A stretch of DNA of 64,000 bases. Origin: Oenococcus sicerae. Its GTDB lineage: Bacteria > Bacillota > Bacilli > Lactobacillales > Lactobacillaceae. The stretch covers positions 1,054,001-1,118,000 of the forward strand of contig NZ_CP029684.2 in the NCBI RefSeq assembly GCF_004102045.2, in the 5' to 3' direction. Positions within the stretch are counted from its first letter, which is position 1. Every line of letters begins with the position of its first letter. The position numbers and the translations under genes are program-made. Under the pieces are notes generated by a model. That model did no database searches, was not told the origin of the DNA, and saw only the letters and a list, made by a program, of their open reading frames with translations. This document shows positions 1 to 64,000 of the stretch, in pieces.

Positions 1-825
1 GATAGCGGCATTGAGAAAACGGAAAAAAATCTTCAATCTTATAATTTGCAGCAACTGCTGACTGGCAAATATGATGCCAATAATGCCATTTTGGAAATTC
101 ATCCGGGCGAAGGCGGCACGGAGTCGACTGATTGGGCCAGCAATTTATACCGAATGTATACACGCTGGGGTCAATCACATGACTTTAAAGTCGAAGTTAC
201 TGACTATCAGGCTGGCGATGTTGCTGGAATTGATTCAGCAACTTTAAGAATCATCGGTCACAATGCTTATGGTTTTTTGCGAAGTGAAAAGGGTGTTCAT
301 CGTTTTGTCCGGATCAGCCCTTTTGATTCTGCCGGCCGCCGACACACGTCATTTGTTTCGATTGATGTGATGCCGGAGTTAGACGATGATGAAATTGAGA
401 TCGATATCAAACCAGCTGATATCAAAATGGATGTTTATCGTTCTGGCGGAGCTGGTGGGCAAAACGTCAATAAAGTTTCAACCGCTGTTCGCTTAACACA
501 TATTCCAACTGGTATCGTGGTGGCTTCACAGGTCGAAAGGACCCAATATGGTAACCGTGATATTGCGATGAAGATGCTGAAAGCCAAGCTTTATGAAAGA
601 GAAGAACAAAAGCGTGAAGAAGAGCATGCAAAGCTGGCTGGGAATAAATTAGACGTTGCTTGGGGCTCTCAAATTCGTTCCTATGTTTTTCAGCCTTATC
701 GCATGGTTAAGGATCTTCGCTCCGGATATGAGACGGGAGATACCGACGGCGTTATGGATGGTGATCTGGATCCATTCATCAATGCCTATCTGCAGTGGCA
801 ATTATCTCAAAAGAATCCTGACTAG
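1..825 (+). CDS. prfB: Peptide chain release factor 2 (RF2), 5' end cut by window
   Basis: RF2 recognises UGA/UAA stop codons on the ribosome and triggers hydrolysis of peptidyl-tRNA. The frame is open from base 1, so about the first 100 residues, including any programmed frameshift site, lie outside the window; 274 residues are visible. The RF2 codon-reading tripeptide SPF is present in [13 protein letters not shown], and the catalytic GGQ is present in [12 protein letters not shown] followed by HIPTGI. Both are diagnostic of RF2 rather than RF1 (which carries PxT). A TTG at 46 is internal and is not the start. In many Lactobacillales prfB is followed by ftsEX; here a terminator and then the pst operon follow directly. 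Confidence 0.97.
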
Positions 826-834
826 TTTTGATCA

Positions 835-858
835 GCCTCATTTATTTGAGGCTTTTTT
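835..858 (+). terminator. Rho-independent terminator of prfB
   Basis: Perfect six-base-pair stem GCCTCA/TGAGGC (835-840 with 847-852) with a six-base loop, followed by six T residues. It separates prfB from the pst operon. Confidence 0.85.
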
Positions 859-937
859 ATGGTATCTTTTAGATGCGGCGATATAAGTCCCGCACATGAA
901 AATTGAATATTAATAAGACACGAGGAGTTTCATAATT

Positions 938-1828
938 ATGAAGAAATGGTTAGTGAGTTTACTTGCGTTGGTTGCTATTAGCGGTGCGTCCTTGACGAGC
1001 GTTAATCATGGTACAAGCGCCTTCGCAGCTTCTAAGTCAAAGTTGACTGGGAAAGTCTTAGCTGTTGGTTCAACAGCACTTCAACCTCTCGCCGAGCAAG
1101 TCGGTGAGCGTTTTTCAAGTGCATATCCTTCAGTGCAGGTTACTGTACAGGGTGGCGGATCTGGTGCCGGCTTAACGCAAGTTCAGGCTGGTTCGGTTCA
1201 AATAGGTAATTCTGATGTTTTTGCTGAAGAAAAGGACGGCATTGATGCTAGTGTTTTAGTTGATCATAAGGTTGCAGTGGTTGGCATTGCGCCGGTTGTG
1301 AATACGGACGTTAGCGTAAAAAGTTTGACGAAGAGTCAGTTAAAAAAGATTTTCACCGGCAAAGTAACGAATTGGAATCAAGTCGGCGGAAAAAATGAGA
1401 AGATTGTTTTAATTAACCGTGCTGCTGGTTCTGGAACTAGAGCTGTTTTTGAAAAGGCTATTTTAGGCGATGCAACTGCAGCCACTGCTCAAGAGCAAGA
1501 TTCTAATGGTACAGTGCAAAAAATGATTTCAACAACACCTGGTTCGATTTCTTACTTGGCTTTTGGCTACATTAAGGGTCAATCAGGTCTGAAGGCACTT
1601 AAGATCAAGAAAGTTTCACCAACGACAAAAAATGTTGAGAAAAACGCTTGGCCGATTTGGGGTTATGAACATATGTATACCAAAGGCAAGGCTAAAGGCG
1701 CTACAAAAGCATTTATTGCTTATTTCCACAAATCAAGTGTAAAAAGTTTGATTAAAAAACTTGGTTATATTCCTTTGGCAGGTATGAAGGTTGATAGAAC
1801 TGCTAGCGGTGTTGTGACTAAAAAGTAA
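938..1828 (+). CDS. pstS: Phosphate ABC transporter substrate-binding protein PstS (copy 1)
   Basis: Extracytoplasmic phosphate-binding protein that feeds the PstCAB importer. Phosphate-contact loops of the PBP-like fold are visible: VGSTALQPLAEQ near residue 43, GGGSGAGLTQVQAG near 72-85 and RAAGSGTR near 161. The N-terminus is a classical signal peptide (positive MKK, hydrophobic core to about residue 17, AFA|AS cleavage site near residue 30) with no cysteine, so there is no lipobox; PstS of Gram-positive bacteria is normally a lipoprotein. The start follows GAGGAG. First gene of a seven-gene operon ending with phoU, and a close paralogue of the next gene. Confidence 0.95.
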   Translation: MKKWLVSLLALVAISGASLTSVNHGTSAFAASKSKLTGKVLAVGSTALQPLAEQVGERFSSAYPSVQVTVQGGGSGAGLTQVQAGSVQIGNSDVFAEEKDGIDASVLVDHKVAVVGIAPVVNTDVSVKSLTKSQLKKIFTGKVTNWNQVGGKNEKIVLINRAAGSGTRAVFEKAILGDATAATAQEQDSNGTVQKMISTTPGSISYLAFGYIKGQSGLKALKIKKVSPTTKNVEKNAWPIWGYEHMYTKGKAKGATKAFIAYFHKSSVKSLIKKLGYIPLAGMKVDRTASGVVTKK

Positions 1829-1839
1829 TTTTTATCTAT

Positions 1840-1857
1840 CCGGGCAATTGCCCCGGA
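1840..1857 (+). other. Intercistronic hairpin overlapping the pstS2 ribosome-binding site
   Basis: The 12-base palindrome GGGCAATTGCCC lies in the 38-base gap between the two pstS genes. One extra outer C and the GG of the downstream GGAG can extend the stem, so pairing would partly hide the ribosome-binding site of the second pstS. It has no T run, so it is more likely an mRNA-stability or translation element than a terminator. Confidence 0.5.
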
Positions 1858-1866
1858 GTACATATT

Positions 1867-2763
1867 ATGAGAAAAAATTTAACGAGAATTGGCATAATTT
1901 TAATAGCGGTTTTGGCACTTTACTATGGTTCAACTCATCGTAGTTTAACGAGCAATGTGGTTGGGTCGACTCAGGCTAAAACGAAGAATATTTTGATAGT
2001 TGGTTCAACGGCTCTCCAGCCTTTAGCAGAGAGAGCAGGGTCAGAATATGAAAAAATTAATAAAGAGACCTCAATTACAGTTCAAGGAGGCGGCTCGGGT
2101 GCTGGACTAACTCAGGTACAAGCGGGTTCTGTTCAAATCGGCAGTTCTGATATTTTTGCTGAACAGCAGAGCAGTATTCAGGCAGCCAAGCTGAGTGACC
2201 ATCGAGTAGCTGTGGTTGGGATCGCACCAGTGACGAACAAAGATGTGACGATCAAGAATCTTTCTATGGACCAGTTAAGAAAAATTTTTACTGGTGAGGT
2301 CAAAAATTGGCGGGATCTAGGTGGTCCTGATTTAGCGATTACGGTTGTGAACCGATCTAGCGGTTCGGGAACTCGGACAGTTTTTGAAAAATCGGTCCTA
2401 GCAGGACAAACAGCACTTCATGCTCAAGAACAAGACAGTAATGGTACTGTTCAAAAAATCGTGGCTTCAGCACCTGGCTCGATCTCTTACTTATCTTTCG
2501 GTTATATCACCGGAGCGAACTTGAACACAATTAGCATTGATCATGTTAAGCCGACTCAATCGAATGTTGAAACGAATAAGTGGAAAATATGGGGCTATGA
2601 ACACATGTATACCCATGGCAAAGCTGAAGGCGAAACCGCAAAGTTCATTAAATATTTTCAGTCTAAAAAAATACAGAGTGGTATTGTGAAAAAACTTGGT
2701 TATATTCCTTTAGCTGGTATGCAGGTGACGAAGAATTCCCAAGGAAAGGTCTCAGGCAAGTAA
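1867..2763 (+). CDS. pstS: Phosphate-binding protein PstS (copy 2), probably membrane-anchored
   Basis: Second phosphate-binding protein, colinear with copy 1 over the whole mature part: VGSTALQPLAER near residue 45, GGGSGAGLTQVQAGSVQIG near 74-92, RSSGSGTRTVFEKS, and a shared C-terminal LGYIPLAGMQV. The N-terminus has a short hydrophobic segment (about residues 8-20) without cysteine; it could be an uncleaved anchor or a signal peptide cut near STQA (34-37). Preceded by GGAG at 1855. pstC starts one base after its stop. Duplication followed by divergence is the simplest origin; a different affinity or expression level is inference. Confidence 0.93.
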   Translation: MRKNLTRIGIILIAVLALYYGSTHRSLTSNVVGSTQAKTKNILIVGSTALQPLAERAGSEYEKINKETSITVQGGGSGAGLTQVQAGSVQIGSSDIFAEQQSSIQAAKLSDHRVAVVGIAPVTNKDVTIKNLSMDQLRKIFTGEVKNWRDLGGPDLAITVVNRSSGSGTRTVFEKSVLAGQTALHAQEQDSNGTVQKIVASAPGSISYLSFGYITGANLNTISIDHVKPTQSNVETNKWKIWGYEHMYTHGKAEGETAKFIKYFQSKKIQSGIVKKLGYIPLAGMQVTKNSQGKVSGK

Positions 2764-2764
2764 T

Positions 2765-3724
2765 ATGACAAGAAGACATAACAAGAATAGTCAGGATCCC
2801 ATTCGAAATTCATTGCTGCAAAAATCAATTTCTGCCAAGAAAGATGAATTTGGCCGTAGTTTGAGTTTGTCAGCTTTAATTCTGATCGGTGTTGTTGTTT
2901 TCTCGATTTTCTTCTTTGTTTTGAGTCGTGGATTGATGACCTTTACGTTAGATCATATCAATCCCTTTAACTTTATTTTTGGCACAGTTTGGAATCCGAC
3001 TTCGCCTGATGCAAATGGCAACTTACAATTTGGTGCTATGCCGATGATCGTTGGATCTTTTCTGGTCACGTTGTTAAGTGCGCTAGTGGCAACGCCTTTT
3101 GCCATTGCGACGTCATTATTTATGGTTGAAATTCAGCCTAACTGGGGCAAAAAAATTATGCAGCCAGTCGTTGAATTGTTAGTTGGCATCCCATCGGTCG
3201 TTTATGGTTTTATTGGTTTGACAGTCGTAGTGCCGTTTTTGAGAAACATTTTTGGTGGCTCGGGCTTTGGCATATTAGCAGGAACGATCGTCCTATTTGT
3301 CATGATTTTGCCAACGATCACATCCTTGACGATCGACGCTTTAAAAAATGTCCCGAACCACTATCGTGAATCTGCTTTAGCAATTGGCGCGACACGTTGG
3401 CAAATGATTTATAAGGTTATTTTGAGAGCCGCGACCCCAGGTATCTTAACGGCTATTGTCTTTGGTATGGCACGGGCTTTTGGTGAGGCTTTAGCGGTCC
3501 AGATGGTTGTTGGAAATGCTGCGATCATGCCGAACGGTTTGATGAGTTCAGCGGCAACGCTGACGTCAGTTCTTACTCAAGGCATTGGCAATACGGCTGA
3601 CGGTTCAGTTCAAAATGATGTTTTGTGGACGTTAGCGATGCTGCTATTGATCATGTCGCTATTCTTTAATCTGATTATTGGCCTGATAGGTAAACAGACC
3701 AATATTTCTAAGGGGAAACGCTAA
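2765..3724 (+). CDS. pstC: Phosphate ABC transporter permease PstC
   Basis: Integral membrane subunit that forms half of the phosphate channel of PstSCAB. About six hydrophobic segments are visible, starting near residue 35 (SALILIGVVVFSIFFFVLS). The cytoplasmic EAA loop typical of ABC importers is seen as ESALAIGATRWQMIYKVILRAA, which docks onto PstB. Length of 319 residues is normal for PstC. The N-terminal hydrophilic extension of about 30 residues is longer than average. Its stop overlaps the pstA start by one base (TAATG), indicating translational coupling. Confidence 0.96.
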   Translation: MTRRHNKNSQDPIRNSLLQKSISAKKDEFGRSLSLSALILIGVVVFSIFFFVLSRGLMTFTLDHINPFNFIFGTVWNPTSPDANGNLQFGAMPMIVGSFLVTLLSALVATPFAIATSLFMVEIQPNWGKKIMQPVVELLVGIPSVVYGFIGLTVVVPFLRNIFGGSGFGILAGTIVLFVMILPTITSLTIDALKNVPNHYRESALAIGATRWQMIYKVILRAATPGILTAIVFGMARAFGEALAVQMVVGNAAIMPNGLMSSAATLTSVLTQGIGNTADGSVQNDVLWTLAMLLLIMSLFFNLIIGLIGKQTNISKGKR

Positions 3725-4620
3725 TGAATCCAAAAGTCACGAATAAAATTGCGATTGGAACTATTTATTTCATTTCTGCCATTGTGGTTTTGATTTTAGC
3801 TGCCTTGCTGATTTCGATACTTGGACAAGGACTTCCAAATGTTAGCTGGCATTTCTTGACCAGCCACTCTTCTTCATTTGAAGCTGGCGGCGGCATTGCT
3901 GATCAATTATTCAATTCCTTTTACCTGCTGATCGTTTCAATGCTGCTTTCTTTGCCAATTGCACTGGGTTCTGCTATTTATCTGAATGAATTTGCTGATC
4001 CAAAATCAGAATTCATTGCTATTTTTCGTTCAGCGATTGAAGTTTTAAGTTCGCTGCCATCTGTCGTTGTTGGCTTATTTGGCTTTTTGCTCTTTGTTTT
4101 GAAGTTTCACATGGGCTTTTCTGTTTTATCCGGTGCCATTGCACTCACATTTTTTAACTTACCATTACTGACACGTTCGATTGAAAATTCGCTGGCTGCG
4201 ATTCCAAATTTGCAGAGACAAGCTGGGCTCGCGTTGGGGCTTTCAAAATGGGAAACAACGGAAAAGGTAATTTTTCCAGCGGCTGTCCCCTCAATTGTAA
4301 CGGGGGTCGTTTTGGCTGCCGGACGTGTGTTTGGCGAAGCTGCTGCTTTGCTATTTACGTCTGGACAGTCTGCACCTCAATTAAATTGGTACGATTGGAA
4401 TCCAATGAATTCAAACAGTCCTTTGAATTTGATGCGGCCAGCAGAAACCCTAGCTGTGCATATTTGGAAAGTTAATTCCGAAGGAACGATGCCGGATGCC
4501 GCTAAAATTTCAGCAGGTGCTTCGGCTGTTTTGATCGTGATGGTGCTGCTCTTCAATTTATCAGCTCGTTACTTCGGCAATAAGCTATATAAAAAGATGA
4601 CCTCGGGAACGGAAAAATAA
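3724..4620 (+). CDS. pstA: Phosphate ABC transporter permease PstA
   Basis: Second permease half of the phosphate importer. The sequence has an N-terminal membrane helix (about residues 8-30), five further hydrophobic segments and an EAA loop QAGLALGLSKWETTEKVIFPAAVPSI. It is 298 residues long, as expected. It begins in the TAATG overlap with pstC and ends in another TAATG overlap with the first pstB, so permeases and ATPases are made in tight coordination. PstC/PstA identity follows from order and from the longer periplasmic loop after the first helix in PstC. Confidence 0.96.
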   Translation: MNPKVTNKIAIGTIYFISAIVVLILAALLISILGQGLPNVSWHFLTSHSSSFEAGGGIADQLFNSFYLLIVSMLLSLPIALGSAIYLNEFADPKSEFIAIFRSAIEVLSSLPSVVVGLFGFLLFVLKFHMGFSVLSGAIALTFFNLPLLTRSIENSLAAIPNLQRQAGLALGLSKWETTEKVIFPAAVPSIVTGVVLAAGRVFGEAAALLFTSGQSAPQLNWYDWNPMNSNSPLNLMRPAETLAVHIWKVNSEGTMPDAAKISAGASAVLIVMVLLFNLSARYFGNKLYKKMTSGTEK

Positions 4621-5471
4621 TGGTAAAGCTTAAAAAACAAACTGAATTTGTCAAGGATATTAAAAGTATCATCACGCTGGATAATCCCGATACCTATATT
4701 TCACAGCCGGATCCTGCCAAACATGAAATTGCTTTGAAAACTGAAAATGTTTCTGTTTTTTATGGCTATAATGAGGCGATCAAACCAGCTAACCTGTTTT
4801 TTGAACGTTTTAAAATTACAAGTTTGATTGGCGCTTCAGGTTCGGGTAAGTCAACTTTCCTGCGTTCTTTGAATCGTATGAATGATGGCGTTGCTGAAGT
4901 TAAGGGCAAAATTATGTATCGCGGATTGGATCTTAATTCACCTGATGTTGATGTCTATGAAGTACGTCGACATATCGGTATGGTGTTTCAAATGCCAAAT
5001 CCTTTCGCTAAGTCGGTCTATCGCAATATCACTTTTGCTTTGACTCAGCGGAAGAAATACACTAAAGAACAGTTAGACGAAATTGTCGAGTCTTCGCTGA
5101 GGCAGGCAGCTTTGTGGGACCAATTAAAAGATGATCTCAATAAATCAGCATTGGAATTGTCCGGTGGGCAGGCGCAAAGATTAGTCATTGCTAGAGCCTT
5201 AGCCTTAAAACCAGATATTTTATTGATGGATGAACCAACCAGTGCCTTGGATCCTAAATCCACGATGCAGATCGAAGAGACAATGATGGAATTAAAGAAA
5301 CAATATACGATCATCATTGTGACGCACAATATGCAGCAGGCCGCTCGTATTGGCGATTACACAGCTTTCTTTCATTTGGGGAAAATTATCGAATATGATT
5401 TGACAAGAAAAATTTTTACGCGGCCAAAAGTGAAGTTGACTGATGACTATGTTTCGGGGAATTTTGGCTAA
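4620..5471 (+). CDS. pstB: Phosphate ABC transporter ATPase PstB (copy 1, N-terminally extended)
   Basis: ATP-hydrolysing subunit of the phosphate importer. Walker A is GASGSGKST near residues 71-79, the signature is [15 protein letters not shown], Walker B is [13 protein letters not shown], and the switch histidine is in [13 protein letters not shown]. There is a hydrophilic N-terminal extension of roughly 35 residues before the core fold (TENVSVFYG) that PstB copy 2 lacks. Two consecutive pstB genes are common in Lactobacillales. It overlaps pstA and the next pstB by one base each. Confidence 0.95.
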
Positions 5472-6235
5472 TGGCGGACGAGAAATATTTGTTAACAACT
5501 GAAAACGTTAATCTGTTTTATAGTGGCAAACAGGCTTTGTTTGATATTAGCCTTTATTTTCCAAAAAATGGTATTACGGCGTTGATCGGACCGTCAGGTT
5601 CGGGAAAATCAACTTATTTGCGTGCTCTGAATCGTATGCATGACCTGACACCAAACGTCAAAGTAGAAGGAAAATTTTTGTTCCATGGTGTTGATATGTA
5701 TGCTGACAATGTTGATTTAGTCGATCTGCGTAAACGCATCGGCATGGTTTTCCAGCAGCCGACACCTTTTCCTTTTAGTATTTATGAAAATGTGGCTTTT
5801 GGATTAAGACTAGGGCACAAGGTTCCAAAACACGACTTGAATGAAGCCGTGGAAAAAGCTTTACGACAAGCCGGTGTTTGGGAAGAAGTCAAGGACCGTT
5901 TGGACATGAATGCATTGGGTTTGTCTGGCGGCCAGCAGCAACGTGTCAGTGTGGCACGTGTTTTAGCGACCAAACCGGACATTTTGCTACTAGATGAACC
6001 GACTAGCGCGCTGGATCCGATTTCTAGCCGTGTGGTTGAGGATTCACTTTTAGATCTGCGTGATGAATACTGTCTGATTATCGTGACACATAATATGCAG
6101 CAAGCGGCGCGTATCAGCCAGACGACGGCTTTTTTCAATGATGGTCGTTTAGTTGAGGTAGGCAAAACGCGTGATATTTTCTTAAATCCGAAAGAAAAAG
6201 AGACACAGGACTACGTTAGTGGTAAATTTGGATAA
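5471..6235 (+). CDS. pstB: Phosphate ABC transporter ATPase PstB (copy 2)
   Basis: Second ATPase subunit, 254 residues, the normal PstB length. Walker A is GPSGSGKST near residues 40-48, the signature is [15 protein letters not shown], Walker B is [13 protein letters not shown] and the H-loop is [14 protein letters not shown]. It shares domain order and sequence with copy 1 and probably forms a homodimer or a heterodimer with it; which one couples to PstCA cannot be told from sequence. Starts in a TAATG overlap and is followed 24 bases later by phoU. Confidence 0.95.
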
Positions 6236-6259
6236 AAATGATAGCAGGGAGATGATAAA

Positions 6260-6946
6260 ATGAGCAGAATCTTTGACATTGAAATGGAAGATCTGGACGA
6301 TCAATTCCGCAGCATGGGCAAAATGGTGGCACGAACAATTGATAAATCAGTTGTCGCTTTTATGGCTCATGATACAAAAGCAGCTGAGGAAATCGTTAAT
6401 CGTGATCACGAGATCAACGAAAGGGAAGCTGCCATTGAGAAGAAGACTTTTGAAATGATCGCTTTATATCAACCAGTTACAACTGATCTGAGAGAAGTTG
6501 TCACGATTTTGAAGGCGGTTTCCGTGTTAGAAAGAATGGGAGATTACGCAAGAGATATTGCATACTCGACGATCAGAATCCATCATCGGCAAAATGGTGA
6601 TCGTAGAATGCCGGAAATTGAACGAAAAATTTCTGAAATGGGGCTGATGGCGACACGAACTTTTGATGAAATTTTGGACGCTTATGTTTCTGATTCAATT
6701 GACGATGCGCAAAAGGTTGCCCAACATTCGGAACAGGTGGGACGACTATCAACAGTTATCCGCAAGGATATCTTGGTGTCTATGAAAGATGACGCTGATA
6801 CCATTGATGCTGGTGCTGATTATCTAGTTGTTGTTGGCTATTTAAAACGGACAGCCGATCATGCGACGGACATTGCTGAATGGCTGGTTTATAAGCGCAG
6901 CGGCAAAATTGTGGAATTGAATCCAGGTTCGTCAAGCTTTATTTAA
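6260..6946 (+). CDS. phoU: Phosphate transport regulator PhoU
   Basis: PhoU is a peripheral, metal-binding helical-bundle protein that dampens Pst transport and phosphate signalling. The 228-residue protein contains two PhoU repeats; each carries the conserved acidic core, seen as VLERMGDYARDIA (about residues 89-101) and LKRTADHATDIAEWL (about 195-210). A GGGAG ribosome-binding site precedes the ATG. It closes the pst operon. No PhoP/PhoR (PnpR/PnpS) two-component genes are present nearby, so any sensor partner must be encoded elsewhere. Confidence 0.95.
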   Translation: MSRIFDIEMEDLDDQFRSMGKMVARTIDKSVVAFMAHDTKAAEEIVNRDHEINEREAAIEKKTFEMIALYQPVTTDLREVVTILKAVSVLERMGDYARDIAYSTIRIHHRQNGDRRMPEIERKISEMGLMATRTFDEILDAYVSDSIDDAQKVAQHSEQVGRLSTVIRKDILVSMKDDADTIDAGADYLVVVGYLKRTADHATDIAEWLVYKRSGKIVELNPGSSSFI

Positions 6947-6955
6947 GGAGCTGAA

Positions 6956-7294
6956 ATGAGTTTTATTTATAAATTAATTGTCAACACTTTAATTTTCGTT
7001 GTGTTTCATTATCTATTGCCAAACGGTTTGACAGTCAAGGATTGGACCTCGGCAATCGTAGCAGCCGTTGTTCTAGCGCTATTAAATACTTTTTTGAAAC
7101 CACTCCTGCATTTTATTTCCTTACCGATCACTTTTATCAGCTTGGGATTGTTTAGTATTGTTATTAATATGATCGTTTTGGCTGTTGACGATAGTTTAGT
7201 GTCAGGCATCACGATTCATGGTTGGGGCTGGGTATTTATTTTGAGTTTAATTTTTAGTTTTGCTCAAAGCTGGCTCACGAGCGCAGAAAGGTAA
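6956..7294 (+). CDS. YvlD-like phage-holin-family membrane protein
   Basis: Small integral membrane protein of 112 residues with about four hydrophobic segments. Characteristic pieces are AAVVLALLNTFLKPLLHFISLPITFISLGLFS (rewritten here only as the NTFLKPLL and LPITFISLGLF motifs) and the C-terminal GWGWVFILSLIFS. These match the family called phage holin family 4 / YvlD, often found beside hprK in Firmicutes. The biochemical role is unknown. It follows phoU by nine bases with an AAGGAG site and is probably co-transcribed with the pst operon and hprK. Confidence 0.85.
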   Translation: MSFIYKLIVNTLIFVVFHYLLPNGLTVKDWTSAIVAAVVLALLNTFLKPLLHFISLPITFISLGLFSIVINMIVLAVDDSLVSGITIHGWGWVFILSLIFSFAQSWLTSAER

Positions 7295-7298
7295 AAAA

Positions 7299-8258
7299 AT
7301 GGACGGACAAAGAAAAGTAACGGTCAAAGATTTAGTTGAAAATACAGCTTTAAGAGTTGTGTGGGGAGAAGATCATTTAGACCGACTGATCAAAGTTCCG
7401 GATATTGCACGTCCGGGTCTGCAGTTAACTGGTTTTTTGAATTATTTTGAAGCAGATCGTGTTCAGTTGTATGGTGTTAATGAGATCGAGTACGCTAAAA
7501 CGATGACACACGAACAAAAGCAATTTGTTTTAAAAAAAATGTCTCGAAGTACAACACCGGCCTTTGTAGTATCGACCAATCTTGATATTCCGGCTGAATT
7601 GATCGAAGCGGCTAAGGAAACAAATATTCCTGTTTTAACTAGTTCCTTGACATCATCACGTCTATTGTCAAATATGACTTATTATTTAGGCGCTCAATTA
7701 TCGGAGCGGAAAACTGTTCATGGTGTTTTGATCGATATTAATGGCATTGGTGTTTTATTGACTGGTGATCCTGGTGTTGGTAAAACAGAAGCGGCTCTGG
7801 AACTGATCCAACAAGGCAAGGCACGCCTTATTGCCGATGACCGTGTTGATATCTATGCTGAGGATGAACAGCGTTTGGTTGGCGCGCCATCGGAGGTTTT
7901 GGCTAACCTCATGGAAGTGCGCGGTATTGGCATTATTGATGTTTTGCAAACATATGGGGCTGCGTCAATTCGCGATCATACGACGATCGTCTTGAACATT
8001 GACTTAAAACGTTCAAATGAAAAAGTCCAAAATTTCGACCGCCTCGGTGATGCGGGTGCCAGCCTGGAAATTCTCGGTATCGAAATTCCGAAAATGGCAT
8101 TACCGGTAACTTCTGGTCGTAACACAGCTAGCGTTATTGATGCGGCTGCCTTAAAATATCGGACTGATCGTATGGGATTTGATGCACTTGCGACTTTGGA
8201 AAAACGCCAGACGGCTCTCATTAAGGAAAATGAAATTCATGACCAAACAAATAAGTAA
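7299..8258 (+). CDS. hprK: HPr kinase/phosphorylase
   Basis: Bifunctional enzyme that phosphorylates or dephosphorylates Ser46 of HPr and so controls carbon catabolite repression through CcpA. Walker A is GDPGVGKT (residues 156-163), preceded by the conserved HGVLIDI around residue 141, and followed by LIADDRVDI and the family signature MEVRGIGIIDV (205-215). The ATG at 7299 with AGAAAGG upstream gives a 319-residue protein; an upstream in-frame TTG at 7260 would lie inside the previous gene. Its 3' end overlaps gpsA. In many Lactobacillales lgt follows hprK; it is absent here. Confidence 0.96.
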   Translation: MDGQRKVTVKDLVENTALRVVWGEDHLDRLIKVPDIARPGLQLTGFLNYFEADRVQLYGVNEIEYAKTMTHEQKQFVLKKMSRSTTPAFVVSTNLDIPAELIEAAKETNIPVLTSSLTSSRLLSNMTYYLGAQLSERKTVHGVLIDINGIGVLLTGDPGVGKTEAALELIQQGKARLIADDRVDIYAEDEQRLVGAPSEVLANLMEVRGIGIIDVLQTYGAASIRDHTTIVLNIDLKRSNEKVQNFDRLGDAGASLEILGIEIPKMALPVTSGRNTASVIDAAALKYRTDRMGFDALATLEKRQTALIKENEIHDQTNK

Positions 8259-9261
8259 AATCGCTGTTTTAGGTGCTGGTTCTTGGGGAACGGCATTGGC
8301 CTCCACACTTTCCGGCAACGGCAATCAAGTTATACTTTGGGGCCACAATCAAAAGGACGTTGATGATATTAATCATCAGCATTTGAATCAGCATTATTTG
8401 CAGCAGTCGCTATTGGATAATAAGCTCAAAGCTACCACGGATTTGAAAGAAGCTTTGGCTGCTGCCGAGATCGTTTTGTTCGTAGTTCCTACAACGGCAA
8501 TACGCGAAGTTGCGGCCAAAGTCAATCAGCTGTTGCCCAGCTTGGATAAGACGGTCATTTTTGGTCACGCGGTCAAAGGCATTGAGGTTAATTCTAATAA
8601 ACGCATTAGTCAAATGATCGTGGAAGAGATTCCGACATTGCGTGAACGTGATTTGTTTTTTATTTCGGGACCCTCACACGCTGAATCAGTGATAAAAAAA
8701 GCAATTACACTGGTTGCAGTGGCAAGTGCTAATCAGCAGTATGCTAAACAAATTCAAACAGCTTTATCAAATTCTTTTTTTCGTGTTTACACGAATGCCG
8801 ATTTAGTCGGCAGCGAATATGCTGCTGCTTTAAAAAATGTTTTAGCAATTGCCGGCGGCATCATCAAGGGTTTGAATATGACTGACAATACGCAAGCTGC
8901 ATTAGTCACACGGGGCTTAGCTGAAATGCGTCGCCTTGGTGTGGCTTTGGGCGGTCAACCTGAAACATTTGACGGTCTCGCTGGTTTGGGCGATCTGATC
9001 GTAACGGCCATGTCAGCTAATTCGCGTAATTTTCGAGCTGGATTAGCTTTAGCGGCTGGAAGAAATATTCAGCAGATTCAAAAAGAAATGGGTATGGTCA
9101 TCGAGGGTGTTAAAACAGCCAAGGCTGTTGATCAATTGTCAAGAAAAAACAAAGTTTCTATGCCGATTAGTGAAAATGTCTACAAAATTCTATATGAAAA
9201 TGAGAAAATAGAAGACGCAGTCGCTGTTCTTATGAGTCGGCCGCTGATTTCGGAGGAATGA
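8239..9261 (+). CDS. gpsA: Glycerol-3-phosphate dehydrogenase [NAD(P)+]
   Basis: Reduces dihydroxyacetone phosphate to sn-glycerol 3-phosphate for membrane lipid synthesis. The nucleotide-binding [11 protein letters not shown] is at residues 12-22. Substrate motifs include GHAVKGIE, the catalytic-lysine region [16 protein letters not shown], the [12 protein letters not shown] segment and NSRNFRAG. The ATG at 8239 gives a 340-residue protein; an in-frame ATG at 8230 is possible but sits only three bases after AAGG. The gene overlaps the end of hprK by 20 bases and its stop overlaps the upstream galU ATG. Confidence 0.95.
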
Positions 9262-9266
9262 TTTCA

Positions 9267-10142
9267 ATGGTACAAAAAGTTAAAAAAGCAATTATCCCGG
9301 CTGCTGGACTGGGGACTCGGTTTTTGCCTGCGACGAAAGCTTTAGCTAAAGAGATGCTGCCTATTGTGGATACACCGACAATTCAGTTAATTGTTGAAGA
9401 AGCCATTAAGTCAGGAATTGAAGATATTGTGATCGTTGATGGCAAATCTAAGCGGTCAATCGAAGACCATTTTGATTCCAATACTGAATTAGAAGATAAT
9501 CTATCAGCTAAGGGCAAAGACAAACTTTTAAAACTTGTCCAAGATACAACTGATTTGAATATTTATTTCATTCGGCAGTCGCATCCGCGCGGTTTGGGTG
9601 ATGCAGTTTTAAAAGCGAAGTCTTTCATTGGCGACGAACCATTCGTTGTCATGCTTGGGGATGATCTCGCAACAGACGAAGTACCTTTGACCAAACAACT
9701 GATCGATCGTTACAATGAAACTGAACAATCCACCTTAGCAGTGATGCAGGTACCGCACGAAGAGACCTCTAGTTATGGTGTGATCGATCCTGCTAAAGAA
9801 ATCAAACCAGGTCTGTTTGAAGTTAGAAATTTCGTTGAAAAGCCGCGTCCACAGGATGCGCCTTCAGATTTGGCGATCATTGGTCGTTATCTCTTTACGC
9901 CAACGATTTTTTCCATGCTGGAAAATACGATGCCAGGAAAGGGAAATGAAATTCAATTAACTGATGCGATCGAGGCTCTTAATCATCAAGAGCACGTTTA
10001 TGCCCACCAATTTAATGGGAAACGTTATGATATTGGCTCAAAAATTGGTTTTTTGGAAACTAACATTGAGTTTGGTTTGAAACATCCAGATACAGGCGAG
10101 GCATTACGCAAGTATATTAAAGAACTCGCTCAGACTCTGTGA
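9267..10142 (+). CDS. galU: UTP-glucose-1-phosphate uridylyltransferase
   Basis: Makes UDP-glucose for polysaccharide, teichoic acid and glycolipid synthesis. The nucleotidyltransferase motif [17 protein letters not shown] lies near residues 14-30, with the conserved [10 protein letters not shown] and the FVEKP motif in [11 protein letters not shown] downstream. GGAGG at 9252-9256 is only one base from the ATG at 9258 but ten bases from the ATG at 9267, so 9267 is preferred, giving 291 residues. The neighbours hprK, gpsA and trxB are the standard Lactobacillales context. Confidence 0.95.
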
Positions 10143-10154
10143 GCTTGTTAAAAG

Positions 10155-10178
10155 CAGGTATTCTCTCGTGGATACCTG
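10155..10178 (+). terminator. Stem-loop after galU (weak terminator or mRNA end)
   Basis: Perfect seven-base-pair stem CAGGTAT/ATACCTG (10155-10161 with 10172-10178) with a ten-base loop. The stem is followed by ATTACAT rather than a T run, so intrinsic termination is uncertain. Confidence 0.4.
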
Positions 10179-10206
10179 ATTACATATCCTGTTTGGTTCG
10201 ATTGAG

Positions 10207-10215
10207 TGATATACT
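10207..10215 (+). promoter_or_regulatory. Extended -10 promoter for trxB
   Basis: TGATATACT is an extended -10 element (TG-n-TATACT, hexamer 10210-10215). No convincing -35 hexamer at the usual spacing was found, which is typical of extended -10 promoters. The trxB start codon lies about 24 bases downstream. Confidence 0.6.
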
Positions 10216-10239
10216 AACTAATAGTAAGTAGGAGCTATG

Positions 10240-11181
10240 ATGACACAGAAATATGATGTCGTGATTATCGGAGCAGGTCCAGCTGGCATGACAGCTGCAA
10301 CTTATGCCAGTCGAGCAAATTTATCAGTTTTAATGATTGATAAAGGCATATATGGCGGTCAAATGAATGATACAGCCGAGGTTGAAAATTATCCAGCCTT
10401 TGATTCGATCTTAGGACCTGATTTAGCGGAAAAAATGTATGCCAGTTCAACACGTTTTGGCGCTGAATATGTTTTTGGTGAGGTTCAAGATGTCATTGAT
10501 CATGGGAATACCAAGACGGTTGTCACAGATGATGAGACATATGAAGCAAAAGTGATCGTGATTGCCAGCGGTGCGACACATCGCCATATCGGCGTGCTCG
10601 GTGAAGACAAGTATTCAGGCCGCGGTGTTTCCTATTGCGCAGTATGTGATGGTGCTTTTTTTAAAAATGAAGATGTAGCAGTCATTGGCGGTGGCGACTC
10701 TGCGATCGAGGAGGCAATTTATTTAGCGAATTTAGCCAAACATGTGACGATCATTCACCGCCGGGATACGTTAAGGGCTTCTAAAATTGCTCAGAAACGT
10801 GCTTTTTCGACTAAAAATATTGATTTTTCTTGGAATAAGCAAACAGAGGCCATTGTTGGTGATGACGAAAAAGTAACCGCTGTTAAAGTTTTGGACACTA
10901 AGGAAAATCAAGAGTCGATCGTACCAGCTAGCGGCATTTTTGTTTATGTGGGTATCACGCCTAATACACAAGGGCTAAATAAACTAGGTGTTTTAGACGA
11001 CCAGGGCTGGGTGGAGACAGACGAGAGTATGCAGACGAAAGTGCCCGGCGTCTTTGCAGTTGGCGATGTTAGAAAGGATTCAATTCGCCAAATCGCAGCT
11101 GCGGTCGGTGATGGTGCCGTTGCTGGTAAACTTTTATTTGATTATATTCAGACTCTCTCTGACTCACAAGTAGAAGCCTGA
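10240..11181 (+). CDS. trxB: Thioredoxin-disulfide reductase
   Basis: NADPH-dependent flavoenzyme that reduces thioredoxin in the cytoplasm. The FAD-binding GAGPAG is at residues 11-16, the redox CAVC at residues 133-136 (C133 and C136), an NADPH-binding GGGDSAIEEA follows, and the C-terminal FAD motif is GVFAVGDVR. GGAG at 10231 favours the ATG at 10240 (spacing five) over the ATG at 10237 (spacing two). Length of 313 residues is standard. It has its own promoter and is followed 16 bases later by the RapZ C-terminal gene. Confidence 0.95.
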   Translation: MTQKYDVVIIGAGPAGMTAATYASRANLSVLMIDKGIYGGQMNDTAEVENYPAFDSILGPDLAEKMYASSTRFGAEYVFGEVQDVIDHGNTKTVVTDDETYEAKVIVIASGATHRHIGVLGEDKYSGRGVSYCAVCDGAFFKNEDVAVIGGGDSAIEEAIYLANLAKHVTIIHRRDTLRASKIAQKRAFSTKNIDFSWNKQTEAIVGDDEKVTAVKVLDTKENQESIVPASGIFVYVGITPNTQGLNKLGVLDDQGWVETDESMQTKVPGVFAVGDVRKDSIRQIAAAVGDGAVAGKLLFDYIQTLSDSQVEA

Positions 11182-11187
11182 TATAAT
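11159..11187 (+). promoter_or_regulatory. Promoter for rapZ-C/yvcK/whiA, almost leaderless
   Basis: CTGACT (11159-11164), a 17-base spacer and TATAAT (11182-11187) with an extended TG at 11179. The -10 ends ten bases before the ATG at 11198, so the transcript would have only about three untranslated bases and no Shine-Dalgarno sequence. Confidence 0.65.
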
Positions 11188-11197
11188 CGTATTTAGC

Positions 11198-11629
11198 ATG
11201 AAAATTCAGGTTATTTCTTTTGGCTATAAATATGAACATATTCCGCGATCTTCAATGCTTTTTGACTTGCGTTTTTTAAGCAACCCATATTGGGATCCAA
11301 AAATGCGGACGATGACCGGGCTTGATCAGAAAGTTTCTGATTATGTCATGGCTGCCGATGGTGCTGAAAACTTTTATCAGAATTATAAAAAAACGATCGA
11401 ACAGGTCTTACCGCTAGCTATTAAAAAAGAGGCGGCTGGCGGCGACATTGATTCTGACATGACGATCGTTTTTGGTTGTACAGGTGGTCAGCACCGATCA
11501 GTTGCTTTTGCTCAGCGGCTTGGATTAGATTTAATTAAAGAGGGCTATGATGTCACGATTCAGCATCGTGATTTGAAAACATCCTTGGTTCGCGAACTAA
11601 AAAAAGACAAGCAGGAGGCCAAATCATGA
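11198..11629 (+). CDS. RapZ/YvcJ C-terminal domain protein without the N-terminal P-loop domain
   Basis: The 143 residues match only the C-terminal half of RapZ/YvcJ: SFGYKYEHIP at the start, DLRFLSNPYWDPKMR, LTGLD-like MTGLDQKVSDYV, and the FGCTGGQHRSVAFAQRL motif that binds metabolite/RNA in RapZ. Full-length proteins are about 290 residues with an N-terminal Walker A ATP/GTP-binding domain; here trxB ends 16 bases upstream, so no room remains for that domain. The gene begins exactly at the domain boundary. No ribosome-binding site is visible. It overlaps yvcK by four bases, the conserved partner order. Confidence 0.85.
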   Translation: MKIQVISFGYKYEHIPRSSMLFDLRFLSNPYWDPKMRTMTGLDQKVSDYVMAADGAENFYQNYKKTIEQVLPLAIKKEAAGGDIDSDMTIVFGCTGGQHRSVAFAQRLGLDLIKEGYDVTIQHRDLKTSLVRELKKDKQEAKS

Positions 11630-12606
11630 CAACTTCAAAAAAAAGAAATATTGTCGTGATCGGCGGCGGTTCTGGTTTACCAGTTATTTTACGTCCCTTG
11701 CGTGACTGTAATGTTGAGGTAACCGCTATTGTGACAGTTGCTGATGACGGCGGTTCGTCCGGAGTGATCCGAAACTTCATGAATATTGTGCCGCCTGGAG
11801 ATATTAGAAATGCACTGGTTTCGCTATCCTTGCTGCCTGAGGATTTTTTAAAGATTTTCCAGTATCGTTTTGATTCATCCGATGAGTTCTTTCAGAACCA
11901 TGCATTAGGCAACTTGATTATTGCCGCTATGACTGAAATGTCTGGCGATATTTTTGGTGCCGTCCAAAAACTGGGCCGCTATATGATGATCTCTGGCAAA
12001 GTGTATCCTGTTGCCAATGTTCCTTTGGTGCTGCATGCTGATTTTACAGATGGTACGATTGGTTCGGGCGAACACGAAATTACAATGGCGCACAAGGTCA
12101 TTGAAAGATTGTCGATCACGACTGAGGCTGGTCAACAGCCCGAACCGACCTCGGAAGTTCTTTTTGCGATCGATCATGCCGATATGATTGTCTTTGGTCC
12201 GGGCTCGCTTTATACATCGATACTACCGAATTTAGTTATTCCGATCGTTGGCAGAGCCGTGCACCAGAGTAATGCGAAAAAGGTTTATATCGCTAACATC
12301 ATGACACAAAAAGGCGAAACAGATCATTATACGGATGCCAGTCATATTAAGGCGATCTATCATAATGTTTCTGATCATCTACTGGATTATGTGCTGACTA
12401 ATACAGCGATCGTTCCTGAAGATTACATTGATTTTCAAAAATGGAATGAGATTTCGACACAGGTCAAAGTCGACACAAGTGAAGATAAAAAACTTGGCGT
12501 TGTGCCGATCACGGGTGACTTTTTAAAGCTACGCGATCAAGGCGCTTTCCATGATGGTGAAAAAATTGCTAAAGAACTGTTGGAAATATTAGATAATAAA
12601 ATCTAA
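11626..12606 (+). CDS. yvcK: YvcK/GlmR-family gluconeogenesis factor
   Basis: Cytoplasmic UDP-sugar-binding regulator (CofD-like family) needed in Bacillus for growth on gluconeogenic carbon sources and for cell-wall precursor supply. The N-terminus IVVIGGGSGLPVILRPL and the TVADDGGSSGVIR motif with PPGDIRNALVSLS are diagnostic. Length is 326 residues. It starts in an ATGA overlap with the RapZ-C gene behind a GCAGGAGG site and its stop overlaps the whiA start, giving the conserved rapZ-yvcK-whiA order. Confidence 0.93.
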   Translation: MTTSKKRNIVVIGGGSGLPVILRPLRDCNVEVTAIVTVADDGGSSGVIRNFMNIVPPGDIRNALVSLSLLPEDFLKIFQYRFDSSDEFFQNHALGNLIIAAMTEMSGDIFGAVQKLGRYMMISGKVYPVANVPLVLHADFTDGTIGSGEHEITMAHKVIERLSITTEAGQQPEPTSEVLFAIDHADMIVFGPGSLYTSILPNLVIPIVGRAVHQSNAKKVYIANIMTQKGETDHYTDASHIKAIYHNVSDHLLDYVLTNTAIVPEDYIDFQKWNEISTQVKVDTSEDKKLGVVPITGDFLKLRDQGAFHDGEKIAKELLEILDNKI

Positions 12607-13553
12607 TGACTTATACGCAGCAGGTAAAAAAAGAACTGTCAATATTGCCGATCAACTTAAAGACATCAAAGTCTGAGTTATCGGCAATTTTGCGTTTAAA
12701 CGGTATTTATCATTTAGGCAATGCTAATGGAAACACATTAGAGGTCCAGACCCAAAATCCGGCTAGTGCTCGTCGGACTTATCAACTGTTGGCACAAACT
12801 TATGAAACCGATATTCAGACGAATATTGAACGAGGCGGTTCGGTTAAAATTTTTGGTTTGCATCGATATGGCATTATTACGATGCATAAGGCTGACGAGA
12901 TCCTGCTTGATTTACAGCTGGATCCTTTTTCAATCACCCATCATGTACCGAGTGTCTTTTTGAATTCTCAGGCCAAACAGCAGGCTTTTTTACGGGCTGC
13001 CTTTTTGTCGACGGGTTCTGTTAATGCACCACGTTCGAAGGATTATCATTTAGAGATCGCTTCTTCTGATGACGATTTGATTCAGCAAATTATGCTGATC
13101 ATGAATAATCGTCATTTTAATCTTGGTGCGAAAATTGCTGAGCGGCGGAACAAAAAAATTATTTATTTGAAAACTGGCGAGCGTATCTCGGATTTTTTGT
13201 CGATCATTCAGGCGACTAGTGCCATGCTGGCATTTGAGGATGCTCGCATTATGTCGGACATGCGAAATTCAGCTAATCGTTTGGCCAACGCTGACAATGC
13301 TAATGTAACGCGTATGACTGAAGCAGCCGAAAAACAATATGAAGCCATGAATTTTCTGCGCAGTATTCATCAATTAGAAACAATGCCGGACAAATTGAAA
13401 ATTGTGGGTGAACTGAGACTCCAGTATCCAGAAGCTAGTTTAAGTGATCTTGCTGAACTGGTTGAAAATCAAGAATTAACTAAATCCGGTATTAATCATC
13501 GTATGCGAAAATTGATGCAGATCGCTAAAGAACTGCGTGCTACAAAAGTTTGA
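12606..13553 (+). CDS. whiA: WhiA-family DNA-binding protein
   Basis: WhiA combines a degenerate LAGLIDADG homing-endonuclease fold with a C-terminal helix-turn-helix and affects cell division and chromosome segregation in Firmicutes. Visible parts are the N-terminal YTQQVKKELS, the insertion core FLRAAFLSTGSVNAPRSKDYHLEI (only short pieces quoted: AAFLSTGSVNAP) and the C-terminal HTH segment SLSDLAELVENQELTKSGINHR. It is 315 residues, the family norm. TAATG coupling to yvcK. The clpP promoter and CtsR operator begin inside its last codons. Confidence 0.93.
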   Translation: MTYTQQVKKELSILPINLKTSKSELSAILRLNGIYHLGNANGNTLEVQTQNPASARRTYQLLAQTYETDIQTNIERGGSVKIFGLHRYGIITMHKADEILLDLQLDPFSITHHVPSVFLNSQAKQQAFLRAAFLSTGSVNAPRSKDYHLEIASSDDDLIQQIMLIMNNRHFNLGAKIAERRNKKIIYLKTGERISDFLSIIQATSAMLAFEDARIMSDMRNSANRLANADNANVTRMTEAAEKQYEAMNFLRSIHQLETMPDKLKIVGELRLQYPEASLSDLAELVENQELTKSGINHRMRKLMQIAKELRATKV

Positions 13554-13578
13554 CCTTTCTTGACCATTGAACTATAAT
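13549..13578 (+). promoter_or_regulatory. clpP promoter with overlapping CtsR operator
   Basis: The -35 is TTGACC (13550-13555), the spacer is 17 bases and the -10 is TATAAT (13573-13578). TTTGACCTTTCTTGACC (13549-13565), read on the other strand, is GGTCAAG-AAA-GGTCAAA, a match to the CtsR tandem heptad consensus RGTCAAA-NAN-RGTCAAA with one mismatch. Repressor bound here would cover the -35 box. The operator overlaps the whiA stop codon. Confidence 0.9.
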
Positions 13579-13606
13579 TACCTTATCAAATTTAAGGAGG
13601 CGCAAT

Positions 13607-14218
13607 ATGTGGCCTGGAGTTATTGAACAAACTGCAAATGGACGAGAGAGTTATGACCTTCCCAGTCGTCTTTTAAAGGATCGAATTATTTTGGTTCAAG
13701 GCGAAGTTGAAGATCAAATGGCAACCAGTATCGTTGCTCAATTATTATTCTTGGATGCTCAAGATCCAAATAAAGACATTTATATGTATACAAATACACC
13801 TGGTGGATCTGTCACAGCTGGTATGGCGATCGTCGATACGATGAATTTTATTAGATCTGATGTTCAGACAATCGTCATGGGAATGGCTGCTTCAATGGGT
13901 ACGATCATTGCTTCATCAGGTACAAAGGGCAAGCGCTTTATGTTACCGAATGCTGAATATCTTATCCATCAACCGATGGGCGGTGCCGGTGCTGGTACGC
14001 AGCAGACTGATATGTCGATCATCGCCGAACAATTGCTGAAAACACGAAATAAGCTGAATCATATTTTAATGGTTAATTCTGGTCAAAAGTTAGAAAAAAT
14101 TCAAGAGGACACTGAACGTGATCATTGGATGGATGCTCAGGAAACATTGGATTACGGACTGATTGATAAGATCTTAGTTAATAAAGATAAGACCGATAAA
14201 AATGATAAGAAGAAGTAA
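13607..14218 (+). CDS. clpP: ATP-dependent Clp protease proteolytic subunit
   Basis: Serine peptidase that forms the tetradecameric degradation chamber used with Clp ATPases. The catalytic triad is visible as S96 in GMAASMG, H121 in LIHQPMGG and D172 in ERDHWMD. Length of 203 residues is normal; the C-terminal lysine-rich tail is slightly longer than average. A strong AAGGAGG site lies seven bases before the ATG. Expression is controlled by the CtsR-type operator over its promoter, and a terminator follows. Confidence 0.97.
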
Positions 14219-14227
14219 TTTGTAGAG

Positions 14228-14247
14228 AGCCCTTTGGGCTTTTTTTA
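14228..14247 (+). terminator. Rho-independent terminator of clpP
   Basis: Stem AGCCC/GGGCT (14228-14232 with 14236-14240), three-base loop and a run of T residues. It separates clpP from the clpL transcription unit. Confidence 0.85.
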
Positions 14248-14250
14248 TTG

Positions 14251-14300
14251 CACATTTGTAATAGTTCACGTTTGTAATTGTTTTACATAAGTGATATAAT
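14251..14300 (+). promoter_or_regulatory. Promoter of the HTH-clpL unit with two direct repeats
   Basis: TTGTAA (14272-14277), a 17-base spacer and an extended -10 TGATATAAT (hexamer 14295-14300). Two 12-base direct repeats CAC(A/G)TTTGTAAT lie at 14251-14262 and 14267-14278, sixteen bases apart, the second covering the -35 box. They do not match CtsR or CIRCE consensus and are candidate binding sites for the HTH protein encoded next. Confidence 0.65.
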
Positions 14301-14321
14301 AATAAGCGAAAGGAGGTCCCA

Positions 14322-14546
14322 ATGGAAATCGATATAAAAGCCTACCTAGTAGACCACAATTTGACGATTTATCAGGTCGCTAAGGCGGGTGGGTATGGTT
14401 ACACGACAATTCACAAGTCTTTTAACAAACCACAGTCTGAGGCGACAAGTTTGAACTTGAGGGATCTCGATGCTTTAGCTCAAGCAACTGAGTCTAGCAT
14501 GTGGGAAGTTTTAAAAGAATTGGAAACCAATTATTTAGAAGATTAA
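14322..14546 (+). CDS. Small HTH (Cro/C1-like) protein upstream of clpL
   Basis: A 74-residue protein with a helix-turn-helix pattern: [19 protein letters not shown] (about residues 14-32) fits the recognition unit, followed by [21 protein letters not shown], which resembles the last helices of XRE/Cro folds. It has a strong AAAGGAGG site. It is 17 bases upstream of clpL in the same transcription unit. A role as regulator of the unit is inferred from position and from the repeats in the promoter; the target is unknown. Confidence 0.75.
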
Positions 14547-14563
14547 TTAGGAGGATTCAATTT

Positions 14564-16702
14564 ATGGCAACAAATAATTTTGATAACAACGATCCATTCA
14601 ATTCAATGGATGATATTTTTAATAATTTGATGGGTAGAATGAATGGCATTAATTCTGATTCTCGTTATTTGATCAATGGTCAAGAGGTGAGCCCAGAAGA
14701 CTTCGCCAGCTATCGGCAGACTGGCAAGATGCCGATCAACGACCAGTTTCAAGAAGTCGGTCCACAATCTGCAGCTGTTGCTGATCGTCCGCAGGCAGCC
14801 CAAAAAGCGGGTATTTTGGAAAAACTCGGTCGCAATTTGACTGAAGAGGCGCGTCAGGGGAAACTTGATCCAGTTATCGGTCGTAATAAAGAAATTCAAG
14901 AAACTGCTGAGATCTTAAGTCGACGGACGAAAAATAATCCTGTCCTAGTTGGCGATGCTGGTGTCGGAAAAACGGCAGTTGTTGAAGGTCTGGCTCAAGC
15001 AATTGTCAGCGGCCATGTACCGGCGGCGATCAAAGGCAAGGAAATTTATTCGATTGATATTTCAGCTTTAGAGGCTGGTACACAGTATCGCGGCAGTTTT
15101 GAAGAAAATATTCAGAAATTGATCAGTGAAGTCAAGAGTGCTGGCAACGTGATTTTATTCTTTGATGAAATTCATCAGATTTTGGGTGCTGGCAGCACGG
15201 GTGATGAATCCGGCTCTAAAGGTCTGGCTGATATTTTAAAACCAGCTTTGAGCCGCGGTGAGGTCTCGGTGATTGGCGCTACAACGCAAGATGAGTACCG
15301 TAATACAATTATGAAAAATGCTGCTTTGGCACGCCGCTTTAACGAAGTGACGGTTAACGCGCCAAGTCCTGAAGATACGCTGGAAATTTTAAAGGGTGTT
15401 CGTGCACTTTACGAGCAGCACCATCATGTTAAATTTCCAGATGCAACACTCAAGGCAGCAGTTGATTATGCGGTGCAATATATTCCTCAGCGGTCATTGC
15501 CAGATAAAGCGATTGATTTGGTTGATATGACTGCCGCACACTTGTCGGCTCAGCATCCGGTTACTGATAAAGTAAGTCTGGAAAAGGACCTGAAAAAAGC
15601 TCAGGGCAAACAAGATCGTGCAGTTGCACAAGAAGATTTTGAAAAGGCGGCTGAAGCGAAAAAGCAAGTTGGCAAACTTGAAAGCCAATTAAAAAACGTA
15701 TCCAAAAAAAGTAATCAAGAAGACGTTATTGTGAGGCCCAACGATATTGCTGAATCTGTCGAGCGTTTGACTGGTATTCCAGTTGCTAAGATGGGTGCCA
15801 ATGATATTGAACGGCTGAAAGGTATTTCTGATCGTTTGAAGGGCAAAGTAATCGGTCAAGATGAAGCGGTCGAAGCTGTGGCTCGAGCGGTACGCCGCAA
15901 TAGGGCTGGCTTTGATGAGGGCAACCGTCCAATTGGCAGTTTCCTATTTGTCGGTCCGACCGGTGTTGGTAAAACAGAATTAGCTAAACAATTAGCTTTA
16001 GATATGTTCGGTTCTAAAGATGCGATCATTCGTTTGGATATGTCTGAATATGCTGATTTAACAGCTGTTTCTAAATTAGTAGGTACTTCGGCCGGCTATG
16101 TCGGTTATGAAGATAATCAAAATACTTTAACAGAAAAAGTTCGCCGCAACCCGTATTCGATCGTCTTGCTAGATGAGATCGAAAAGGCAAATCCGCAGGT
16201 GCTAACACTGCTTTTGCAAATCTTGGATGATGGTCGTTTGACTGATGGCCAGGGTAATGTGGTTAATTTCAAAAATACAGTTGTGATCGCCACTTCAAAT
16301 GCTGGTTTTGGCAATGAAAAACTAACTGCTAGTCAGCATCGAGATGATTCGATCATTGATCGTTTGTCAGCCTATTTCCGTCCAGAATTCTTAAATCGTT
16401 TCAACGCGATCGTTGAATTTAGTCATTTAAGCAAAAAAGATCTGAAACAGATCGTGGAGCTAATGCTGACCGAAGTAGATCAGACCTTGGCTAAAAAGGA
16501 TCTGACACTCAAGCTGACACCAGCAGCTAAAAATTACTTGATCGAACAAGGTTACGATGAAGCGATGGGTGCGCGTCCGCTAAGGCGTGTGATCGAACAG
16601 CAGATTCGTGACAAGGTGACTGATTTTTATCTGGATCATCTTGATGTCAAAGATTTGAAAGCAGATCTTAAAGATGGCAGTATCGAAATTACTAAAAGGT
16701 AA
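14564..16702 (+). CDS. clpL: Clp ATPase ClpL
   Basis: HSP100 chaperone of Gram-positive bacteria that disaggregates proteins under heat, ethanol or acid stress. The N-terminus is the Asn/Phe-rich ClpL type ([16 protein letters not shown]) with [21 protein letters not shown] instead of a Clp-N domain. Two AAA+ modules follow: Walker A GDAGVGKT near residue 130 and GPTGVGKT near residue 465, with a UVR-like coiled segment around residues 360-385. The true start is the ATG at 14564 after AGGAGG; an upstream in-frame ATG lies inside the HTH gene. Length 712 residues. A clpP-clpL locus is known from Oenococcus oeni. Confidence 0.93.
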
Positions 16703-16705
16703 AAA

Positions 16706-16744
16706 AATATCCTCAGCGGCCAAATACTGCTGGGGATATTTTTT
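16706..16744. terminator. Bidirectional terminator between clpL and the LacI-type gene
   Basis: Twelve-base arms AATATCCTCAGC/GCTGGGGATATT (one G-T pair), eleven-base loop, with A residues before and T residues after, so it can stop transcription from both converging genes. It touches the stop codon of the regulator gene on the minus strand. Confidence 0.85.
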
Positions 16745-17708
16745 AATTCACAAAGAGTTGTACGGCTAGCGGTTCGGGATTCTCGAAATGCTCGTCAGGT
16801 TTTTCAATTCTTCTGAACAGCAGACCAATCAAAGCATCAGCGATTTCCGGGATCGGCTGCACGATCGTGGCAACATCCGTCAAATAATGGCGGATAAAAT
16901 CCGTACCATCATAACCGATGATCGGGACTTCGTTAAAGTTATTTTCCTTAATAATTTTTTTGATCAGCAGAGCCGTCGTATCGTTATTTGCAAAAATACC
17001 ATCGAACTTTTGGCTGGCAAGCAGGGACCGCAACTCTTCGGCCTTTTCTGATTCTGTAAATTGCGAGTCGGGGAAAGCGAACTGTTGCGATTGGATGCCT
17101 GCTTGTTTTATGGCTTTTTCAGCGCCGACAGCTCGCCAGGAAGTCGGCGAGTCTGAATCGTCTTCATCGGTGATGATCGCGATTTTCTTAGCGCCCTGTT
17201 TGACTAAATAATCAACAGCTAATGTGCCGCCTTGATAATTATTTGATGACACGATCGGAATTTCTTCAGATAGAAAGCGATCAAACGAGACGATCGGCAT
17301 ATTCACGTCCTTGTATTCTTCGATGCCTAGGTTATGGGAGCCTGTGATAATGCCTTCGACCATATTGGCAGCCAGCATACCCAAATAACGGCGCTCGGCT
17401 TCAACATTATTGGCTGAACTAGCAATGATGATTTTATAACCCTTAGCCGAAAGTTTGACCTCCAGTTCATTTGCCAGTTCTGAGAAAAAAGGATTGGCGA
17501 TCGTTGGAAAAATTAAACCGATAAATTTTGATGACTTTCCTTGTAATGAGCGAGCCAAGGCATTTGGATGATAATTTAATGCTCTGATGGCTGCATATAC
17601 TTTGTCATGTGTTTTTTTAGAAACATGCGGAAAATCATTTAAAACACGCGATACCGTTGTAATTGTGACACCCGCCGCTTTAGCGACGTCTTGCAATTTT
17701 GCTACCAT
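16743..17708 (-). CDS. LacI-family transcriptional regulator, ScrR/RbsR-like
   Basis: Sugar-responsive repressor with an N-terminal LacI HTH (AKLQDVAKAAGVTITTVSRVL, shortened here to the LQDVAKAAGV and TVSRVLNDF pieces, residues 4-28), a hinge NALARSLQGKSSKFIGLIFP and a periplasmic-binding-like effector domain. The hinge and NPFFSELANELE region resemble sucrose/ribose repressors more than CcpA, but no sugar operon is adjacent, so the inducer is not assigned. The start at 17708 follows GAGGATC on the minus strand and gives 321 residues. A palindromic AAACGTTT lies about 50 bases upstream and may be its own operator. Confidence 0.85.
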   Translation of the reverse strand: MVAKLQDVAKAAGVTITTVSRVLNDFPHVSKKTHDKVYAAIRALNYHPNALARSLQGKSSKFIGLIFPTIANPFFSELANELEVKLSAKGYKIIIASSANNVEAERRYLGMLAANMVEGIITGSHNLGIEEYKDVNMPIVSFDRFLSEEIPIVSSNNYQGGTLAVDYLVKQGAKKIAIITDEDDSDSPTSWRAVGAEKAIKQAGIQSQQFAFPDSQFTESEKAEELRSLLASQKFDGIFANNDTTALLIKKIIKENNFNEVPIIGYDGTDFIRHYLTDVATIVQPIPEIADALIGLLFRRIEKPDEHFENPEPLAVQLFVN

Positions 17709-17750
17709 AAATCTGATCCTCTTGTTACATTTTAACAATTTTTGTATGAT

Positions 17751-17764
17751 TTGAAACGTTTAAC
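17751..17764. promoter_or_regulatory. LacI-type operator candidate
   Basis: The palindrome AAACGTTT (17754-17761) within TTGAAACGTTTAAC has the central CG of LacI-family operators. Its half-site spacing does not fit the catabolite-responsive element consensus. It lies upstream of, or over, the probable -35 of the regulator gene, suggesting autoregulation. Confidence 0.5.
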
Positions 17765-17807
17765 AGAAAAAAATTTGTTTCCGTGACACGAATTTACGCG
17801 AACAAAT

Positions 17808-17833
17808 AAAAAAACAGATCAAAATCTGTTTTT
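17808..17833 (-). terminator. Terminator of pepQ
   Basis: Ten-base arms AAAAACAGAT/ATCTGTTTTT (17810-17819 with 17824-17833) around a CAAA loop. On the minus strand it ends in a T run just after the pepQ stop codon. Confidence 0.8.
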
Positions 17834-17849
17834 CCATGAGTTGAATTGT

Positions 17850-18959
17850 TTAAAATAACTGTAATTTTTTATCCATATGTGTGAAAGGTTCGCAGCCGTT
17901 TGCAGTCACATGAATACAGTCTTCGATCCTCACGCCAAGATCGCCAGGGATATAAACGCCGGGTTCGAGACTGAAACACATACCTGGTTCGAGTATCAAA
18001 TCATTGCCTTGCATGATAGACGGATATTCATGTTCAGACATACCCATGCCATGACCGAGACGATGAATGAAGTATTGGCCATAACCGGCTTTTGTAATGA
18101 TGTCACGAGCGATCTTATCTAAAGAAGCTGCCGTAATACCGGGTTTTACAGCCGCTTGAGCAGCTAATTGGGCTTCTAAAACGACTTGATGAACTTCTCG
18201 CATATGATCAGTCGGTTTGCCTAAAGCAACTGTTCGACTTGCATCAGAAATGTAGCCCTGATAAACGGTTCCTAAATCAAATAGGACCAGAGAATTATCT
18301 TTTAAAGGCAAGTCGGATGTTTCGCCATGAGGATCAGCAGCATGTTCGGCTGTCTGGACCAAGGTAGCAAAAGACATTTCTGGGACGTTGCGGTTTTTAG
18401 TGGCAAATTCCAATTCGGCCGCTACTTGTAATTCTGTTTTACCAACTTTTAGTGCTTTAAAACCAGCAGCAAAAGCTAAATCGGCATCATGACCGGCCTG
18501 CACTAATTTTTGGATTTCGTCAGTATCTTTGATCAAACGCTGATGTTCTACGATCGGCGTCAAATTGAAACTATAATCGGCGTCCGGGAAAGCAGCTACA
18601 AGGCGATTAAAGCGAGCCAAAGTCAAATTGCCTTGTTCAGTAGCTATTTTTTTTGGATTAGCTTGTCGTTTTTTAATGTGGCTATAAATCATGGATAAAC
18701 CGTCCTCGTTATCCTGATAACCATAAAGGTCAAAAGGCCAGCCGACCGATTTGACAACTTGCACTTCTAGCGCTGGTGCAAAAATAAAGGGATCCTGATC
18801 AGCGAAAATGATCATGGCCAGAATTCTTTCATAAGGATTGGAACCGAAGCCGGTTAAATATTGAATTGTTTTAAAATCAGAAATATAAGCAAGATCGATC
18901 TGTTTGTTGATCAAAGTTTGTTGTAATTTATTGAGTCTTGTTTGATTGAATTTCACCAT
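17850..18959 (-). CDS. pepQ: Xaa-Pro dipeptidase (prolidase) PepQ
   Basis: Metallopeptidase of family M24 that splits Xaa-Pro dipeptides in the cytoplasm. Metal ligands of the pita-bread fold are visible: two Asp in LFDLGTVYQGYISDASRT, His in HRLGHGMGMSEHE, and Glu in SLEPGVYI and GVRIEDCI. The N-terminal creatinase-like domain starts at FNQTRLNKLQ. The ATG at 18959 gives 369 residues, the PepQ norm; longer in-frame starts would run into the divergent gene. TATACT lies six bases upstream of the start and there is no Shine-Dalgarno sequence, so the mRNA may be leaderless. Confidence 0.93.
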   Translation of the reverse strand: MVKFNQTRLNKLQQTLINKQIDLAYISDFKTIQYLTGFGSNPYERILAMIIFADQDPFIFAPALEVQVVKSVGWPFDLYGYQDNEDGLSMIYSHIKKRQANPKKIATEQGNLTLARFNRLVAAFPDADYSFNLTPIVEHQRLIKDTDEIQKLVQAGHDADLAFAAGFKALKVGKTELQVAAELEFATKNRNVPEMSFATLVQTAEHAADPHGETSDLPLKDNSLVLFDLGTVYQGYISDASRTVALGKPTDHMREVHQVVLEAQLAAQAAVKPGITAASLDKIARDIITKAGYGQYFIHRLGHGMGMSEHEYPSIMQGNDLILEPGMCFSLEPGVYIPGDLGVRIEDCIHVTANGCEPFTHMDKKLQLF

Positions 18960-18965
18960 AAATTG

Positions 18966-18993
18966 AGTATAGTTCAAACAACTTTTGTAGAAT
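18966..18993. promoter_or_regulatory. Face-to-face -10 boxes in a 40-base divergent region
   Basis: On the minus strand TATACT (complement of 18966-18971) ends six bases from the pepQ ATG. On the plus strand TAGAAT (18988-18993) ends six bases from the dehydrogenase ATG. Neither has a good -35. Only 40 bases separate the two start codons, leaving no room for ordinary leaders. Confidence 0.45.
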
Positions 18994-18999
18994 GAGGTT

Positions 19000-19965
19000 A
19001 TGACAAAATTATTGTTACTGCAAAAACTCAAAAATGATGATTTAAAAGAAGTTCGTGACAATTTTCCGGATTTGGAATTGCTGACAGCAGATCAGATGAC
19101 TGACGATCTTGTTGATCAAATTGAAATTCTGTACGGTCAATTTTCGAAGGGGCAGGGTCTGGATCCTTGGTTTGAAAAATTGGTTCATGGCGGAAAATCT
19201 TTGAAATGGATTCAAATGATTTCCGCTGGAATAGACTTCCTGCCGCTTGCAGAATTAGCGAAAAGAGGCGTGATCGTTTCCAATATGAGTGGTCTTCATT
19301 CTGAAGCTATCTCGGAAAATGTGTTAGCTTATATGTTGATTTTCAACCGTGGCTTGAAAAAAGCACTGGAAAATCAAGCTAAACAAGTTTGGGATCTTGG
19401 CCTGACAGGTATTAAACAATTGCAGAACAAGAAGATTGTTATTTTTGGAACTGGTGCAATTGGTTCGGCTGTTGCAAAAATTTTGCAAGGCTTCGATGTG
19501 ACGGTTATTGGCGTTAATCGGCATGGTACTGAGCTGCCTTATTTTCAGCAAGTGATTACGCATAGCCAACTGGATCAAGTCGCGGACGCTGATTATTTGA
19601 TCAGTGATATGCCTTTAACCGATATGACTCGTGGTTACTTTGACAGCAGTTTCTTCCACTTATTTAAAAATAAGCCGATTTTTATCAATGTCGGCCGCGG
19701 CCCTAGCGTTGTTGAAAAAGACTTGATCAGTGCGTTAAAAGATGAGACGTTGTCGGCCGCTGCTTTGGATGTTGTTGAACATGAGCCTTTAGATGCTGAT
19801 TCGCCGCTTTGGCAAATGGAAAACGTGATCATTACACCGCATTCATCGGCTTTGATCGAACATTATTATAAAAAATCCTACCAGATTTTCGGACCGAATT
19901 TGAAAAGTTACTTGACGACTGGCAAATTAGCTATTAATCAGGTGAGCTTGAAAGAAGGTTATTAA
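19000..19965 (+). CDS. D-isomer-specific 2-hydroxyacid dehydrogenase family protein
   Basis: NAD(P)H-dependent oxidoreductase of the D-2-hydroxyacid dehydrogenase family, 321 residues. The Rossmann motif is GTGAIGSAVAKIL. All three catalytic residues are present: Arg in NVGRGPSVVEKDL, Glu in DVVEHEPLDADSPLW and His in ITPHSSA. The N-terminal substrate domain lacks features that would separate lactate, hydroxyisocaproate or phosphoglycerate use, so the substrate is not assigned. GAGG is present but only two bases before the ATG. Coupled to the next gene by a one-base TAATG overlap. Confidence 0.85.
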   Translation: MTKLLLLQKLKNDDLKEVRDNFPDLELLTADQMTDDLVDQIEILYGQFSKGQGLDPWFEKLVHGGKSLKWIQMISAGIDFLPLAELAKRGVIVSNMSGLHSEAISENVLAYMLIFNRGLKKALENQAKQVWDLGLTGIKQLQNKKIVIFGTGAIGSAVAKILQGFDVTVIGVNRHGTELPYFQQVITHSQLDQVADADYLISDMPLTDMTRGYFDSSFFHLFKNKPIFINVGRGPSVVEKDLISALKDETLSAAALDVVEHEPLDADSPLWQMENVIITPHSSALIEHYYKKSYQIFGPNLKSYLTTGKLAINQVSLKEGY

Positions 19966-20876
19966 TGAAACACGAAACAAAAATTCTTCATTTAAAAAAC
20001 GGCTACGATATTTGGTCAGCTTCTTTTGGTAATCCTGATGCGCCGATCAAGCTGTTGGCTTTGCATGGTGGACCTGGCGGTACTTCTAAAGAATTTTGGC
20101 CTTGGGCTGAGAACTTTCAGAAATATACCGGTTTAGATGTTCAGGTTTTTACCTATGACCAGCTTGGCTCATTTTGGTCAGAAGCACCCGATTGGACAAA
20201 GCAGGAAAACGTTGATAAATATTTAAACTACCAGTATTATCTTGATGAACTGGAAGAAGTTCGTTCGTTAATGGGCTTGGATCACTTTTATCTGCTTGGC
20301 CATTCTTGGGGCGGCGTCTTGACTTATGAATATAGCTTGGCTCATCCCGAGCATTTGAAGGGTTCGATCGTCTACTCCATGACTGATAATATCCAAGATT
20401 ATGTCACATCAGTTAATCAGGAACGCTTGGATCTGCTAGGCAAAGACGAAGTTGATTATATGAAGTCGGTTGAAGCCAAAGCCGATTTTATTGATCCGCG
20501 TTATCATCGTGATGTTAATCGTCTGTATAGGGAAAACATTGAACGAACTGCGACTTATGATCCGGATGCCGGACCTGATTTGTTGGCCACTGATGTTTAT
20601 AATCATTTTCAAGGCAACAACGAATTTGTCGTGACAGGTATTTTAAAGGATTGGAATATTCGGCCGCAGCTGCATAATATTAAAATTCCAATGCTGCTAA
20701 CGACTGGTGAAAAAGATACAATGCCGGTTTGGTCCATGCAGGAGACTGCTAAAGCGATCCCGGGTGCTGAATTGTTTGTCAACACAGATGGCGGGCATCA
20801 TCATGCCGTTGATCACCCAGAAGCCTTTTATGAAAATTTAACTGCTTTTTTAAAACGTGTTCAAGCAGCACAATAA
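19965..20876 (+). CDS. pip: Proline iminopeptidase (prolyl aminopeptidase), S33 family
   Basis: Alpha/beta-hydrolase that removes N-terminal proline from peptides. The oxyanion motif HGGPGG is in LLALHGGPGGTSKE, the nucleophilic serine in GHSWGGVLTYEY, an aspartate in TTGEKDTMPVW and the catalytic histidine in DGGHHHAVDHPEAF. Length is 303 residues with no signal peptide, so it acts in the cytoplasm or cell-associated. Together with pepQ and pcp it forms a local group of peptidases for proline and pyroglutamate ends. A TAATG overlap couples it to the dehydrogenase. Confidence 0.88.
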   Translation: MKHETKILHLKNGYDIWSASFGNPDAPIKLLALHGGPGGTSKEFWPWAENFQKYTGLDVQVFTYDQLGSFWSEAPDWTKQENVDKYLNYQYYLDELEEVRSLMGLDHFYLLGHSWGGVLTYEYSLAHPEHLKGSIVYSMTDNIQDYVTSVNQERLDLLGKDEVDYMKSVEAKADFIDPRYHRDVNRLYRENIERTATYDPDAGPDLLATDVYNHFQGNNEFVVTGILKDWNIRPQLHNIKIPMLLTTGEKDTMPVWSMQETAKAIPGAELFVNTDGGHHHAVDHPEAFYENLTAFLKRVQAAQ

Positions 20877-20882
20877 TATTTC

Positions 20883-20906
20883 AGGATCCCTTTTGCGGGT
20901 CTTTTT
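20883..20906 (+). terminator. Probable terminator of pip
   Basis: Imperfect hairpin AGGATCCC/GGGTCT with one bulged T, followed by six T residues. The ruvA -35 element overlaps its loop and 3' arm. Confidence 0.55.
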
Positions 20907-20921
20907 TAATATCGTTATAAT
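20893..20921 (+). promoter_or_regulatory. Leaderless promoter of ruvA
   Basis: TTGCGG (20893-20898), a 17-base spacer and TATAAT (20916-20921). Only six bases separate the -10 from the ATG, so initiation seven bases downstream falls on the A of the start codon. No Shine-Dalgarno sequence is present. Confidence 0.7.
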
Positions 20922-20927
20922 CTTCTT

Positions 20928-21512
20928 ATGTATGATTTTCTAACTGGTATCATTAAAACGATTGCCGTTAATTATATTGGTATTGATGTCAATGGGGTCG
21001 GTTTTCGTGTGTTTACACCTAATCCTTACGAATATGAGCAAGGCGACCAGACGATTATTTTCACAGAACAGATCGTGCGGGACAATGAAATTAGTCTTTA
21101 TGGCTTTAAAAAGGTTGAAGATCGTAACTTGTTTAAAAAATTATTAAATGTTTCTGGGATCGGTCCGAAATCCGCCTTAGCGATTATTGCTGGTGGCGAT
21201 CGTGACGGTCTTGTCGCTGCGGTGGAAAATGGTCAAGCGGCTTATCTGACTAAGTTTCCCGGTATTGGCAGTAAAACGGCTCAACAAATCGTCTTGGATC
21301 TGAAAGGAAAACTAGGCGATTTCACGAAAGATAGTCCTTTGCCAAATGAGTTATTAGCTAATTCAGCGGCGTTAGATGACGCTTTAGCTGCCTTGATCGC
21401 ATTGGGTTTTTCTGCTAAAGATGTTTTCAAAATTGGCAAAAAATTAGCTGATGCAGGCCAATTGAAAACGGACGCCTATATTCAAAAAGGACTTAAACTA
21501 TTAACTAAATGA
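20928..21512 (+). CDS. ruvA: Holliday junction branch migration protein RuvA
   Basis: DNA-binding subunit that loads RuvB on Holliday junctions during recombinational repair. The N-terminal OB-fold starts MYDFLTGII, the tandem helix-hairpin-helix motifs are visible as [15 protein letters not shown] and [16 protein letters not shown], and the C-terminal RuvB-contact domain is [16 protein letters not shown]. Length is 194 residues. It has its own promoter and overlaps ruvB by four bases. mutS and mutL, usual upstream partners in Lactobacillales, are missing. Confidence 0.95.
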
Positions 21513-22525
21513 GTGATGACAAAGACAAAATTTTAGATGCGCAGTCGACTGCAGCTGATACTGATGCCGAATTGACGCTGCGGCCCAAATTTTTGGCCGA
21601 TTATATTGGCCAAAAACAGATCAAAGATCAATTATCCGTGTATCTACAGGCCGCTAAACAGCGTAATGAAGCACTGGATCACGTGCTGCTTTTTGGGCCT
21701 CCTGGTTTAGGCAAGACGACCTTAGCTGTTGTGATCGCTAACGAAATGGGTGCCGATATTAAGACCACTTCAGGCCCGGCGATCGAAAAAGCTGGTGATC
21801 TAGTGGCACTGTTAAATGAATTATCAGCTGGTGATATTTTATTTATTGATGAAATTCACCGTTTGCCAAAATCGGTCGAGGAAGTGCTGTATTCAGCCAT
21901 GGAAGATTTTTACGTTGACATCGTTGTCGGCCAAGGTGAAACAGCCCATGCGATCCATTTTCCATTGCCGCCTTTTACCTTGATCGGTGCAACGACGCGT
22001 GCCGGCATGCTATCAGCACCATTGCGTGATCGTTTTGGTATTGTTGAGCATATGCGTTTTTACCCAGTCAGTGATTTGAAACTAATCGCTGAGCGCTCAG
22101 CCGACATTTTTGATATGTCAATCGCCGAATCTGGCGCAGTTGAGCTAGCTTTGCGTTCTCGCGGTACACCAAGAATCGTTAATCGTTTGTTGAAAAGAGT
22201 GCGTGATTTTGCGCAAGTCGATGGTAAACAGACTATTGATGAAATAGCGGTCAATGGTGCTTTAAATAAATTACAAGTTGATGATCGTGGTCTGGATGAA
22301 AACGATTTAAAGTATTTGGATACGCTGATTCATCAATATAAAGGCGGTCCAGCTGGCGTCAATGCTTTGGCCTCTAATATTGGTGAAGATGCCGAAACAG
22401 TTGAAGAAATGATCGAACCGTATCTGCTGCAGATCGGTTTCATACAGCGTACACCACGAGGCCGCCAAGCAACTGCAGAAGCGTATGCCCACCTGCACAT
22501 TCCTTATCAGACCGGACTGGCCTAG
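21509..22525 (+). CDS. ruvB: Holliday junction branch migration ATPase RuvB
   Basis: AAA+ motor that drives branch migration with RuvA. Walker A is GPPGLGKTT in [16 protein letters not shown], Walker B is [10 protein letters not shown], sensor 1 is [20 protein letters not shown] with its arginine finger, and the C-terminal winged helix ends in [19 protein letters not shown]. Length of 338 residues is normal. It starts in an ATGA overlap with ruvA and lacks a clear ribosome-binding site, so it depends on coupling. Confidence 0.96.
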
Positions 22526-22535
22526 TGGCGGCTCT

Positions 22536-23156
22536 ATGAAAATTTTAGTGACGGGCTTTGACCCTTTTGGTCAAGATAAAGTTAATCCGTCTTGGCAGGC
22601 TGTTGATGCTTTAGCTGACGCGATCGATGACATCGAAGTGCTGAAATTATTATTGCCGACTGCTTTTAAGCGTTCTAAACAATTGTTAGTCTCTGAAATC
22701 AGCATGCAGCAGCCTGATGCAGTCTTGTGTGTGGGATTAGCTGGCGGCCGATCAGCAGTTTCGATCGAAAAAGTTGCAATTAATTATGCGGATGCTGGCA
22801 TTCCTGATAATGATGGCAATCAGCCCAAACACGAAAAACTTGATCAAAAAGGACCAGCTGCCTATTTTGCCAGTCTTCCAGTGGACCAGCTTTTACAAGC
22901 CCTGCATGCCCATGAGTTACCGGCTGAATTATCGCTTAGTGCAGGTGCTTATGTCTGCAACGCGACAATGTATCAGCTCCTTAATTATTTGGCTCGTCAA
23001 AACTTACGAACCATCGGTGGTTTTGTTCATCTGCCCTTTACGCCAGAGATGAGGCACGAGGACCAAGCTAGTTTGCCTTTAGCAATTGATGAGCAAACTT
23101 TAGGAGTCATCATCTCATCAATTAATCATTATTTGAAAGAAGAAAAACATGACTGA
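22536..23156 (+). CDS. pcp: Pyroglutamyl-peptidase I
   Basis: Cysteine peptidase of family C15 that removes N-terminal pyroglutamate from peptides. The N-terminal [11 protein letters not shown] is diagnostic. Catalytic residues are visible: Glu in [15 protein letters not shown], Cys in [13 protein letters not shown] and His in [11 protein letters not shown]. The ATG at 22536 gives 206 residues; an earlier in-frame start would lie in ruvB. It lies between ruvB and queA and overlaps queA by eight bases, an unusual place for a peptidase, since ruvB and queA are normally adjacent. Confidence 0.93.
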
Positions 23157-24228
23157 AGAAAAAACACCACATTATACTTTGAGTGACTTTGATTACAATT
23201 TGCCGCATGAATTGATCGCTCAAACACCTTTGGCTCAGCGTGATGCTTCACGACTGCTAGTTTTAAATGCTGGCGATGGCGCCTATGAAGATCGTCATTT
23301 TTATAATATTATCGATTACTTGAATCCCGGCGATGCGATCGTGATGAATAATTCCCGTGTGATCCCAGCTCGTTTGCATGGCTGGCGTCCTGATACTTTG
23401 GGACATGTCGAGGTTCTATTACTCCGGCAGGATCATGGCGATATATGGGAAACATTAGTTAAACCAGCAAAAAAATTTCCGATTGGTTCAACGATTGATT
23501 TTGGCGATGAAAAACAAACGATTATGACTGGCACGGTTACTGGGGAATTGGAACATGGCGGCCGTTATATTGAATTTCATTATGATGGCATTTTTATGGA
23601 GTTGTTGGATAAACTTGGTGAAATGCCTTTGCCGCCTTATATTAAAGAAAAACTCGTCGATCAAGAACGCTATCAGACGGTCTATTCTAAAGTCGAAGGA
23701 TCTGCAGCTGCGCCCACAGCTGGTCTGCATTGGACACCGGAATTGTTGGATAAAGTGCGTGCCAAGGGTGTCAAGACGATCGAACTGACATTGCACGTTG
23801 GTTTAGGCACTTTTCGTCCGGTTGAAGAAGAAGATATTGATCAGCATAAGATGCATTCGGAATTCTATGAACTTAGTCAAAAAGCTGCTGATCAGATTAA
23901 TGAAGTTCGCCACCATGGAGGTAAAATCGTGGCTACTGGTACGACCACGATTCGTACATTAGAGACGATCGGTCACAAGTTTAACGGTGATCAGTATGGA
24001 CAAGATGTACAGGCTGACTCTGGCTGGACGGATATTTTCATCAAGCCAGGTTTTAAATGGACAACGGTCGATGCTTTTATCACTAATTTTCATCTGCCAA
24101 AATCAACATTAGTGATGCTGGTGGCTGCTTTCACAGGCCGAAAAAATATCCTAAATGCTTATGAACATGCCATTCAAGAAAAATATCGTTTCTTTTCTTT
24201 TGGCGATGCCATGTTCATTCATAAATGA
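23149..24228 (+). CDS. queA: S-adenosylmethionine:tRNA ribosyltransferase-isomerase
   Basis: Makes epoxyqueuosine at the wobble base of tRNAs with GUN anticodons. Family signatures are [14 protein letters not shown] and [11 protein letters not shown] near the N-terminus, [23 protein letters not shown] and the C-terminal [17 protein letters not shown]. The length of 359 residues is slightly longer than the common 340-350. It overlaps pcp by eight bases and is followed directly by a terminator shared with the convergent Rgg gene. Confidence 0.95.
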
Positions 24229-24257
24229 GCGCATCTCATTGATGGAGGGCGTTTTTT
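24229..24257 (+). terminator. Terminator of queA
   Basis: Hairpin with arms starting GCGC and ending GGCG, one bulged G and one mismatch, a short TG loop and six T residues. It overlaps the stop codon of the convergent regulator gene. Confidence 0.6.
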
Positions 24258-25087
24258 AAATGAATTTGCAGTATTTTTGCAAACATATCAGCATTTTTTG
24301 GATTAAATTGTCCGACTGCTTCCACGATATCAGCGCTTCGCTTCACTGCCTGGGTACTATCATCTTCATATAATCCGATCAGCCCTTGTTGAAAGGCGAT
24401 CGTCATCGCAAGTCTTTCGTTTACAGCCTGCTTTGCAGCTTGCTGTGTTAATTGAAGGATTTTTTTTGCATCTGCTAGCGCTCTTGATCGCAGTAAAACA
24501 GAGCTTGTAGCTAGCGAAATATAACTAAAAAAATTGATATAACTGTCATCAAACATGTTCCGATAACTTAAAAGGCAATCAAGGCTTTTTTGGAAAAGTA
24601 CTTTTGTGTTTTCTGGTTGGATCATCGGTATCAGGTAATTGCATAATTGCAGCTCGTAGCGATTCCAGTTGTCAACGGAAAGCAGGTAGTTATAAATAAA
24701 GCGACACTTGGCTTTTTTATTTTCAGCGTTTTCAACGTAAAGTGCTGCCAAGTTTTTAGTCAGTCTTGCGGAGAGAGAATTGCTGTTTGATCCTTGAGCC
24801 AAAGTTGCAAGTTTTCGCTGGTCGTGATTTTCAATGGCAATAAATAAGTCAATGTAAAAGGCGCTTTCAAAATTAAGCTTGTGATTTGCGGCCCATGTCA
24901 GCTCATCAAAGGAAACGGCGATCCTGCTCAATAGCTGCAGTAGTTTTGAAACAGCGATGTCTGATTCGCCTTGTTCGAATTTATAAAGAAAAGAACGCGA
25001 AACAATACCGGCACAAACTTCTTTGCTTGAGAAATGTTTATTTTGACGAATGTGTCTGAAAGTCTGGCCTAAAGCTAATTTTGTCAT
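24236..25087 (-). CDS. Rgg/GadR/MutR-family transcriptional regulator
   Basis: A 283-residue regulator with an N-terminal XRE-type HTH (LGQTFRHIRQNKHFSS followed by FLYKFEQGESDIAVSKLLQLL, together about residues 6-50) and a long all-helical repeat domain with TPR-like hydrophobic periodicity. This layout is typical of Rgg proteins, which bind short imported peptides in streptococci and other Lactobacillales. An AGGTGA site precedes the ATG. It is divergent from an ABC exporter gene and a possible short hydrophobic peptide, the classical setting of Rgg peptide signalling. The inducing peptide is not proven. Confidence 0.8.
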   Translation of the reverse strand: MTKLALGQTFRHIRQNKHFSSKEVCAGIVSRSFLYKFEQGESDIAVSKLLQLLSRIAVSFDELTWAANHKLNFESAFYIDLFIAIENHDQRKLATLAQGSNSNSLSARLTKNLAALYVENAENKKAKCRFIYNYLLSVDNWNRYELQLCNYLIPMIQPENTKVLFQKSLDCLLSYRNMFDDSYINFFSYISLATSSVLLRSRALADAKKILQLTQQAAKQAVNERLAMTIAFQQGLIGLYEDDSTQAVKRSADIVEAVGQFNPKNADMFAKILQIHLKNALHQ

Positions 25088-25095
25088 GATTCACC

Positions 25096-25110
25096 TATAT
25101 GGTTCATATA
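25096..25110. promoter_or_regulatory. Inverted repeat near the Rgg gene start
   Basis: TATATGGTTCATATA has perfect six-base arms TATATG/CATATA around GTT, nine bases upstream of the regulator's start codon. It lies in an A+T-rich divergent region, so chance is possible, but the position suits autoregulation. Confidence 0.4.
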
Positions 25111-25164
25111 CTACCCAAATTAAAGCATTTTTCAATATTTTTATTGATAATACTGCTTATATAA
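25099..25164 (+). CDS. Candidate short hydrophobic peptide (SHP-like), 21 residues
   Basis: An ATG-initiated frame of 21 codons between the divergent regulator and exporter encodes MVHILPKLKHF followed by a ten-residue hydrophobic C-terminus (SIFLLIILLI). A basic N-terminal half followed by a hydrophobic tail is the layout of SHP pheromone precursors that pair with Rgg regulators. No Shine-Dalgarno sequence is visible, the region is A+T-rich, and the tail lacks the acidic residue of many known SHPs. Reported as a candidate only. Confidence 0.3.
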   Translation: MVHILPKLKHFSIFLLIILLI

Positions 25165-25177
25165 TAATAATATACAA

Positions 25178-25194
25178 CATATATCGTTGATATG
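25178..25194. promoter_or_regulatory. Inverted repeat upstream of the ABC exporter gene
   Basis: CATAT (25178-25182) and ATATG (25190-25194) flank a seven-base spacer that includes ATCGTTG. It lies 28 bases before the exporter start codon. It could be an Rgg operator; the arms are short. Confidence 0.3.
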
Positions 25195-25222
25195 AAATTG
25201 AGGATGGCAAAGGTTGAATAAC

Positions 25223-26754
25223 ATGAGAAAATATATTGATAAAAAATGGTTTGCTTTAGCGATTTTGACAGCTGGTCTATATGGTTTGGAAATGCCTTTT
25301 AATGTGACGACTTATTCCTATATTTTTTATATCTTGGAAAAACATCTTTTCACACAGGTCCTGCCTTTTATTGCCGTTATGCTATTTGGCAACCTGCTTT
25401 TAGTTCTCTGCTATTATGCGAATCAATTGGTAATCAATAAAAATGCTGCTTTGTTTTCCATTAATTTAAAGACGGCTAGTCTGCAAGCTTTGACCGAGGA
25501 TGGTCATAAACAAGCTTCTGATAAGACGTCTTTTGTCCTGAACGATCTGGCGCTAGTCGAGACAAATTATTTTCGTCAACTTATTTCGATCGTGGGTTTG
25601 GCTGTTGGCTTAGTGTTGACTTTTATTTTTTCAGCGAAAACAAATTTTAATTTAACGCTAATTTTTTTGCTTTTTTCAGGATTAAGTCAAATTGTGCCAA
25701 AGTATTTTAAGAAAAACATTAATGACAAAACTGCTTTATGGTCGAAAACTAACGAAAATACAACGACTTTTTTAAATGATTTATTCAAAAATGCCAAAAC
25801 GGTCATTCGCTACGCTGTATTAAAGAATTTTGTTCGGTTGGGCAAAAAAAATTTCACTTTATCAGAATTCAGCAAAAAAATCGTGATAATTCGATCGTCC
25901 TTTCCAGTGCCGTGGTTTACGCAGTTGCAGAAATATGCCAAGTATTGCCGATCGGCGCCGCCATGTATTTTGTTGTGAAAGGAAATCTTGCCATTTCGGA
26001 TTTTGTGGCCGTGCAATACAGCGCCAATTGGATCATGAATCAGGCCCTGCAGCTTGGGTCGGCGAGATCAGCTATCGCAAGAACGGAAAGTACTAATGAG
26101 AAAGTGCTGGCTTTAATCAAGAATGCCGAAGGGCAGCCAAAGTCTAATTCTGCAACGCAACCAACATTTACTCGTTTGCAAGTATCGAATTTAGTTTTTA
26201 AATACCCCCACACCAAAGAAGAACTGCTTGATAAACTTTCTTTTGAGTTGAAAGTTGGCGAAAAACTTTTGATCACGGGTCCATCCGGTGCTGGTAAGAG
26301 CACACTACTGAAAATTATGATTCATGAGTTGCAAGCCGATAGCGGTCAAGTTACTTGTCTTGATTCAAGTCTTTACACTTTCGTGAGCCAGGAAACTGCC
26401 GTTTTCAATGGCAGCCTAAAATTCAATTTGACTTTAGGCAATCATTTTTCTGATCAGCAATTGCATGCATCATTAACGCAGGCTGGCTTTGCTAAAGCTG
26501 ATTTAACAGCTCAAGTATCAGAAAGCGGCAGTAATTTTTCCGGTGGCCAAAAGAAACGAATCGAATTAGCACGCGCTTTTCTATTTGACCGGCCGCTTTT
26601 GATCATTGATGAGGGAACTGCTTCTTTGGATCCGAAAACAGCTAATGACATCCATGAAAGAATTCTCGCATCATCGAAAAGTGTCATTGAAGTGGACCAC
26701 CATATGCCAAACAGTTTAATAGATCGATTTGATAAAAAAATCGTGATTGGCTGA
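25223..26754 (+). pseudogene. ABC exporter (fused permease-ATPase), frameshifted at an A7 tract
   Basis: The first part encodes a membrane domain with about five hydrophobic segments. It is open to 25978 in one frame but loses homology after FTLSEFSKK near 25879. The second frame carries NRDNSIVLSSAVVYAVAEI and then a full ATPase domain: Walker A GPSGAGKST, signature FSGGQKKRIELARAF, Walker B LLIIDEGTASLD and a switch His in VIEVDHH. Adding one A to the seven A residues at 25874-25880 joins the two into one 510-residue half-transporter. A one-base deletion, programmed slippage at the A tract or a sequence error would all explain it. The start at 25223 follows AAAGG at spacing nine. Confidence 0.8.
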
Positions 26755-26780
26755 GGATAGTTTTGTTTACTTCAATTGAT

Positions 26781-26789
26781 TGATAAAAT
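26781..26789 (+). promoter_or_regulatory. Leaderless promoter of lepA
   Basis: Extended -10 TGATAAAAT (hexamer 26784-26789) with TTTTGT 17 bases upstream as a weak -35. Seven bases separate the -10 from the ATG, placing the predicted start of transcription on the start codon. No ribosome-binding site is visible. Confidence 0.65.
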
Positions 26790-26796
26790 TAAGCTA

Positions 26797-28647
26797 ATGT
26801 CTACTATTGAAAAACAATTAGATCGTCAAAAACATATTCGTAATTTTAGTATTGTTGCTCATATTGATCACGGAAAATCCACTTTGGCCGATCGTATTTT
26901 AGAGTTGACCCATACAGTCGCTGAGAGGAAAATGAAGGCTCAGATTCTAGACGATATGCCCTTGGAACGTGAACGCGGCATCACGATCAAAATGAATTCT
27001 GTCGAAGTTCATTATGATGGCAAAGATGGTCAGCATTATATTTTTCATTTGATCGATACACCAGGTCATGTTGACTTTTCATACGAGGTTTCCCGTGCTT
27101 TAGCTGCAGCCGATGGGGCTTTATTGGTCGTTGACGCTAGTCAGGGCGTTCAGGCTCAGACTTTAGCTAATGTTTATCTTGCCTTGGATAATAATTTGGA
27201 AATTCTGCCAGTCATTAATAAAGTGGATCTACCGTCAGCTGATCCAGCTGGGACAAAAGCTGAAATTGAAGATGACATTGGTATTGACACGAGTGATGCA
27301 GCTGAGGTTTCCGCAAAAACAGGTCTTGGTGTAGCTGATCTGCTGGAAAAAATCGTGCGTGTGATTCCAGCACCGACTGGTGATTTGACAGCACCGCTGC
27401 AGGCGCTGATTTTTGATTCGAAATACGATCCTTACCGTGGTGTTGTTTTGTCGATCCGTCTCAAAGAGGGCCAAGTTCACCTAGGAGATCGTATTCGTTT
27501 AATGAACTCGAATATGGATTATGAGGTAACGGAATTGGGTGTTTTCTCACCTGATGCAAGGCCTTTTGATGAATTAATCGCCGGCGATGTCGGTTATTTA
27601 ACAGCCTCGATCAAAGATATTCATTCAGCTCGATCCGGTGATACAGTGACAAGTGCAGAACACCCAGCCGAAAAACCATTGCGGGGCTATCGACCAATGA
27701 CACCAATGGTTTATGCGGGTATTTATCCGACTGACAATGCCAAATATAATGACTTGAAAGATGCATTGGACAAGTTATCTTTAAATGATGCTAGTTTGGC
27801 TTATGAACCAGAAACTTCAACGGCTTTAGGATTTGGTTTTCGTGTCGGTTTTCTTGGGCTGCTGCATATGGATGTCGTTCAGGAACGTTTAGAACGTGAA
27901 TTTGATTTAGAAATCGTGATCACAGCACCAACTGTAACCTATCACGTGGTCAAGACTGACGGTAGTCAGGAAAGTATTGCTAATCCTTCGGAAATTCCCG
28001 ATGCTTCCAGCATTAAAGAAATTCAGGAACCTTTTGTTGACGCAACGATCATGGTACCGGAAGAATATGTTGGTGCAGTCATGGAATTATCGCAGGCCAA
28101 ACGTGGTATTTTCCAGACGATGGATTATTTAGATAAATCACGTGTGAATGTTAAATATAAAATGCCGCTTTCAGAAATTATTTTTGACTTCTTCGATAAA
28201 CTCAAATCATCCACAAAGGGTTATGCCAGCCTTGATTACACGGTTGCGGGTTACGTGGCCTCTGAGCTGAAAAAAATTGATATTTTATTGAATGGCGATA
28301 AAGTGGATGCTTTAAGTTTTATTTCGCATAAGGATTTTGCTGAAAATCGTGCTCGTGTTGTTACTGGCAAGCTAAAAGAGGTCATTCCAAGGCAGAATTT
28401 TGAGATCCCTATTCAAGCGGCGATCGGTTCTAAAATTATTGCCCGGACAAATATTAAAGCTTACAGAAAAGATGTTACGGCGAAAATCCATACTGGCGAC
28501 CCAGATCGACGGGCTAAACTGCTTGACAAACAGCGAGCTGGGAAAGCACGTATGAAATCTGTTGGTCGAGTCGAAATTCCACAAGAAGCTTTTATGGCGA
28601 TTTTAAAAAATGGCGATGATGAACAATATAACAAAGGTCTATCGTGA
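26797..28647 (+). CDS. lepA: Elongation factor 4 (LepA)
   Basis: Ribosome-bound translational GTPase that helps stalled or mis-translocated ribosomes and 30S assembly. G1 is [10 protein letters not shown]2/G3 include [11 protein letters not shown] and [13 protein letters not shown]4 is [10 protein letters not shown], and the LepA-specific C-terminal domain ends [21 protein letters not shown] (quoted in short pieces only: [14 protein letters not shown]). The ATG at 26797 gives 616 residues; an upstream TTG at 26776 lies before the -10 box. The stop overlaps the next gene's GTG start. Confidence 0.96.
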
Positions 28648-29351
28648 AAATCCCGCATGCCAAGGGCCTATTTTCCCTATCTATCCTGGCGGTTTTGCTG
28701 CTGATCATTTTCGCTTTAGCAACTCGTTTTACCAACAGACCTCATTTGTCTTTGGCCAAGCGGGATGCAACCATCATTTTATCGACAGCAGTCGAGAATC
28801 GTTTGCCCAAAAAGTACTTAGCTGATGGACCGGAAAAAACTAAAGCAGATGATCTGATGGAAATTAAACGTAATCTCACAAAAAATCTGCTTCTCAGCGG
28901 TTCATTGACTTATGACAAAAAGAAATATACTCAAACTGGTGTTTTGACTCGTTTAGCTGAAAAAATTTATGAACTAACTTTTACTAAACGATCGGCAGAA
29001 ATCAATAAAGTTACTTTGAATAACACGCACACAGCTAGAGTCGACTATACGATCCAGCCGCTGAACCTGCAAAAAGTCTTCGATCAATTGACCAGCGCTT
29101 CGCAAGCTGATTTAAATCAGGCCAAAAACAAAACGCGACCAACTGATCTGAGCCAATCCCAAATCGCGCTGCTCCAATATATCTTAATATCGGTCAATTG
29201 GCAGCGCTATTTAGCACATCAGCAAAATAACGATGCTAAAATACAGTCGTATTTCACAATTGTTTTTGCGGCTCGCAAGCAGCATTATCTAATCACTGAA
29301 AAAACGTTACAATTTATTCAAACAAAGGGAGTTAATAATGTCGGACAGTAA
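28644..29351 (+). CDS. Membrane-anchored extracytoplasmic protein of unknown function
   Basis: A 235-residue protein that starts at GTG in a GTGA overlap with lepA. Residues 8-27 form one hydrophobic segment ([18 protein letters not shown]) without a lipobox cysteine, followed by a hydrophilic, lysine- and threonine-rich exterior domain of about 200 residues with [22 protein letters not shown] and [15 protein letters not shown] do not recognise a family. The single anchor and hydrophilic remainder suggest an extracytoplasmic protein tied to the membrane. It overlaps the next gene by 14 bases. Confidence 0.7.
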
Positions 29352-30414
29352 GTTTTCTAAAACAGCGATGAATTTCAATCATGTGTTTGATCCAAAAAAA
29401 CAGGCTGCTATTTTATTTGATAAAAATTTTCCGATAACTGATCAGCGATCATTGGTTGATCGACAAATCAATATTCCCGTGATTACTGAGCATGACTTAT
29501 TGGTAGAAATACAAGCTGTGTCAGTGAATCCAGTTGATACGAAACTGCGCCAAACTGGTTTGGCAGCCGGTAACCGCATTCTTGGGTACGATGCTTGCGG
29601 GATCGTTAAAAAAATCGGCCGTGACGTGACACGTTTCAGAACTGGCGATCGTGTCTATTACGCCGGCACAACACAGCGGCCTGGCAGCAACGAAAATTTC
29701 CAAGCGATCGATGAAAGGCTAGTGGGCCGCGCACCACAAAAATTTACCGCAGCACAAACTGCCGCCATGCCGCTTACTAGCTTGACTGCTTATGAAATTT
29801 TAGTTGATAAATTGGGATTGACTTTTCAGAACCATGCGGCTGAGGGGAAGAAAATGCTTGTTATAAACGGCGCTGGCGGTGTCGGATCAATTTTGCTTCA
29901 AATGGCTGCTTATTTAGGTATACAGTTGTCTGTCACAGCCCACTCGCAACAGTCGATCGATTGGTTGAAGCAGTATCCAATTGATAAAATTTACGATTAT
30001 GAGAATCTCGATGAGAATCTGGCCGGTGAAAAATTCGACTATATTGTTTTTCTTTATGATCCATCTGCTTATTGGCAAACGGCGGTCAAACATATTAAAG
30101 CCTATGGCCAGCTGGTCTCGATCGTCGGCACCGAAACGCCGCTTAATTTAGGACCTTTGAAAAACATTGGAGCCGGTTTTAAATGGGAATATATGTTTGC
30201 TAAATCAGATTTCGATCACAATATTTTGAGTCAGGGACAGGCTCTAGATCGGATCGCTATTTTATTCGATGCTGGAATTCTGAAATCAACTTTAAATGTT
30301 GTTTTTGATCAGATCAATGCTAGCAATCTGCGGAAAGCTTATGCACTGATTGAAAGCGGCCGGACTCAGGGAAAACTTGTATTAAATGGTCCTTTTCAGG
30401 GAGCAGCTCAGTGA
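29338..30414 (+). CDS. Zinc-type alcohol dehydrogenase-like / quinone oxidoreductase family protein
   Basis: Medium-chain dehydrogenase/reductase of 358 residues. The N-terminal GroES-like domain contains VEIQAVSVNPVDTKLRQTG and YDACGIVKKIG; the Rossmann fold has VINGAGGVGSILLQMAAYLG. The structural and catalytic zinc cysteines of classical alcohol dehydrogenases are not seen, so it belongs to the zinc-independent ZADH/quinone oxidoreductase branch. The natural substrate is unknown. An AAGGGAG site precedes the ATG; its stop overlaps the rsmE GTG start. Confidence 0.82.
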   Translation: MSDSKFSKTAMNFNHVFDPKKQAAILFDKNFPITDQRSLVDRQINIPVITEHDLLVEIQAVSVNPVDTKLRQTGLAAGNRILGYDACGIVKKIGRDVTRFRTGDRVYYAGTTQRPGSNENFQAIDERLVGRAPQKFTAAQTAAMPLTSLTAYEILVDKLGLTFQNHAAEGKKMLVINGAGGVGSILLQMAAYLGIQLSVTAHSQQSIDWLKQYPIDKIYDYENLDENLAGEKFDYIVFLYDPSAYWQTAVKHIKAYGQLVSIVGTETPLNLGPLKNIGAGFKWEYMFAKSDFDHNILSQGQALDRIAILFDAGILKSTLNVVFDQINASNLRKAYALIESGRTQGKLVLNGPFQGAAQ

Positions 30415-31172
30415 CTGCCCGTTTTTTTCTAGACAATAGCCGTGAATTTCTTGAAAAAAAAACAGTTTCTAAGGACTTGAACGCGGATGTTTTTCATCAT
30501 TTAAGGGATGTTCTGCGTGTTAAAACAGATGACGTCGTTGAACTAGTTGCTGATCGTAAAGCTTATTTGGCTAGTATCCAAATTGTGACAGAAAACAATA
30601 TTGTGTTTTCGCAGCTGAAAGCGATTGTAAAAGATCCGGAACTGCCAATTAAAATGACGATCGTTGTTTCTCCGCTGAAGTCTGATCACTTAGAATGGCT
30701 ACTACAAAAGGCCACTGAGTTAGGAGTCTCTAAAATCATTTTGACGGATTTCGCATACAGTGTTGTACGAGCATCAAAAATCGAAAAAAAACTGCCGCGC
30801 TACCAGAAAATCTTAAAAGCAGCAGCTGAACAGTCGCACCGTCTACTGGTGCCTGAAATTATGTATGAAAAAAACTTTCTCAAACGAGTTGTCCTCACAT
30901 CAAAACAGGCTGGTATCGTTGCTTGGGAGGAAAGTTCCAAGCAAGGTGAGACGAGCAAATTAGCTAGTACGATCAAGGCCGTTAAAATCGATCCTGCTAT
31001 CAAAGAACTGATTTCAGTCTTTGGGCCCGAAGGCGGTATCAGCCAATCAGAAATAAAAGAGCTTGCGTCAGCTGCCTTTGTTCCTGTTGGATTAGGGCCT
31101 AGAATCTTACGAGCGGAAACTGCGCCACTTTATTTGCTCTCTTCAGCCAGTCTTTTGATAGAATTGAGCTAA
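30411..31172 (+). CDS. rsmE: 16S rRNA (uracil-1498-N3)-methyltransferase
   Basis: SPOUT-class methyltransferase that modifies U1498 of 16S rRNA on the 30S subunit. It has the N-terminal PUA-like VFHHLRDVLRVKTDDVVEL, the central KATELGVSKI and AAEQSHRLLVPEI motifs and the C-terminal knot FGPEGGISQSEIKEL with LGPRILRAETAPL. The start is GTG in a GTGA overlap. Length of 253 residues is usual. prmA, its common upstream partner in Firmicutes, is not here; a dehydrogenase occupies that place. Confidence 0.93.
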   Translation: MTARFFLDNSREFLEKKTVSKDLNADVFHHLRDVLRVKTDDVVELVADRKAYLASIQIVTENNIVFSQLKAIVKDPELPIKMTIVVSPLKSDHLEWLLQKATELGVSKIILTDFAYSVVRASKIEKKLPRYQKILKAAAEQSHRLLVPEIMYEKNFLKRVVLTSKQAGIVAWEESSKQGETSKLASTIKAVKIDPAIKELISVFGPEGGISQSEIKELASAAFVPVGLGPRILRAETAPLYLLSSASLLIELS

Positions 31173-31175
31173 CTT

Positions 31176-31577
31176 ATGGCGAAATTGATTACAAAAAGAT
31201 ATTTGACATGGTTCATTCTGTCGATACTACTGAGCATTTTGGGCCCCTTTGTTTTCCGCCTGAATTTTCTTGATGGTTCAAGACGAATCATCTGGTTATT
31301 AGGCATTATTTATGGCGGTTTTTCTTTGTATGGCGGCTATCGTTTCCGCCAATTTGGATTGAAATTTTGGGGAATTTTTATCTTTCCGGTCACTTTTAGT
31401 GCTGTCAATTTATTTTTTAAACTAGTGTTGGGTGGTGCCCTTGTTTCTTCAAACTATGCCTATTTCTTCGCTATTTTTTATGTTGTGCTGGGCTTGTTTA
31501 CTTTTATGAACAATGGCGGCAGTTCTGACTTGGAAAAACAGATCCCAGTGGACGATGGTTTTAAGGGGGTCAAGTGA
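31176..31577 (+). CDS. Small integral membrane protein of unknown function
   Basis: A 133-residue protein with four hydrophobic segments: about residues 12-28 (FILSILLSILGPFVF), 38-58 (IIWLLGIIYGGFSLYGG), 62-84 and 90-110, followed by a short charged tail. No family is recognised. It starts three bases after rsmE and its stop overlaps the region of the relA start, so it is probably co-translated with both. Function not assigned. Confidence 0.7.
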   Translation: MAKLITKRYLTWFILSILLSILGPFVFRLNFLDGSRRIIWLLGIIYGGFSLYGGYRFRQFGLKFWGIFIFPVTFSAVNLFFKLVLGGALVSSNYAYFFAIFYVVLGLFTFMNNGGSSDLEKQIPVDDGFKGVK

Positions 31578-33823
31578 TGGCAAAAATCGAAAATCGCTCT
31601 TTTGAAGAAGTTCATGATATTTATGCGAAATATTTAACACCTCAACAAATTAAGCGAGTTGATTCTTCTTATGAATTGGCTAAAAAAATGCATGCAGGTC
31701 AGAAAAGAAAGTCTGGCGAGAATTATATCTACCACCCGATCCAAGTGGCTGGCATCTTAGCTGATCTTAAAATGGACGGCGACACGATTATTGCCGGCTT
31801 TTTGCATGATGTTGTCGAAGATACTCCTGAATCCAATGAGGAAATCCGTTCAGCTTACGGGGATGATGTTGCCAATATTGTTGACGGCGTCACGAAACTG
31901 GGCCGCATTCATTATGAATCAACTGAAGAAAATATGGCGGAAAATCATCGAAAACTATTGCTGGCGATGGCTAAAGATGTCCGTGTCATTATTGTTAAAT
32001 TAGCTGATCGACTACATAATATGCGTACTTTGCAAGTCCACCGTCCGGATAAGCAGCATCGAATTGCCAGTGAAACACTGGATATTTATGCACCGTTGGC
32101 CCACCGACTAGGCCTTGCAAACATTAAATGGGAGCTTGAAGATCTAAGCTTACGATACCTTGACCCAGATGAATATCATAGTATTGCAAAGATGATGCAT
32201 TCTCGACGCGAGGAACGTGATGCTGACATTTCCGTGGCAACGAAACAAATCCAAAAAGTAATTGAAGATCTGAAAATTAATCATTTTGAAGTAACTGGCA
32301 GACCAAAACATATTTATTCCATTTATCGAAAAATGACCGATAAGCACAAACAGTTTTCTGAGATTTATGATTTACTGGCGATCCGAGTACTAGTTGATTC
32401 AGTGGCTGACTGCTATGCTGCTTTGGGTGGGATCCATGCAAATTGGAAACCTTTGCCGGGTCGTTTTAAAGACTACATTGCCTTGCCAAAACCCAATGGC
32501 TACCAGTCTTTGCACACGACGATCATTGGCCCGAACGGCCACCCCTTAGAGGTTCAGATCCGGACTTTTGATATGCATCGCGTTGCTGAATTCGGGGTCG
32601 CGGCACATTGGGCCTATAAAGAAAATAAAGGATCTGATAAACAAGCCAAAGTTAATAGTTCTGACCAACGGCATTTAAACGCGATACAAGGCATTCTTGA
32701 ATTACAGGAGGGAGCCACTGATGCCGAGCAATTTGTCGACTCCGTCAAAGGCGACCTTTTTTCCGATCGTATTTATGCTTTTACACCCAAAGGCGATGTT
32801 TTTGAATTACCAGTTGGCTCTAAACCAATAGATATGGCTTTCGCGATTCATTCTGATGTTGGCCTGCACACTGTCGGTGCAAAGATCAACGGCAAAATCG
32901 TTCCTTTGGACTATGAAATCAAAACTGGCGATATTGTTGAAATTATTACATCACCAACACCTAAAGTTTCTCGTGATTGGTTAGGCTTGGTAGCGAGTCG
33001 TCGTGCACGCAATAAAATTCGAGCCTATTTTCGTCAACAGGACCGCACTAGCAATATAGAAGGCGGCCGTCAGATGCTAGAAGATTATCTTCAAGACAAA
33101 CAGCTGCCAGTTGAAGAAGCCATGACCGAACAGAATCTCACAGCAGCAGCAAGCAAAATGCATCTTTTCTCAGGGGATGACTTGCTTGCGATGATCGGTT
33201 ATGGTGACGTTTCCCTGCAGCAAGCCGGCAATCGTCTGACGGAAGATATCAGGCGGAAAATTTCTGAGAAAAAAGCTGAAGAAGTGCAAGAAGCTTTGTT
33301 ATCCGGCAAAAAAGATGCTGCAAAAGAATTGATTAGAAAAGGTAGTGCGCCAGCTGCCAAAAACAGGCCCGAAGAAGATATTACAATTGCTGGAATCGAT
33401 TCGCTGCTGATTCATTTGTCCAAATGCTGTACACCGATTCCAGGCGATAATATCACGGGTTATATCACTAAGGGCCGTGGTGTGACTGTTCATCGAGATA
33501 ATTGTCCAAACATCAAAAAAGCAGCTGAAAGCGGCGAACGGATTATCGCCGTAGAATGGAATAATCCAGATGGCAATCGCCCTAACTATGATGCTGATTT
33601 GGTTGTCACCAGTTCGGACCGCCCGGGAATTTTAAACGATGTTATTCGTTCGGTCAATGCGAATACCCATTATTTGAATGCTGTCTCAGCACATAATGAA
33701 AAAGATGGTGCCGGAATTATCAGTTTGACAGTTGGTGTTAAAAACGTGGATCAATTACAGCACATCATGGACGCGATTACGGGTGTTCATGATGTTTATG
33801 AAGTTTCGCGCATTTTTCACTAA
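31577..33823 (+). CDS. relA: Bifunctional (p)ppGpp synthetase/hydrolase (RSH)
   Basis: Makes and degrades (p)ppGpp in the stringent response. The hydrolase HD motif is present in AGFLHDVVEDT, the synthetase domain contains RFKDYIALPKPNGYQSLHT and EVQIRT, and the C-terminus has a TGS domain (YAFTPKGDVFELPVG) and an ACT domain near the end. The RFKD form fits the RxKD charge motif of bifunctional RSH enzymes. The ATG at 31577 is nine bases after GGGGG; a GTG at 31574 directly before it is less well placed. Length 748 residues. dtd, often the next gene, is missing and a terminator follows. Confidence 0.96.
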   Translation: MAKIENRSFEEVHDIYAKYLTPQQIKRVDSSYELAKKMHAGQKRKSGENYIYHPIQVAGILADLKMDGDTIIAGFLHDVVEDTPESNEEIRSAYGDDVANIVDGVTKLGRIHYESTEENMAENHRKLLLAMAKDVRVIIVKLADRLHNMRTLQVHRPDKQHRIASETLDIYAPLAHRLGLANIKWELEDLSLRYLDPDEYHSIAKMMHSRREERDADISVATKQIQKVIEDLKINHFEVTGRPKHIYSIYRKMTDKHKQFSEIYDLLAIRVLVDSVADCYAALGGIHANWKPLPGRFKDYIALPKPNGYQSLHTTIIGPNGHPLEVQIRTFDMHRVAEFGVAAHWAYKENKGSDKQAKVNSSDQRHLNAIQGILELQEGATDAEQFVDSVKGDLFSDRIYAFTPKGDVFELPVGSKPIDMAFAIHSDVGLHTVGAKINGKIVPLDYEIKTGDIVEIITSPTPKVSRDWLGLVASRRARNKIRAYFRQQDRTSNIEGGRQMLEDYLQDKQLPVEEAMTEQNLTAAASKMHLFSGDDLLAMIGYGDVSLQQAGNRLTEDIRRKISEKKAEEVQEALLSGKKDAAKELIRKGSAPAAKNRPEEDITIAGIDSLLIHLSKCCTPIPGDNITGYITKGRGVTVHRDNCPNIKKAAESGERIIAVEWNNPDGNRPNYDADLVVTSSDRPGILNDVIRSVNANTHYLNAVSAHNEKDGAGIISLTVGVKNVDQLQHIMDAITGVHDVYEVSRIFH

Positions 33824-33837
33824 AAATAGGTATTAAA

Positions 33838-33863
33838 AAAAGGCCTTATTAATAAGGCCTTTT
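33838..33863. terminator. Bidirectional terminator between relA and the ABC-2 permease gene
   Basis: Perfect palindrome AGGCCTTATT/AATAAGGCCT centred between 33850 and 33851, flanked by A residues upstream and T residues downstream, serving both converging genes. Confidence 0.9.
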
Positions 33864-33875
33864 ATTTTGTTTGTT

Positions 33876-35498
33876 TCAGCCATTGATTAGATCACGGCGA
33901 CGATAGGCAACTAAAGCGATTATCATCATGGCCACTGACAACACCAGTATGATTGAAACAGTTGTCCAGTCCATTTTTTCGATCGGTAATTTTGGAATAT
34001 AGTTATAGATACTAAGCTTTTGCAACCAGCCTGGCAACGCCAGTATGTGGCCAAGATAGCTCATGAAAAGCAGAAAACCGATATAACCCCAGATAATGCC
34101 AGTTAGTCTCGGCACAAAAGATACAAGCAAGCTCAACAGGGAGATAACGAAAATAATCGCAACGATCCAAATGGTACCTGGTTCTAGGACTTGAGAAAAA
34201 GTCAGCGCGTTTTTGTTTCCTAGCTGTTCGAGGTAGATTCCTAAAATAGCAAGAAATTGTGCGATAGCGCTGGCGAAAATCGTTGTGATGATATAAGTTA
34301 AATAAAGTTTGATACGCGATATCGGTAGGGCGTAAAGCTGCTCTTGCCGGTTTTTACGTTCTTCAGCAGTCATTTGTGTCAACAAAATCACGGCAAAGGC
34401 AGCTACCATAATCGATAAAATTGAGAATAAAGTAACCATAAAATTACCTACGATTGCTTGATGAGCGGTTGCACTGCCGATGAAAATCGCTCGAATTGTC
34501 GCATTGCTATTAATAAATCGACTCATTTGGCTAAACATCGATCCATAAACAAGCCCTAAGACGAAGACTGCTAAAAACCAGCCGATGATCATTTTACGTT
34601 GCAAAGTTAAAAGCAAACCAGGTAGGCTAAGAAGGAATGCCTTAGCATGAATGCTGCCGCCGCTTTCTGGTAAATAGCCGGCATTAACATCGCGTTTGAT
34701 TTCGAGCAAATAGGCAGCGGCCAGCACAATGACGGCAAAAACTAGTGACAGTAGGACGCCTAACCAGTTTTCATGCCCTAACGCATAGGGAGAGGCCAAG
34801 TATGACCAGGATAACGGATTCAGCCAACCCAAGTGGCTGTGTGAAACATCTGTACCCATGCGAACGATATAGAGTAGGCCCAAAAGACCGAAAGTCGCAC
34901 CTTTAGCACTGCCGGATTCAGGAAAAATTTGAGCTAGGCACAGTGCGATCATCCCCCACATGAAGCCTTGTGCCGATGTCGTGCTAGCGAACAATAGATT
35001 GCTGCCGAGATCATTTAAACCAGTAACGTTTTGTGCCTGAATTGAAAAAGCCAGCACTAATGTCATCACAATATGCAATAACACTAGTTCGATTACGACA
35101 GCAGTTGTATTCGCTAGTTTACCAATTGGAAAAGAACGAAAGAGTTCAGCTATGCCGTCATCTTCCTCTTTGCGTGTTCGATTGATCACATATATGATCG
35201 AAATAATCGCAAAAGTGATGGCTGTGATCAAAGTCATCGTCTGCCCGTATATCGGACCTATCGTGTAATGAGCTGCATTTTTGATTAGTGTTGGACCAAA
35301 TAAAGCGACCATGGCGGGATTTTGGACAAACATCGCATATAAGGTGCTAGCGGTGGCTGGGCTTGAAGCAACTTCCATTTTGCCAGCGCCAGAAGCTGCA
35401 AAAGCCAGCATGCCAAATACCCAAATGATTAATTTTATCCAATCACGTTTAACCAGCGACTCAAACATGCTCGTTGTTTTATAAAGTGCTTTAGTCAT
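33876..35498 (-). CDS. ABC-2 type exporter permease (polyketide/antibiotic exporter-like)
   Basis: A 540-residue membrane protein built of two similar halves, each with about six hydrophobic segments; the first follows DWIKLIIWVFGMLAFAASG and the second follows TLQRKMIIGWFLAVFVLGLV. This two-half architecture resembles permeases described as tetronasin or polyketide antibiotic exporters, found with a TetR regulator in Lactobacillales. It is 14 bases downstream of its ATPase gene on the minus strand. Substrate unknown; export of a drug, lipid or antimicrobial is inference. Confidence 0.82.
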   Translation of the reverse strand: MTKALYKTTSMFESLVKRDWIKLIIWVFGMLAFAASGAGKMEVASSPATASTLYAMFVQNPAMVALFGPTLIKNAAHYTIGPIYGQTMTLITAITFAIISIIYVINRTRKEEDDGIAELFRSFPIGKLANTTAVVIELVLLHIVMTLVLAFSIQAQNVTGLNDLGSNLLFASTTSAQGFMWGMIALCLAQIFPESGSAKGATFGLLGLLYIVRMGTDVSHSHLGWLNPLSWSYLASPYALGHENWLGVLLSLVFAVIVLAAAYLLEIKRDVNAGYLPESGGSIHAKAFLLSLPGLLLTLQRKMIIGWFLAVFVLGLVYGSMFSQMSRFINSNATIRAIFIGSATAHQAIVGNFMVTLFSILSIMVAAFAVILLTQMTAEERKNRQEQLYALPISRIKLYLTYIITTIFASAIAQFLAILGIYLEQLGNKNALTFSQVLEPGTIWIVAIIFVISLLSLLVSFVPRLTGIIWGYIGFLLFMSYLGHILALPGWLQKLSIYNYIPKLPIEKMDWTTVSIILVLSVAMMIIALVAYRRRDLING

Positions 35499-35512
35499 TT
35501 TTCGTCTCCGAT

Positions 35513-36391
35513 CTATTCATAGTGGCGCATGAACAAATCTTCAAGCGTTGGTGGATTGCTTTCTAGTTTTGTTAGCTTGTAGGGCATCAGCATGGTCATA
35601 ATTTCAGCTACTTTATCCGAATCCGCTTGAAAAGTTGCTGCTGTATCGGTAATAACTAGGTCATGGACCGAATTGAGTCTTTTGAGTCCTATTGGCGGCT
35701 CTTGCGTTTCGACTTTGTATTGATAGCGTGTTAAATGCCGTAATTCGTCAAGCGTACCGGTTTCAACGATCTCGCCTTTACGAATAACTGCGACACGGTC
35801 GGCTAATTTTTCAACTTCCGACAAAATATGGCTGGAAAGAATGATCGCTTTGCCAGCTGTCTTAAGTTTTCTAACCTCTTCTTGAAAAACTGCTTCCATT
35901 AAAGGATCCAGTCCGCTCGTTGGTTCATCGAAAATATAAAGTTCGGCATCACTTGCAAGGGCAGCGATCAAAGCCACTTTTTGCCGATTTCCCTTTGAAT
36001 ATGAGCGTGTTTTTTTCTTGGGATCAAGATCGAATTTCTGAATCAGCCGATCGCGCTTGACCGGGTCTCCTTTGCCATGCAATTTCATGAAAAGATCAAT
36101 GATCTCACCGCCTGAAAGATTCGGCCACAGGTAAACATCCCCAGGTACATAAGCGGTTTGTTTATGAATTTCAGTTGCGTCACGCCAAGCATCTTGACCG
36201 AAAATTTTGGCTTTGCCGCTGCTTGCTTTGATAATTCCCAGCAAAATACGCAGCGTTGTCGATTTTCCGGAGCCGTTAGGTCCAATGTATCCTAATACTT
36301 CACCTGCATTGACATCAAATGTGACATTTTTCAGAGCTGAAAACTTACCGAAATTTTTTTGAAGATTTTCAACTTCAACGATCTTAGCCAT
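35513..36391 (-). CDS. ABC exporter ATP-binding protein
   Basis: ATPase of 292 residues for the downstream ABC-2 permease. Walker A is GPNGSGKST (about residues 35-43), the signature is the ABC-2-type variant YSKGNRQKVALIAAL, and Walker B is LYIFDEPTSGLDP. A C-terminal regulatory extension of about 80 residues follows. GAGGATG lies upstream of the ATG. Transcription probably starts from the palindromic promoter shared with the TetR gene, leaving a leader of about 65 bases. Confidence 0.92.
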   Translation of the reverse strand: MAKIVEVENLQKNFGKFSALKNVTFDVNAGEVLGYIGPNGSGKSTTLRILLGIIKASSGKAKIFGQDAWRDATEIHKQTAYVPGDVYLWPNLSGGEIIDLFMKLHGKGDPVKRDRLIQKFDLDPKKKTRSYSKGNRQKVALIAALASDAELYIFDEPTSGLDPLMEAVFQEEVRKLKTAGKAIILSSHILSEVEKLADRVAVIRKGEIVETGTLDELRHLTRYQYKVETQEPPIGLKRLNSVHDLVITDTAATFQADSDKVAEIMTMLMPYKLTKLESNPPTLEDLFMRHYE

Positions 36392-36462
36392 TTTTTTCTT
36401 GCATCCTCAAAAGCTCATTCGTTTGATTTTTATAAATGAACTTTAATACCCTTAACAGTTCA

Positions 36463-36494
36463 TATTGTACTATTTAACTTGAATTAGTACAATA
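36463..36494. promoter_or_regulatory. Symmetric palindromic divergent promoter/operator
   Basis: Perfect ten-base arms TATTGTACTA (36463-36472) and TAGTACAATA (36485-36494) with a 12-base spacer. On the plus strand the arms supply TTGTAC (36465-36470), a 17-base spacer and TACAAT (36488-36493). By symmetry the minus strand has the same TTGTAC-N17-TACAAT. One element can therefore drive both the tetR gene and the ABC exporter, and a TetR dimer bound to it would block both. A weaker seven-base inverted repeat ATGAACT/AGTTCAT lies alongside (36436-36463). Confidence 0.75.
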
Positions 36495-36548
36495 AAAAAG
36501 TTACGATGAAAGAGAAAAACGAATTAATCTAATAATCTGGTGGATAGT

Positions 36549-37106
36549 ATGAGTCAAACGGAAAAAAAGAAAAAGGCCATCTTAGCGACAACCTTTGTTT
36601 TACTGAATAATAAAGAAATTAAAAATATTACGGTTGACGAGATCGCTGATAAAGCGGTCGTTTCCAAAGTGACGCTATTTAAATATTACAAAAATAAAAA
36701 TCATCTGATGAATGTCGTGATCATGAATGCACTCAAAAATATGCTTGTGGAGGTGGAGGCGATCATCGATAGCGATCTTGATTTTGAAGATACTTATCAC
36801 GCTATTACGGCCATGAAGCTGAAACAGCTTGAGCATTATTCAGCGACTTTCAATCAAAATCTTATGGTTCAATATTCCGAGAGTCCTGATTTTTTTGATG
36901 CTGATGCGATTGATGCTCAATTGCAAATCTATGATGGCCTCTTTGAAAAAGGACGAGTCGAGGGTAGGATTTCTCCAGCTATCACGAAAAATGATTTTAT
37001 GTTTATTATTAAAATTTTTATCGAGGGTATGAAAGGTCTGCCGGCGGCGCTGCTGTTTCAGAAGGCTGATTTGATCACACGTTTTTTTATTAATGGTTTT
37101 AAATAA
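36549..37106 (+). CDS. TetR/AcrR-family transcriptional regulator
   Basis: A 185-residue regulator with an N-terminal TetR HTH: KKKKAILATTFVLLNN, then ITVDEIADKAVVSKVTLFKYY (residues about 5-45, with LFKYYKNKNHL as the family hallmark), and a helical ligand domain. GGTGG upstream favours the ATG at 36549; a GTG at 36540 in the same frame is less likely. It is divergent from the ABC exporter and separated by a palindrome that carries both promoters, so it most likely represses the exporter and itself. Confidence 0.88.
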   Translation: MSQTEKKKKAILATTFVLLNNKEIKNITVDEIADKAVVSKVTLFKYYKNKNHLMNVVIMNALKNMLVEVEAIIDSDLDFEDTYHAITAMKLKQLEHYSATFNQNLMVQYSESPDFFDADAIDAQLQIYDGLFEKGRVEGRISPAITKNDFMFIIKIFIEGMKGLPAALLFQKADLITRFFINGFK

Positions 37107-37140
37107 AAATCCTAATCAATCATGCAGGGGATTTTATTTT
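37105..37140. terminator. Bidirectional terminator between tetR and the amidase gene
   Basis: Arms AAAATCC/GGATTTT with a 16-base loop, A residues on the left and T residues on the right. It overlaps the stop codons of both converging genes. Confidence 0.7.
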
Positions 37141-38045
37141 GTTTGTGATAATTTAGGTTGAATGTTGTTAAACCAGTCTTCTAGAGCATTTTTAAGATCG
37201 GTTGCCACGAGGTTTTCATATGATGATGACTTGATGTATTGGAAATCGCTGCTATTGTTCAAATAGCCCATTTCCAGTAGAACGGATGGTAGGTAAGTAT
37301 CTCGGATGACTAAGAAATCGCCAAAAGAAGTGCCGCGATTTGATAAAGGCAGATTTGTGAAATGGTTTTTGATCGTTGCGGCTAATTGATAAGAGTTAGT
37401 TGTCTGTTTGTGATAATAATATTCAGTTACACCGGTTGCGGCATTAGCTACCGTGTAATTATCAAAATGAATGCTGATAAAAGCATCGGCGTGATATTTT
37501 TTAGAAATATTTGTGATTTTAGTCAGCGGCCACAAAAGCTTATCGCTGCTTCTTGTCATAATGACGCGTGCACCTGTAGATTCAAGTGCGCTTTTTATTT
37601 TTTTTACCGTAGCCAAAGTATATGTTTTTTCAAAATATTGAGCGTCTGTGCTGCCATCAACGGCTAGTGAGCCAGGATCGGAACCACCGTGGCCAGGGTC
37701 TAAGACGATCGTTGCTTCAGTCATTCGATCAGGATTGACAACATTATTTGTTTTGCCGTCAGCCACCCAGCTAGCGATCCAACCATTTTTCTTGCCATCG
37801 GCCGTTTGGACTTTTATCCAGCCATGTGCTTGACTGATGACTGTCATTTTTTCGAGTTGTTTTAAAACGGCCAGCTGCTGATACATGGGGCCAGGCCCAC
37901 TTCTTAAAACGGTTTTCTTGGCCTGCAGCTTAATATATTTGGTCTGATTCGTTATTTTAATTTCTGGTACGTAAATAGAAGCAATCAAGAATAATCCGAC
38001 CAGAATGAAGGCTGCCGAGATCCACAGGGGGACTTGATTTTTCAT
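37134..38045 (-). CDS. N-acetylmuramoyl-L-alanine amidase with SH3b domain
   Basis: Cell-wall hydrolase that cuts between N-acetylmuramic acid and the stem peptide. The 303-residue protein has a hydrophobic anchor (about residues 8-26, WISAAFILVGLFLIASIY), an SH3b domain (VLRSGPGPMYQQLAVL through GWIASWVADG) and an Amidase_3 domain with zinc ligands in VLDPGHGGSDPGS, ISIHFDN and a catalytic Glu in VLLEMGYLNN. The start at 38045 is downstream of a TATAAT on the minus strand (complement of 38067-38072). It is next to hisS, as in other Lactobacillales. Confidence 0.92.
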   Translation of the reverse strand: MKNQVPLWISAAFILVGLFLIASIYVPEIKITNQTKYIKLQAKKTVLRSGPGPMYQQLAVLKQLEKMTVISQAHGWIKVQTADGKKNGWIASWVADGKTNNVVNPDRMTEATIVLDPGHGGSDPGSLAVDGSTDAQYFEKTYTLATVKKIKSALESTGARVIMTRSSDKLLWPLTKITNISKKYHADAFISIHFDNYTVANAATGVTEYYYHKQTTNSYQLAATIKNHFTNLPLSNRGTSFGDFLVIRDTYLPSVLLEMGYLNNSSDFQYIKSSSYENLVATDLKNALEDWFNNIQPKLSQTK

Positions 38046-38103
38046 AAATCGTCTGAACACATGGAAATTATATCTCAAAGGAGATTATCGTTTTTTAAGA
38101 CAG

Positions 38104-38112
38104 TGTTAAAAT
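38104..38112 (+). promoter_or_regulatory. Extended -10 promoter of hisS-aspS, nearly leaderless
   Basis: TGTTAAAAT (hexamer 38107-38112) lies nine bases before the hisS ATG. The expected leader is about two or three bases. No -35 of quality and no Shine-Dalgarno sequence are visible. Confidence 0.5.
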
Positions 38113-38121
38113 TTCATATGT

Positions 38122-39390
38122 ATGTCTGATAAATTTTTTCAAAAACCTAAAGGAACTGCGGACTTGCTTCCTGCTGTTCAGCCGATCTGGCAAAAAATAA
38201 ATCAAATTGCACAGGATGTTTTCGGCCATCGTTATCGCTTTGGTAAGATCGATACACCATTATTTGAAAATTATGAGATATTTTCACGTACATCTGGTGA
38301 TTCATCAGATGTTGTTAGTAAGGAAATGTATGATTTCAAAGATAAAGGTGATCGCCGTATGGCTCTACGACCCGAGGGTACAGCCGGTGTCGTCCGAGCC
38401 TATGTTGAAAATAAATTGTATGGTCCGGAGTATGAAAAACCTGTTAATCTGTATTACTTAGAATCTATGTTTCGCTATGAACGCCCGCAAGCTGGTCGTA
38501 TGCGTGAATTTCATCAAGTGGGGGTCGAAAGTTTTGGCTCCGACTCGCCTTATTTGGATGCTCAGATTATTCAGATGGCAATTGATTTTTTCAAAGAGTT
38601 CAAATTAACTGATTTAGTTGTTAAAATCAATTCGTTGGGCGATGATGAATCCAGAACAGCTTTTCGAACGGCATTAGTCGATTATTTAGTAGGCTTTCAA
38701 GACCAATTAAGTGAGGATTCGAAGAAACGTTTGCAGACTAATCCGATGCGAATTTTGGATTCAAAAGATAGGAATGATCAAAAAGTATTGCTTAATGCGC
38801 CGCATCTTTTAGATTATTTAAATCAGGATTCGAAAAGTCGTTTTCAAAAAGTGACCAGTGCTTTAGATGATTTTGGTATTGAGTACGTTATTGATGATAA
38901 ATTGGTTCGCGGTCTGGATTATTATAATCACACAATTTTTGAAATTGAAACATCAGATCCGAAATTGAAATCCGCAGCGACGATTTGTGGCGGCGGCCGT
39001 TATTCAGGAATGGTCGAGGATTTCGGCGGACCAGCAACACCTGCTATTGGTTTTGGCATTGGGCTGGAACGTTTGATCACATTGGTTGGGGAAGTTGAAA
39101 ATCAGGATCTAGTGGATGTTTACATTGTTCAGACTGATCATTCTGTGAATGCTTTTGCAAATTTATTAGCCAAACAGTTGCGTGAACGATTCCATTTTGG
39201 CGTTTTATTAGATTACACGAATCGATCAATGAAGTCGCAATTCAAGTCGGCAGATCGAACTCAGGCAAGATATTCAATCGTGGTTGGCGAACAAGAAGTA
39301 TCAAACAAAGAATTAACGATCAAAAAAATGGTTGACGGCAGCCAAAAAAAAGTATTACTGCAACAACTGAAAATTGAGGATTTTTTATGA
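38122..39390 (+). CDS. hisS: Histidyl-tRNA synthetase
   Basis: Class II aminoacyl-tRNA synthetase that charges tRNA-His. Motif 1 region includes FGKI-like [15 protein letters not shown], motif 2 is [14 protein letters not shown] with [20 protein letters not shown], the histidine-binding loop is [14 protein letters not shown] and motif 3 is GFGIGLERL. Length is 422 residues. The ATG at 38122 is chosen because the preceding ATG at 38118 is out of frame. It overlaps aspS by four bases. Only 43 bases lie between the amidase gene region and its start, too little for a T-box. Confidence 0.96.
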
Positions 39391-41162
39391 GTAGTAGACA
39401 AAGAACAATTTATGCAGGGCTGGTTAACGAGAAGTTAGCTGACAAAACGGTCACTTTGAAAGGCTGGGTTCAAAAACGTCGTGACCTTGGCGGATTGATT
39501 TTTATCGATCTACGAGACAGGGAAGGCATTGTCCAACTGACTTTTTCTGATGAATTTTCAACTGATGCACGCCACATAGCTGAAAAAATTCGTAGCGAAT
39601 ATGTTGTTTCGGTCACTGGCACCGTTTCTTTGCGAGCTGATTCGGCTATTAACCCCAAAATGAAGACAGGCAAAGTAGAAGTTTTGGTTCATGAAGCAGA
39701 AATTTTGGCTGAATCAAAGACGCCGCCTTTCGATATCGAAGATGGTGTTGATGTTAATGAAGAGCTGAAACTCAAATATCGTTACCTAGATCTTCGTCGA
39801 CCTGAGATGCAAAAAGGTTTAGTTTTACGGTCTAAAATTATTTCTTCGTCAATGCGCTTCATGGAAGCGAATGGTTTTTTGGATATCGAAACACCTTATT
39901 TAGCCAAAAGCACGCCGGAGGGCGCACGGGATTATTTAGTTCCGTCTCGTATTTATCCTGGCAGCTTCTATGCTTTACCGCAATCACCGCAACTGTTTAA
40001 GCAGCTGCTGATGGGCGCAGGTTTTGATCGCTATTTTCAAGTGGCACGTTGTTTTCGAGATGAAGATCTTCGTGGAGACCGTCAACCGGAATTTACTCAA
40101 TTGGATGTTGAAACATCTTTTATGGACCAAAAAGAGATTACGACGCTTGTCAATCGTTGGGTCACACAAATAATGGCTGATGTTTTAAATGTTGATGTTG
40201 ATTCCAGCCAGTTTCCGATTCTTCACTGGCAAGAGTCAATGGATCGTTTTGGTTCAGACAAGCCAGATTTGCGTTTTGACGTTGAATTGCACGATGTTTC
40301 TGGTATTGCTAAAAAAACAAATTTCGCTGTCTTTACGAATGCTATTGATAACGGTGGTTTCGTAAAAGCCATTGTGGCGCCAAAAGGATCGAAGCAGTTT
40401 ACGAGAAAAATGATCGATAATCAGGCTGATTATATCAAACGTTTTGGTGCAAAGGGACTGGCCTGGGTTAAGTATGAAAATGATGCTTTGACTGGTCCGA
40501 TCGCTAAATTCTTAATAGAGATCAAAGATGATTTAGTAACAGCACTGGCTTTAAAAGACGGTGATTTAGTCTTTTTTGCAGCGGATAAATTCTCAGTTGT
40601 TTCAGACACACTGGGCTACTTACGTAAATATGTCGCTAAAGAATTACATTTAATCAATGAAAACGAATGGGATTTTGCTTGGATCGTCGACTGGCCTTTA
40701 TTTGAATATTCGGAAGATTTTCATCGTTGGATCGCTGCTCATCATCCTTTTACGATGCCTAATGAAGAAGATCTGCACTATCTTAACGAGGGTGAAGATC
40801 CACATAAAGCACATGCTCAGTCTTATGATTTGGTCTTGAATGGTTACGAATTGGGTTCTGGTTCTATTCGTATCCACACAATGGCTATTCAGGAAAAAAT
40901 GTTAAAAGCACTAGGCTTTACAGCTGAAAAAGCAGAAACGGCTTTTGGTTTTCTGCTCGAAGCTATGCAGTATGGTTTTCCACCAATGGGTGGCATTGCA
41001 CTTGGTCTTGATCGCCTTGCAATGCTGCTTGCCGGAAAAGACAATATTCGTGAAGTAGTTGCCTTCCCGAAGAATTCAAATGCAACTGAACCCATGACCA
41101 AGGCACCTTCAAGAGTTTCAGACAAACAGTTAGCGGAGCTTGGTTTAAGAGTTCCGGAGTAA
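39387..41162 (+). CDS. aspS: Aspartyl-tRNA synthetase
   Basis: Class IIb synthetase with an N-terminal OB-fold ([27 protein letters not shown], seen in pieces such as [12 protein letters not shown]) and the catalytic core: [45 protein letters not shown] and the motif 3 [16 protein letters not shown]. The GAD insertion domain lies around residues 290-410. Length of 591 residues is normal. Whether it is discriminating or also charges tRNA-Asn cannot be judged here. Co-translated with hisS through an ATGA overlap. Confidence 0.96.
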
Positions 41163-41230
41163 TTATTACTGTCGTCATATATTTTTAATATTTGAAATTA
41201 TTTTGTAAATTTAATGTAATAATAAGAACA

Positions 41231-43144
41231 GTGGTGAGGGAGAGTAAAAAAACTAGTTTTATTCCTGGAATTGAAGGTTTAAGAACTTTCTCTGTTATTG
41301 GGGTAATTCTATTTCATTTGTGGCCGAAGGTGTTTGCCGGGGGATTTGCCGGTGTGACGGTCTTTTTTGTGATATCGGGCTTTTTAATGACGCGAATCAT
41401 TCTTGATGAACTGGCGCAACGCGGCAGTTTTCGCTTAAAACGTTTTTATTTACGCCGTTTTTGGCGTCTTTATCCAGCCTTTATCGTCATGATTTTACTG
41501 ACAATTGCTGTTTTAACACTCGGATTTCCAGAAGGGCTTTTTGGCATCAGAGGTACTTTGCTAAGCAACATGTTTTATGTCAATAACTGGTATCAGATCA
41601 TTCATTCTGTTTCATATTTTGCGGCCGGTGCTCATTGGCCAGTCTTCACGCACCTTTGGTCGCTTTCGGTCGAAGCTCAATTTTATTTTGTATGGCCGAT
41701 TATCTTGATTATGATTCTTTATGCTGGCGAAAAAAAATGGCAATTATCATTGATTCTGTCAACGGTTTTAGCTTTGCTATCAGCAGCTTTGTTTGCGTTT
41801 TTTTATTCACCCTCGTCTACGAATCGTGCCTATTATGGTACAGATACTCGCGTTTTTTCTTTTATCATTGGTGGTATTGTTGCCATTTTTATTACATTAT
41901 TATCCTCACCTTACTGCCCGGCTATTTTGCATCGAATTCAAAACAAGTTGAACCAATCTGCCGTTTATGTGATTCCAACAAGTCTGCTTGCTTTACTGAC
42001 AATTTTTGTAACGGCAAATGGTGTCCAAGCATGGACATATTATTTTGGCATGCTGCTATTGAGTATTCTAACTGCTCTTTTGATTTATTATCTGATCGCG
42101 AATGCCCAAAGCAAGTTTGCCCTCATCATGGGTAATCATATATTCCAATATATCGGATCACGTTCTTATTCCATCTATCTTTATCAGCTGCCCATCATGA
42201 TGATGTATGAAAAGCTATTTCCGACAAGCTCGCTTGCAGGACAATTTTCGTTATCTTGTGTTTCTGTGATAACTATTTTGATCGTGGCTGACCTGTCTTA
42301 TCGATTTATTGAAATGCCTTTCCGCCATGGTCTTGTTTGGTCGAAACATCCAACAGCTTGGAACTTGCAAACGATTTTAATGACTTGCTTAGCTGTATTT
42401 TCAATCACTGGAACTGCATTTGGCCTAACTTCAAAAAGCGCAACCAGGTCTAAAGCAGCCGATCAATTGCAGCATGAATTAATGAATAGTTCAAAGAAAA
42501 TCGCTAAGCAAAATAGTCAGGCTGCAAATCAAAGAAGCAAATCAGCTGCTTCATCAAAAGCTGCCAGCAGTTCTACTAGCGGCCAAAATAGTTCAGTCGA
42601 TGCCAATTCTAAGGATCAGCAGATGGCAGCGGTATTCAACACCAGCAGTCAGAATATCCAAAAAGTGCAATCTCTAAGTATTACAGCCATTGGGGATTCA
42701 GTCTTATTGGATGTTGGTCCTGATTTGCAATTAGCTATGCCGAAGACCTTTGTTAATGCAAAAATCGGGCGGCATACCATAGATGCTGTTAATGTTGTAG
42801 ACAATTTGAAAAAAGCTGGAAAACTGGATAATATTTTATTGATGATGATCGGTACAAATGGAGAGATTTCTCCGCAAAATATTCAGCAGATCCGTCAAAT
42901 TGCAGGTTCCAGACAAATTTATTGGGTCAATTCATTTTCGAATGGGCGGCCTTGGGAAGCGCCAAATAATCAAGTTTTAGCAACAGCAGCTCAACATGAC
43001 CCAAATCTTCATATTGTTGATTGGTATGATGGCGCTCGGGCACATCGCGAATGGTTTTCGCCGGATGGTATCCATCCGCAGCAAGCTGGTAACCGAGCCA
43101 TGACAACTATGATTATTGATACAATTGCAGCAAATACCAAATAG
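41231..43144 (+). CDS. OatA-like acyltransferase with SGNH domain
   Basis: Membrane O-acyltransferase, probably modifying peptidoglycan or another wall polymer. The N-terminal acyltransferase_3 domain starts FIPGIEGLRTFSVIGVILFHLWP and has about ten hydrophobic segments to residue 400, including FFVISGFLMTRI. A Ser/Ala/Gln-rich linker follows, then an extracellular SGNH domain with ITAIGDSVLLDVG and the DGIHPQQAGN catalytic Asp-His. The likely start is GTG at 41231 or 41234, just before the domain; an in-frame TTG at 41192 is also possible. Length 637 residues from 41231. No good ribosome-binding site is seen. Confidence 0.85.
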   Translation: MVRESKKTSFIPGIEGLRTFSVIGVILFHLWPKVFAGGFAGVTVFFVISGFLMTRIILDELAQRGSFRLKRFYLRRFWRLYPAFIVMILLTIAVLTLGFPEGLFGIRGTLLSNMFYVNNWYQIIHSVSYFAAGAHWPVFTHLWSLSVEAQFYFVWPIILIMILYAGEKKWQLSLILSTVLALLSAALFAFFYSPSSTNRAYYGTDTRVFSFIIGGIVAIFITLLSSPYCPAILHRIQNKLNQSAVYVIPTSLLALLTIFVTANGVQAWTYYFGMLLLSILTALLIYYLIANAQSKFALIMGNHIFQYIGSRSYSIYLYQLPIMMMYEKLFPTSSLAGQFSLSCVSVITILIVADLSYRFIEMPFRHGLVWSKHPTAWNLQTILMTCLAVFSITGTAFGLTSKSATRSKAADQLQHELMNSSKKIAKQNSQAANQRSKSAASSKAASSSTSGQNSSVDANSKDQQMAAVFNTSSQNIQKVQSLSITAIGDSVLLDVGPDLQLAMPKTFVNAKIGRHTIDAVNVVDNLKKAGKLDNILLMMIGTNGEISPQNIQQIRQIAGSRQIYWVNSFSNGRPWEAPNNQVLATAAQHDPNLHIVDWYDGARAHREWFSPDGIHPQQAGNRAMTTMIIDTIAANTK

Positions 43145-43172
43145 TTTTACATTTTAATCACAAAATGAATGG

Positions 43173-43198
43173 GCTTTTGAAATATAAAAGCTTTTTTT
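43173..43198 (+). terminator. Rho-independent terminator of the acyltransferase gene
   Basis: Stem GCTTTT/AAAAGC (43173-43178 with 43186-43191), seven-base loop and seven T residues. Confidence 0.75.
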
Positions 43199-43299
43199 AA
43201 TCCCTTTTTGTATTCTGCAATGTTACATTATTTTAATTTTGAGCAGGAGAAAATTTTTTTGAAATGTTTAAGAAAAGTTAAAAGCTGATACTACATGAT

Positions 43300-44073
43300 G
43301 TGTTTGATACCCACTTTTCCACAAAAAAACGGCAAAGACAATTTAAAGCATCGGTGATCTTGCTTTGTTTTGCTCTGTTTGCCTTGATTTTGCCATCAAC
43401 GGCTGGAAAAGCTGACGATGCATCCTCGGCGGGTTCCTTTTCAGCCGCAAAAGGATTGGCTAAATCAGTTGGCCAAACAGCCGCTACTTTTACATTTAGC
43501 AACGTTGATTCTAAAAAAAATCCTGAGGCTAAGAGCAATTCACTAGAAAAACTCGATTTTGTGAAGAATTCTTCACAAACTGCTGCCGCAACAAGCAGTG
43601 CAATAGCAACGAGTTCTGCTAGGTCACTACAGACTGGCTCTATAACAGCAAGTACCATCTCTTCTCAGTTGCCATCTGCCAGCAGTTCCAGTATTGCTTG
43701 GTCCTCGTCCTCCCAAAGTTCTGTACAAATACATTCTTCGAAAGCGAGCAGTTCGGTAATCCAGAAAATAGTTGTTTCTATTTCATCTACAACTAGTAGT
43801 AAAGCATCCAGCTCGTCTGTTTCATCTGTTTCTGGTGACGTTAACTGGCTGATCTCACGAGAATCTGCCGGTAATCCTAACGCTGAAAATGGTGATTATT
43901 TAGGAATCGGACAGTTGACTGAGGCAAGCTATGAAAAATATGTCGGTCAAACATGGACTCAAGTGAAAGGAAATTACCAATTACAGCTTTCTGCTATGCA
44001 ACAATATATTGCTAACCGTTACGGATCGGTATCTGCCGCAATTTCTTTTTGGACAATTCATGGTTGGTATTAA
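43300..44073 (+). CDS. Secreted Ser-rich protein with Apf-like lysozyme-fold C-terminus
   Basis: The 257-residue protein has a signal peptide (hydrophobic VILLCFALFALILPSTAG near residues 19-36), a long Ser/Ala/Thr-rich region of about 140 residues and a C-terminal domain WLISRESAGNPNAENGDYLGIGQL ending in HGWY (quoted in part). That domain resembles the aggregation-promoting factors (Apf) of lactobacilli, with a Glu in SRESAGNP at the lytic-transglycosylase catalytic position. The in-frame start is GTG at 43300. A better placed AGGAG plus ATG at 43264 is in the same frame but meets a TAA after five codons. Confidence 0.75.
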   Translation: MFDTHFSTKKRQRQFKASVILLCFALFALILPSTAGKADDASSAGSFSAAKGLAKSVGQTAATFTFSNVDSKKNPEAKSNSLEKLDFVKNSSQTAAATSSAIATSSARSLQTGSITASTISSQLPSASSSSIAWSSSSQSSVQIHSSKASSSVIQKIVVSISSTTSSKASSSSVSSVSGDVNWLISRESAGNPNAENGDYLGIGQLTEASYEKYVGQTWTQVKGNYQLQLSAMQQYIANRYGSVSAAISFWTIHGWY

Positions 44074-44081
44074 ACCATTTT
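44060..44081 (+). terminator. Possible weak terminator after the Apf-like gene
   Basis: Stem ATGGTT/AACCAT (44060-44065 with 44073-44078) overlaps the stop codon and is followed by only four T residues. Confidence 0.3.
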
Positions 44082-44102
44082 GCTTATCCTAGGCTATTAT
44101 TC

Positions 44103-44131
44103 TTGCCCCGCATAGGCTTTTGCTGTAGTAT
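44103..44131 (+). promoter_or_regulatory. Promoter of the ribosomal S10 operon
   Basis: TTGCCC (44103-44108), a 17-base spacer and TAGTAT (44126-44131). Initiation near 44138 would give a leader of about 168 bases before rpsJ. Confidence 0.6.
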
Positions 44132-44137
44132 AGACAG

Positions 44138-44305
44138 GTATGCCTTTTACGTTTTATGCTTTAATACGGCCGTAAACGCCGGTATATCAAGGATTAGTGA
44201 TGATATTCAAGGTTGCGACACGCACGGCACCGTTGCCATGGTGACCGTCTGTCGGTTTTTGAATGGAGCAAGCTGATTTTTAAAAATCAACGAAAGGAAT
44301 AAATT
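44138..44305 (+). promoter_or_regulatory. Structured leader of the S10 operon
   Basis: Three hairpins are visible. The first pairs ATACGGC with GCCgGTAT (44164-44185, one bulge). The second is long, with arms CGACA..ACGG.ACC and GGT..CCGT.TGTCG (44216-44254), and is followed by five T residues, as in an attenuator. The third is the perfect palindrome TGATTTTTAAAAATCA (44274-44289) just before the ribosome-binding site. A short frame at 44140-44175 (MPFTFYALIRP) could be a leader peptide whose stop falls in the first hairpin. Autoregulation by a ribosomal protein is inference. Confidence 0.55.
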
Positions 44306-44614
44306 ATGGCAGAAAGAAAAATTCGGATTCGCTTGAAGGCTTATGAGTATCGCACGATCGATGCTTCAGCAGCAAAGATCGTTGAGACCGCAAAGCGTAC
44401 TGGCGCACAAGTTGTTGGCCCGATTCCGCTACCGACAGAACGTACTCTATACACTATTTTGCGTTCTCCTCATAAGTTTAAGGATTCGCGGGAACAATTT
44501 GAAATGCGTACACATAAGCGTTTAATTGATGTTGTTAATCCAACTGACAAAACAGTTGATTCTCTTCGCAAACTGGATCTTCCGGCTGGCGTTGCAATTG
44601 AAATTAAACTCTAA
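44306..44614 (+). CDS. rpsJ: Ribosomal protein S10 (NusE)
   Basis: 30S subunit protein and transcription antitermination factor partner. The sequence [29 protein letters not shown] (in pieces: [13 protein letters not shown]) and the [33 protein letters not shown] block are diagnostic. Length of 102 residues is normal. GAAAGGAA lies seven bases before the ATG. First gene of the S10 operon, preceded by a structured leader. Confidence 0.98.
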
Positions 44615-44632
44615 TAAATGAAGGAGAAAGTC

Positions 44633-45385
44633 ATGACAAAAGGTATCTTAGGCCGAAAAGTCGGTATGACTCAGGTTTTCACTGCTAAAGGTGAATTGGT
44701 TCCTGTGACTGTCATTGAAGTATTGCCAAACGTCGTACTTCAAGTTAAGACTCCTGAGACAGATGGCTATTCAGCTATTCAACTCGGTGTCTTTGATAAG
44801 CGCAAGATCGCTATCAACAAACCTGAACAAGGTCACGCAAAAAAAGCTAACGCGACCCCTAAGCGCTACGTTCGCGAAATTCGTGACGCGCAAGGCGATT
44901 ATAAAGTAGGGGATAAAGTTGAAGCCAGTATTTTCACTACTGGTGAATATGTTGATGTACAGGGAGTAACCAAAGGACATGGTTTCCAAGGTTCTATTAA
45001 GCGTTTAGGACAGTCTCGTGGTCCTATGGCTCATGGTTCTCGTTATCATCGTCGCCCAGGTTCAATGGGTGCGATCATCAATAAGGTCTTTAAAGGCAAA
45101 CTGCTTCCTGGACAGATGGGCGGAGATATTCGTACTGCTCAAAAACTGCTTGTTGTTGCAACTGATTTAACTAATAACTTAATTCTGATCAAGGGAAATG
45201 TCCCTGGAGCAAATAAGAGTTTTGTGACTGTTAAGTCAACCGTTAAGCCTCATAAAGCAAGTGATATCAAATTAGCTGGCAGCGTTGGACAAGCTGCAAA
45301 AAAAGAAGTTGATGAAAAAGCTTCTCAGACAGCTGATCAAAATACTCAAGCAGATGTTAAAAATGACACTGCTTCCGCAAAATAA
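44633..45385 (+). CDS. rplC: Ribosomal protein L3 with C-terminal extension
   Basis: Early-assembly 50S protein near the peptidyl transferase centre. [13 protein letters not shown] at the N-terminus and [23 protein letters not shown] in the middle are diagnostic. AAGGAG selects the ATG at 44633 over the earlier in-frame ATG. The protein is 250 residues, about 40 more than the usual 209-215; the extra C-terminus is Lys/Ala/Asp/Gln-rich ([19 protein letters not shown]) and probably disordered. Function of the tail unknown. Confidence 0.97.
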
Positions 45386-45399
45386 GAAAGGAGAACATG

Positions 45400-46023
45400 A
45401 TGACTAAAGTTGCTTTATTCAAAAAAGATGGTACCGCAGCCGGCGAAATTGAGTTAGCAGATTCAGTTTTTGGTATTGAGCCAAATGAAACTGTTGTTAC
45501 TGATGCAATTCTGATGCAGCGTGCTTCGATGCGCCAAGGTACTCATTCAGTCAAGAATCGTTCTGCTGTCTCTGGCGGCGGAAGAAAGCCATGGCGTCAA
45601 AAGGGAACTGGAAATGCTCGTCAGGGTTCTATTCGTGCACCTCAGTGGCGCGGCGGTGGTATTTCAATGGGGCCAACACCTCGTTCTTATGCTTATAAAA
45701 TCAATCGAAAGGCTTACCGTTTAGCTTTAAAGAGTGCTTTATCTGACAAGGTTGCTTCTAATAACTTCATTGTTGTTGACAAACTTGATTATGAAAAGCC
45801 GTCAACTAAAGCTGTGATTGAAAGCCTTGATAAGCTGCAAGCAGTTAAGAAAACTTTGCTGGTCGTAGAAGACGCAAATGAGAATGCCAAGCTTTCGGCT
45901 CGCAATTTACCAAACGTTCAAGTGATGACCGCTAGCGGCGTTAATGTATATGACTTAGTTAAAGCTCAAAAGGTTGTTATTGCACAATCTGCTGTTAAAC
46001 AGGTCGAGGAGGTACTAAGCTAA
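45400..46023 (+). CDS. rplD: Ribosomal protein L4
   Basis: 50S protein that lines the nascent peptide tunnel; in enterobacteria it also regulates the S10 operon. The loop [34 protein letters not shown] (quoted in parts: [19 protein letters not shown]) is diagnostic. GGAG placed six bases before the ATG at 45400 favours it over the ATG at 45397. Length 207 residues. Its stop overlaps rplW by one base. Confidence 0.97.
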
Positions 46024-46322
46024 TGCAAGCACGTGATGTAATCTTACGACCAATTATTACGGAATCTTCAATGACTGGTGCTGATAAAAAGGTTTACCAG
46101 TTTGAGGTTAATCGTAAAGCCACCAAGACAGATGTCAAAGTCGCCATTGCTGAGATTTTTGATGTAACGGTTAAAAAGGTCAATATCGCGAATGTTCGTG
46201 GCAAGAACAAGCGCATGGGCCGTTATGAAGGATTAACTCGTAATCGCAAAAAAGCAACAGTGAGTTTAACTGCTGACTCAAAAACGATTGAAGTTTTTCA
46301 AAATCAAGAGAATAAAAAATAA
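46023..46322 (+). CDS. rplW: Ribosomal protein L23
   Basis: 50S protein at the tunnel exit that docks the signal recognition particle and trigger factor. [12 protein letters not shown] at the N-terminus and [13 protein letters not shown]-like [20 protein letters not shown] are characteristic. Length of 99 residues is normal. TAATG coupling with rplD and a 20-base gap to rplB. Confidence 0.97.
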
Positions 46323-46342
46323 TTTAGAGAAAGGAGTAACGC

Positions 46343-47182
46343 ATGGCTATCAAGACTTATAAACCAACAACTAATGGTCGTCGCAATATGAGCGGATTTG
46401 ATTTTTCCGTTATTACTAAGCAGACACCTGAAAAAAGTTTGTTGGCAAAAAAATCAAAGACTGGCGCTCGTAACGCTGAAGGTCGAATGACTGTTCGCCA
46501 TCATGGCGGTGGTCATAAGCAACAATATCGAATCATTGATTTCAAACGAACAAAGGATGATAAAACTGCAACGGTTAAAGCGATCGAATATGATCCAAAT
46601 CGAACTGCAAATATTGCTTTGCTTGTTTATGAAGATGGTGTAAAGAGCTATATCTTGGCGCCTAAGGGTTTGGAAGCAGGAACGAAAGTTCAATCTGGTC
46701 CCGATGCCGATATCAAAATCGGTAATGCGCTGCCATTGAGCAACATTCCTGAAGGTACTTTAGTGCACAACATTGAATTAAAACCAGGAAAGGGAGGCCA
46801 ACTAGCTCGTTCAGCTGGTACTTCTGCGCAAATTCTTGGTAAGGATGATGCTGGCAAGTACGCCATCGTTCGTCTCTCATCTGGTGAAGTTCGCATGGTT
46901 CTTAGCACTTCTCGTGCAACTATTGGTGAAGTTGGTAATTCCGAGCATTCATTGATAAGCTGGGGCAAAGCTGGTCGTTCTCGTTGGCGCGGCAAGACAC
47001 CTCATGTTCGTGGTTCAGTTATGAACCCTAACGATCATCCGCATGGTGGTGGTGAAGGTAAGGCTCCTGTTGGTCACCCAAGTCCTATGAGCCCATGGGG
47101 CAAAAAGTCTTATGGTAATAAGACTCGTGATAAAAAGAAGCCATCTACTAAGTTCATTGTTCGTGGACGGAAGGGTAAGTAA
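46343..47182 (+). CDS. rplB: Ribosomal protein L2
   Basis: Essential 50S protein for subunit association and peptidyl transfer. [37 protein letters not shown] and the C-terminal [19 protein letters not shown] (with the conserved histidine) are diagnostic. Length is 279 residues. AAAGGAG precedes the ATG by nine bases. It lies between rplW and rpsS in standard order. Confidence 0.98.
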
Positions 47183-47194
47183 TCGGAGGTTTAG

Positions 47195-47497
47195 ATGAGT
47201 CGAAGTTTAAAAAAAGGACCTTTTGCTGATCCGTCATTATTAAAGAAGATCGGTCAGCTTCAAGGCCAAAGTAAAAAACCAGTTATTCGTACTTGGTCAC
47301 GTCGTTCAACAATCTTTCCAAGCTTTATTGGATTTACGATTGCTGTCTATGATGGCCGCAAGCATGTTCCAGTTTATATTCAAGATGATATGGTCGGTCA
47401 CAAGCTTGGCGAGTTTGTTCCAACACGTACTTTTCGTGGACATGCTGGTGGTGATGACAAAAAGACGGTTAAGTCAGGAGCAGTAAGCAATGGCTGA
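47195..47497 (+). CDS. rpsS: Ribosomal protein S19
   Basis: 30S head protein that contacts S13 and 16S r[20 protein letters not shown] at the N-terminus, [27 protein letters not shown] (in pieces) and [12 protein letters not shown] are typical. Length of 100 residues is slightly longer than the usual 92. Its 3' end overlaps rplV by eight bases. Confidence 0.97.
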
Positions 47498-47852
47498 AAA
47501 TATTACATCCGCAAAAGCTACAGCTTATCAAGTTCGAATCGCTCCGCGTAAGGCACGTTTAGTTCTTGATACTGTTCGTGGCAAGAGCGTTAATGAAGCT
47601 TATGCGATCTTACAATTTCTACCTAATACGGGCACTGAACCAGTTTATAAAGTATTGAATTCAGCAGTTGCAAATGCTGAAAATAATTTTGCGCTTGATA
47701 GAGCTGATTTGGTTATCAAGGAAGCTTACGCTAACGAGGGACCAACACTCAAAAGGTTCCGTCCGCGCGCAAAGGGTACCGCATCTAAGATTAATAAGCG
47801 TACTAGTCATATTACAATCGTCGTTTCTGAAAACGACAAGAAAGGAGCTTGA
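47490..47852 (+). CDS. rplV: Ribosomal protein L22
   Basis: 50S protein whose beta-hairpin lines the exit tunnel and is a site of macrolide resistance. [23 protein letters not shown] at the N-terminus and [30 protein letters not shown] at the C-terminus (quoted in shortened form) are diagnostic. Length is 120 residues. Overlaps rpsS by eight bases; rpsC follows after two bases. Confidence 0.97.
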
Positions 47853-47854
47853 GT

Positions 47855-48667
47855 ATGGGCCAAAAAATTAATCCAATTGGATTCCGTGTTGGAATTATTC
47901 GAGATTGGGATGCTAAGTGGTATGCCGACAGAAAAGAGTATGTTCCTGCTTTGCAAGAAGATATTCGGATTCGAAAGTATGTAGAAAAGAATTTGAAGGA
48001 CGCTGCCATTGATCGTGTCACGATCGAACGTACAGAACCAACTCGTATTAACTTAACTATCCATACAGCTAAACCTGGTATTGTTATCGGTCGTGGCGGA
48101 GCTGATGTTGAAAAGTTGCGTAGCGAATTGTCTAAATTAACACTTCCTTATAAGGGACAATCAAAACGCGTCAACATCAATATTGTTGAAATTCGAAAAC
48201 CAGATTTGAATGCTCATCTTGTTGGTCAACAGATTGCTGCTGATCTTGAGCGGCGTGTTGCTTTTCGTCGCGCTATGCGCGGTGCGATTCAACGTGTGCA
48301 GCGTGCTGGTGCCAAAGGTGTTCGCACAATGGTGTCTGGACGTTTGAATGGTGCTGATATTGCTCGTAAAGAGCAATATACAGAAGGCACTGTGCCACTT
48401 CATACTTTGCGTGCTGATATTGATTATTCATGGGATGAAGCCATGACCTCATACGGTAATCTAGGGATTAAAACTTGGATCTATCGTGGTGATGCTGAAA
48501 ACGGTCAATTCGTTAAGGATGAAGATGTTGCGGCTGCGGCCAACAGTCGTAATTCTCGGAATAACAATCGTGGACGAGGCGGCAACAATCGCTCGAATAA
48601 TGGTAATCGTTCTCGTCGTCCACGTTCGGAACAAGCTTCTACTCAAGCACATGGAGGTAATAATTAA
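47855..48667 (+). CDS. rpsC: Ribosomal protein S3 with Arg/Gly/Asn-rich C-terminal tail
   Basis: 30S protein at the mRNA entry channel with helicase activity. The KH domain includes [14 protein letters not shown] and the C-terminal domain has [23 protein letters not shown] and [11 protein letters not shown]. The typical end is near residue 215; here it continues for about 55 more residues, including [19 protein letters not shown], an RGG-like low-complexity region. AAAGGAG supports the ATG at 47855; a TTG at 47849 is not needed. Length 270 residues. TAATG coupling with rplP. Confidence 0.96.
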
Positions 48668-49098
48668 TGTTAGTTCCTAAACGCGTTAAGTATCGCCGTG
48701 TTCAGCGTGGCCATATGCGTGGTGAGGCCAAAGGTGGACGCGAAGTTGTTTTCGGAGATTATGGTTTACAATCTCTAGAAAGCAATTGGATTACCAACCG
48801 TCAAATTGAAGCTGCTCGTGTGGCGATGACTCGTTTTATGAAACGTGGCGGTAAGGTTTGGATTAAAATTTTCCCACAAAAATCTTACACTTCAAAAGGT
48901 GTTGGTGTTCGAATGGGTAATGGAAAAGGTGCTCCAGAAGGTTGGGTCGCTCCAACTAAAAGGGGAACAATCTTGTTTGAGATTGGTGGTGTTTCTGAGG
49001 CAACTGCTAAGGAAGCGCTACGGTTAGCAATGCATAAATTGCCAGTTAAAGCGAAGGTTGTTAGTAAGGCCGAAGCAGCTAAGGAGGCAAACGTATAA
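48667..49098 (+). CDS. rplP: Ribosomal protein L16
   Basis: 50S protein near the A-site tRNA elbow. [15 protein letters not shown] at the N-terminus, [18 protein letters not shown]-like [32 protein letters not shown] and [22 protein letters not shown] (in pieces) are diagnostic. Length of 143 residues is normal. It starts in an overlap with rpsC and overlaps rpmC by one base. Confidence 0.98.
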
Positions 49099-49307
49099 TG
49101 AAGGCTTCAGAAATTAAAGGTTTGTCTCGCGACGAACTGCTGAAACGTGAAAAAGATGCAAAAGAAGAGCTCTTTAATTTACGTTTTCAACAGGCTGCAG
49201 GACAGTTAGAAAACACTGCTAGTCTTTCAACGGTAAAAAAGGACATTGCAAGAATTAAAACTGAGCTTCGTGCACAAGAAATCGCTGCTGAAAAGGCTAA
49301 GGCATAA
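49098..49307 (+). CDS. rpmC: Ribosomal protein L29
   Basis: Small 50S protein at the tunnel exit. [36 protein letters not shown] (quoted in part: [16 protein letters not shown]) is the family signature. Length is 69 residues. TAATG overlap with rplP; rpsQ follows after ten bases. Confidence 0.97.
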
Positions 49308-49317
49308 GGAGGTTAAT

Positions 49318-49584
49318 ATGAGTGAAGAACGTAATACACGCAAAATTTATCGTGGACGTGTTGTTTCAGACAAAATGGATAAAACAATCACAGTCGCAGT
49401 TGAAACTTATAAAAACCATCCAGTTTATGGTAAGCGAGTTAATTACACGAAAAAGTTTAAGGCTCATGATGAAAACAATGTTGCGAAGATAAATGATGTT
49501 GTTGAGATCATGGAAACTCGTCCACTATCTGCCACTAAGCGGTTCCGCTTAGTTCGGGTAGTTGAAGAAGCTGTGGTTTTGTAA
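49318..49584 (+). CDS. rpsQ: Ribosomal protein S17
   Basis: Primary 16S rRNA-binding 30S protein with an OB-fold. [35 protein letters not shown] and [20 protein letters not shown] are diagnostic. AAGGAGG directly upstream supports the ATG at 49318, giving 88 residues; a longer in-frame start would lie inside rpmC. Standard position between rpmC and rplN. Confidence 0.97.
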
Positions 49585-49605
49585 TATTTTGAAAGGAGCA
49601 GAACT

Positions 49606-49974
49606 ATGATTCAACAAGAAAGTCGTCTTAAAGTTGCTGATAACTCTGGCGCTCGTGAAATCTTAACCATTAAAGTTCTTGGCGGTTCTGGGAGAAAATT
49701 TGCTAACATCGGTGACATGATTGTCGCAACTGTTAAGCAAGCTATTCCTGGTGGCACCGTCAAGAAGGGCGATGTTGTTAAAGCTGTTATTGTTCGGACT
49801 GTTCGTGGTGTCCATCGAGTTGATGGTTCGTATATCAAATTCGATGAAAATGCTGCGGTTATTGTGAAGGATGATAAGTCACCTGTTGGCACGCGTATTT
49901 TTGGGCCTGTCGCTAGAGAATTACGCGATAATAATTATATGCGTATCGTAAGTCTTGCGCCAGAGGTTCTATAA
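49606..49974 (+). CDS. rplN: Ribosomal protein L14
   Basis: 50S protein at the interface with 30[20 protein letters not shown] at the N-terminus, [15 protein letters not shown] and [13 protein letters not shown] at the C-terminus are diagnostic. Length of 122 residues is exact for the family. GAAAGGAGC precedes the ATG. Followed by rplX after 11 bases. Confidence 0.98.
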
Positions 49975-49985
49975 AGGAGGATCAC

Positions 49986-50252
49986 ATGAAAATTAAAACC
50001 GGAGATAAAGTCCGAGTGATCGCTGGCAAGGATAAAGGCAAAGAAGGATCAGTTACCAAAGTTTTTTTGAAAACTGATCGTGTGATTGTCGAGGGCGTGA
50101 ACAAAGTCAAGAAACACCAAAAACCAACTCAGGCTGAGCCAAAGGGTGGAATTATTGAAAAAGAGGCAGCTTTGCATGTATCGAATGTAAAATTGCTGGA
50201 TAGCTCAAAAAAAGTTAGTCGTGCGCATCAGCGCGATGACGTTAAAAAGTAA
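49986..50252 (+). CDS. rplX: Ribosomal protein L24 (short C-terminus)
   Basis: 50S assembly-initiator protein. The KOW motif is visible as [26 protein letters not shown], followed by [27 protein letters not shown] (in pieces). Length is 88 residues, compared with about 102-105 usual: the C-terminus after SNVKLLD is shortened and charged ([16 protein letters not shown]). A strong AAGGAGG site precedes the ATG. Confidence 0.95.
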
Positions 50253-50270
50253 GCGGGAGAAATCATTTTC

Positions 50271-50813
50271 ATGACAAATGCATTAAAAGAAAAATATGTT
50301 AATGAAGTTCAACCAGCTCTGATTTCTAAGTTTGACTATACGTCTCCAATGCAAGCACCTAAATTGGATAAAATTGTCCTTAATATGGGTGTTGGCGATG
50401 CCGTAGCTAACTCTAATAATCTCGATGAAGCTGTTGCTGAACTACGTTTGATTGCTGGACAGCAACCAGTTATCACCAAGGCAAAAAAATCTATTGCTGG
50501 TTTTCGTCTTCGTGAAGGCATGAGTATCGGAAGCAAGGTTACGATACGCGGAGAGCGTATGTATGATTTTCTTGATAAATTAATCAATGTTGCGCTTCCT
50601 CGTGTTCGCGACTTTCGTGGGACCTCGAAAAAGTCTTTTGATGGACGTGGTAACTATACATTAGGAATTAAGGAACAATTGATTTTTCCTGAAATCAATT
50701 ATGACGATGTAAATAGGGTTCGTGGCTTGGATATCGTTATTGTTACAACCGCAAAGACTGATGAAGAAGGCCTTGAATTACTTAGTCAACTTGGAGTTCC
50801 GTTCGCTAAGTAG
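50271..50813 (+). CDS. rplE: Ribosomal protein L5
   Basis: 50S protein that binds 5S rRNA with L18. [44 protein letters not shown] (in pieces) and [30 protein letters not shown] (in pieces) are diagnostic. Length of 180 residues is normal. In nearly all Firmicutes rpsN follows; here a 121-base gap with strong RNA structure leads directly to rpsH. Confidence 0.98.
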
Positions 50814-50816
50814 TTG

Positions 50817-50897
50817 AAAGCACAAACAAAGTACCGCTATTGGGTGAATGTGTGCTTTTTAGATAAATTATCCTTTGATGTTTTGTCTAAAAAGTGC
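50817..50897 (+). promoter_or_regulatory. Two mutually exclusive hairpins between rplE and rpsH
   Basis: Hairpin A pairs AAAGCACA (50817-50824) with TGTGCTTT (50851-50858), with T residues to 50860, like a weak terminator. Hairpin B pairs GTGCTTTTTAGATAAA (50852-50867) with TTTGTCTAAAAAGTGC (50882-50897), sixteen pairs counting G-U pairs, with a 14-base loop. Both need bases 50852-50858, so they cannot form together. A third small stem TCGC/GCGA (50899-50909) precedes the rpsH ribosome-binding site. Confidence 0.65.
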
Positions 50898-50934
50898 CTC
50901 GCTACGCGACAACTGTTAGGAAGGAAAAAATATT

Positions 50935-51336
50935 ATGACAATGACTGATCCAATTGCAGATTTTCTTACAAGGATTCGCAATGCGAACATGGTTCGACAC
51001 GAGACCGTTGAGGTGCCTGCTTCAAAGATTAAAATTAATCTTGCCCAAATTTTGAAGGATGAAGGATTTATCAATGACTATCAAGTTATTGATACTCCTA
51101 ATAAGCAAGGATTTATTTCTCTTACTTTGAAATATGGTCCAAATCGTGAACACGTAATTACTGGTTTAAAACGAATTTCTAAACCAGGTTTGCGTTCTTA
51201 TGTCCAGGCTGATTCAGTTCCGAAAGTTTTGAACGGTCTTGGAATTGCTATTTTGTCAACATCTGAAGGCGTTATGACTGATAAGTCAGCTCGTTCTAAG
51301 ATGATCGGCGGTGAAGTAATCGCCTATATTTGGTGA
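50935..51336 (+). CDS. rpsH: Ribosomal protein S8
   Basis: Primary 16S rRNA-binding protein and, in E. coli, the translational repressor of the spc operon. [29 protein letters not shown] (in pieces) and [20 protein letters not shown] are diagnostic. Length is 133 residues. GGAAGG lies nine bases before the ATG at 50935. The upstream gap replaces rpsN and contains alternative RNA hairpins. Confidence 0.98.
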
Positions 51337-51373
51337 AATTACATGGCTTATTTATCTAGAAAAGGAGAAAACC

Positions 51374-51910
51374 ATGAGTCGTATTGGAAATAAGATCGTT
51401 ACTATTCCTGCTGATGTAGAAGTTAGCCGGGTAGGCGATCAGGTTACAGTTAAAGGTCCAAAAGGACAGATTAATCGTCTTGTCGCTTCTGAGATTACAA
51501 TGGATATAAAAGGAACTGAGATCAAGTTTGATCGTCCAGATGATTCAAATCGTAGCAAGGCACTACATGGTACTACACGTGCCAATGTCGCAAATATGAT
51601 TGAAGGTGTTTCTGATGGCTTCAAGAAAAATCTTGAGCTTGTCGGTGTTGGATACCGTGCTTCTATGCAAGGTGATAAACTAGTACTGACTGTTGGATAT
51701 TCCCATCCAGTCGAATTCGAAGCACGTGAAGAATTAAAGGTTACAGTTCCTGATTCTGTTCATATTTCAGTTGAGGGCATTTCTAAGCAACGTGTTGGAG
51801 ATTTCGCTGCGGAGATACGTGGTGTTCGCCCGCCGGAACCCTACAAAGGCAAAGGAATTCGTTATGAAGGCGAAGTTGTACGCCGCAAGGAAGGAAAGAC
51901 TGGCAAATAA
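51374..51910 (+). CDS. rplF: Ribosomal protein L6
   Basis: 50S protein near the GTPase centre. [16 protein letters not shown] at the N-terminus, [29 protein letters not shown] (in pieces) and the C-terminal [18 protein letters not shown] are diagnostic. Length of 178 residues is normal. AAAGGAGAAAACC precedes the ATG. Confidence 0.98.
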
Positions 51911-51939
51911 CTAGTCTAATTATAAAAGGAAGCATTGCT

Positions 51940-52296
51940 ATGATTACAAAACCAGATAAAGATAAAACGCGGCAAAAGCGCCATGCGCGGGTTCGTGGAA
52001 AGATTTCTGGTACTGCACAGCGCCCCCGTTTGAGTGTTTTCCGTTCTAATTCAAACATCTACGCACAAGTGATTGATGACGTAGCAGGTGTCACGCTAGC
52101 AAGTGCCTCTACTTTGGAAAAAGAAAACCAAGGTGGAACTAAATCTGAACAAGCAACTAAGGTCGGGCAATCAGTTGCCAAGGCTGCTGTTGCAAAGAAA
52201 ATCACGGAAGTTGTTTTTGACCGTGGTGGATACCTCTATCATGGACGCATTGAAGCTCTGGCAGATGGCGCTCGTGAAGCAGGTTTGAAATTCTAA
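51940..52296 (+). CDS. rplR: Ribosomal protein L18
   Basis: 50S protein that binds 5S r[40 protein letters not shown] (in pieces) and the C-terminal [24 protein letters not shown] are diagnostic. Length of 118 residues is normal. AAAAGGAAGC precedes the ATG and 17 bases separate it from rpsE. Confidence 0.98.
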
Positions 52297-52313
52297 GGAA
52301 GGAGGAAAAGTTT

Positions 52314-52811
52314 ATGGCAGAATATATTAATCCAAATGCACTCGGTGATCTTGATGAAAATGTTGTTTCAATTAACCGTGTCACAAAAGTTGTTAAAGGT
52401 GGACGTCGTCTTCGTTTTGCTGCCTTAGTAATTGTTGGGGATAAGAATGGACATGTTGGTTTTGGTACTGGAAAAGCTCAAGAAGTGCCTGAAGCTATTC
52501 GCAAAGCCGTTGAGGACGCTAAGCGTCATTTGATTGAGGTTCCTACTGTTGGAACGACGATTCCTCATCAAGTCCTTGGAGTCGATGGTGGAGGCAAAAT
52601 ACTTTTAAAGCCTGCTTCGGAAGGTTCTGGTGTTGCTGCGGGTGGTTCTACTCGCCCAATTATGGAACTTGCTGGAGTTGGTGATGTCACAGCTAAATCA
52701 CTAGGTTCATCTACGGCGGTTAATGTCGTTAGAGCGACTTTTGTTGCTCTTAAAAGTTTGAAGGAAGCTAAGGTAGTCGCTGCTTTGCGTGGCGTTAACC
52801 TTGAAGGCTAA
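52314..52811 (+). CDS. rpsE: Ribosomal protein S5
   Basis: 30S accuracy protein and site of spectinomycin resistance. [29 protein letters not shown] (in pieces), [20 protein letters not shown] and [18 protein letters not shown] are diagnostic. The spectinomycin-loop VVKGGRR is intact. Length is 165 residues. Strong AAGGAGG upstream. Confidence 0.98.
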
Positions 52812-52820
52812 GGAGGGGAC

Positions 52821-53003
52821 ATGACTAATTTGAAAATTACTTTAATTAAAAGTATTGCTCACCGGGAACCTCGACAGCGAGTAATTGTTAAGTCACTAGG
52901 TTTGGGTCGTGTTCATTCTTCTGTAGTCCGTCCTGATAACGCTGCTACTCGAGGAGTAATTTTTAAAATTGCTCATTTGGTGACGGTTGAGGAGGTGAAA
53001 TGA
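52821..53003 (+). CDS. rpmD: Ribosomal protein L30
   Basis: Small 50S protein. [28 protein letters not shown] (in pieces: [18 protein letters not shown]) is the family signature. Length of 60 residues is normal. AAGGAGGGG lies upstream; its stop overlaps the start region of rplO. Confidence 0.96.
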
Positions 53004-53464
53004 TGGATTTATCAACATTAAAGCCTGCAGCAGGCTCAAGAAAATCGGCCAATCGTAAAGGTCGCGGATTTGGTGGAAAAGGTAAAACCGCTGGACGTGG
53101 CCAAAAAGGTCAAAAAGCGCGTGAAGGTAAAAAAATTCGCCTGAGTTTCGAAGGTGGACAGATGCCTTTGATGCGTCGTATGCCAAAACGTGGATTTAAT
53201 AATTTATCTCGTAAAGAGTATGCAATTGTAAATCTTGACGAGTTAAATCGCTTTGATGAGGGTACGACGGTTTCTGTTACTAGATTAATCGAGGCTGGAT
53301 TAATTAAAAAGGAGTTGTCAGGTGTCAAAATCTTGGCTTCTGGTACTCTTAATAAGAAGCTGACAATTCAAGCTACAAAAGTTTCTAAGACTGCGCAGAT
53401 CGCCATTGAAAAAGCTGGTAGCAAGATTGAACTAGTTGCTAAGCATTCTGCTCCGGAAAAATAA
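53003..53464 (+). CDS. rplO: Ribosomal protein L15
   Basis: 50S protein in late assembly. [36 protein letters not shown] and GFEGGQMPL-like [20 protein letters not shown] are diagnostic. Two ATGs lie at 53000 and 53003; GGAGG at 52991-52995 gives spacing of four or seven, and the family N-terminus aligns with 53003. Length 153 residues. secY starts five bases after its stop. Confidence 0.96.
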
Positions 53465-53469
53465 TTTCC

Positions 53470-54816
53470 ATGTTTAATTTACTATCAAAAGCCCTTAAAC
53501 AAAAGGAAATACGCGTACGAATTTATTGGACATTGCTCATTTTGTTTGTCTATAGGTTTGGCGCCTACATAACCGTTCCAGGCGTGAACGCAAGTGCCTT
53601 GACAAAGCTGATGAATCAGACATCATTGCTTTCGATTTTGAATTTATTCTCAGGTGGTGGCCTGTCTGCTTATTCTTTATTTGCGCTTGGTGTGAGTCCA
53701 TACGTAACTGCACAGATCGTGATTCAGCTTCTCCAAATGGATATTGTCCCTAAATTGGTTGAGTGGTCTAAGCAAGGTGAAACAGGACGACGGAAAACCA
53801 CGCAAATAACTCGCTATTTAACGATTGTATTAGCGTTTATTCAGTCAATCGGTATTACTGCCGGTCTAAATGCGTTAGGTCAGCCAATTGGCGTCACTCT
53901 TTTGAAGGATACATCTATAAATTCTTATCTGATTATCGCAACAGTGATGACCGTTGGGTCCATGCTTTCTGTCTGGTTGGGTGAGCAGATTCAAGATAAG
54001 GGTATCGGCAATGGTGTTTCGATGATTATTTTTGCAGGTATCGTTGCTCAGCTGATACCTGGATTGTGGCAGATTTTTCAGCAGGATGTTCTTCAGGGCC
54101 CTGGTTTGAACGGGTGGATTAGTTTTGGCGTTTTGGCATTAGCATTAATTATTATCGTTACCGGTGTTACTTGGTTTTATGGTGCTGTTCGTCGGCTGCC
54201 AATGCAATACACACGTTCTGATCGCAATTATGGCGATGAAAGCTATTTACCGTTACGTGTCAATGTGTCCGGTGTTATTCCTGTAATTTTCGCTTCCTCT
54301 TTGATTACAACTCCGCAGACTATTTTGCAGGCTTTTGTTGGGTCTTGGGGGAACAAGCCTTGGTACACGGTGGCGAGTGATATATTTAGTTTGCAAACTT
54401 GGGAAGGTACTTTAGCATATGGCACTTTGATTGTATTGTTTACTTTCTTTTATGCATTTGTTCAAGTAAATCCTGAAAAAGTTTCAGAGAATCTACAAAA
54501 ACAAGGATCATATATCATTGGTGTTCGTCCTGGAGAAGAAACGAAAAAATTCTTAAGTCAATTATTGAACCGTCTGTCAGGGCCTGGATCCATTTTCTTA
54601 GCGGCTGTTGCTGTCGTGCCACTTTTGGCTCAAAATTTTGGCTTTATAGACGCAAATTCAAAAATTGGATTAGGTGGAACAAGTTTGCTTATCGTGATTG
54701 GGGTGGCAGTTGATCTTATGCGCCAAATTGAAGGTTTAACTCAAAAGAAGAATTATATTGGTTTGATTCACTCACATCCTTTTTATGATGAAGAAATAAA
54801 CAAAGGGGAGGTTTAG
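53470..54816 (+). CDS. secY: Preprotein translocase subunit SecY
   Basis: Channel subunit of the SecYEG translocon in the cytoplasmic membrane. About ten transmembrane segments are visible, from IYWTLLILFVYRFGAYITVPG onward, with the conserved SALGV-like YSLFALGVSPYVTAQIVIQLL and the ribosome-contact loop LPMQYTRSD. Length is 448 residues. No strong ribosome-binding site is seen before the ATG, so translational coupling to rplO is likely. One base separates it from adk. Confidence 0.97.
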   Translation: MFNLLSKALKQKEIRVRIYWTLLILFVYRFGAYITVPGVNASALTKLMNQTSLLSILNLFSGGGLSAYSLFALGVSPYVTAQIVIQLLQMDIVPKLVEWSKQGETGRRKTTQITRYLTIVLAFIQSIGITAGLNALGQPIGVTLLKDTSINSYLIIATVMTVGSMLSVWLGEQIQDKGIGNGVSMIIFAGIVAQLIPGLWQIFQQDVLQGPGLNGWISFGVLALALIIIVTGVTWFYGAVRRLPMQYTRSDRNYGDESYLPLRVNVSGVIPVIFASSLITTPQTILQAFVGSWGNKPWYTVASDIFSLQTWEGTLAYGTLIVLFTFFYAFVQVNPEKVSENLQKQGSYIIGVRPGEETKKFLSQLLNRLSGPGSIFLAAVAVVPLLAQNFGFIDANSKIGLGGTSLLIVIGVAVDLMRQIEGLTQKKNYIGLIHSHPFYDEEINKGEV

Positions 54817-54817
54817 A

Positions 54818-55384
54818 ATGTCAAGAAATATTATTTTATTAGGACTTCCTGGTGTTGGCAAGGGCACTAACGCTGATAGCCTTGTAAAGGACTTTAAGTT
54901 GCCACACATTTCTACAGGAGATATTTTTCGAGCTGCAATGCTGGCACACACATCACTTGGTGATAAAGCTAAGTCTTTTATTGATGCTGGGAATTTAGTT
55001 CCTGATGCTGTAACGAACGGTATTGTGAACGAAAGATTGGTTCAGGATGATGTGGCAAAAGCGAGTGGCTTTATTTTAGATGGTTATCCAAGAAATCCTG
55101 CTCAGGCAGATTCCCTTGCCTCGTTTTTAAGTAGCCAAGGACAAAAGATTGATGCTGTTGTTTATTTGCAAGCTCCTGAATCAGTTGTCATCAAGCGAAT
55201 GATGGGTCGTGGCAGGCTTGATGATACTCCGGAAGTTGTGATGCATCGTCTGGAAGTGGCAAAAAAAGAAACGATGCCGCTAGTTGAGTATTATGAGAAG
55301 AACGGTGATTTGTTTACCGTTGATGCTAGCGGCGAGGCTAGTATTGTATACTCAACTGTCAAAGATATTCTTTCGAAGTTGTAA
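54818..55384 (+). CDS. adk: Adenylate kinase, short LID type
   Basis: Converts ATP and AMP to ADP. The P-loop is GLPGVGKGT (residues 8-16, L in place of the usual first P), AMP-binding parts are HISTGDIFRAAM and GFILDGYPRNPAQAD. The long LID with the four zinc cysteines common in Gram-positive Adk is missing: GRGRLDDTPEVVMHRL joins directly to the core, and the protein is 188 residues instead of about 215. GGGGAGG lies upstream. Confidence 0.96.
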   Translation: MSRNIILLGLPGVGKGTNADSLVKDFKLPHISTGDIFRAAMLAHTSLGDKAKSFIDAGNLVPDAVTNGIVNERLVQDDVAKASGFILDGYPRNPAQADSLASFLSSQGQKIDAVVYLQAPESVVIKRMMGRGRLDDTPEVVMHRLEVAKKETMPLVEYYEKNGDLFTVDASGEASIVYSTVKDILSKL

Positions 55385-55389
55385 CTAGT

Positions 55390-55418
55390 TTGCTTTTTAA
55401 ATTCTTGTCTGATATAAT
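55390..55418 (+). promoter_or_regulatory. Promoter of infA-rpmJ-rpsM-rpsK-rpoA-rplQ
   Basis: TTGCTT (55390-55395), a 17-base spacer and an extended -10 TGATATAAT (hexamer 55413-55418). It gives the downstream group transcription independent of the spc promoter. Confidence 0.7.
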
Positions 55419-55452
55419 TCAAAGGTTGACCGTATAAAATTTGGAGGTAAGA

Positions 55453-55671
55453 GTGGCAGGAAACGATGTTATTGAGATAGAGGGTGTAATTAAAGAGACC
55501 AAACCCAACGCTAACTTTATCGTTGAATTGGAGAATGGTGCAAAGATACAAGCTGGTGTTTCTGGCAAAATTCGTAAAAATTATATCCGAATCCTTGTGG
55601 GAGACCGCGTAACGGTTGAAATGTCGCCCTATGATTTGACTAAAGGCCGGATCACTTATCGCCATAAATAA
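55453..55671 (+). CDS. infA: Translation initiation factor IF-1
   Basis: OB-fold protein that occupies the ribosomal A site during initiation. [25 protein letters not shown] (in pieces), [34 protein letters not shown] (in pieces) are diagnostic. GGAGG at 55442-55446 supports the GTG start at 55453, giving exactly 72 residues; a TTG at 55441 would precede the ribosome-binding site. Own promoter upstream. Confidence 0.97.
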
Positions 55672-55712
55672 GACGAGACAACAATCAGTTAACCGAATAG
55701 GAGGAATAGATT

Positions 55713-55832
55713 GTGAAAGTACGTCCATCTGTAAAGCCAATGTGTGACCAGTGCCGTGTTATTAAACGGAATGGTCGTGTTATGGTCATTTGTTCAGCAA
55801 ATCCCAAACACAAACAGCGCCAAGGCAAGTAA
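55713..55832 (+). CDS. rpmJ: Ribosomal protein L36 (zinc-binding form)
   Basis: A 39-residue protein too short for usual gene-length cut-offs: [20 protein letters not shown] then [17 protein letters not shown]. The Cys-x2-Cys pair, a third Cys and a His form the zinc site of the C+ type of L36. The start is GTG at 55713 after AGGAGGAATAGATT. Standard place between infA and rpsM. Confidence 0.96.
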
Positions 55833-55890
55833 TGGTTTTGAGCACGTCGGTGGCATAAAGAACCGGCATACATAGAAAGGAGGAATTGTT

Positions 55891-56262
55891 ATGGCTCGTA
55901 TTTCAGGTATTGATTTACCACGTGATAAAAGGATCGTGATTGGTCTTACTTATATATATGGAATCGGTAATACGACTGCTGCTAAAATTTTAGCAGAAGC
56001 CGGCGTTAGTGAAGACATTCGTGTACGCGACCTTAGTCCGGAAGATGAAGACAAAGTTCGTGCAACAGTGGATAAGCTAAACTTAACGCTTGAAGGTGAT
56101 TTGCGTCGTGAAGTTAGTTTGAATATCAAAGGACTTCAAGAAATCGCTTCATACCGAGGCATTCGTCATCGTCGTGGGTTGCCCGTTCGTGGACAGCATA
56201 CGAAGAATAATGCGCGTACGCGCAAAGGCCCAGCTAAATCAATTGCTGGCAAAAAGAAGTAA
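55891..56262 (+). CDS. rpsM: Ribosomal protein S13
   Basis: 30S head protein contacting the P-site tRNA and the 50S subunit. [25 protein letters not shown] (in pieces), [16 protein letters not shown] and the basic tail [20 protein letters not shown] are diagnostic. Length of 123 residues is normal. AAAGGAGG precedes the ATG. Confidence 0.98.
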
Positions 56263-56282
56263 TTAAGAAAGGAGATTTCAGT

Positions 56283-56681
56283 ATGGCAAGTCGTACAAGT
56301 CGTACAAGTGGTCGTAAGCGTCGTGTAAAGAAGAATATTGAAAAGGGTGTAGCTCATATTCACTCAACTTTTAATAACACGATTGTTTTGATTACTGATG
56401 AGGTAGGAAATGCGGTTTCTTGGTCATCAGCTGGTTCTTTAGGTTTTAAGGGTTCTCGTAAGTCAACCCCTTTTGCTGCTCAACTTGCTGGTGAAGCTGC
56501 TGCAAAAGCTGCAATCGAACAAAACATGCATAGCGTTGCAATTAGCGTTAAAGGTCCTGGACCTGGACGTGAATCTGCAATTCGTGCCGTTGCTGCTGCT
56601 GGTTTAGAAATTACCGCAATTAGTGACGTCACCCCTGTTCCTCATAATGGTTCTCGTCCACCTAAACAGCGTCGAGCATAA
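56283..56681 (+). CDS. rpsK: Ribosomal protein S11
   Basis: 30S platform protein near the mRNA exit. [27 protein letters not shown] (in pieces), [15 protein letters not shown] and the C-terminal [18 protein letters not shown] are diagnostic. Length is 132 residues. AAAGGAG lies upstream. Standard position before rpoA. Confidence 0.98.
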
Positions 56682-56705
56682 TAAATATATAGGAGAGGCA
56701 AATAT

Positions 56706-57650
56706 ATGATCGAATTTCAAAAGCCAACAATTTCGACCGTTGAGGAATCGGAAAATTATGGGAAGTTTGTTGCTGAGCCTCTCGAGCGTGGTTATGGTAC
56801 AACTCTTGGAAACTCGTTAAGAAGAGTTTTACTGTCCAGTCTGCCCGGTGCAGCAATCAATTCTGTTCAAATTGATGGTGTTCTGCATGAGTTTACTACG
56901 ATTGATGGTGTTACAGAAGATGTTACGCAAATTATTCTGAACCTGAAAAAAGTTGCTATGCGGATTGATTCCGATGATCAGAAAACGCTTGAGGTTGATT
57001 TTAGTGGTGCTGGCGAATTAACTGCTGGTGATATTAAAGGCGATGGCGATATTGAGATTTTAAATCCTGATTTGCATATTGCAACTGTATCGGCAGGCAA
57101 AAGCTTACGCATGACTCTCACTGCTATTCGCGGCCGTGGTTACGATTCAGCAGAAGAGAATAAGGGCAAAATGGAACTTGGCATTGGTGTTCTGGCCATT
57201 GATTCAATTTATACACCAATTGCTAAGGTCAATTACACGGTTGAGAAGACGCGTGTTGGCCATCGTGATGATTATGATAAGTTAACGTTGGAAGTTTGGA
57301 CTGACGGTTCTGTTACTCCGAGTGAAGCATTGAGTCTTGGATCGAAGATTCTAGCGGAACACTTGTCGCTTTTTATCGACTTAAGCACCGCTGGCAAACA
57401 AGAAATGATGTTGGATCCTGATGCGGTTGAGACAGTTATGGAAAGAAAAGAGCCTATTGAAGAACTTGAGCTTTCTGTTCGTTCCTTTAATTGTCTAAAA
57501 CGCGCTGGAATTAACACGATTGAAGACTTAACTGATAAAACCTTGCATGATATGGGTGAAGTTAGAAATCTTGGCCGTAAGTCACTTGAGGAAATTATTC
57601 AAAAACTTTCTGAACGTGGGCACTCATTCAAACAAGATGTTGAAAACTAA
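56706..57650 (+). CDS. rpoA: RNA polymerase alpha subunit
   Basis: Assembles RNA polymerase and contacts UP elements and activators through its C-terminal domain. [28 protein letters not shown] (in pieces) is the assembly domain hallmark, and the C-terminal domain has [19 protein letters not shown] and [12 protein letters not shown]. Length of 314 residues is normal. AGGAGAGG lies upstream. Confidence 0.98.
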
Positions 57651-57679
57651 TAATTGGAGAAATCCAGAAAGGAGTAATC

Positions 57680-58075
57680 ATGGGATACCGAAAGTTGCAA
57701 AGAACTAAATCTCAGCGTAAAGCACTTTTGCGTGACTTGACGACTAATTTAATTCTTAATGGCAAGATTCAAACTACTGAAGCTCGTGCTAAGGAAGTTC
57801 GTCGTCAGGCTGAAAAAATGATTACGCTTGGAAAGCGTGGCGATCTTGCTGCACGTCGTCGGGCGGTTTCTTATCTGAGAGATGTTGAAGATGAGAACAA
57901 GATCAAGAATGCTAAAAGCGCTGAAGATATCGTCGAGCAAAAAGCCGTGAAGACTTTGTTTGACGATGTAGCTCCTCGTTTTAAAAGCCGAAATGGTGGT
58001 TACACACGTATTTATAAATTGGGCCAGCGTCGTGGTGATGCCGCGCCAATTGTGTTGCTTGAATTTGTTGATTAA
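57680..58075 (+). CDS. rplQ: Ribosomal protein L17
   Basis: 50S protein near the tunnel exit. [22 protein letters not shown] at the N-terminus, [18 protein letters not shown] and [25 protein letters not shown] at the C-terminus are diagnostic (quoted in parts). Length is 131 residues. AAAGGAG precedes the ATG. Last gene of the ribosomal superoperon; a strong terminator follows. Confidence 0.98.
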
Positions 58076-58080
58076 CTTTT

Positions 58081-58115
58081 AAAACACCTCTTAAAACAAA
58101 GAGGTGTTTTTTATT
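58081..58115 (+). terminator. Strong terminator of the ribosomal superoperon
   Basis: Perfect twelve-base arms AAAACACCTCTT/AAGAGGTGTTTT (58081-58092 with 58099-58110), six-base loop and a T-rich tail. Confidence 0.92.
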
Positions 58116-58146
58116 TTAGCATTTTTATGATTATTGCTTTTTCATT

Positions 58147-58155
58147 TGTTAGAAT
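58147..58155 (+). promoter_or_regulatory. Leaderless promoter of ecfA1
   Basis: Extended -10 TGTTAGAAT (hexamer 58150-58155) ends seven bases before the ATG at 58163 and four before the ATG at 58160. There is no Shine-Dalgarno sequence and no clear -35. Confidence 0.55.
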
Positions 58156-58162
58156 TTGAATG

Positions 58163-58963
58163 ATGACTTCGGCAATAAGTATCCATAATTTATCTTTTGC
58201 TTTTGAAAATAGTGCAGATATTTTTCATAATTTCTCTTTGAAAATTGATCCAGGCGAATGGGTCTCTTTGATTGGACAAAACGGATCAGGAAAATCAACT
58301 TTAATGCGTTTGATTATTGGACTGGAAAATCCAAGAATTGGCGATGTTGAAGTACTAGGGAAAATCGGCGTGGTTTTTCAAAATCCTGATGATCAATTTA
58401 TTGGCGCGACAGTTGAGGATGAATTAGCTTTTGGCTTGGAAAACCAACAAGTTGATCCTGCACAAATGCCTGCGAAAATTAAGAAAACTTTGGCGCAAAT
58501 TGATTTGTCTGCTTATTCAACGACTTCGCCAGATCAATTATCCGGTGGTCAGAAACAGCGCGTCGCAATTGGATCTGCTCTCATATTAAATGCAGATATT
58601 TTATTTTTGGATGAGGCGACAAGCATGCTTGATCCTTTGGCCAAGAAATCGATCATAACTCTAATTCATCAATTGCATGAAGACAATCCTTGTTTAACAA
58701 TTATCAATATTACTCATGATCCTGAAGAAATTCTGCAGGGACAAAGAGTGATTGCTTTGGAGAATGGCAAAATCATTGCCGATGGCAGGACTGACATGAT
58801 TATGTTAGATACTTCTTTTCTTCATCGCCATGAGCTCGGCGAAACTTTTGCTGCAAAGTTAGTGGCCGGTTTGAATAGAAAACGGTCCTCAGATAAACAA
58901 ATTCCAAAAAATATTATTTCCCAAGATCGGCTGATTTCATGGTTATTAGATTCCAACAAGTGA
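58163..58963 (+). CDS. ecfA1: ECF transporter ATPase EcfA1
   Basis: Energising ATPase of the energy-coupling factor module shared by several vitamin and metal uptake S components. Walker A is GQNGSGKST, the signature is LSGGQKQRVAIGSAL and Walker B is ILFLDEATSMLDP; the Q-loop NPDDQFIGATVEDE is of the ECF type. The ATG at 58163 is preferred because the promoter predicts transcription starting there. Length 266 residues. It overlaps ecfA2. Confidence 0.93.
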   Translation: MTSAISIHNLSFAFENSADIFHNFSLKIDPGEWVSLIGQNGSGKSTLMRLIIGLENPRIGDVEVLGKIGVVFQNPDDQFIGATVEDELAFGLENQQVDPAQMPAKIKKTLAQIDLSAYSTTSPDQLSGGQKQRVAIGSALILNADILFLDEATSMLDPLAKKSIITLIHQLHEDNPCLTIINITHDPEEILQGQRVIALENGKIIADGRTDMIMLDTSFLHRHELGETFAAKLVAGLNRKRSSDKQIPKNIISQDRLISWLLDSNK

Positions 58964-59754
58964 CATATCAATACAATTCCTTTGTTCGCACGGATGCCTT
59001 CTCTTTGAAAAATATCTCCTTGTCCATTAAAGGCGGAGAGTTTATCTTGCTAACCGGTCAGACGGGATCTGGTAAAACAACTTTTTTGCGACTATTGGAT
59101 ACATTGATTTTACCAACAACGGGTGAAATAGATTTTGCAGACAATATCGTTGATAGTCGAAGTTCTGAAAAAAAGTTGATAGCTTTAAGAAAACAGGTCG
59201 GTTTGGTTTTTCAATTTCCACAACGCCAATTGTTTTCATCGACTGTCTTGGAGGATGTTTCCTTTGCAGCTTTGAATTTTGGTGATAGCAGACAAGCAGC
59301 CAAAAACAAAGCTGAACACGTCTTGAGCCAAATCGGAGTGGATGAAAGTCTCTGGCAACGATCAGTTTTCAATTTGTCGGTTGGTCAAATGCGCAAAGTA
59401 GCGATTGCCGGTGTTTTAATAAATCAGCCTAAATATTTGTTGTTGGATGAACCCACAGCTGGAATGGATGACTATTCCAAAAAAGATTTATTGAAAATTT
59501 TAAAACAATATCATGAGAACGGTGCAACGGTGATTGTCGTTAGCCATGATATTGATACTTTTGCATCGCTCGCAGATCGAATGCTGCTTTTTTCTGCCGG
59601 ACAAATTTTATACGACGATAAACCAATAAATATTTTTAAAAAACATATTGAAGCGTATTTGCAATTGCCAACCAGTTTAGTTTTTGCTAGAGCACTTGGT
59701 TTACAGTCGACGCCTTTGTCGATTAATGCTTTGATCGAGGCTATCAATGAATAA
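58939..59754 (+). CDS. ecfA2: ECF transporter ATPase EcfA2
   Basis: Second ATPase of the ECF module. Walker A is GQTGSGKTT, the Q-loop is FQFPQRQLFSSTVLEDVSF, the signature is LSVGQMRKVAIAGVL and Walker B is LLLDEPTAGMDD. The FPQRQLF Q-loop and the LSVGQ signature separate EcfA2 from EcfA1. Length is 271 residues. It overlaps ecfA1 by 25 bases and ecfT by eight, so the module is tightly coupled. Confidence 0.93.
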   Translation: MVIRFQQVTYQYNSFVRTDAFSLKNISLSIKGGEFILLTGQTGSGKTTFLRLLDTLILPTTGEIDFADNIVDSRSSEKKLIALRKQVGLVFQFPQRQLFSSTVLEDVSFAALNFGDSRQAAKNKAEHVLSQIGVDESLWQRSVFNLSVGQMRKVAIAGVLINQPKYLLLDEPTAGMDDYSKKDLLKILKQYHENGATVIVVSHDIDTFASLADRMLLFSAGQILYDDKPINIFKKHIEAYLQLPTSLVFARALGLQSTPLSINALIEAINE

Positions 59755-60556
59755 CATTTTTGGTCGTTTTTTCTCTACTGATTCAGTCATTAGCAGATTT
59801 GATCCGCGAACGAAAATTCTCATAGACTTTTTCTTTGTGATTATTTTGCTGCTGGCTAATTCTTGGCTGACATACGGCATTTTAGTTTTATTTGTTTTAA
59901 CTGGCATTACGGCTTCTAAAATTCCGATTACTGTTTTTTGGTCAGGCCTAAAATCCATTATGTCCCTGGTTATATTGATGATGTTGATTCAATTGGTCTT
60001 GATTGCGCCATCAAGCAGATCTGATGTGCTGTTGGCTGTTGGCTGGTTTAAAATTTCTGAGTCAGGTTTAATTAATTCCGCGATTATTGCCTTACGCTTC
60101 TTTTTGATGATCTTGATGACCACTTTGTTAACTGCTACCACACGGCCGACTCAAATCGCTGATGGCATTTCCAGCCTTTTAAAACCTTTGAACAGAGCCG
60201 GCTTAGACACCAAGACCTTTGCTTTGTTAATTTCGATGACGCTGCGTTTCGTACCAATTTTATCGGACGAATTTTCGACCATTGTTGATGCACAGCGCTC
60301 ACGCGGTTTGAGTTTGAAAACTGGTAGTTTTTTTAAACGCGTGAAGGCACTTATTCCGATGATCGTGCCATTGATCAGTGTTGCTTTTAATAAGGCGTTG
60401 ACTTTAGCTGACACAATGGAACTCCGGGGGTTTATTAACGCCAAAGATAGAAGCAGCTATCATCAGTTGAATTATCACAAAAATGATTTTATCGTATTAA
60501 TTATTTTTCTATTCGTGGCCTTTTTTGTTATTTTTTTTAGTTATGCAAAATTATAA
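59747..60556 (+). CDS. ecfT: ECF transporter transmembrane subunit EcfT
   Basis: Membrane subunit that couples the ATPases to interchangeable substrate-binding S components. It has about six hydrophobic segments (IDFFFVIILLLANSWLTYGIL first, quoted in part) and the two coupling-helix motifs with Ala-Arg-Gly pattern, seen as DAQRSRGL and ADTMELRGF. Length is 269 residues. No S component is adjacent, as is usual for this shared module. Overlaps truA by 14 bases. Confidence 0.93.
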   Translation: MNNIFGRFFSTDSVISRFDPRTKILIDFFFVIILLLANSWLTYGILVLFVLTGITASKIPITVFWSGLKSIMSLVILMMLIQLVLIAPSSRSDVLLAVGWFKISESGLINSAIIALRFFLMILMTTLLTATTRPTQIADGISSLLKPLNRAGLDTKTFALLISMTLRFVPILSDEFSTIVDAQRSRGLSLKTGSFFKRVKALIPMIVPLISVAFNKALTLADTMELRGFINAKDRSSYHQLNYHKNDFIVLIIFLFVAFFVIFFSYAKL

Positions 60557-61301
60557 ATTAACAATTTCATATGATGGCCATGCTTTTGAAGGTTTCCAAA
60601 CACAAAACCGACCAGGCTGCCGAACTGTACAAGATGAATTAATCAAAGTCGTTTCAAAAATGGCCAAAACACCAGTTAAAATTGTCGGTGCCAGTCGCAC
60701 AGATGCCGGGGTGCACGCTAATGGACAAGTGATCAATTTTGTTTTTCCTTTTGACCTGACTGAACGTGCGATGCTGATGGGTATTAACAGCCAACTGCCG
60801 ACTGACATTCTTGTCAAAAATGTCGAGAAAGTTCAGCTTGACTTTAATGCGCGTCATAGCAGCCACCACAAGCGTTATTTGTATCGTGTTTCGACAAGCA
60901 AATTCGTTGATCCTTTTAAGCGTTTTTATACAGGACATTATTTTTGGCGGTTAGATTTCGATCGCATTCAGGCAGCTTTGCCAGATTTGCTGGGCGAACA
61001 TGATTTCGCCAGTTTCGCAGCGGCTGGTAATCAGACTGCGACAACGGTTCGGAGAATTACAAAAGCCGAATTAAAATCTGTTTCAAATGATCATGAACTG
61101 CTTTTTACTTTTGAAGGCAATGCTTTTCTATATAATCAGATTCGTATTATGGTTGGTGTTCTTTTGGAGATCGGCAACGGCACACGCCCGGTACACGATA
61201 TTGAGCGTTTGATTCAAGTAAAGGATCGTCAGCAGGCACGATTCACAGCTCCGGCTTCTGGTTTATACTTAGACAAGGTTTATTATGAGTCAACTAATTA
61301 A
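60543..61301 (+). CDS. truA: tRNA pseudouridine synthase A
   Basis: Converts U38-U40 of tRNAs to pseudouridine. YKLTISYDGHAFEGFQTQ at the N-terminus, the catalytic Asp in GASRTDAGVHANGQVINF and FEGNAFLYNQIRIMVGVLLEIG (in pieces) are diagnostic. The ATG at 60543 gives 252 residues; an upstream TTG lies inside ecfT. Follows ecfT as in other Lactobacillales and overlaps the next gene by 17 bases. Confidence 0.95.
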   Translation: MQNYKLTISYDGHAFEGFQTQNRPGCRTVQDELIKVVSKMAKTPVKIVGASRTDAGVHANGQVINFVFPFDLTERAMLMGINSQLPTDILVKNVEKVQLDFNARHSSHHKRYLYRVSTSKFVDPFKRFYTGHYFWRLDFDRIQAALPDLLGEHDFASFAAAGNQTATTVRRITKAELKSVSNDHELLFTFEGNAFLYNQIRIMVGVLLEIGNGTRPVHDIERLIQVKDRQQARFTAPASGLYLDKVYYESTN

Positions 61302-62130
61302 AACAATCGAATATTTTATTGGCCAAGATGAGGACACACCTAATATCGCCGTTATTGAGATCGAACACCCTCGACCAGCTGCTGATGGGCGGGAATTAGA
61401 CAAACTATTAACTGATTCCGAACTTTTTTCACCTTTTAATCAAGAAACACTCAAATACGATCGCTTCTTAACGATGACGATTGCCGAGGATTTTTTCTTA
61501 CATTTAGGTATTGAGGTTTTCAGTCGTCTCAGTTCTGATCAGGAATATGGTCTGATTATTTTTTTCGATCCCGAATTGAAGGGGTTTTTACCAGTTCCAA
61601 CGCAGCAGCTTGCCCAGTTTGTGCAAAATAAAATGAGCGAAGATAATACAACCTCAGCTTCTCAGCCGACTCATGAGGCTCTGAATCGTTTTTATAAACT
61701 GCAAACCAAAGATACCGAAAAGATAGAAAACCCCGCCTTACAGACTTATTTGGATGCGCAGGATATTAGTGACGATAATATTAACGAATTGGTTAATACG
61801 GCTGTTTTTCTGATTCCAACAAGAATCAAGAAACATCGGGTGCGGCAAGATGAGATTGATTTCTTTTTGCTCTCTCAAAGTGATCAGCCGTCCGTCAGCT
61901 ACCTGCCGATTTTTACTGATTGGGACCATTTGGGCCAATGGTATTTTTCTGCCAGTTCAAACGGTTATAATAAAAATGATTTGGCACAGATCATCGCTGT
62001 CCCGGCTGATGGCTTAAAAGAAATTAGATCAAATTTGGCCGATGCCGTTTCTAATATTGTTGTTAATCCAACGACTAATGATTTTATTTTAGGATTGAGT
62101 GATAGTTCGGAAACAAATCTTGACAAATGA
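61285..62130 (+). CDS. SseB-like domain protein of unknown function
   Basis: A 281-residue soluble protein with no signal peptide. The C-terminal half, with VFLIPTRI, SYLPIFTDWDHLGQWYF and VSNIVVNPTTNDFIL, resembles the SseB/enhanced serine sensitivity fold (a beta-rich domain with 'F-W' and 'NP' landmarks), but the match is weak by eye. The N-terminal part has no recognised family. It sits between truA and rplM, where most Lactobacillales have no extra gene. Function not assigned. Confidence 0.5.
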   Translation: MSQLIKTIEYFIGQDEDTPNIAVIEIEHPRPAADGRELDKLLTDSELFSPFNQETLKYDRFLTMTIAEDFFLHLGIEVFSRLSSDQEYGLIIFFDPELKGFLPVPTQQLAQFVQNKMSEDNTTSASQPTHEALNRFYKLQTKDTEKIENPALQTYLDAQDISDDNINELVNTAVFLIPTRIKKHRVRQDEIDFFLLSQSDQPSVSYLPIFTDWDHLGQWYFSASSNGYNKNDLAQIIAVPADGLKEIRSNLADAVSNIVVNPTTNDFILGLSDSSETNLDK

Positions 62131-62131
62131 C

Positions 62132-62219
62132 TTGACTTTTAGGGGTAAAGACTAGTAACATGTTTATCGGTCTTATTTACTCCAATGCCCTGGTACGGAA
62201 TGTAGTGAAAAGGATGAAA
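62132..62219 (+). promoter_or_regulatory. Promoter and possible L13-type leader of rplM-rpsI
   Basis: TTGACT (62132-62137), an 18-base spacer and TAACAT (62156-62161). The transcribed leader of about 55 bases can form a stem TTACTCC with GGA-AT-GTAG (62177-62205). An L13 ribosomal leader family is known from Firmicutes; whether this belongs to it could not be confirmed. AAAAGGATG is the ribosome-binding site. Confidence 0.35.
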
Positions 62220-62223
62220 AATT

Positions 62224-62670
62224 ATGCGTAGTACATTTTTAGCAAAACCACAAGAAATTCAGCGCAATTGGTATATCGTCGATGCTACTGACGTGCCTTT
62301 AGGACGTTTAAGCAGTGTTGTCGCTACGATTTTGCGTGGAAAGAACAAACCGACTTTCACGCCATCTGTTGATACTGGTGATTTCGTCATCGTTATCAAT
62401 GCTGACAAAGTTCAATTGACTGGCAGAAAAGCAACTGATAAGACTTATTATCACCATTCTGGTTATCCTGGTGGTCTTAAGTCTCGTAAGGCCGGTATCC
62501 TTCGCGAGGAGAACCCTAAGAAGCTGCTTGAGCTCTCTGTTCAAGGCATGCTTCCAAAAAATACTTTGGGTCGTGCCCAGGGACTAAAATTACATGTTTA
62601 TGCTAGTGGTGAAAAGCTCGAACAAACAGCTCAAAAACCACAAGTGTTAGACATCAAGGATCTGCTCTAA
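62224..62670 (+). CDS. rplM: Ribosomal protein L13
   Basis: Early-assembly 50S protein. [27 protein letters not shown] (in pieces), [13 protein letters not shown] and the [23 protein letters not shown]-like block are diagnostic. Length of 148 residues is normal. It has its own promoter and leader and forms a two-gene operon with rpsI. Confidence 0.98.
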
Positions 62671-62689
62671 GAAAGGAACTGGTAAATAA

Positions 62690-63082
62690 ATGGCAAATAC
62701 TCAATATGCAGGAACTGGTCGTCGTAAGGATTCTGTCGCTCGTGTTCGTTTGACACCTGGGACTGGTAAGATTACGATCAATGATCGTTCATTTGAAGAA
62801 TATATTCCAGCAGCCAATCTTCGGGCTGTTGTGACACAACCTTTTGCAGTGACATCCACAGATGGTACTTATGATGTGAGTGTTAATGTTATTGGCGGCG
62901 GTTTCGCCGGCCAAGCTGGTGCAACGCGTCATGGTATCGCTCGAGCTTTGCTCCAAGTTGATCCTGACTTTCGTCCAGCTTTAAAATCAGCTGGTTTGCT
63001 GACGCGTGATTCTCGTATGGTTGAACGTAAGAAGCCAGGTCTTAAAAAGGCTCGTCGTGCTTCTCAATTTTCAAAACGTTAA
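62690..63082 (+). CDS. rpsI: Ribosomal protein S9
   Basis: 30S head protein whose C-terminal tail reaches the P-site t[41 protein letters not shown] and the tail [17 protein letters not shown] are diagnostic. Length is 130 residues. AAGGAAC precedes the ATG; a terminator follows 13 bases after the stop. Confidence 0.98.
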
Positions 63083-63094
63083 TCAAAAGAACGA

Positions 63095-63119
63095 AACTTG
63101 GCTTCTGCCGAGTTTTTTT
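63095..63119 (+). terminator. Rho-independent terminator of rplM-rpsI
   Basis: Stem AACTTGGC/GCCGAGTT (63095-63102 with 63107-63114, one G-T pair), four-base loop and seven T residues. Confidence 0.85.
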
Positions 63120-63130
63120 GTGTCTAAAAA

Positions 63131-63159
63131 ATGACAACTGTTTCATAATTCTTTATACT
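63131..63159 (+). promoter_or_regulatory. Promoter of the pot operon
   Basis: ATGACA (63131-63136), a 17-base spacer and TATACT (63154-63159). A leader of about 33 bases precedes the potA ATG. Confidence 0.7.
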
Positions 63160-63198
63160 GGTAATCATGTGATTTGTTGGAATTAGGGGATTGGATTA

Positions 63199-64000
63199 AT
63201 GACTGAAGACACAACGCAACCATTGATTAAATTTAGAAATGTAGACTTGAATTACGGAGAGACGAAAGTTCTCAAAGATATTGATCTCGATATTGAAGAA
63301 GGGAAATTTTATACATTGCTCGGCCCATCGGGATCGGGCAAATCAACCATTTTAAATTTGATTTCCGGTCGGCTGCAGCCAAGCGCTGGAAACATTTTGA
63401 TCGATGGCAGAAATGTTAATGGTTTGCCTGCTAATCAGCGGAAGGTTAATACTGTTTTTCAGAATTATGCCTTGTTTCCGAATATGAATGTTTATGATAA
63501 TGTCGCTTTTGGGCCGTCGATCAAAGGACTTGCTAAAAGCAAAGTTCGTGAATTAGTTGAATCAGCATTAAAGCTAGTTAAATTAGACGATTTATCAGAT
63601 CGCGAGATCTCGGAAATTTCTGGTGGTCAGCAGCAGCGTGTGGCAATTGCACGTGCTTTGGCTAATCAGCCGAAAGTACTGTTATTAGACGAACCTTTGT
63701 CGGCTTTGGACTATAAATTACGCAAAGAAATGCAGTATGAATTGCGTGAACTACAGCAGCGTTTAGGCATCACCTTTATTTTTGTGACCCATGATCAAGA
63801 AGAAGCGCTGGCAATGTCTGATTGGATTTTTGTGATCGATGACGGCCGAATCCAACAATCTGGTACGCCGGTTGATATCTATGATGAACCGATCAACCAT
63901 TTTGTGGCTAATTTTATCGGTGAAGCTAATATTATTCCCGGCATTATGAAAGAAGACTACTTGGTTAGTTTTGCTGGTAAAGATTTCAAAAATGTCGATG
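63199..64000 (+). CDS. potA: Spermidine/putrescine ABC transporter ATPase, 3' end cut by window
   Basis: ATPase of a polyamine importer. Walker A is GPSGSGKST (about residues 43-51), the Q-loop is [13 protein letters not shown], the signature is [15 protein letters not shown] and Walker B is [12 protein letters not shown]. The H-loop is [14 protein letters not shown], and the PotA-type [10 protein letters not shown] follows at the start of the C-terminal TOBE region. 267 residues are inside the window and the gene runs past base 64000. AGGGGA lies eight bases before the ATG. potB, potC and potD are expected just outside. Confidence 0.93.

Follow-up and report, generated by a model that had tools for sequence, protein, structure and literature searches.

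What stands in the place of a missing ribosomal protein gene in the spc operon of Oenococcus sicerae, and does it bear on the expression of the genes that follow? The usual gene order in most Bacilli is rplE–rpsN–rpsH. In the window, by which we mean the whole stretch of 64 000 nucleotides that was analysed, the list of open reading frames holds no rpsN between rplE and rpsH, and a gap is found at that place (Table 1). The initial annotation had put two mutually exclusive RNA hairpins, A and B, in this gap, and the flanking gene ends bear out its statement that they lie directly 5′ of rpsH. Our own reading, which we hold tentatively and at a little less than even chances, is that the gap carries a structured mRNA element, conserved and acting in cis, which originated in the clade of Oenococcus and Leuconostoc after the loss of rpsN, and that its two exclusive folds set the expression of rpsH through coupling or processing.

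Table 1. Positions of the element, its stems and the flanking genes in the window.
Feature	Position	Strand	Remarks
rplE (L5)	50271..50813	+	Upstream neighbour of the element; ORF list, tblastn anchor
rplE–rpsH gap	50814..50934	+	121 nt; site of the element, where rpsN (S14) was lost
Hairpin A	50817..50858	+	Arms 50817-50824 / 50851-50858; not conserved on sequence comparison
P1	50828..50858	+	Conserved competing hairpin; 50828-50834 AAAGUAC / 50852-50858 GUGCUUU
Rod base	50830..50914	+	CGC/GCG 50835-50837/50906-50908; AGU/ACU 50830-50832/50912-50914
Rod extension	50843..50903	+	GGYRA/UYGYU; 50843-50847 / 50899-50903
Hairpin B / central rod	50852..50897	+	Arms 50852-50867 / 50882-50897; tip 50869-50872 / 50877-50880
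P3	50899..50909	+	Small 3′ hairpin; 50899-50902 / 50906-50909
Shine–Dalgarno-like site of rpsH	50919..50924	+	GGAAGG; sequence
rpsH (S8)	50935..51336	+	First gene 3′ of the element; ORF list

Loss of rpsN and the clade that carries the element

The sole S14 gene of the window genome is of the long form and lies outside the spc operon (G000:C1:1551252; L037 1501–1659). The short zinc-type isoform is absent, and in the vicinity of the S14 gene lie genes that resemble those for a manganese-dependent pyrophosphatase and a class-I glutamine amidotransferase-like hydrolase. Among the 16 family genomes tested, each one that lacks rpsN gave a single S14 match, likewise of the long-form kind and outside the spc operon. 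Loss of rpsN from this operon has been described, in passages of an earlier study, for the whole group of the former Leuconostocaceae (PMC8046335). Clade and site are the same as here, as is the supply of S14 by a long paralogue encoded elsewhere; those passages treat the loss of the gene, and an RNA element in its place is not mentioned in them.

In a tree of L5 sequences the genomes without rpsN form one group (support 92/98). Within it the window genus joins the genera that bear the element (90/91), and a Weissella-like genus with a short gap falls outside. The genus names of these relatives (Oenococcus, Leuconostoc, Fructobacillus and Weissella) are our assumption, made from the published rpsN loss cited above and the L5 tree. 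At the Weissella-like loci that lack rpsN (L132, L193–L207) the gap is about 45 nt long and has a small conserved hairpin of the form ACUG-loop-CAGU, while another genome (G016, locus L125) has a gap of 70 nt with yet another hairpin.

A coding function of the gap, or a remnant of S14 in it, was rejected on account of stop codons and of indels whose lengths are not divisible by three. Elsewhere in the window, the spacer between rpsH and rplF (51337–51373) is 84% invariant in five members of the genus, above the flanking coding DNA; rplC (L3, 44618–45385) encodes a polar, acidic C-terminal tail of about 45 residues past the usual core, and rpsC (S3, 272 amino acids, 47849–48667) ends in a low-complexity extension rich in N, R and G.

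Pairing in the window genus and in the sister clade

Both hairpins are present as the initial annotation had them. In hairpin A, AAAGCACA pairs with UGUGCUUU through eight perfect pairs. In hairpin B, GUGCUUUUUAGAUAAA pairs with UUUGUCUAAAAAGUGC through sixteen pairs, three of which are G–U, and beyond one U–U mismatch there are four further pairs. The arms share residues 50852–50858 and the two hairpins therefore exclude each other. The T residues reported after hairpin A are there, but just two precede an A and they form no U-tract. The longest uninterrupted stem in the gap is 16 pairs, against a maximum of 15 in 1000 dinucleotide-preserving shuffles, and the folding energy of the gap region is −30.3 kcal/mol, compared with −22.9 on average after shuffling (z = −2.3). 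Hairpin B alone gives −17.0 kcal/mol and the region of hairpin A −13.7.

The comparison within the genus used five genomes with DNA matches, whose gaps measure 123–124 nt as scripted, with the stop codon included. Hairpin B is kept in all five: 12 of the 14 pairs of the stem never vary, one goes to G–U and one is a constant mismatch. For comparison, invariance reaches only 28% at the fourfold-degenerate sites of rplE and 35% at those of rpsH, and 34–36% at third positions as a whole. Of the seven pairs counted for hairpin A, three are lost in at least one relative, and on these sequences the hairpin is judged not to be conserved. The stem that is kept, and that also excludes B, is P1; its consensus AAAGUAY/GURCUUU is paired in all five genomes, with two consistent one-sided changes.

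Three short stems lengthen hairpin B into a rod, the pairs of which are kept in all five genomes. Two pairs, both in the rod extension, are changed on both sides. The two stems of the rod base are invariant in sequence and are candidate pairings. The small hairpin P3 is paired in all five and excludes the rod extension. The covariation score within the genus is reached by 59 of 500 shuffles; for only five sequences this gives weak support, so that the case within the genus rests mainly on conservation.

At the same site the sister clade, the Leuconostoc-like genera, has an element of 125–142 nt with the same competing layout (33 distinct sequences), and it was found in every Leuconostoc-group genome examined. 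In alignment A3, which comprises 23 distinct sequences, 94.5% of the cells of a 22-pair rod are paired, against 38–45% in slid controls. Nine pairs of this rod are changed on both sides, and its covariation score of 0.370, compared with 0.158 in shuffles, was reached by none of 500. Of the cells that make up the core of P1 together with P3, 99.3% are paired, as compared with 24–48% when slid, and three of the pairs are doubly changed. The letters of P3 and of the lower part of P1 are also needed by the rod, which thus excludes them. The compensatory changes therefore exist, few in the genus and many in the sister clade, and the rplE–rpsH gap is present in the relatives; on both points of sequence that the initial annotation had named as able to refute it, the outcome speaks for a structured element.

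Some of these changes suit both folds at once. At locus L122, a change from G to A in column 99 is matched by one from C to U in its P3 partner, column 126, and turns a U–G pair of the rod into U–A; at L188, a change in column 101 makes both partners A–U. One sister subgroup has UUCUU in place of UUUUU, which turns a rod pair from U–G into C–G, and several of these sequences also carry an A-to-G partner in P1. What is kept is therefore the pairing and not the U-tract.

With each fold forced in turn on the 33 sister sequences, the P3 fold came out less stable than the rod fold by a median of 2.1 kcal/mol, with extremes of −1.7 and 11.1. These energies were used instead of those obtained by forcing the P1 core, which left the rod possible in many sister sequences. 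According to the energy model, little separates the two folds in many sister species. This is not the situation in the window genus, where the rod fold is predicted to be 3.7–10.6 kcal/mol better than the P1 fold; the rod may therefore be nearly static there. An exchange of four strands, in which the 5′ arm of P1 would pair with the 3′ arm of P3 in the rod state, exceeded the shuffles in a few species only. Immediately before rpsH, around its start, GGAGGAUAUCGAUAGAUG is identical in all 23 aligned sister sequences (loci such as L118, L130 and L180), and this stretch can form a predicted hairpin in which the start codon is included.

Of the lineage-specific switch proposed in the initial annotation, the conserved structure before rpsH, restricted to one clade and with exclusive folds, stands; hairpin A as one of the partners does not, and P1 takes its place. 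A covariance model built from the sister sequences (R1) was run on an order-wide sample of 395 genomes. It returned the sister site in the five Leuconostoc genomes of this sample at E about 1e-25, and its other matches, apart from reverse-strand self-matches, lay outside the spc gap and had E of 2e-4 or worse. It gave no match in the gap of the window or of its four relatives (L003–L006). The window element nevertheless shares with the sister element its site, the absence of rpsN and a rod that excludes P1 and P3. Position, competing topology and phylogeny suggest a common descent, of which sequence is no proof.

Possible action on rpsH

We consider it most likely that the element acts in cis and tunes rpsH and the later genes by way of coupled translation or of mRNA processing, and it probably helps to set the amount of the ribosomal proteins that follow. 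The core would be the long rod, that is hairpin B with its extension stems. Its 5′ arm could instead pair upstream, as P1, and its 3′ arm downstream, as P3, which would give two exclusive folds. During transcription P1 would form first, to be replaced by the rod once the 3′ arm of the latter had been made. The fold that persists would be decided by whether a ribosome is standing at the stop codon of rplE, and perhaps also by the binding of a ribosomal protein. The 5′ arm of P1 begins some 5 to 15 nt past this codon, so a ribosome terminating at rplE could affect it; the footprint would reach the arm or the sequence just before. The outcome would set coupling or mRNA processing and, with it, the product of rpsH and the downstream genes relative to that of rplE.

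We also considered sequestration of the ribosome-binding site of rpsH as the output of the switch. This was rejected, since the predicted accessibility of the site barely differs between the two folds. A more ambitious proposal is that an uncatalogued two-state RNA switch took over the control of S8 and the downstream genes after rpsN had left, and reads translation of rplE or free ribosomal protein by strand exchange; we regard this as possible but doubtful.

The main rival, which we think somewhat unlikely, treats the rod as an RNase III-type processing site or an mRNA-stability hairpin that splits the L14–L24–L5 transcript from that of S8 and the later genes, the alternative pairings being by-products. 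Such a role would suit the rods of at least 20 pairs seen in most sister species, the rod's rank as the lowest-energy fold of the window genus and the nearly equal accessibility just described. Against it stand the near-complete retention of P1 and P3, where some of the double changes would be needless for a simple rod, and the break in the window rod after its 16 pairs.

Binding of a protein would be another route to control. In the spc operon of E. coli, S8, the product of rpsH, represses from a site in rplE (PMC10931766, PMC4176348). The element might likewise be a binding site for S8, or for another ribosomal protein of the operon, that represses rpsH and the later genes. Its position directly 5′ of rpsH and the E. 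coli precedent are consistent with this, and the internal loops conserved around AAAGUA/ACAACUG are reminiscent of the letters AAGU/AAACUG in the 16S core. However, a scan for a core like that of helix 21 (A596–U644, G597–C643 and A642, with flanking stems) found the genome's own 16S rRNA site, which served as the positive control, and none in the gap of the window. In the sister clade it gave poor matches only, with short flanking stems and inconsistent between genera. We judge an S8 site to be unlikely, and the link with S8 is a guess.

It could be argued instead that the element we favour is a decaying leftover or a spacer at the exact point of rpsN loss, structured by chance, and the Weissella-like relatives do manage with about 45 nt. 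Conservation far above that of fourfold sites, together with the strong covariation seen across the sister clade, makes this very improbable.

Least credible is the model of the initial annotation, with hairpin A as a transcription terminator and B as anti-terminator: the two do exclude each other, and P1 of the sister clade ends in CGUUUUU, but A does not have the form of a G+C-rich stem with a U-tract right behind it and is not conserved, the U residues lie inside stems, sister species have UUCUU with compensatory partners, and B cannot keep transcription from stopping at A, since RNA polymerase is already past A when it makes the 3′ arm of B. A scan of the region for terminators and promoters found no terminator-like site; the lone promoter-like site lies inside rpsH, at chance level.

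Relation to known RNAs

Control of the spc operon outside the γ-proteobacteria was described as unknown in a 2024 review, and its phylogenetic study as not advanced (PMC10931766). The element is a concrete, conserved candidate for control inside this operon across a whole clade of food bacteria, the wine- and vegetable-fermenting Oenococcus and Leuconostoc. The phylogeny ties its origin to a gene loss, that of rpsN, and the question of spc control becomes testable through it. Structure together with compensatory changes, the mark of a cis-acting RNA in a ribosomal-protein operon, was found in the sister clade, with weak support in the window genus.

The element appears to be uncatalogued. Rfam 15 gave no match in the whole window at the gathering threshold and, judged by E-value, none near a gathering score at the sister loci. 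No description of an rplE–rpsH element was found in the open literature, a scope outside which most subscription journals fall, so that this absence is no proof.

The element shares with the E. coli S8 site its place within the spc operon, its nature as structured RNA and the potential to control S8 and adjacent genes. The E. coli site lies at the start of rplE and mimics helix 21 of 16S rRNA, whereas the element lies between rplE and rpsH and is without the S8 core. In being a lineage-restricted cis RNA with little likeness to rRNA it resembles ribosomal-protein leaders of the Firmicutes, such as the L20 leader and the candidates of PMC7247131, where rpsH, rplE and Leuconostoc are not mentioned. 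It differs from them in being intercistronic and not a 5′ leader, and in having no Rfam match. Within the Lactobacillales, the L17 downstream element and Lacto-rpoB come from a study in which rplE, rpsH and the spc operon go unmentioned (PMC2864571). Their genes and structures differ from those of the rplE–rpsH element, but they too are conserved structured RNAs beside genes of translation and transcription.
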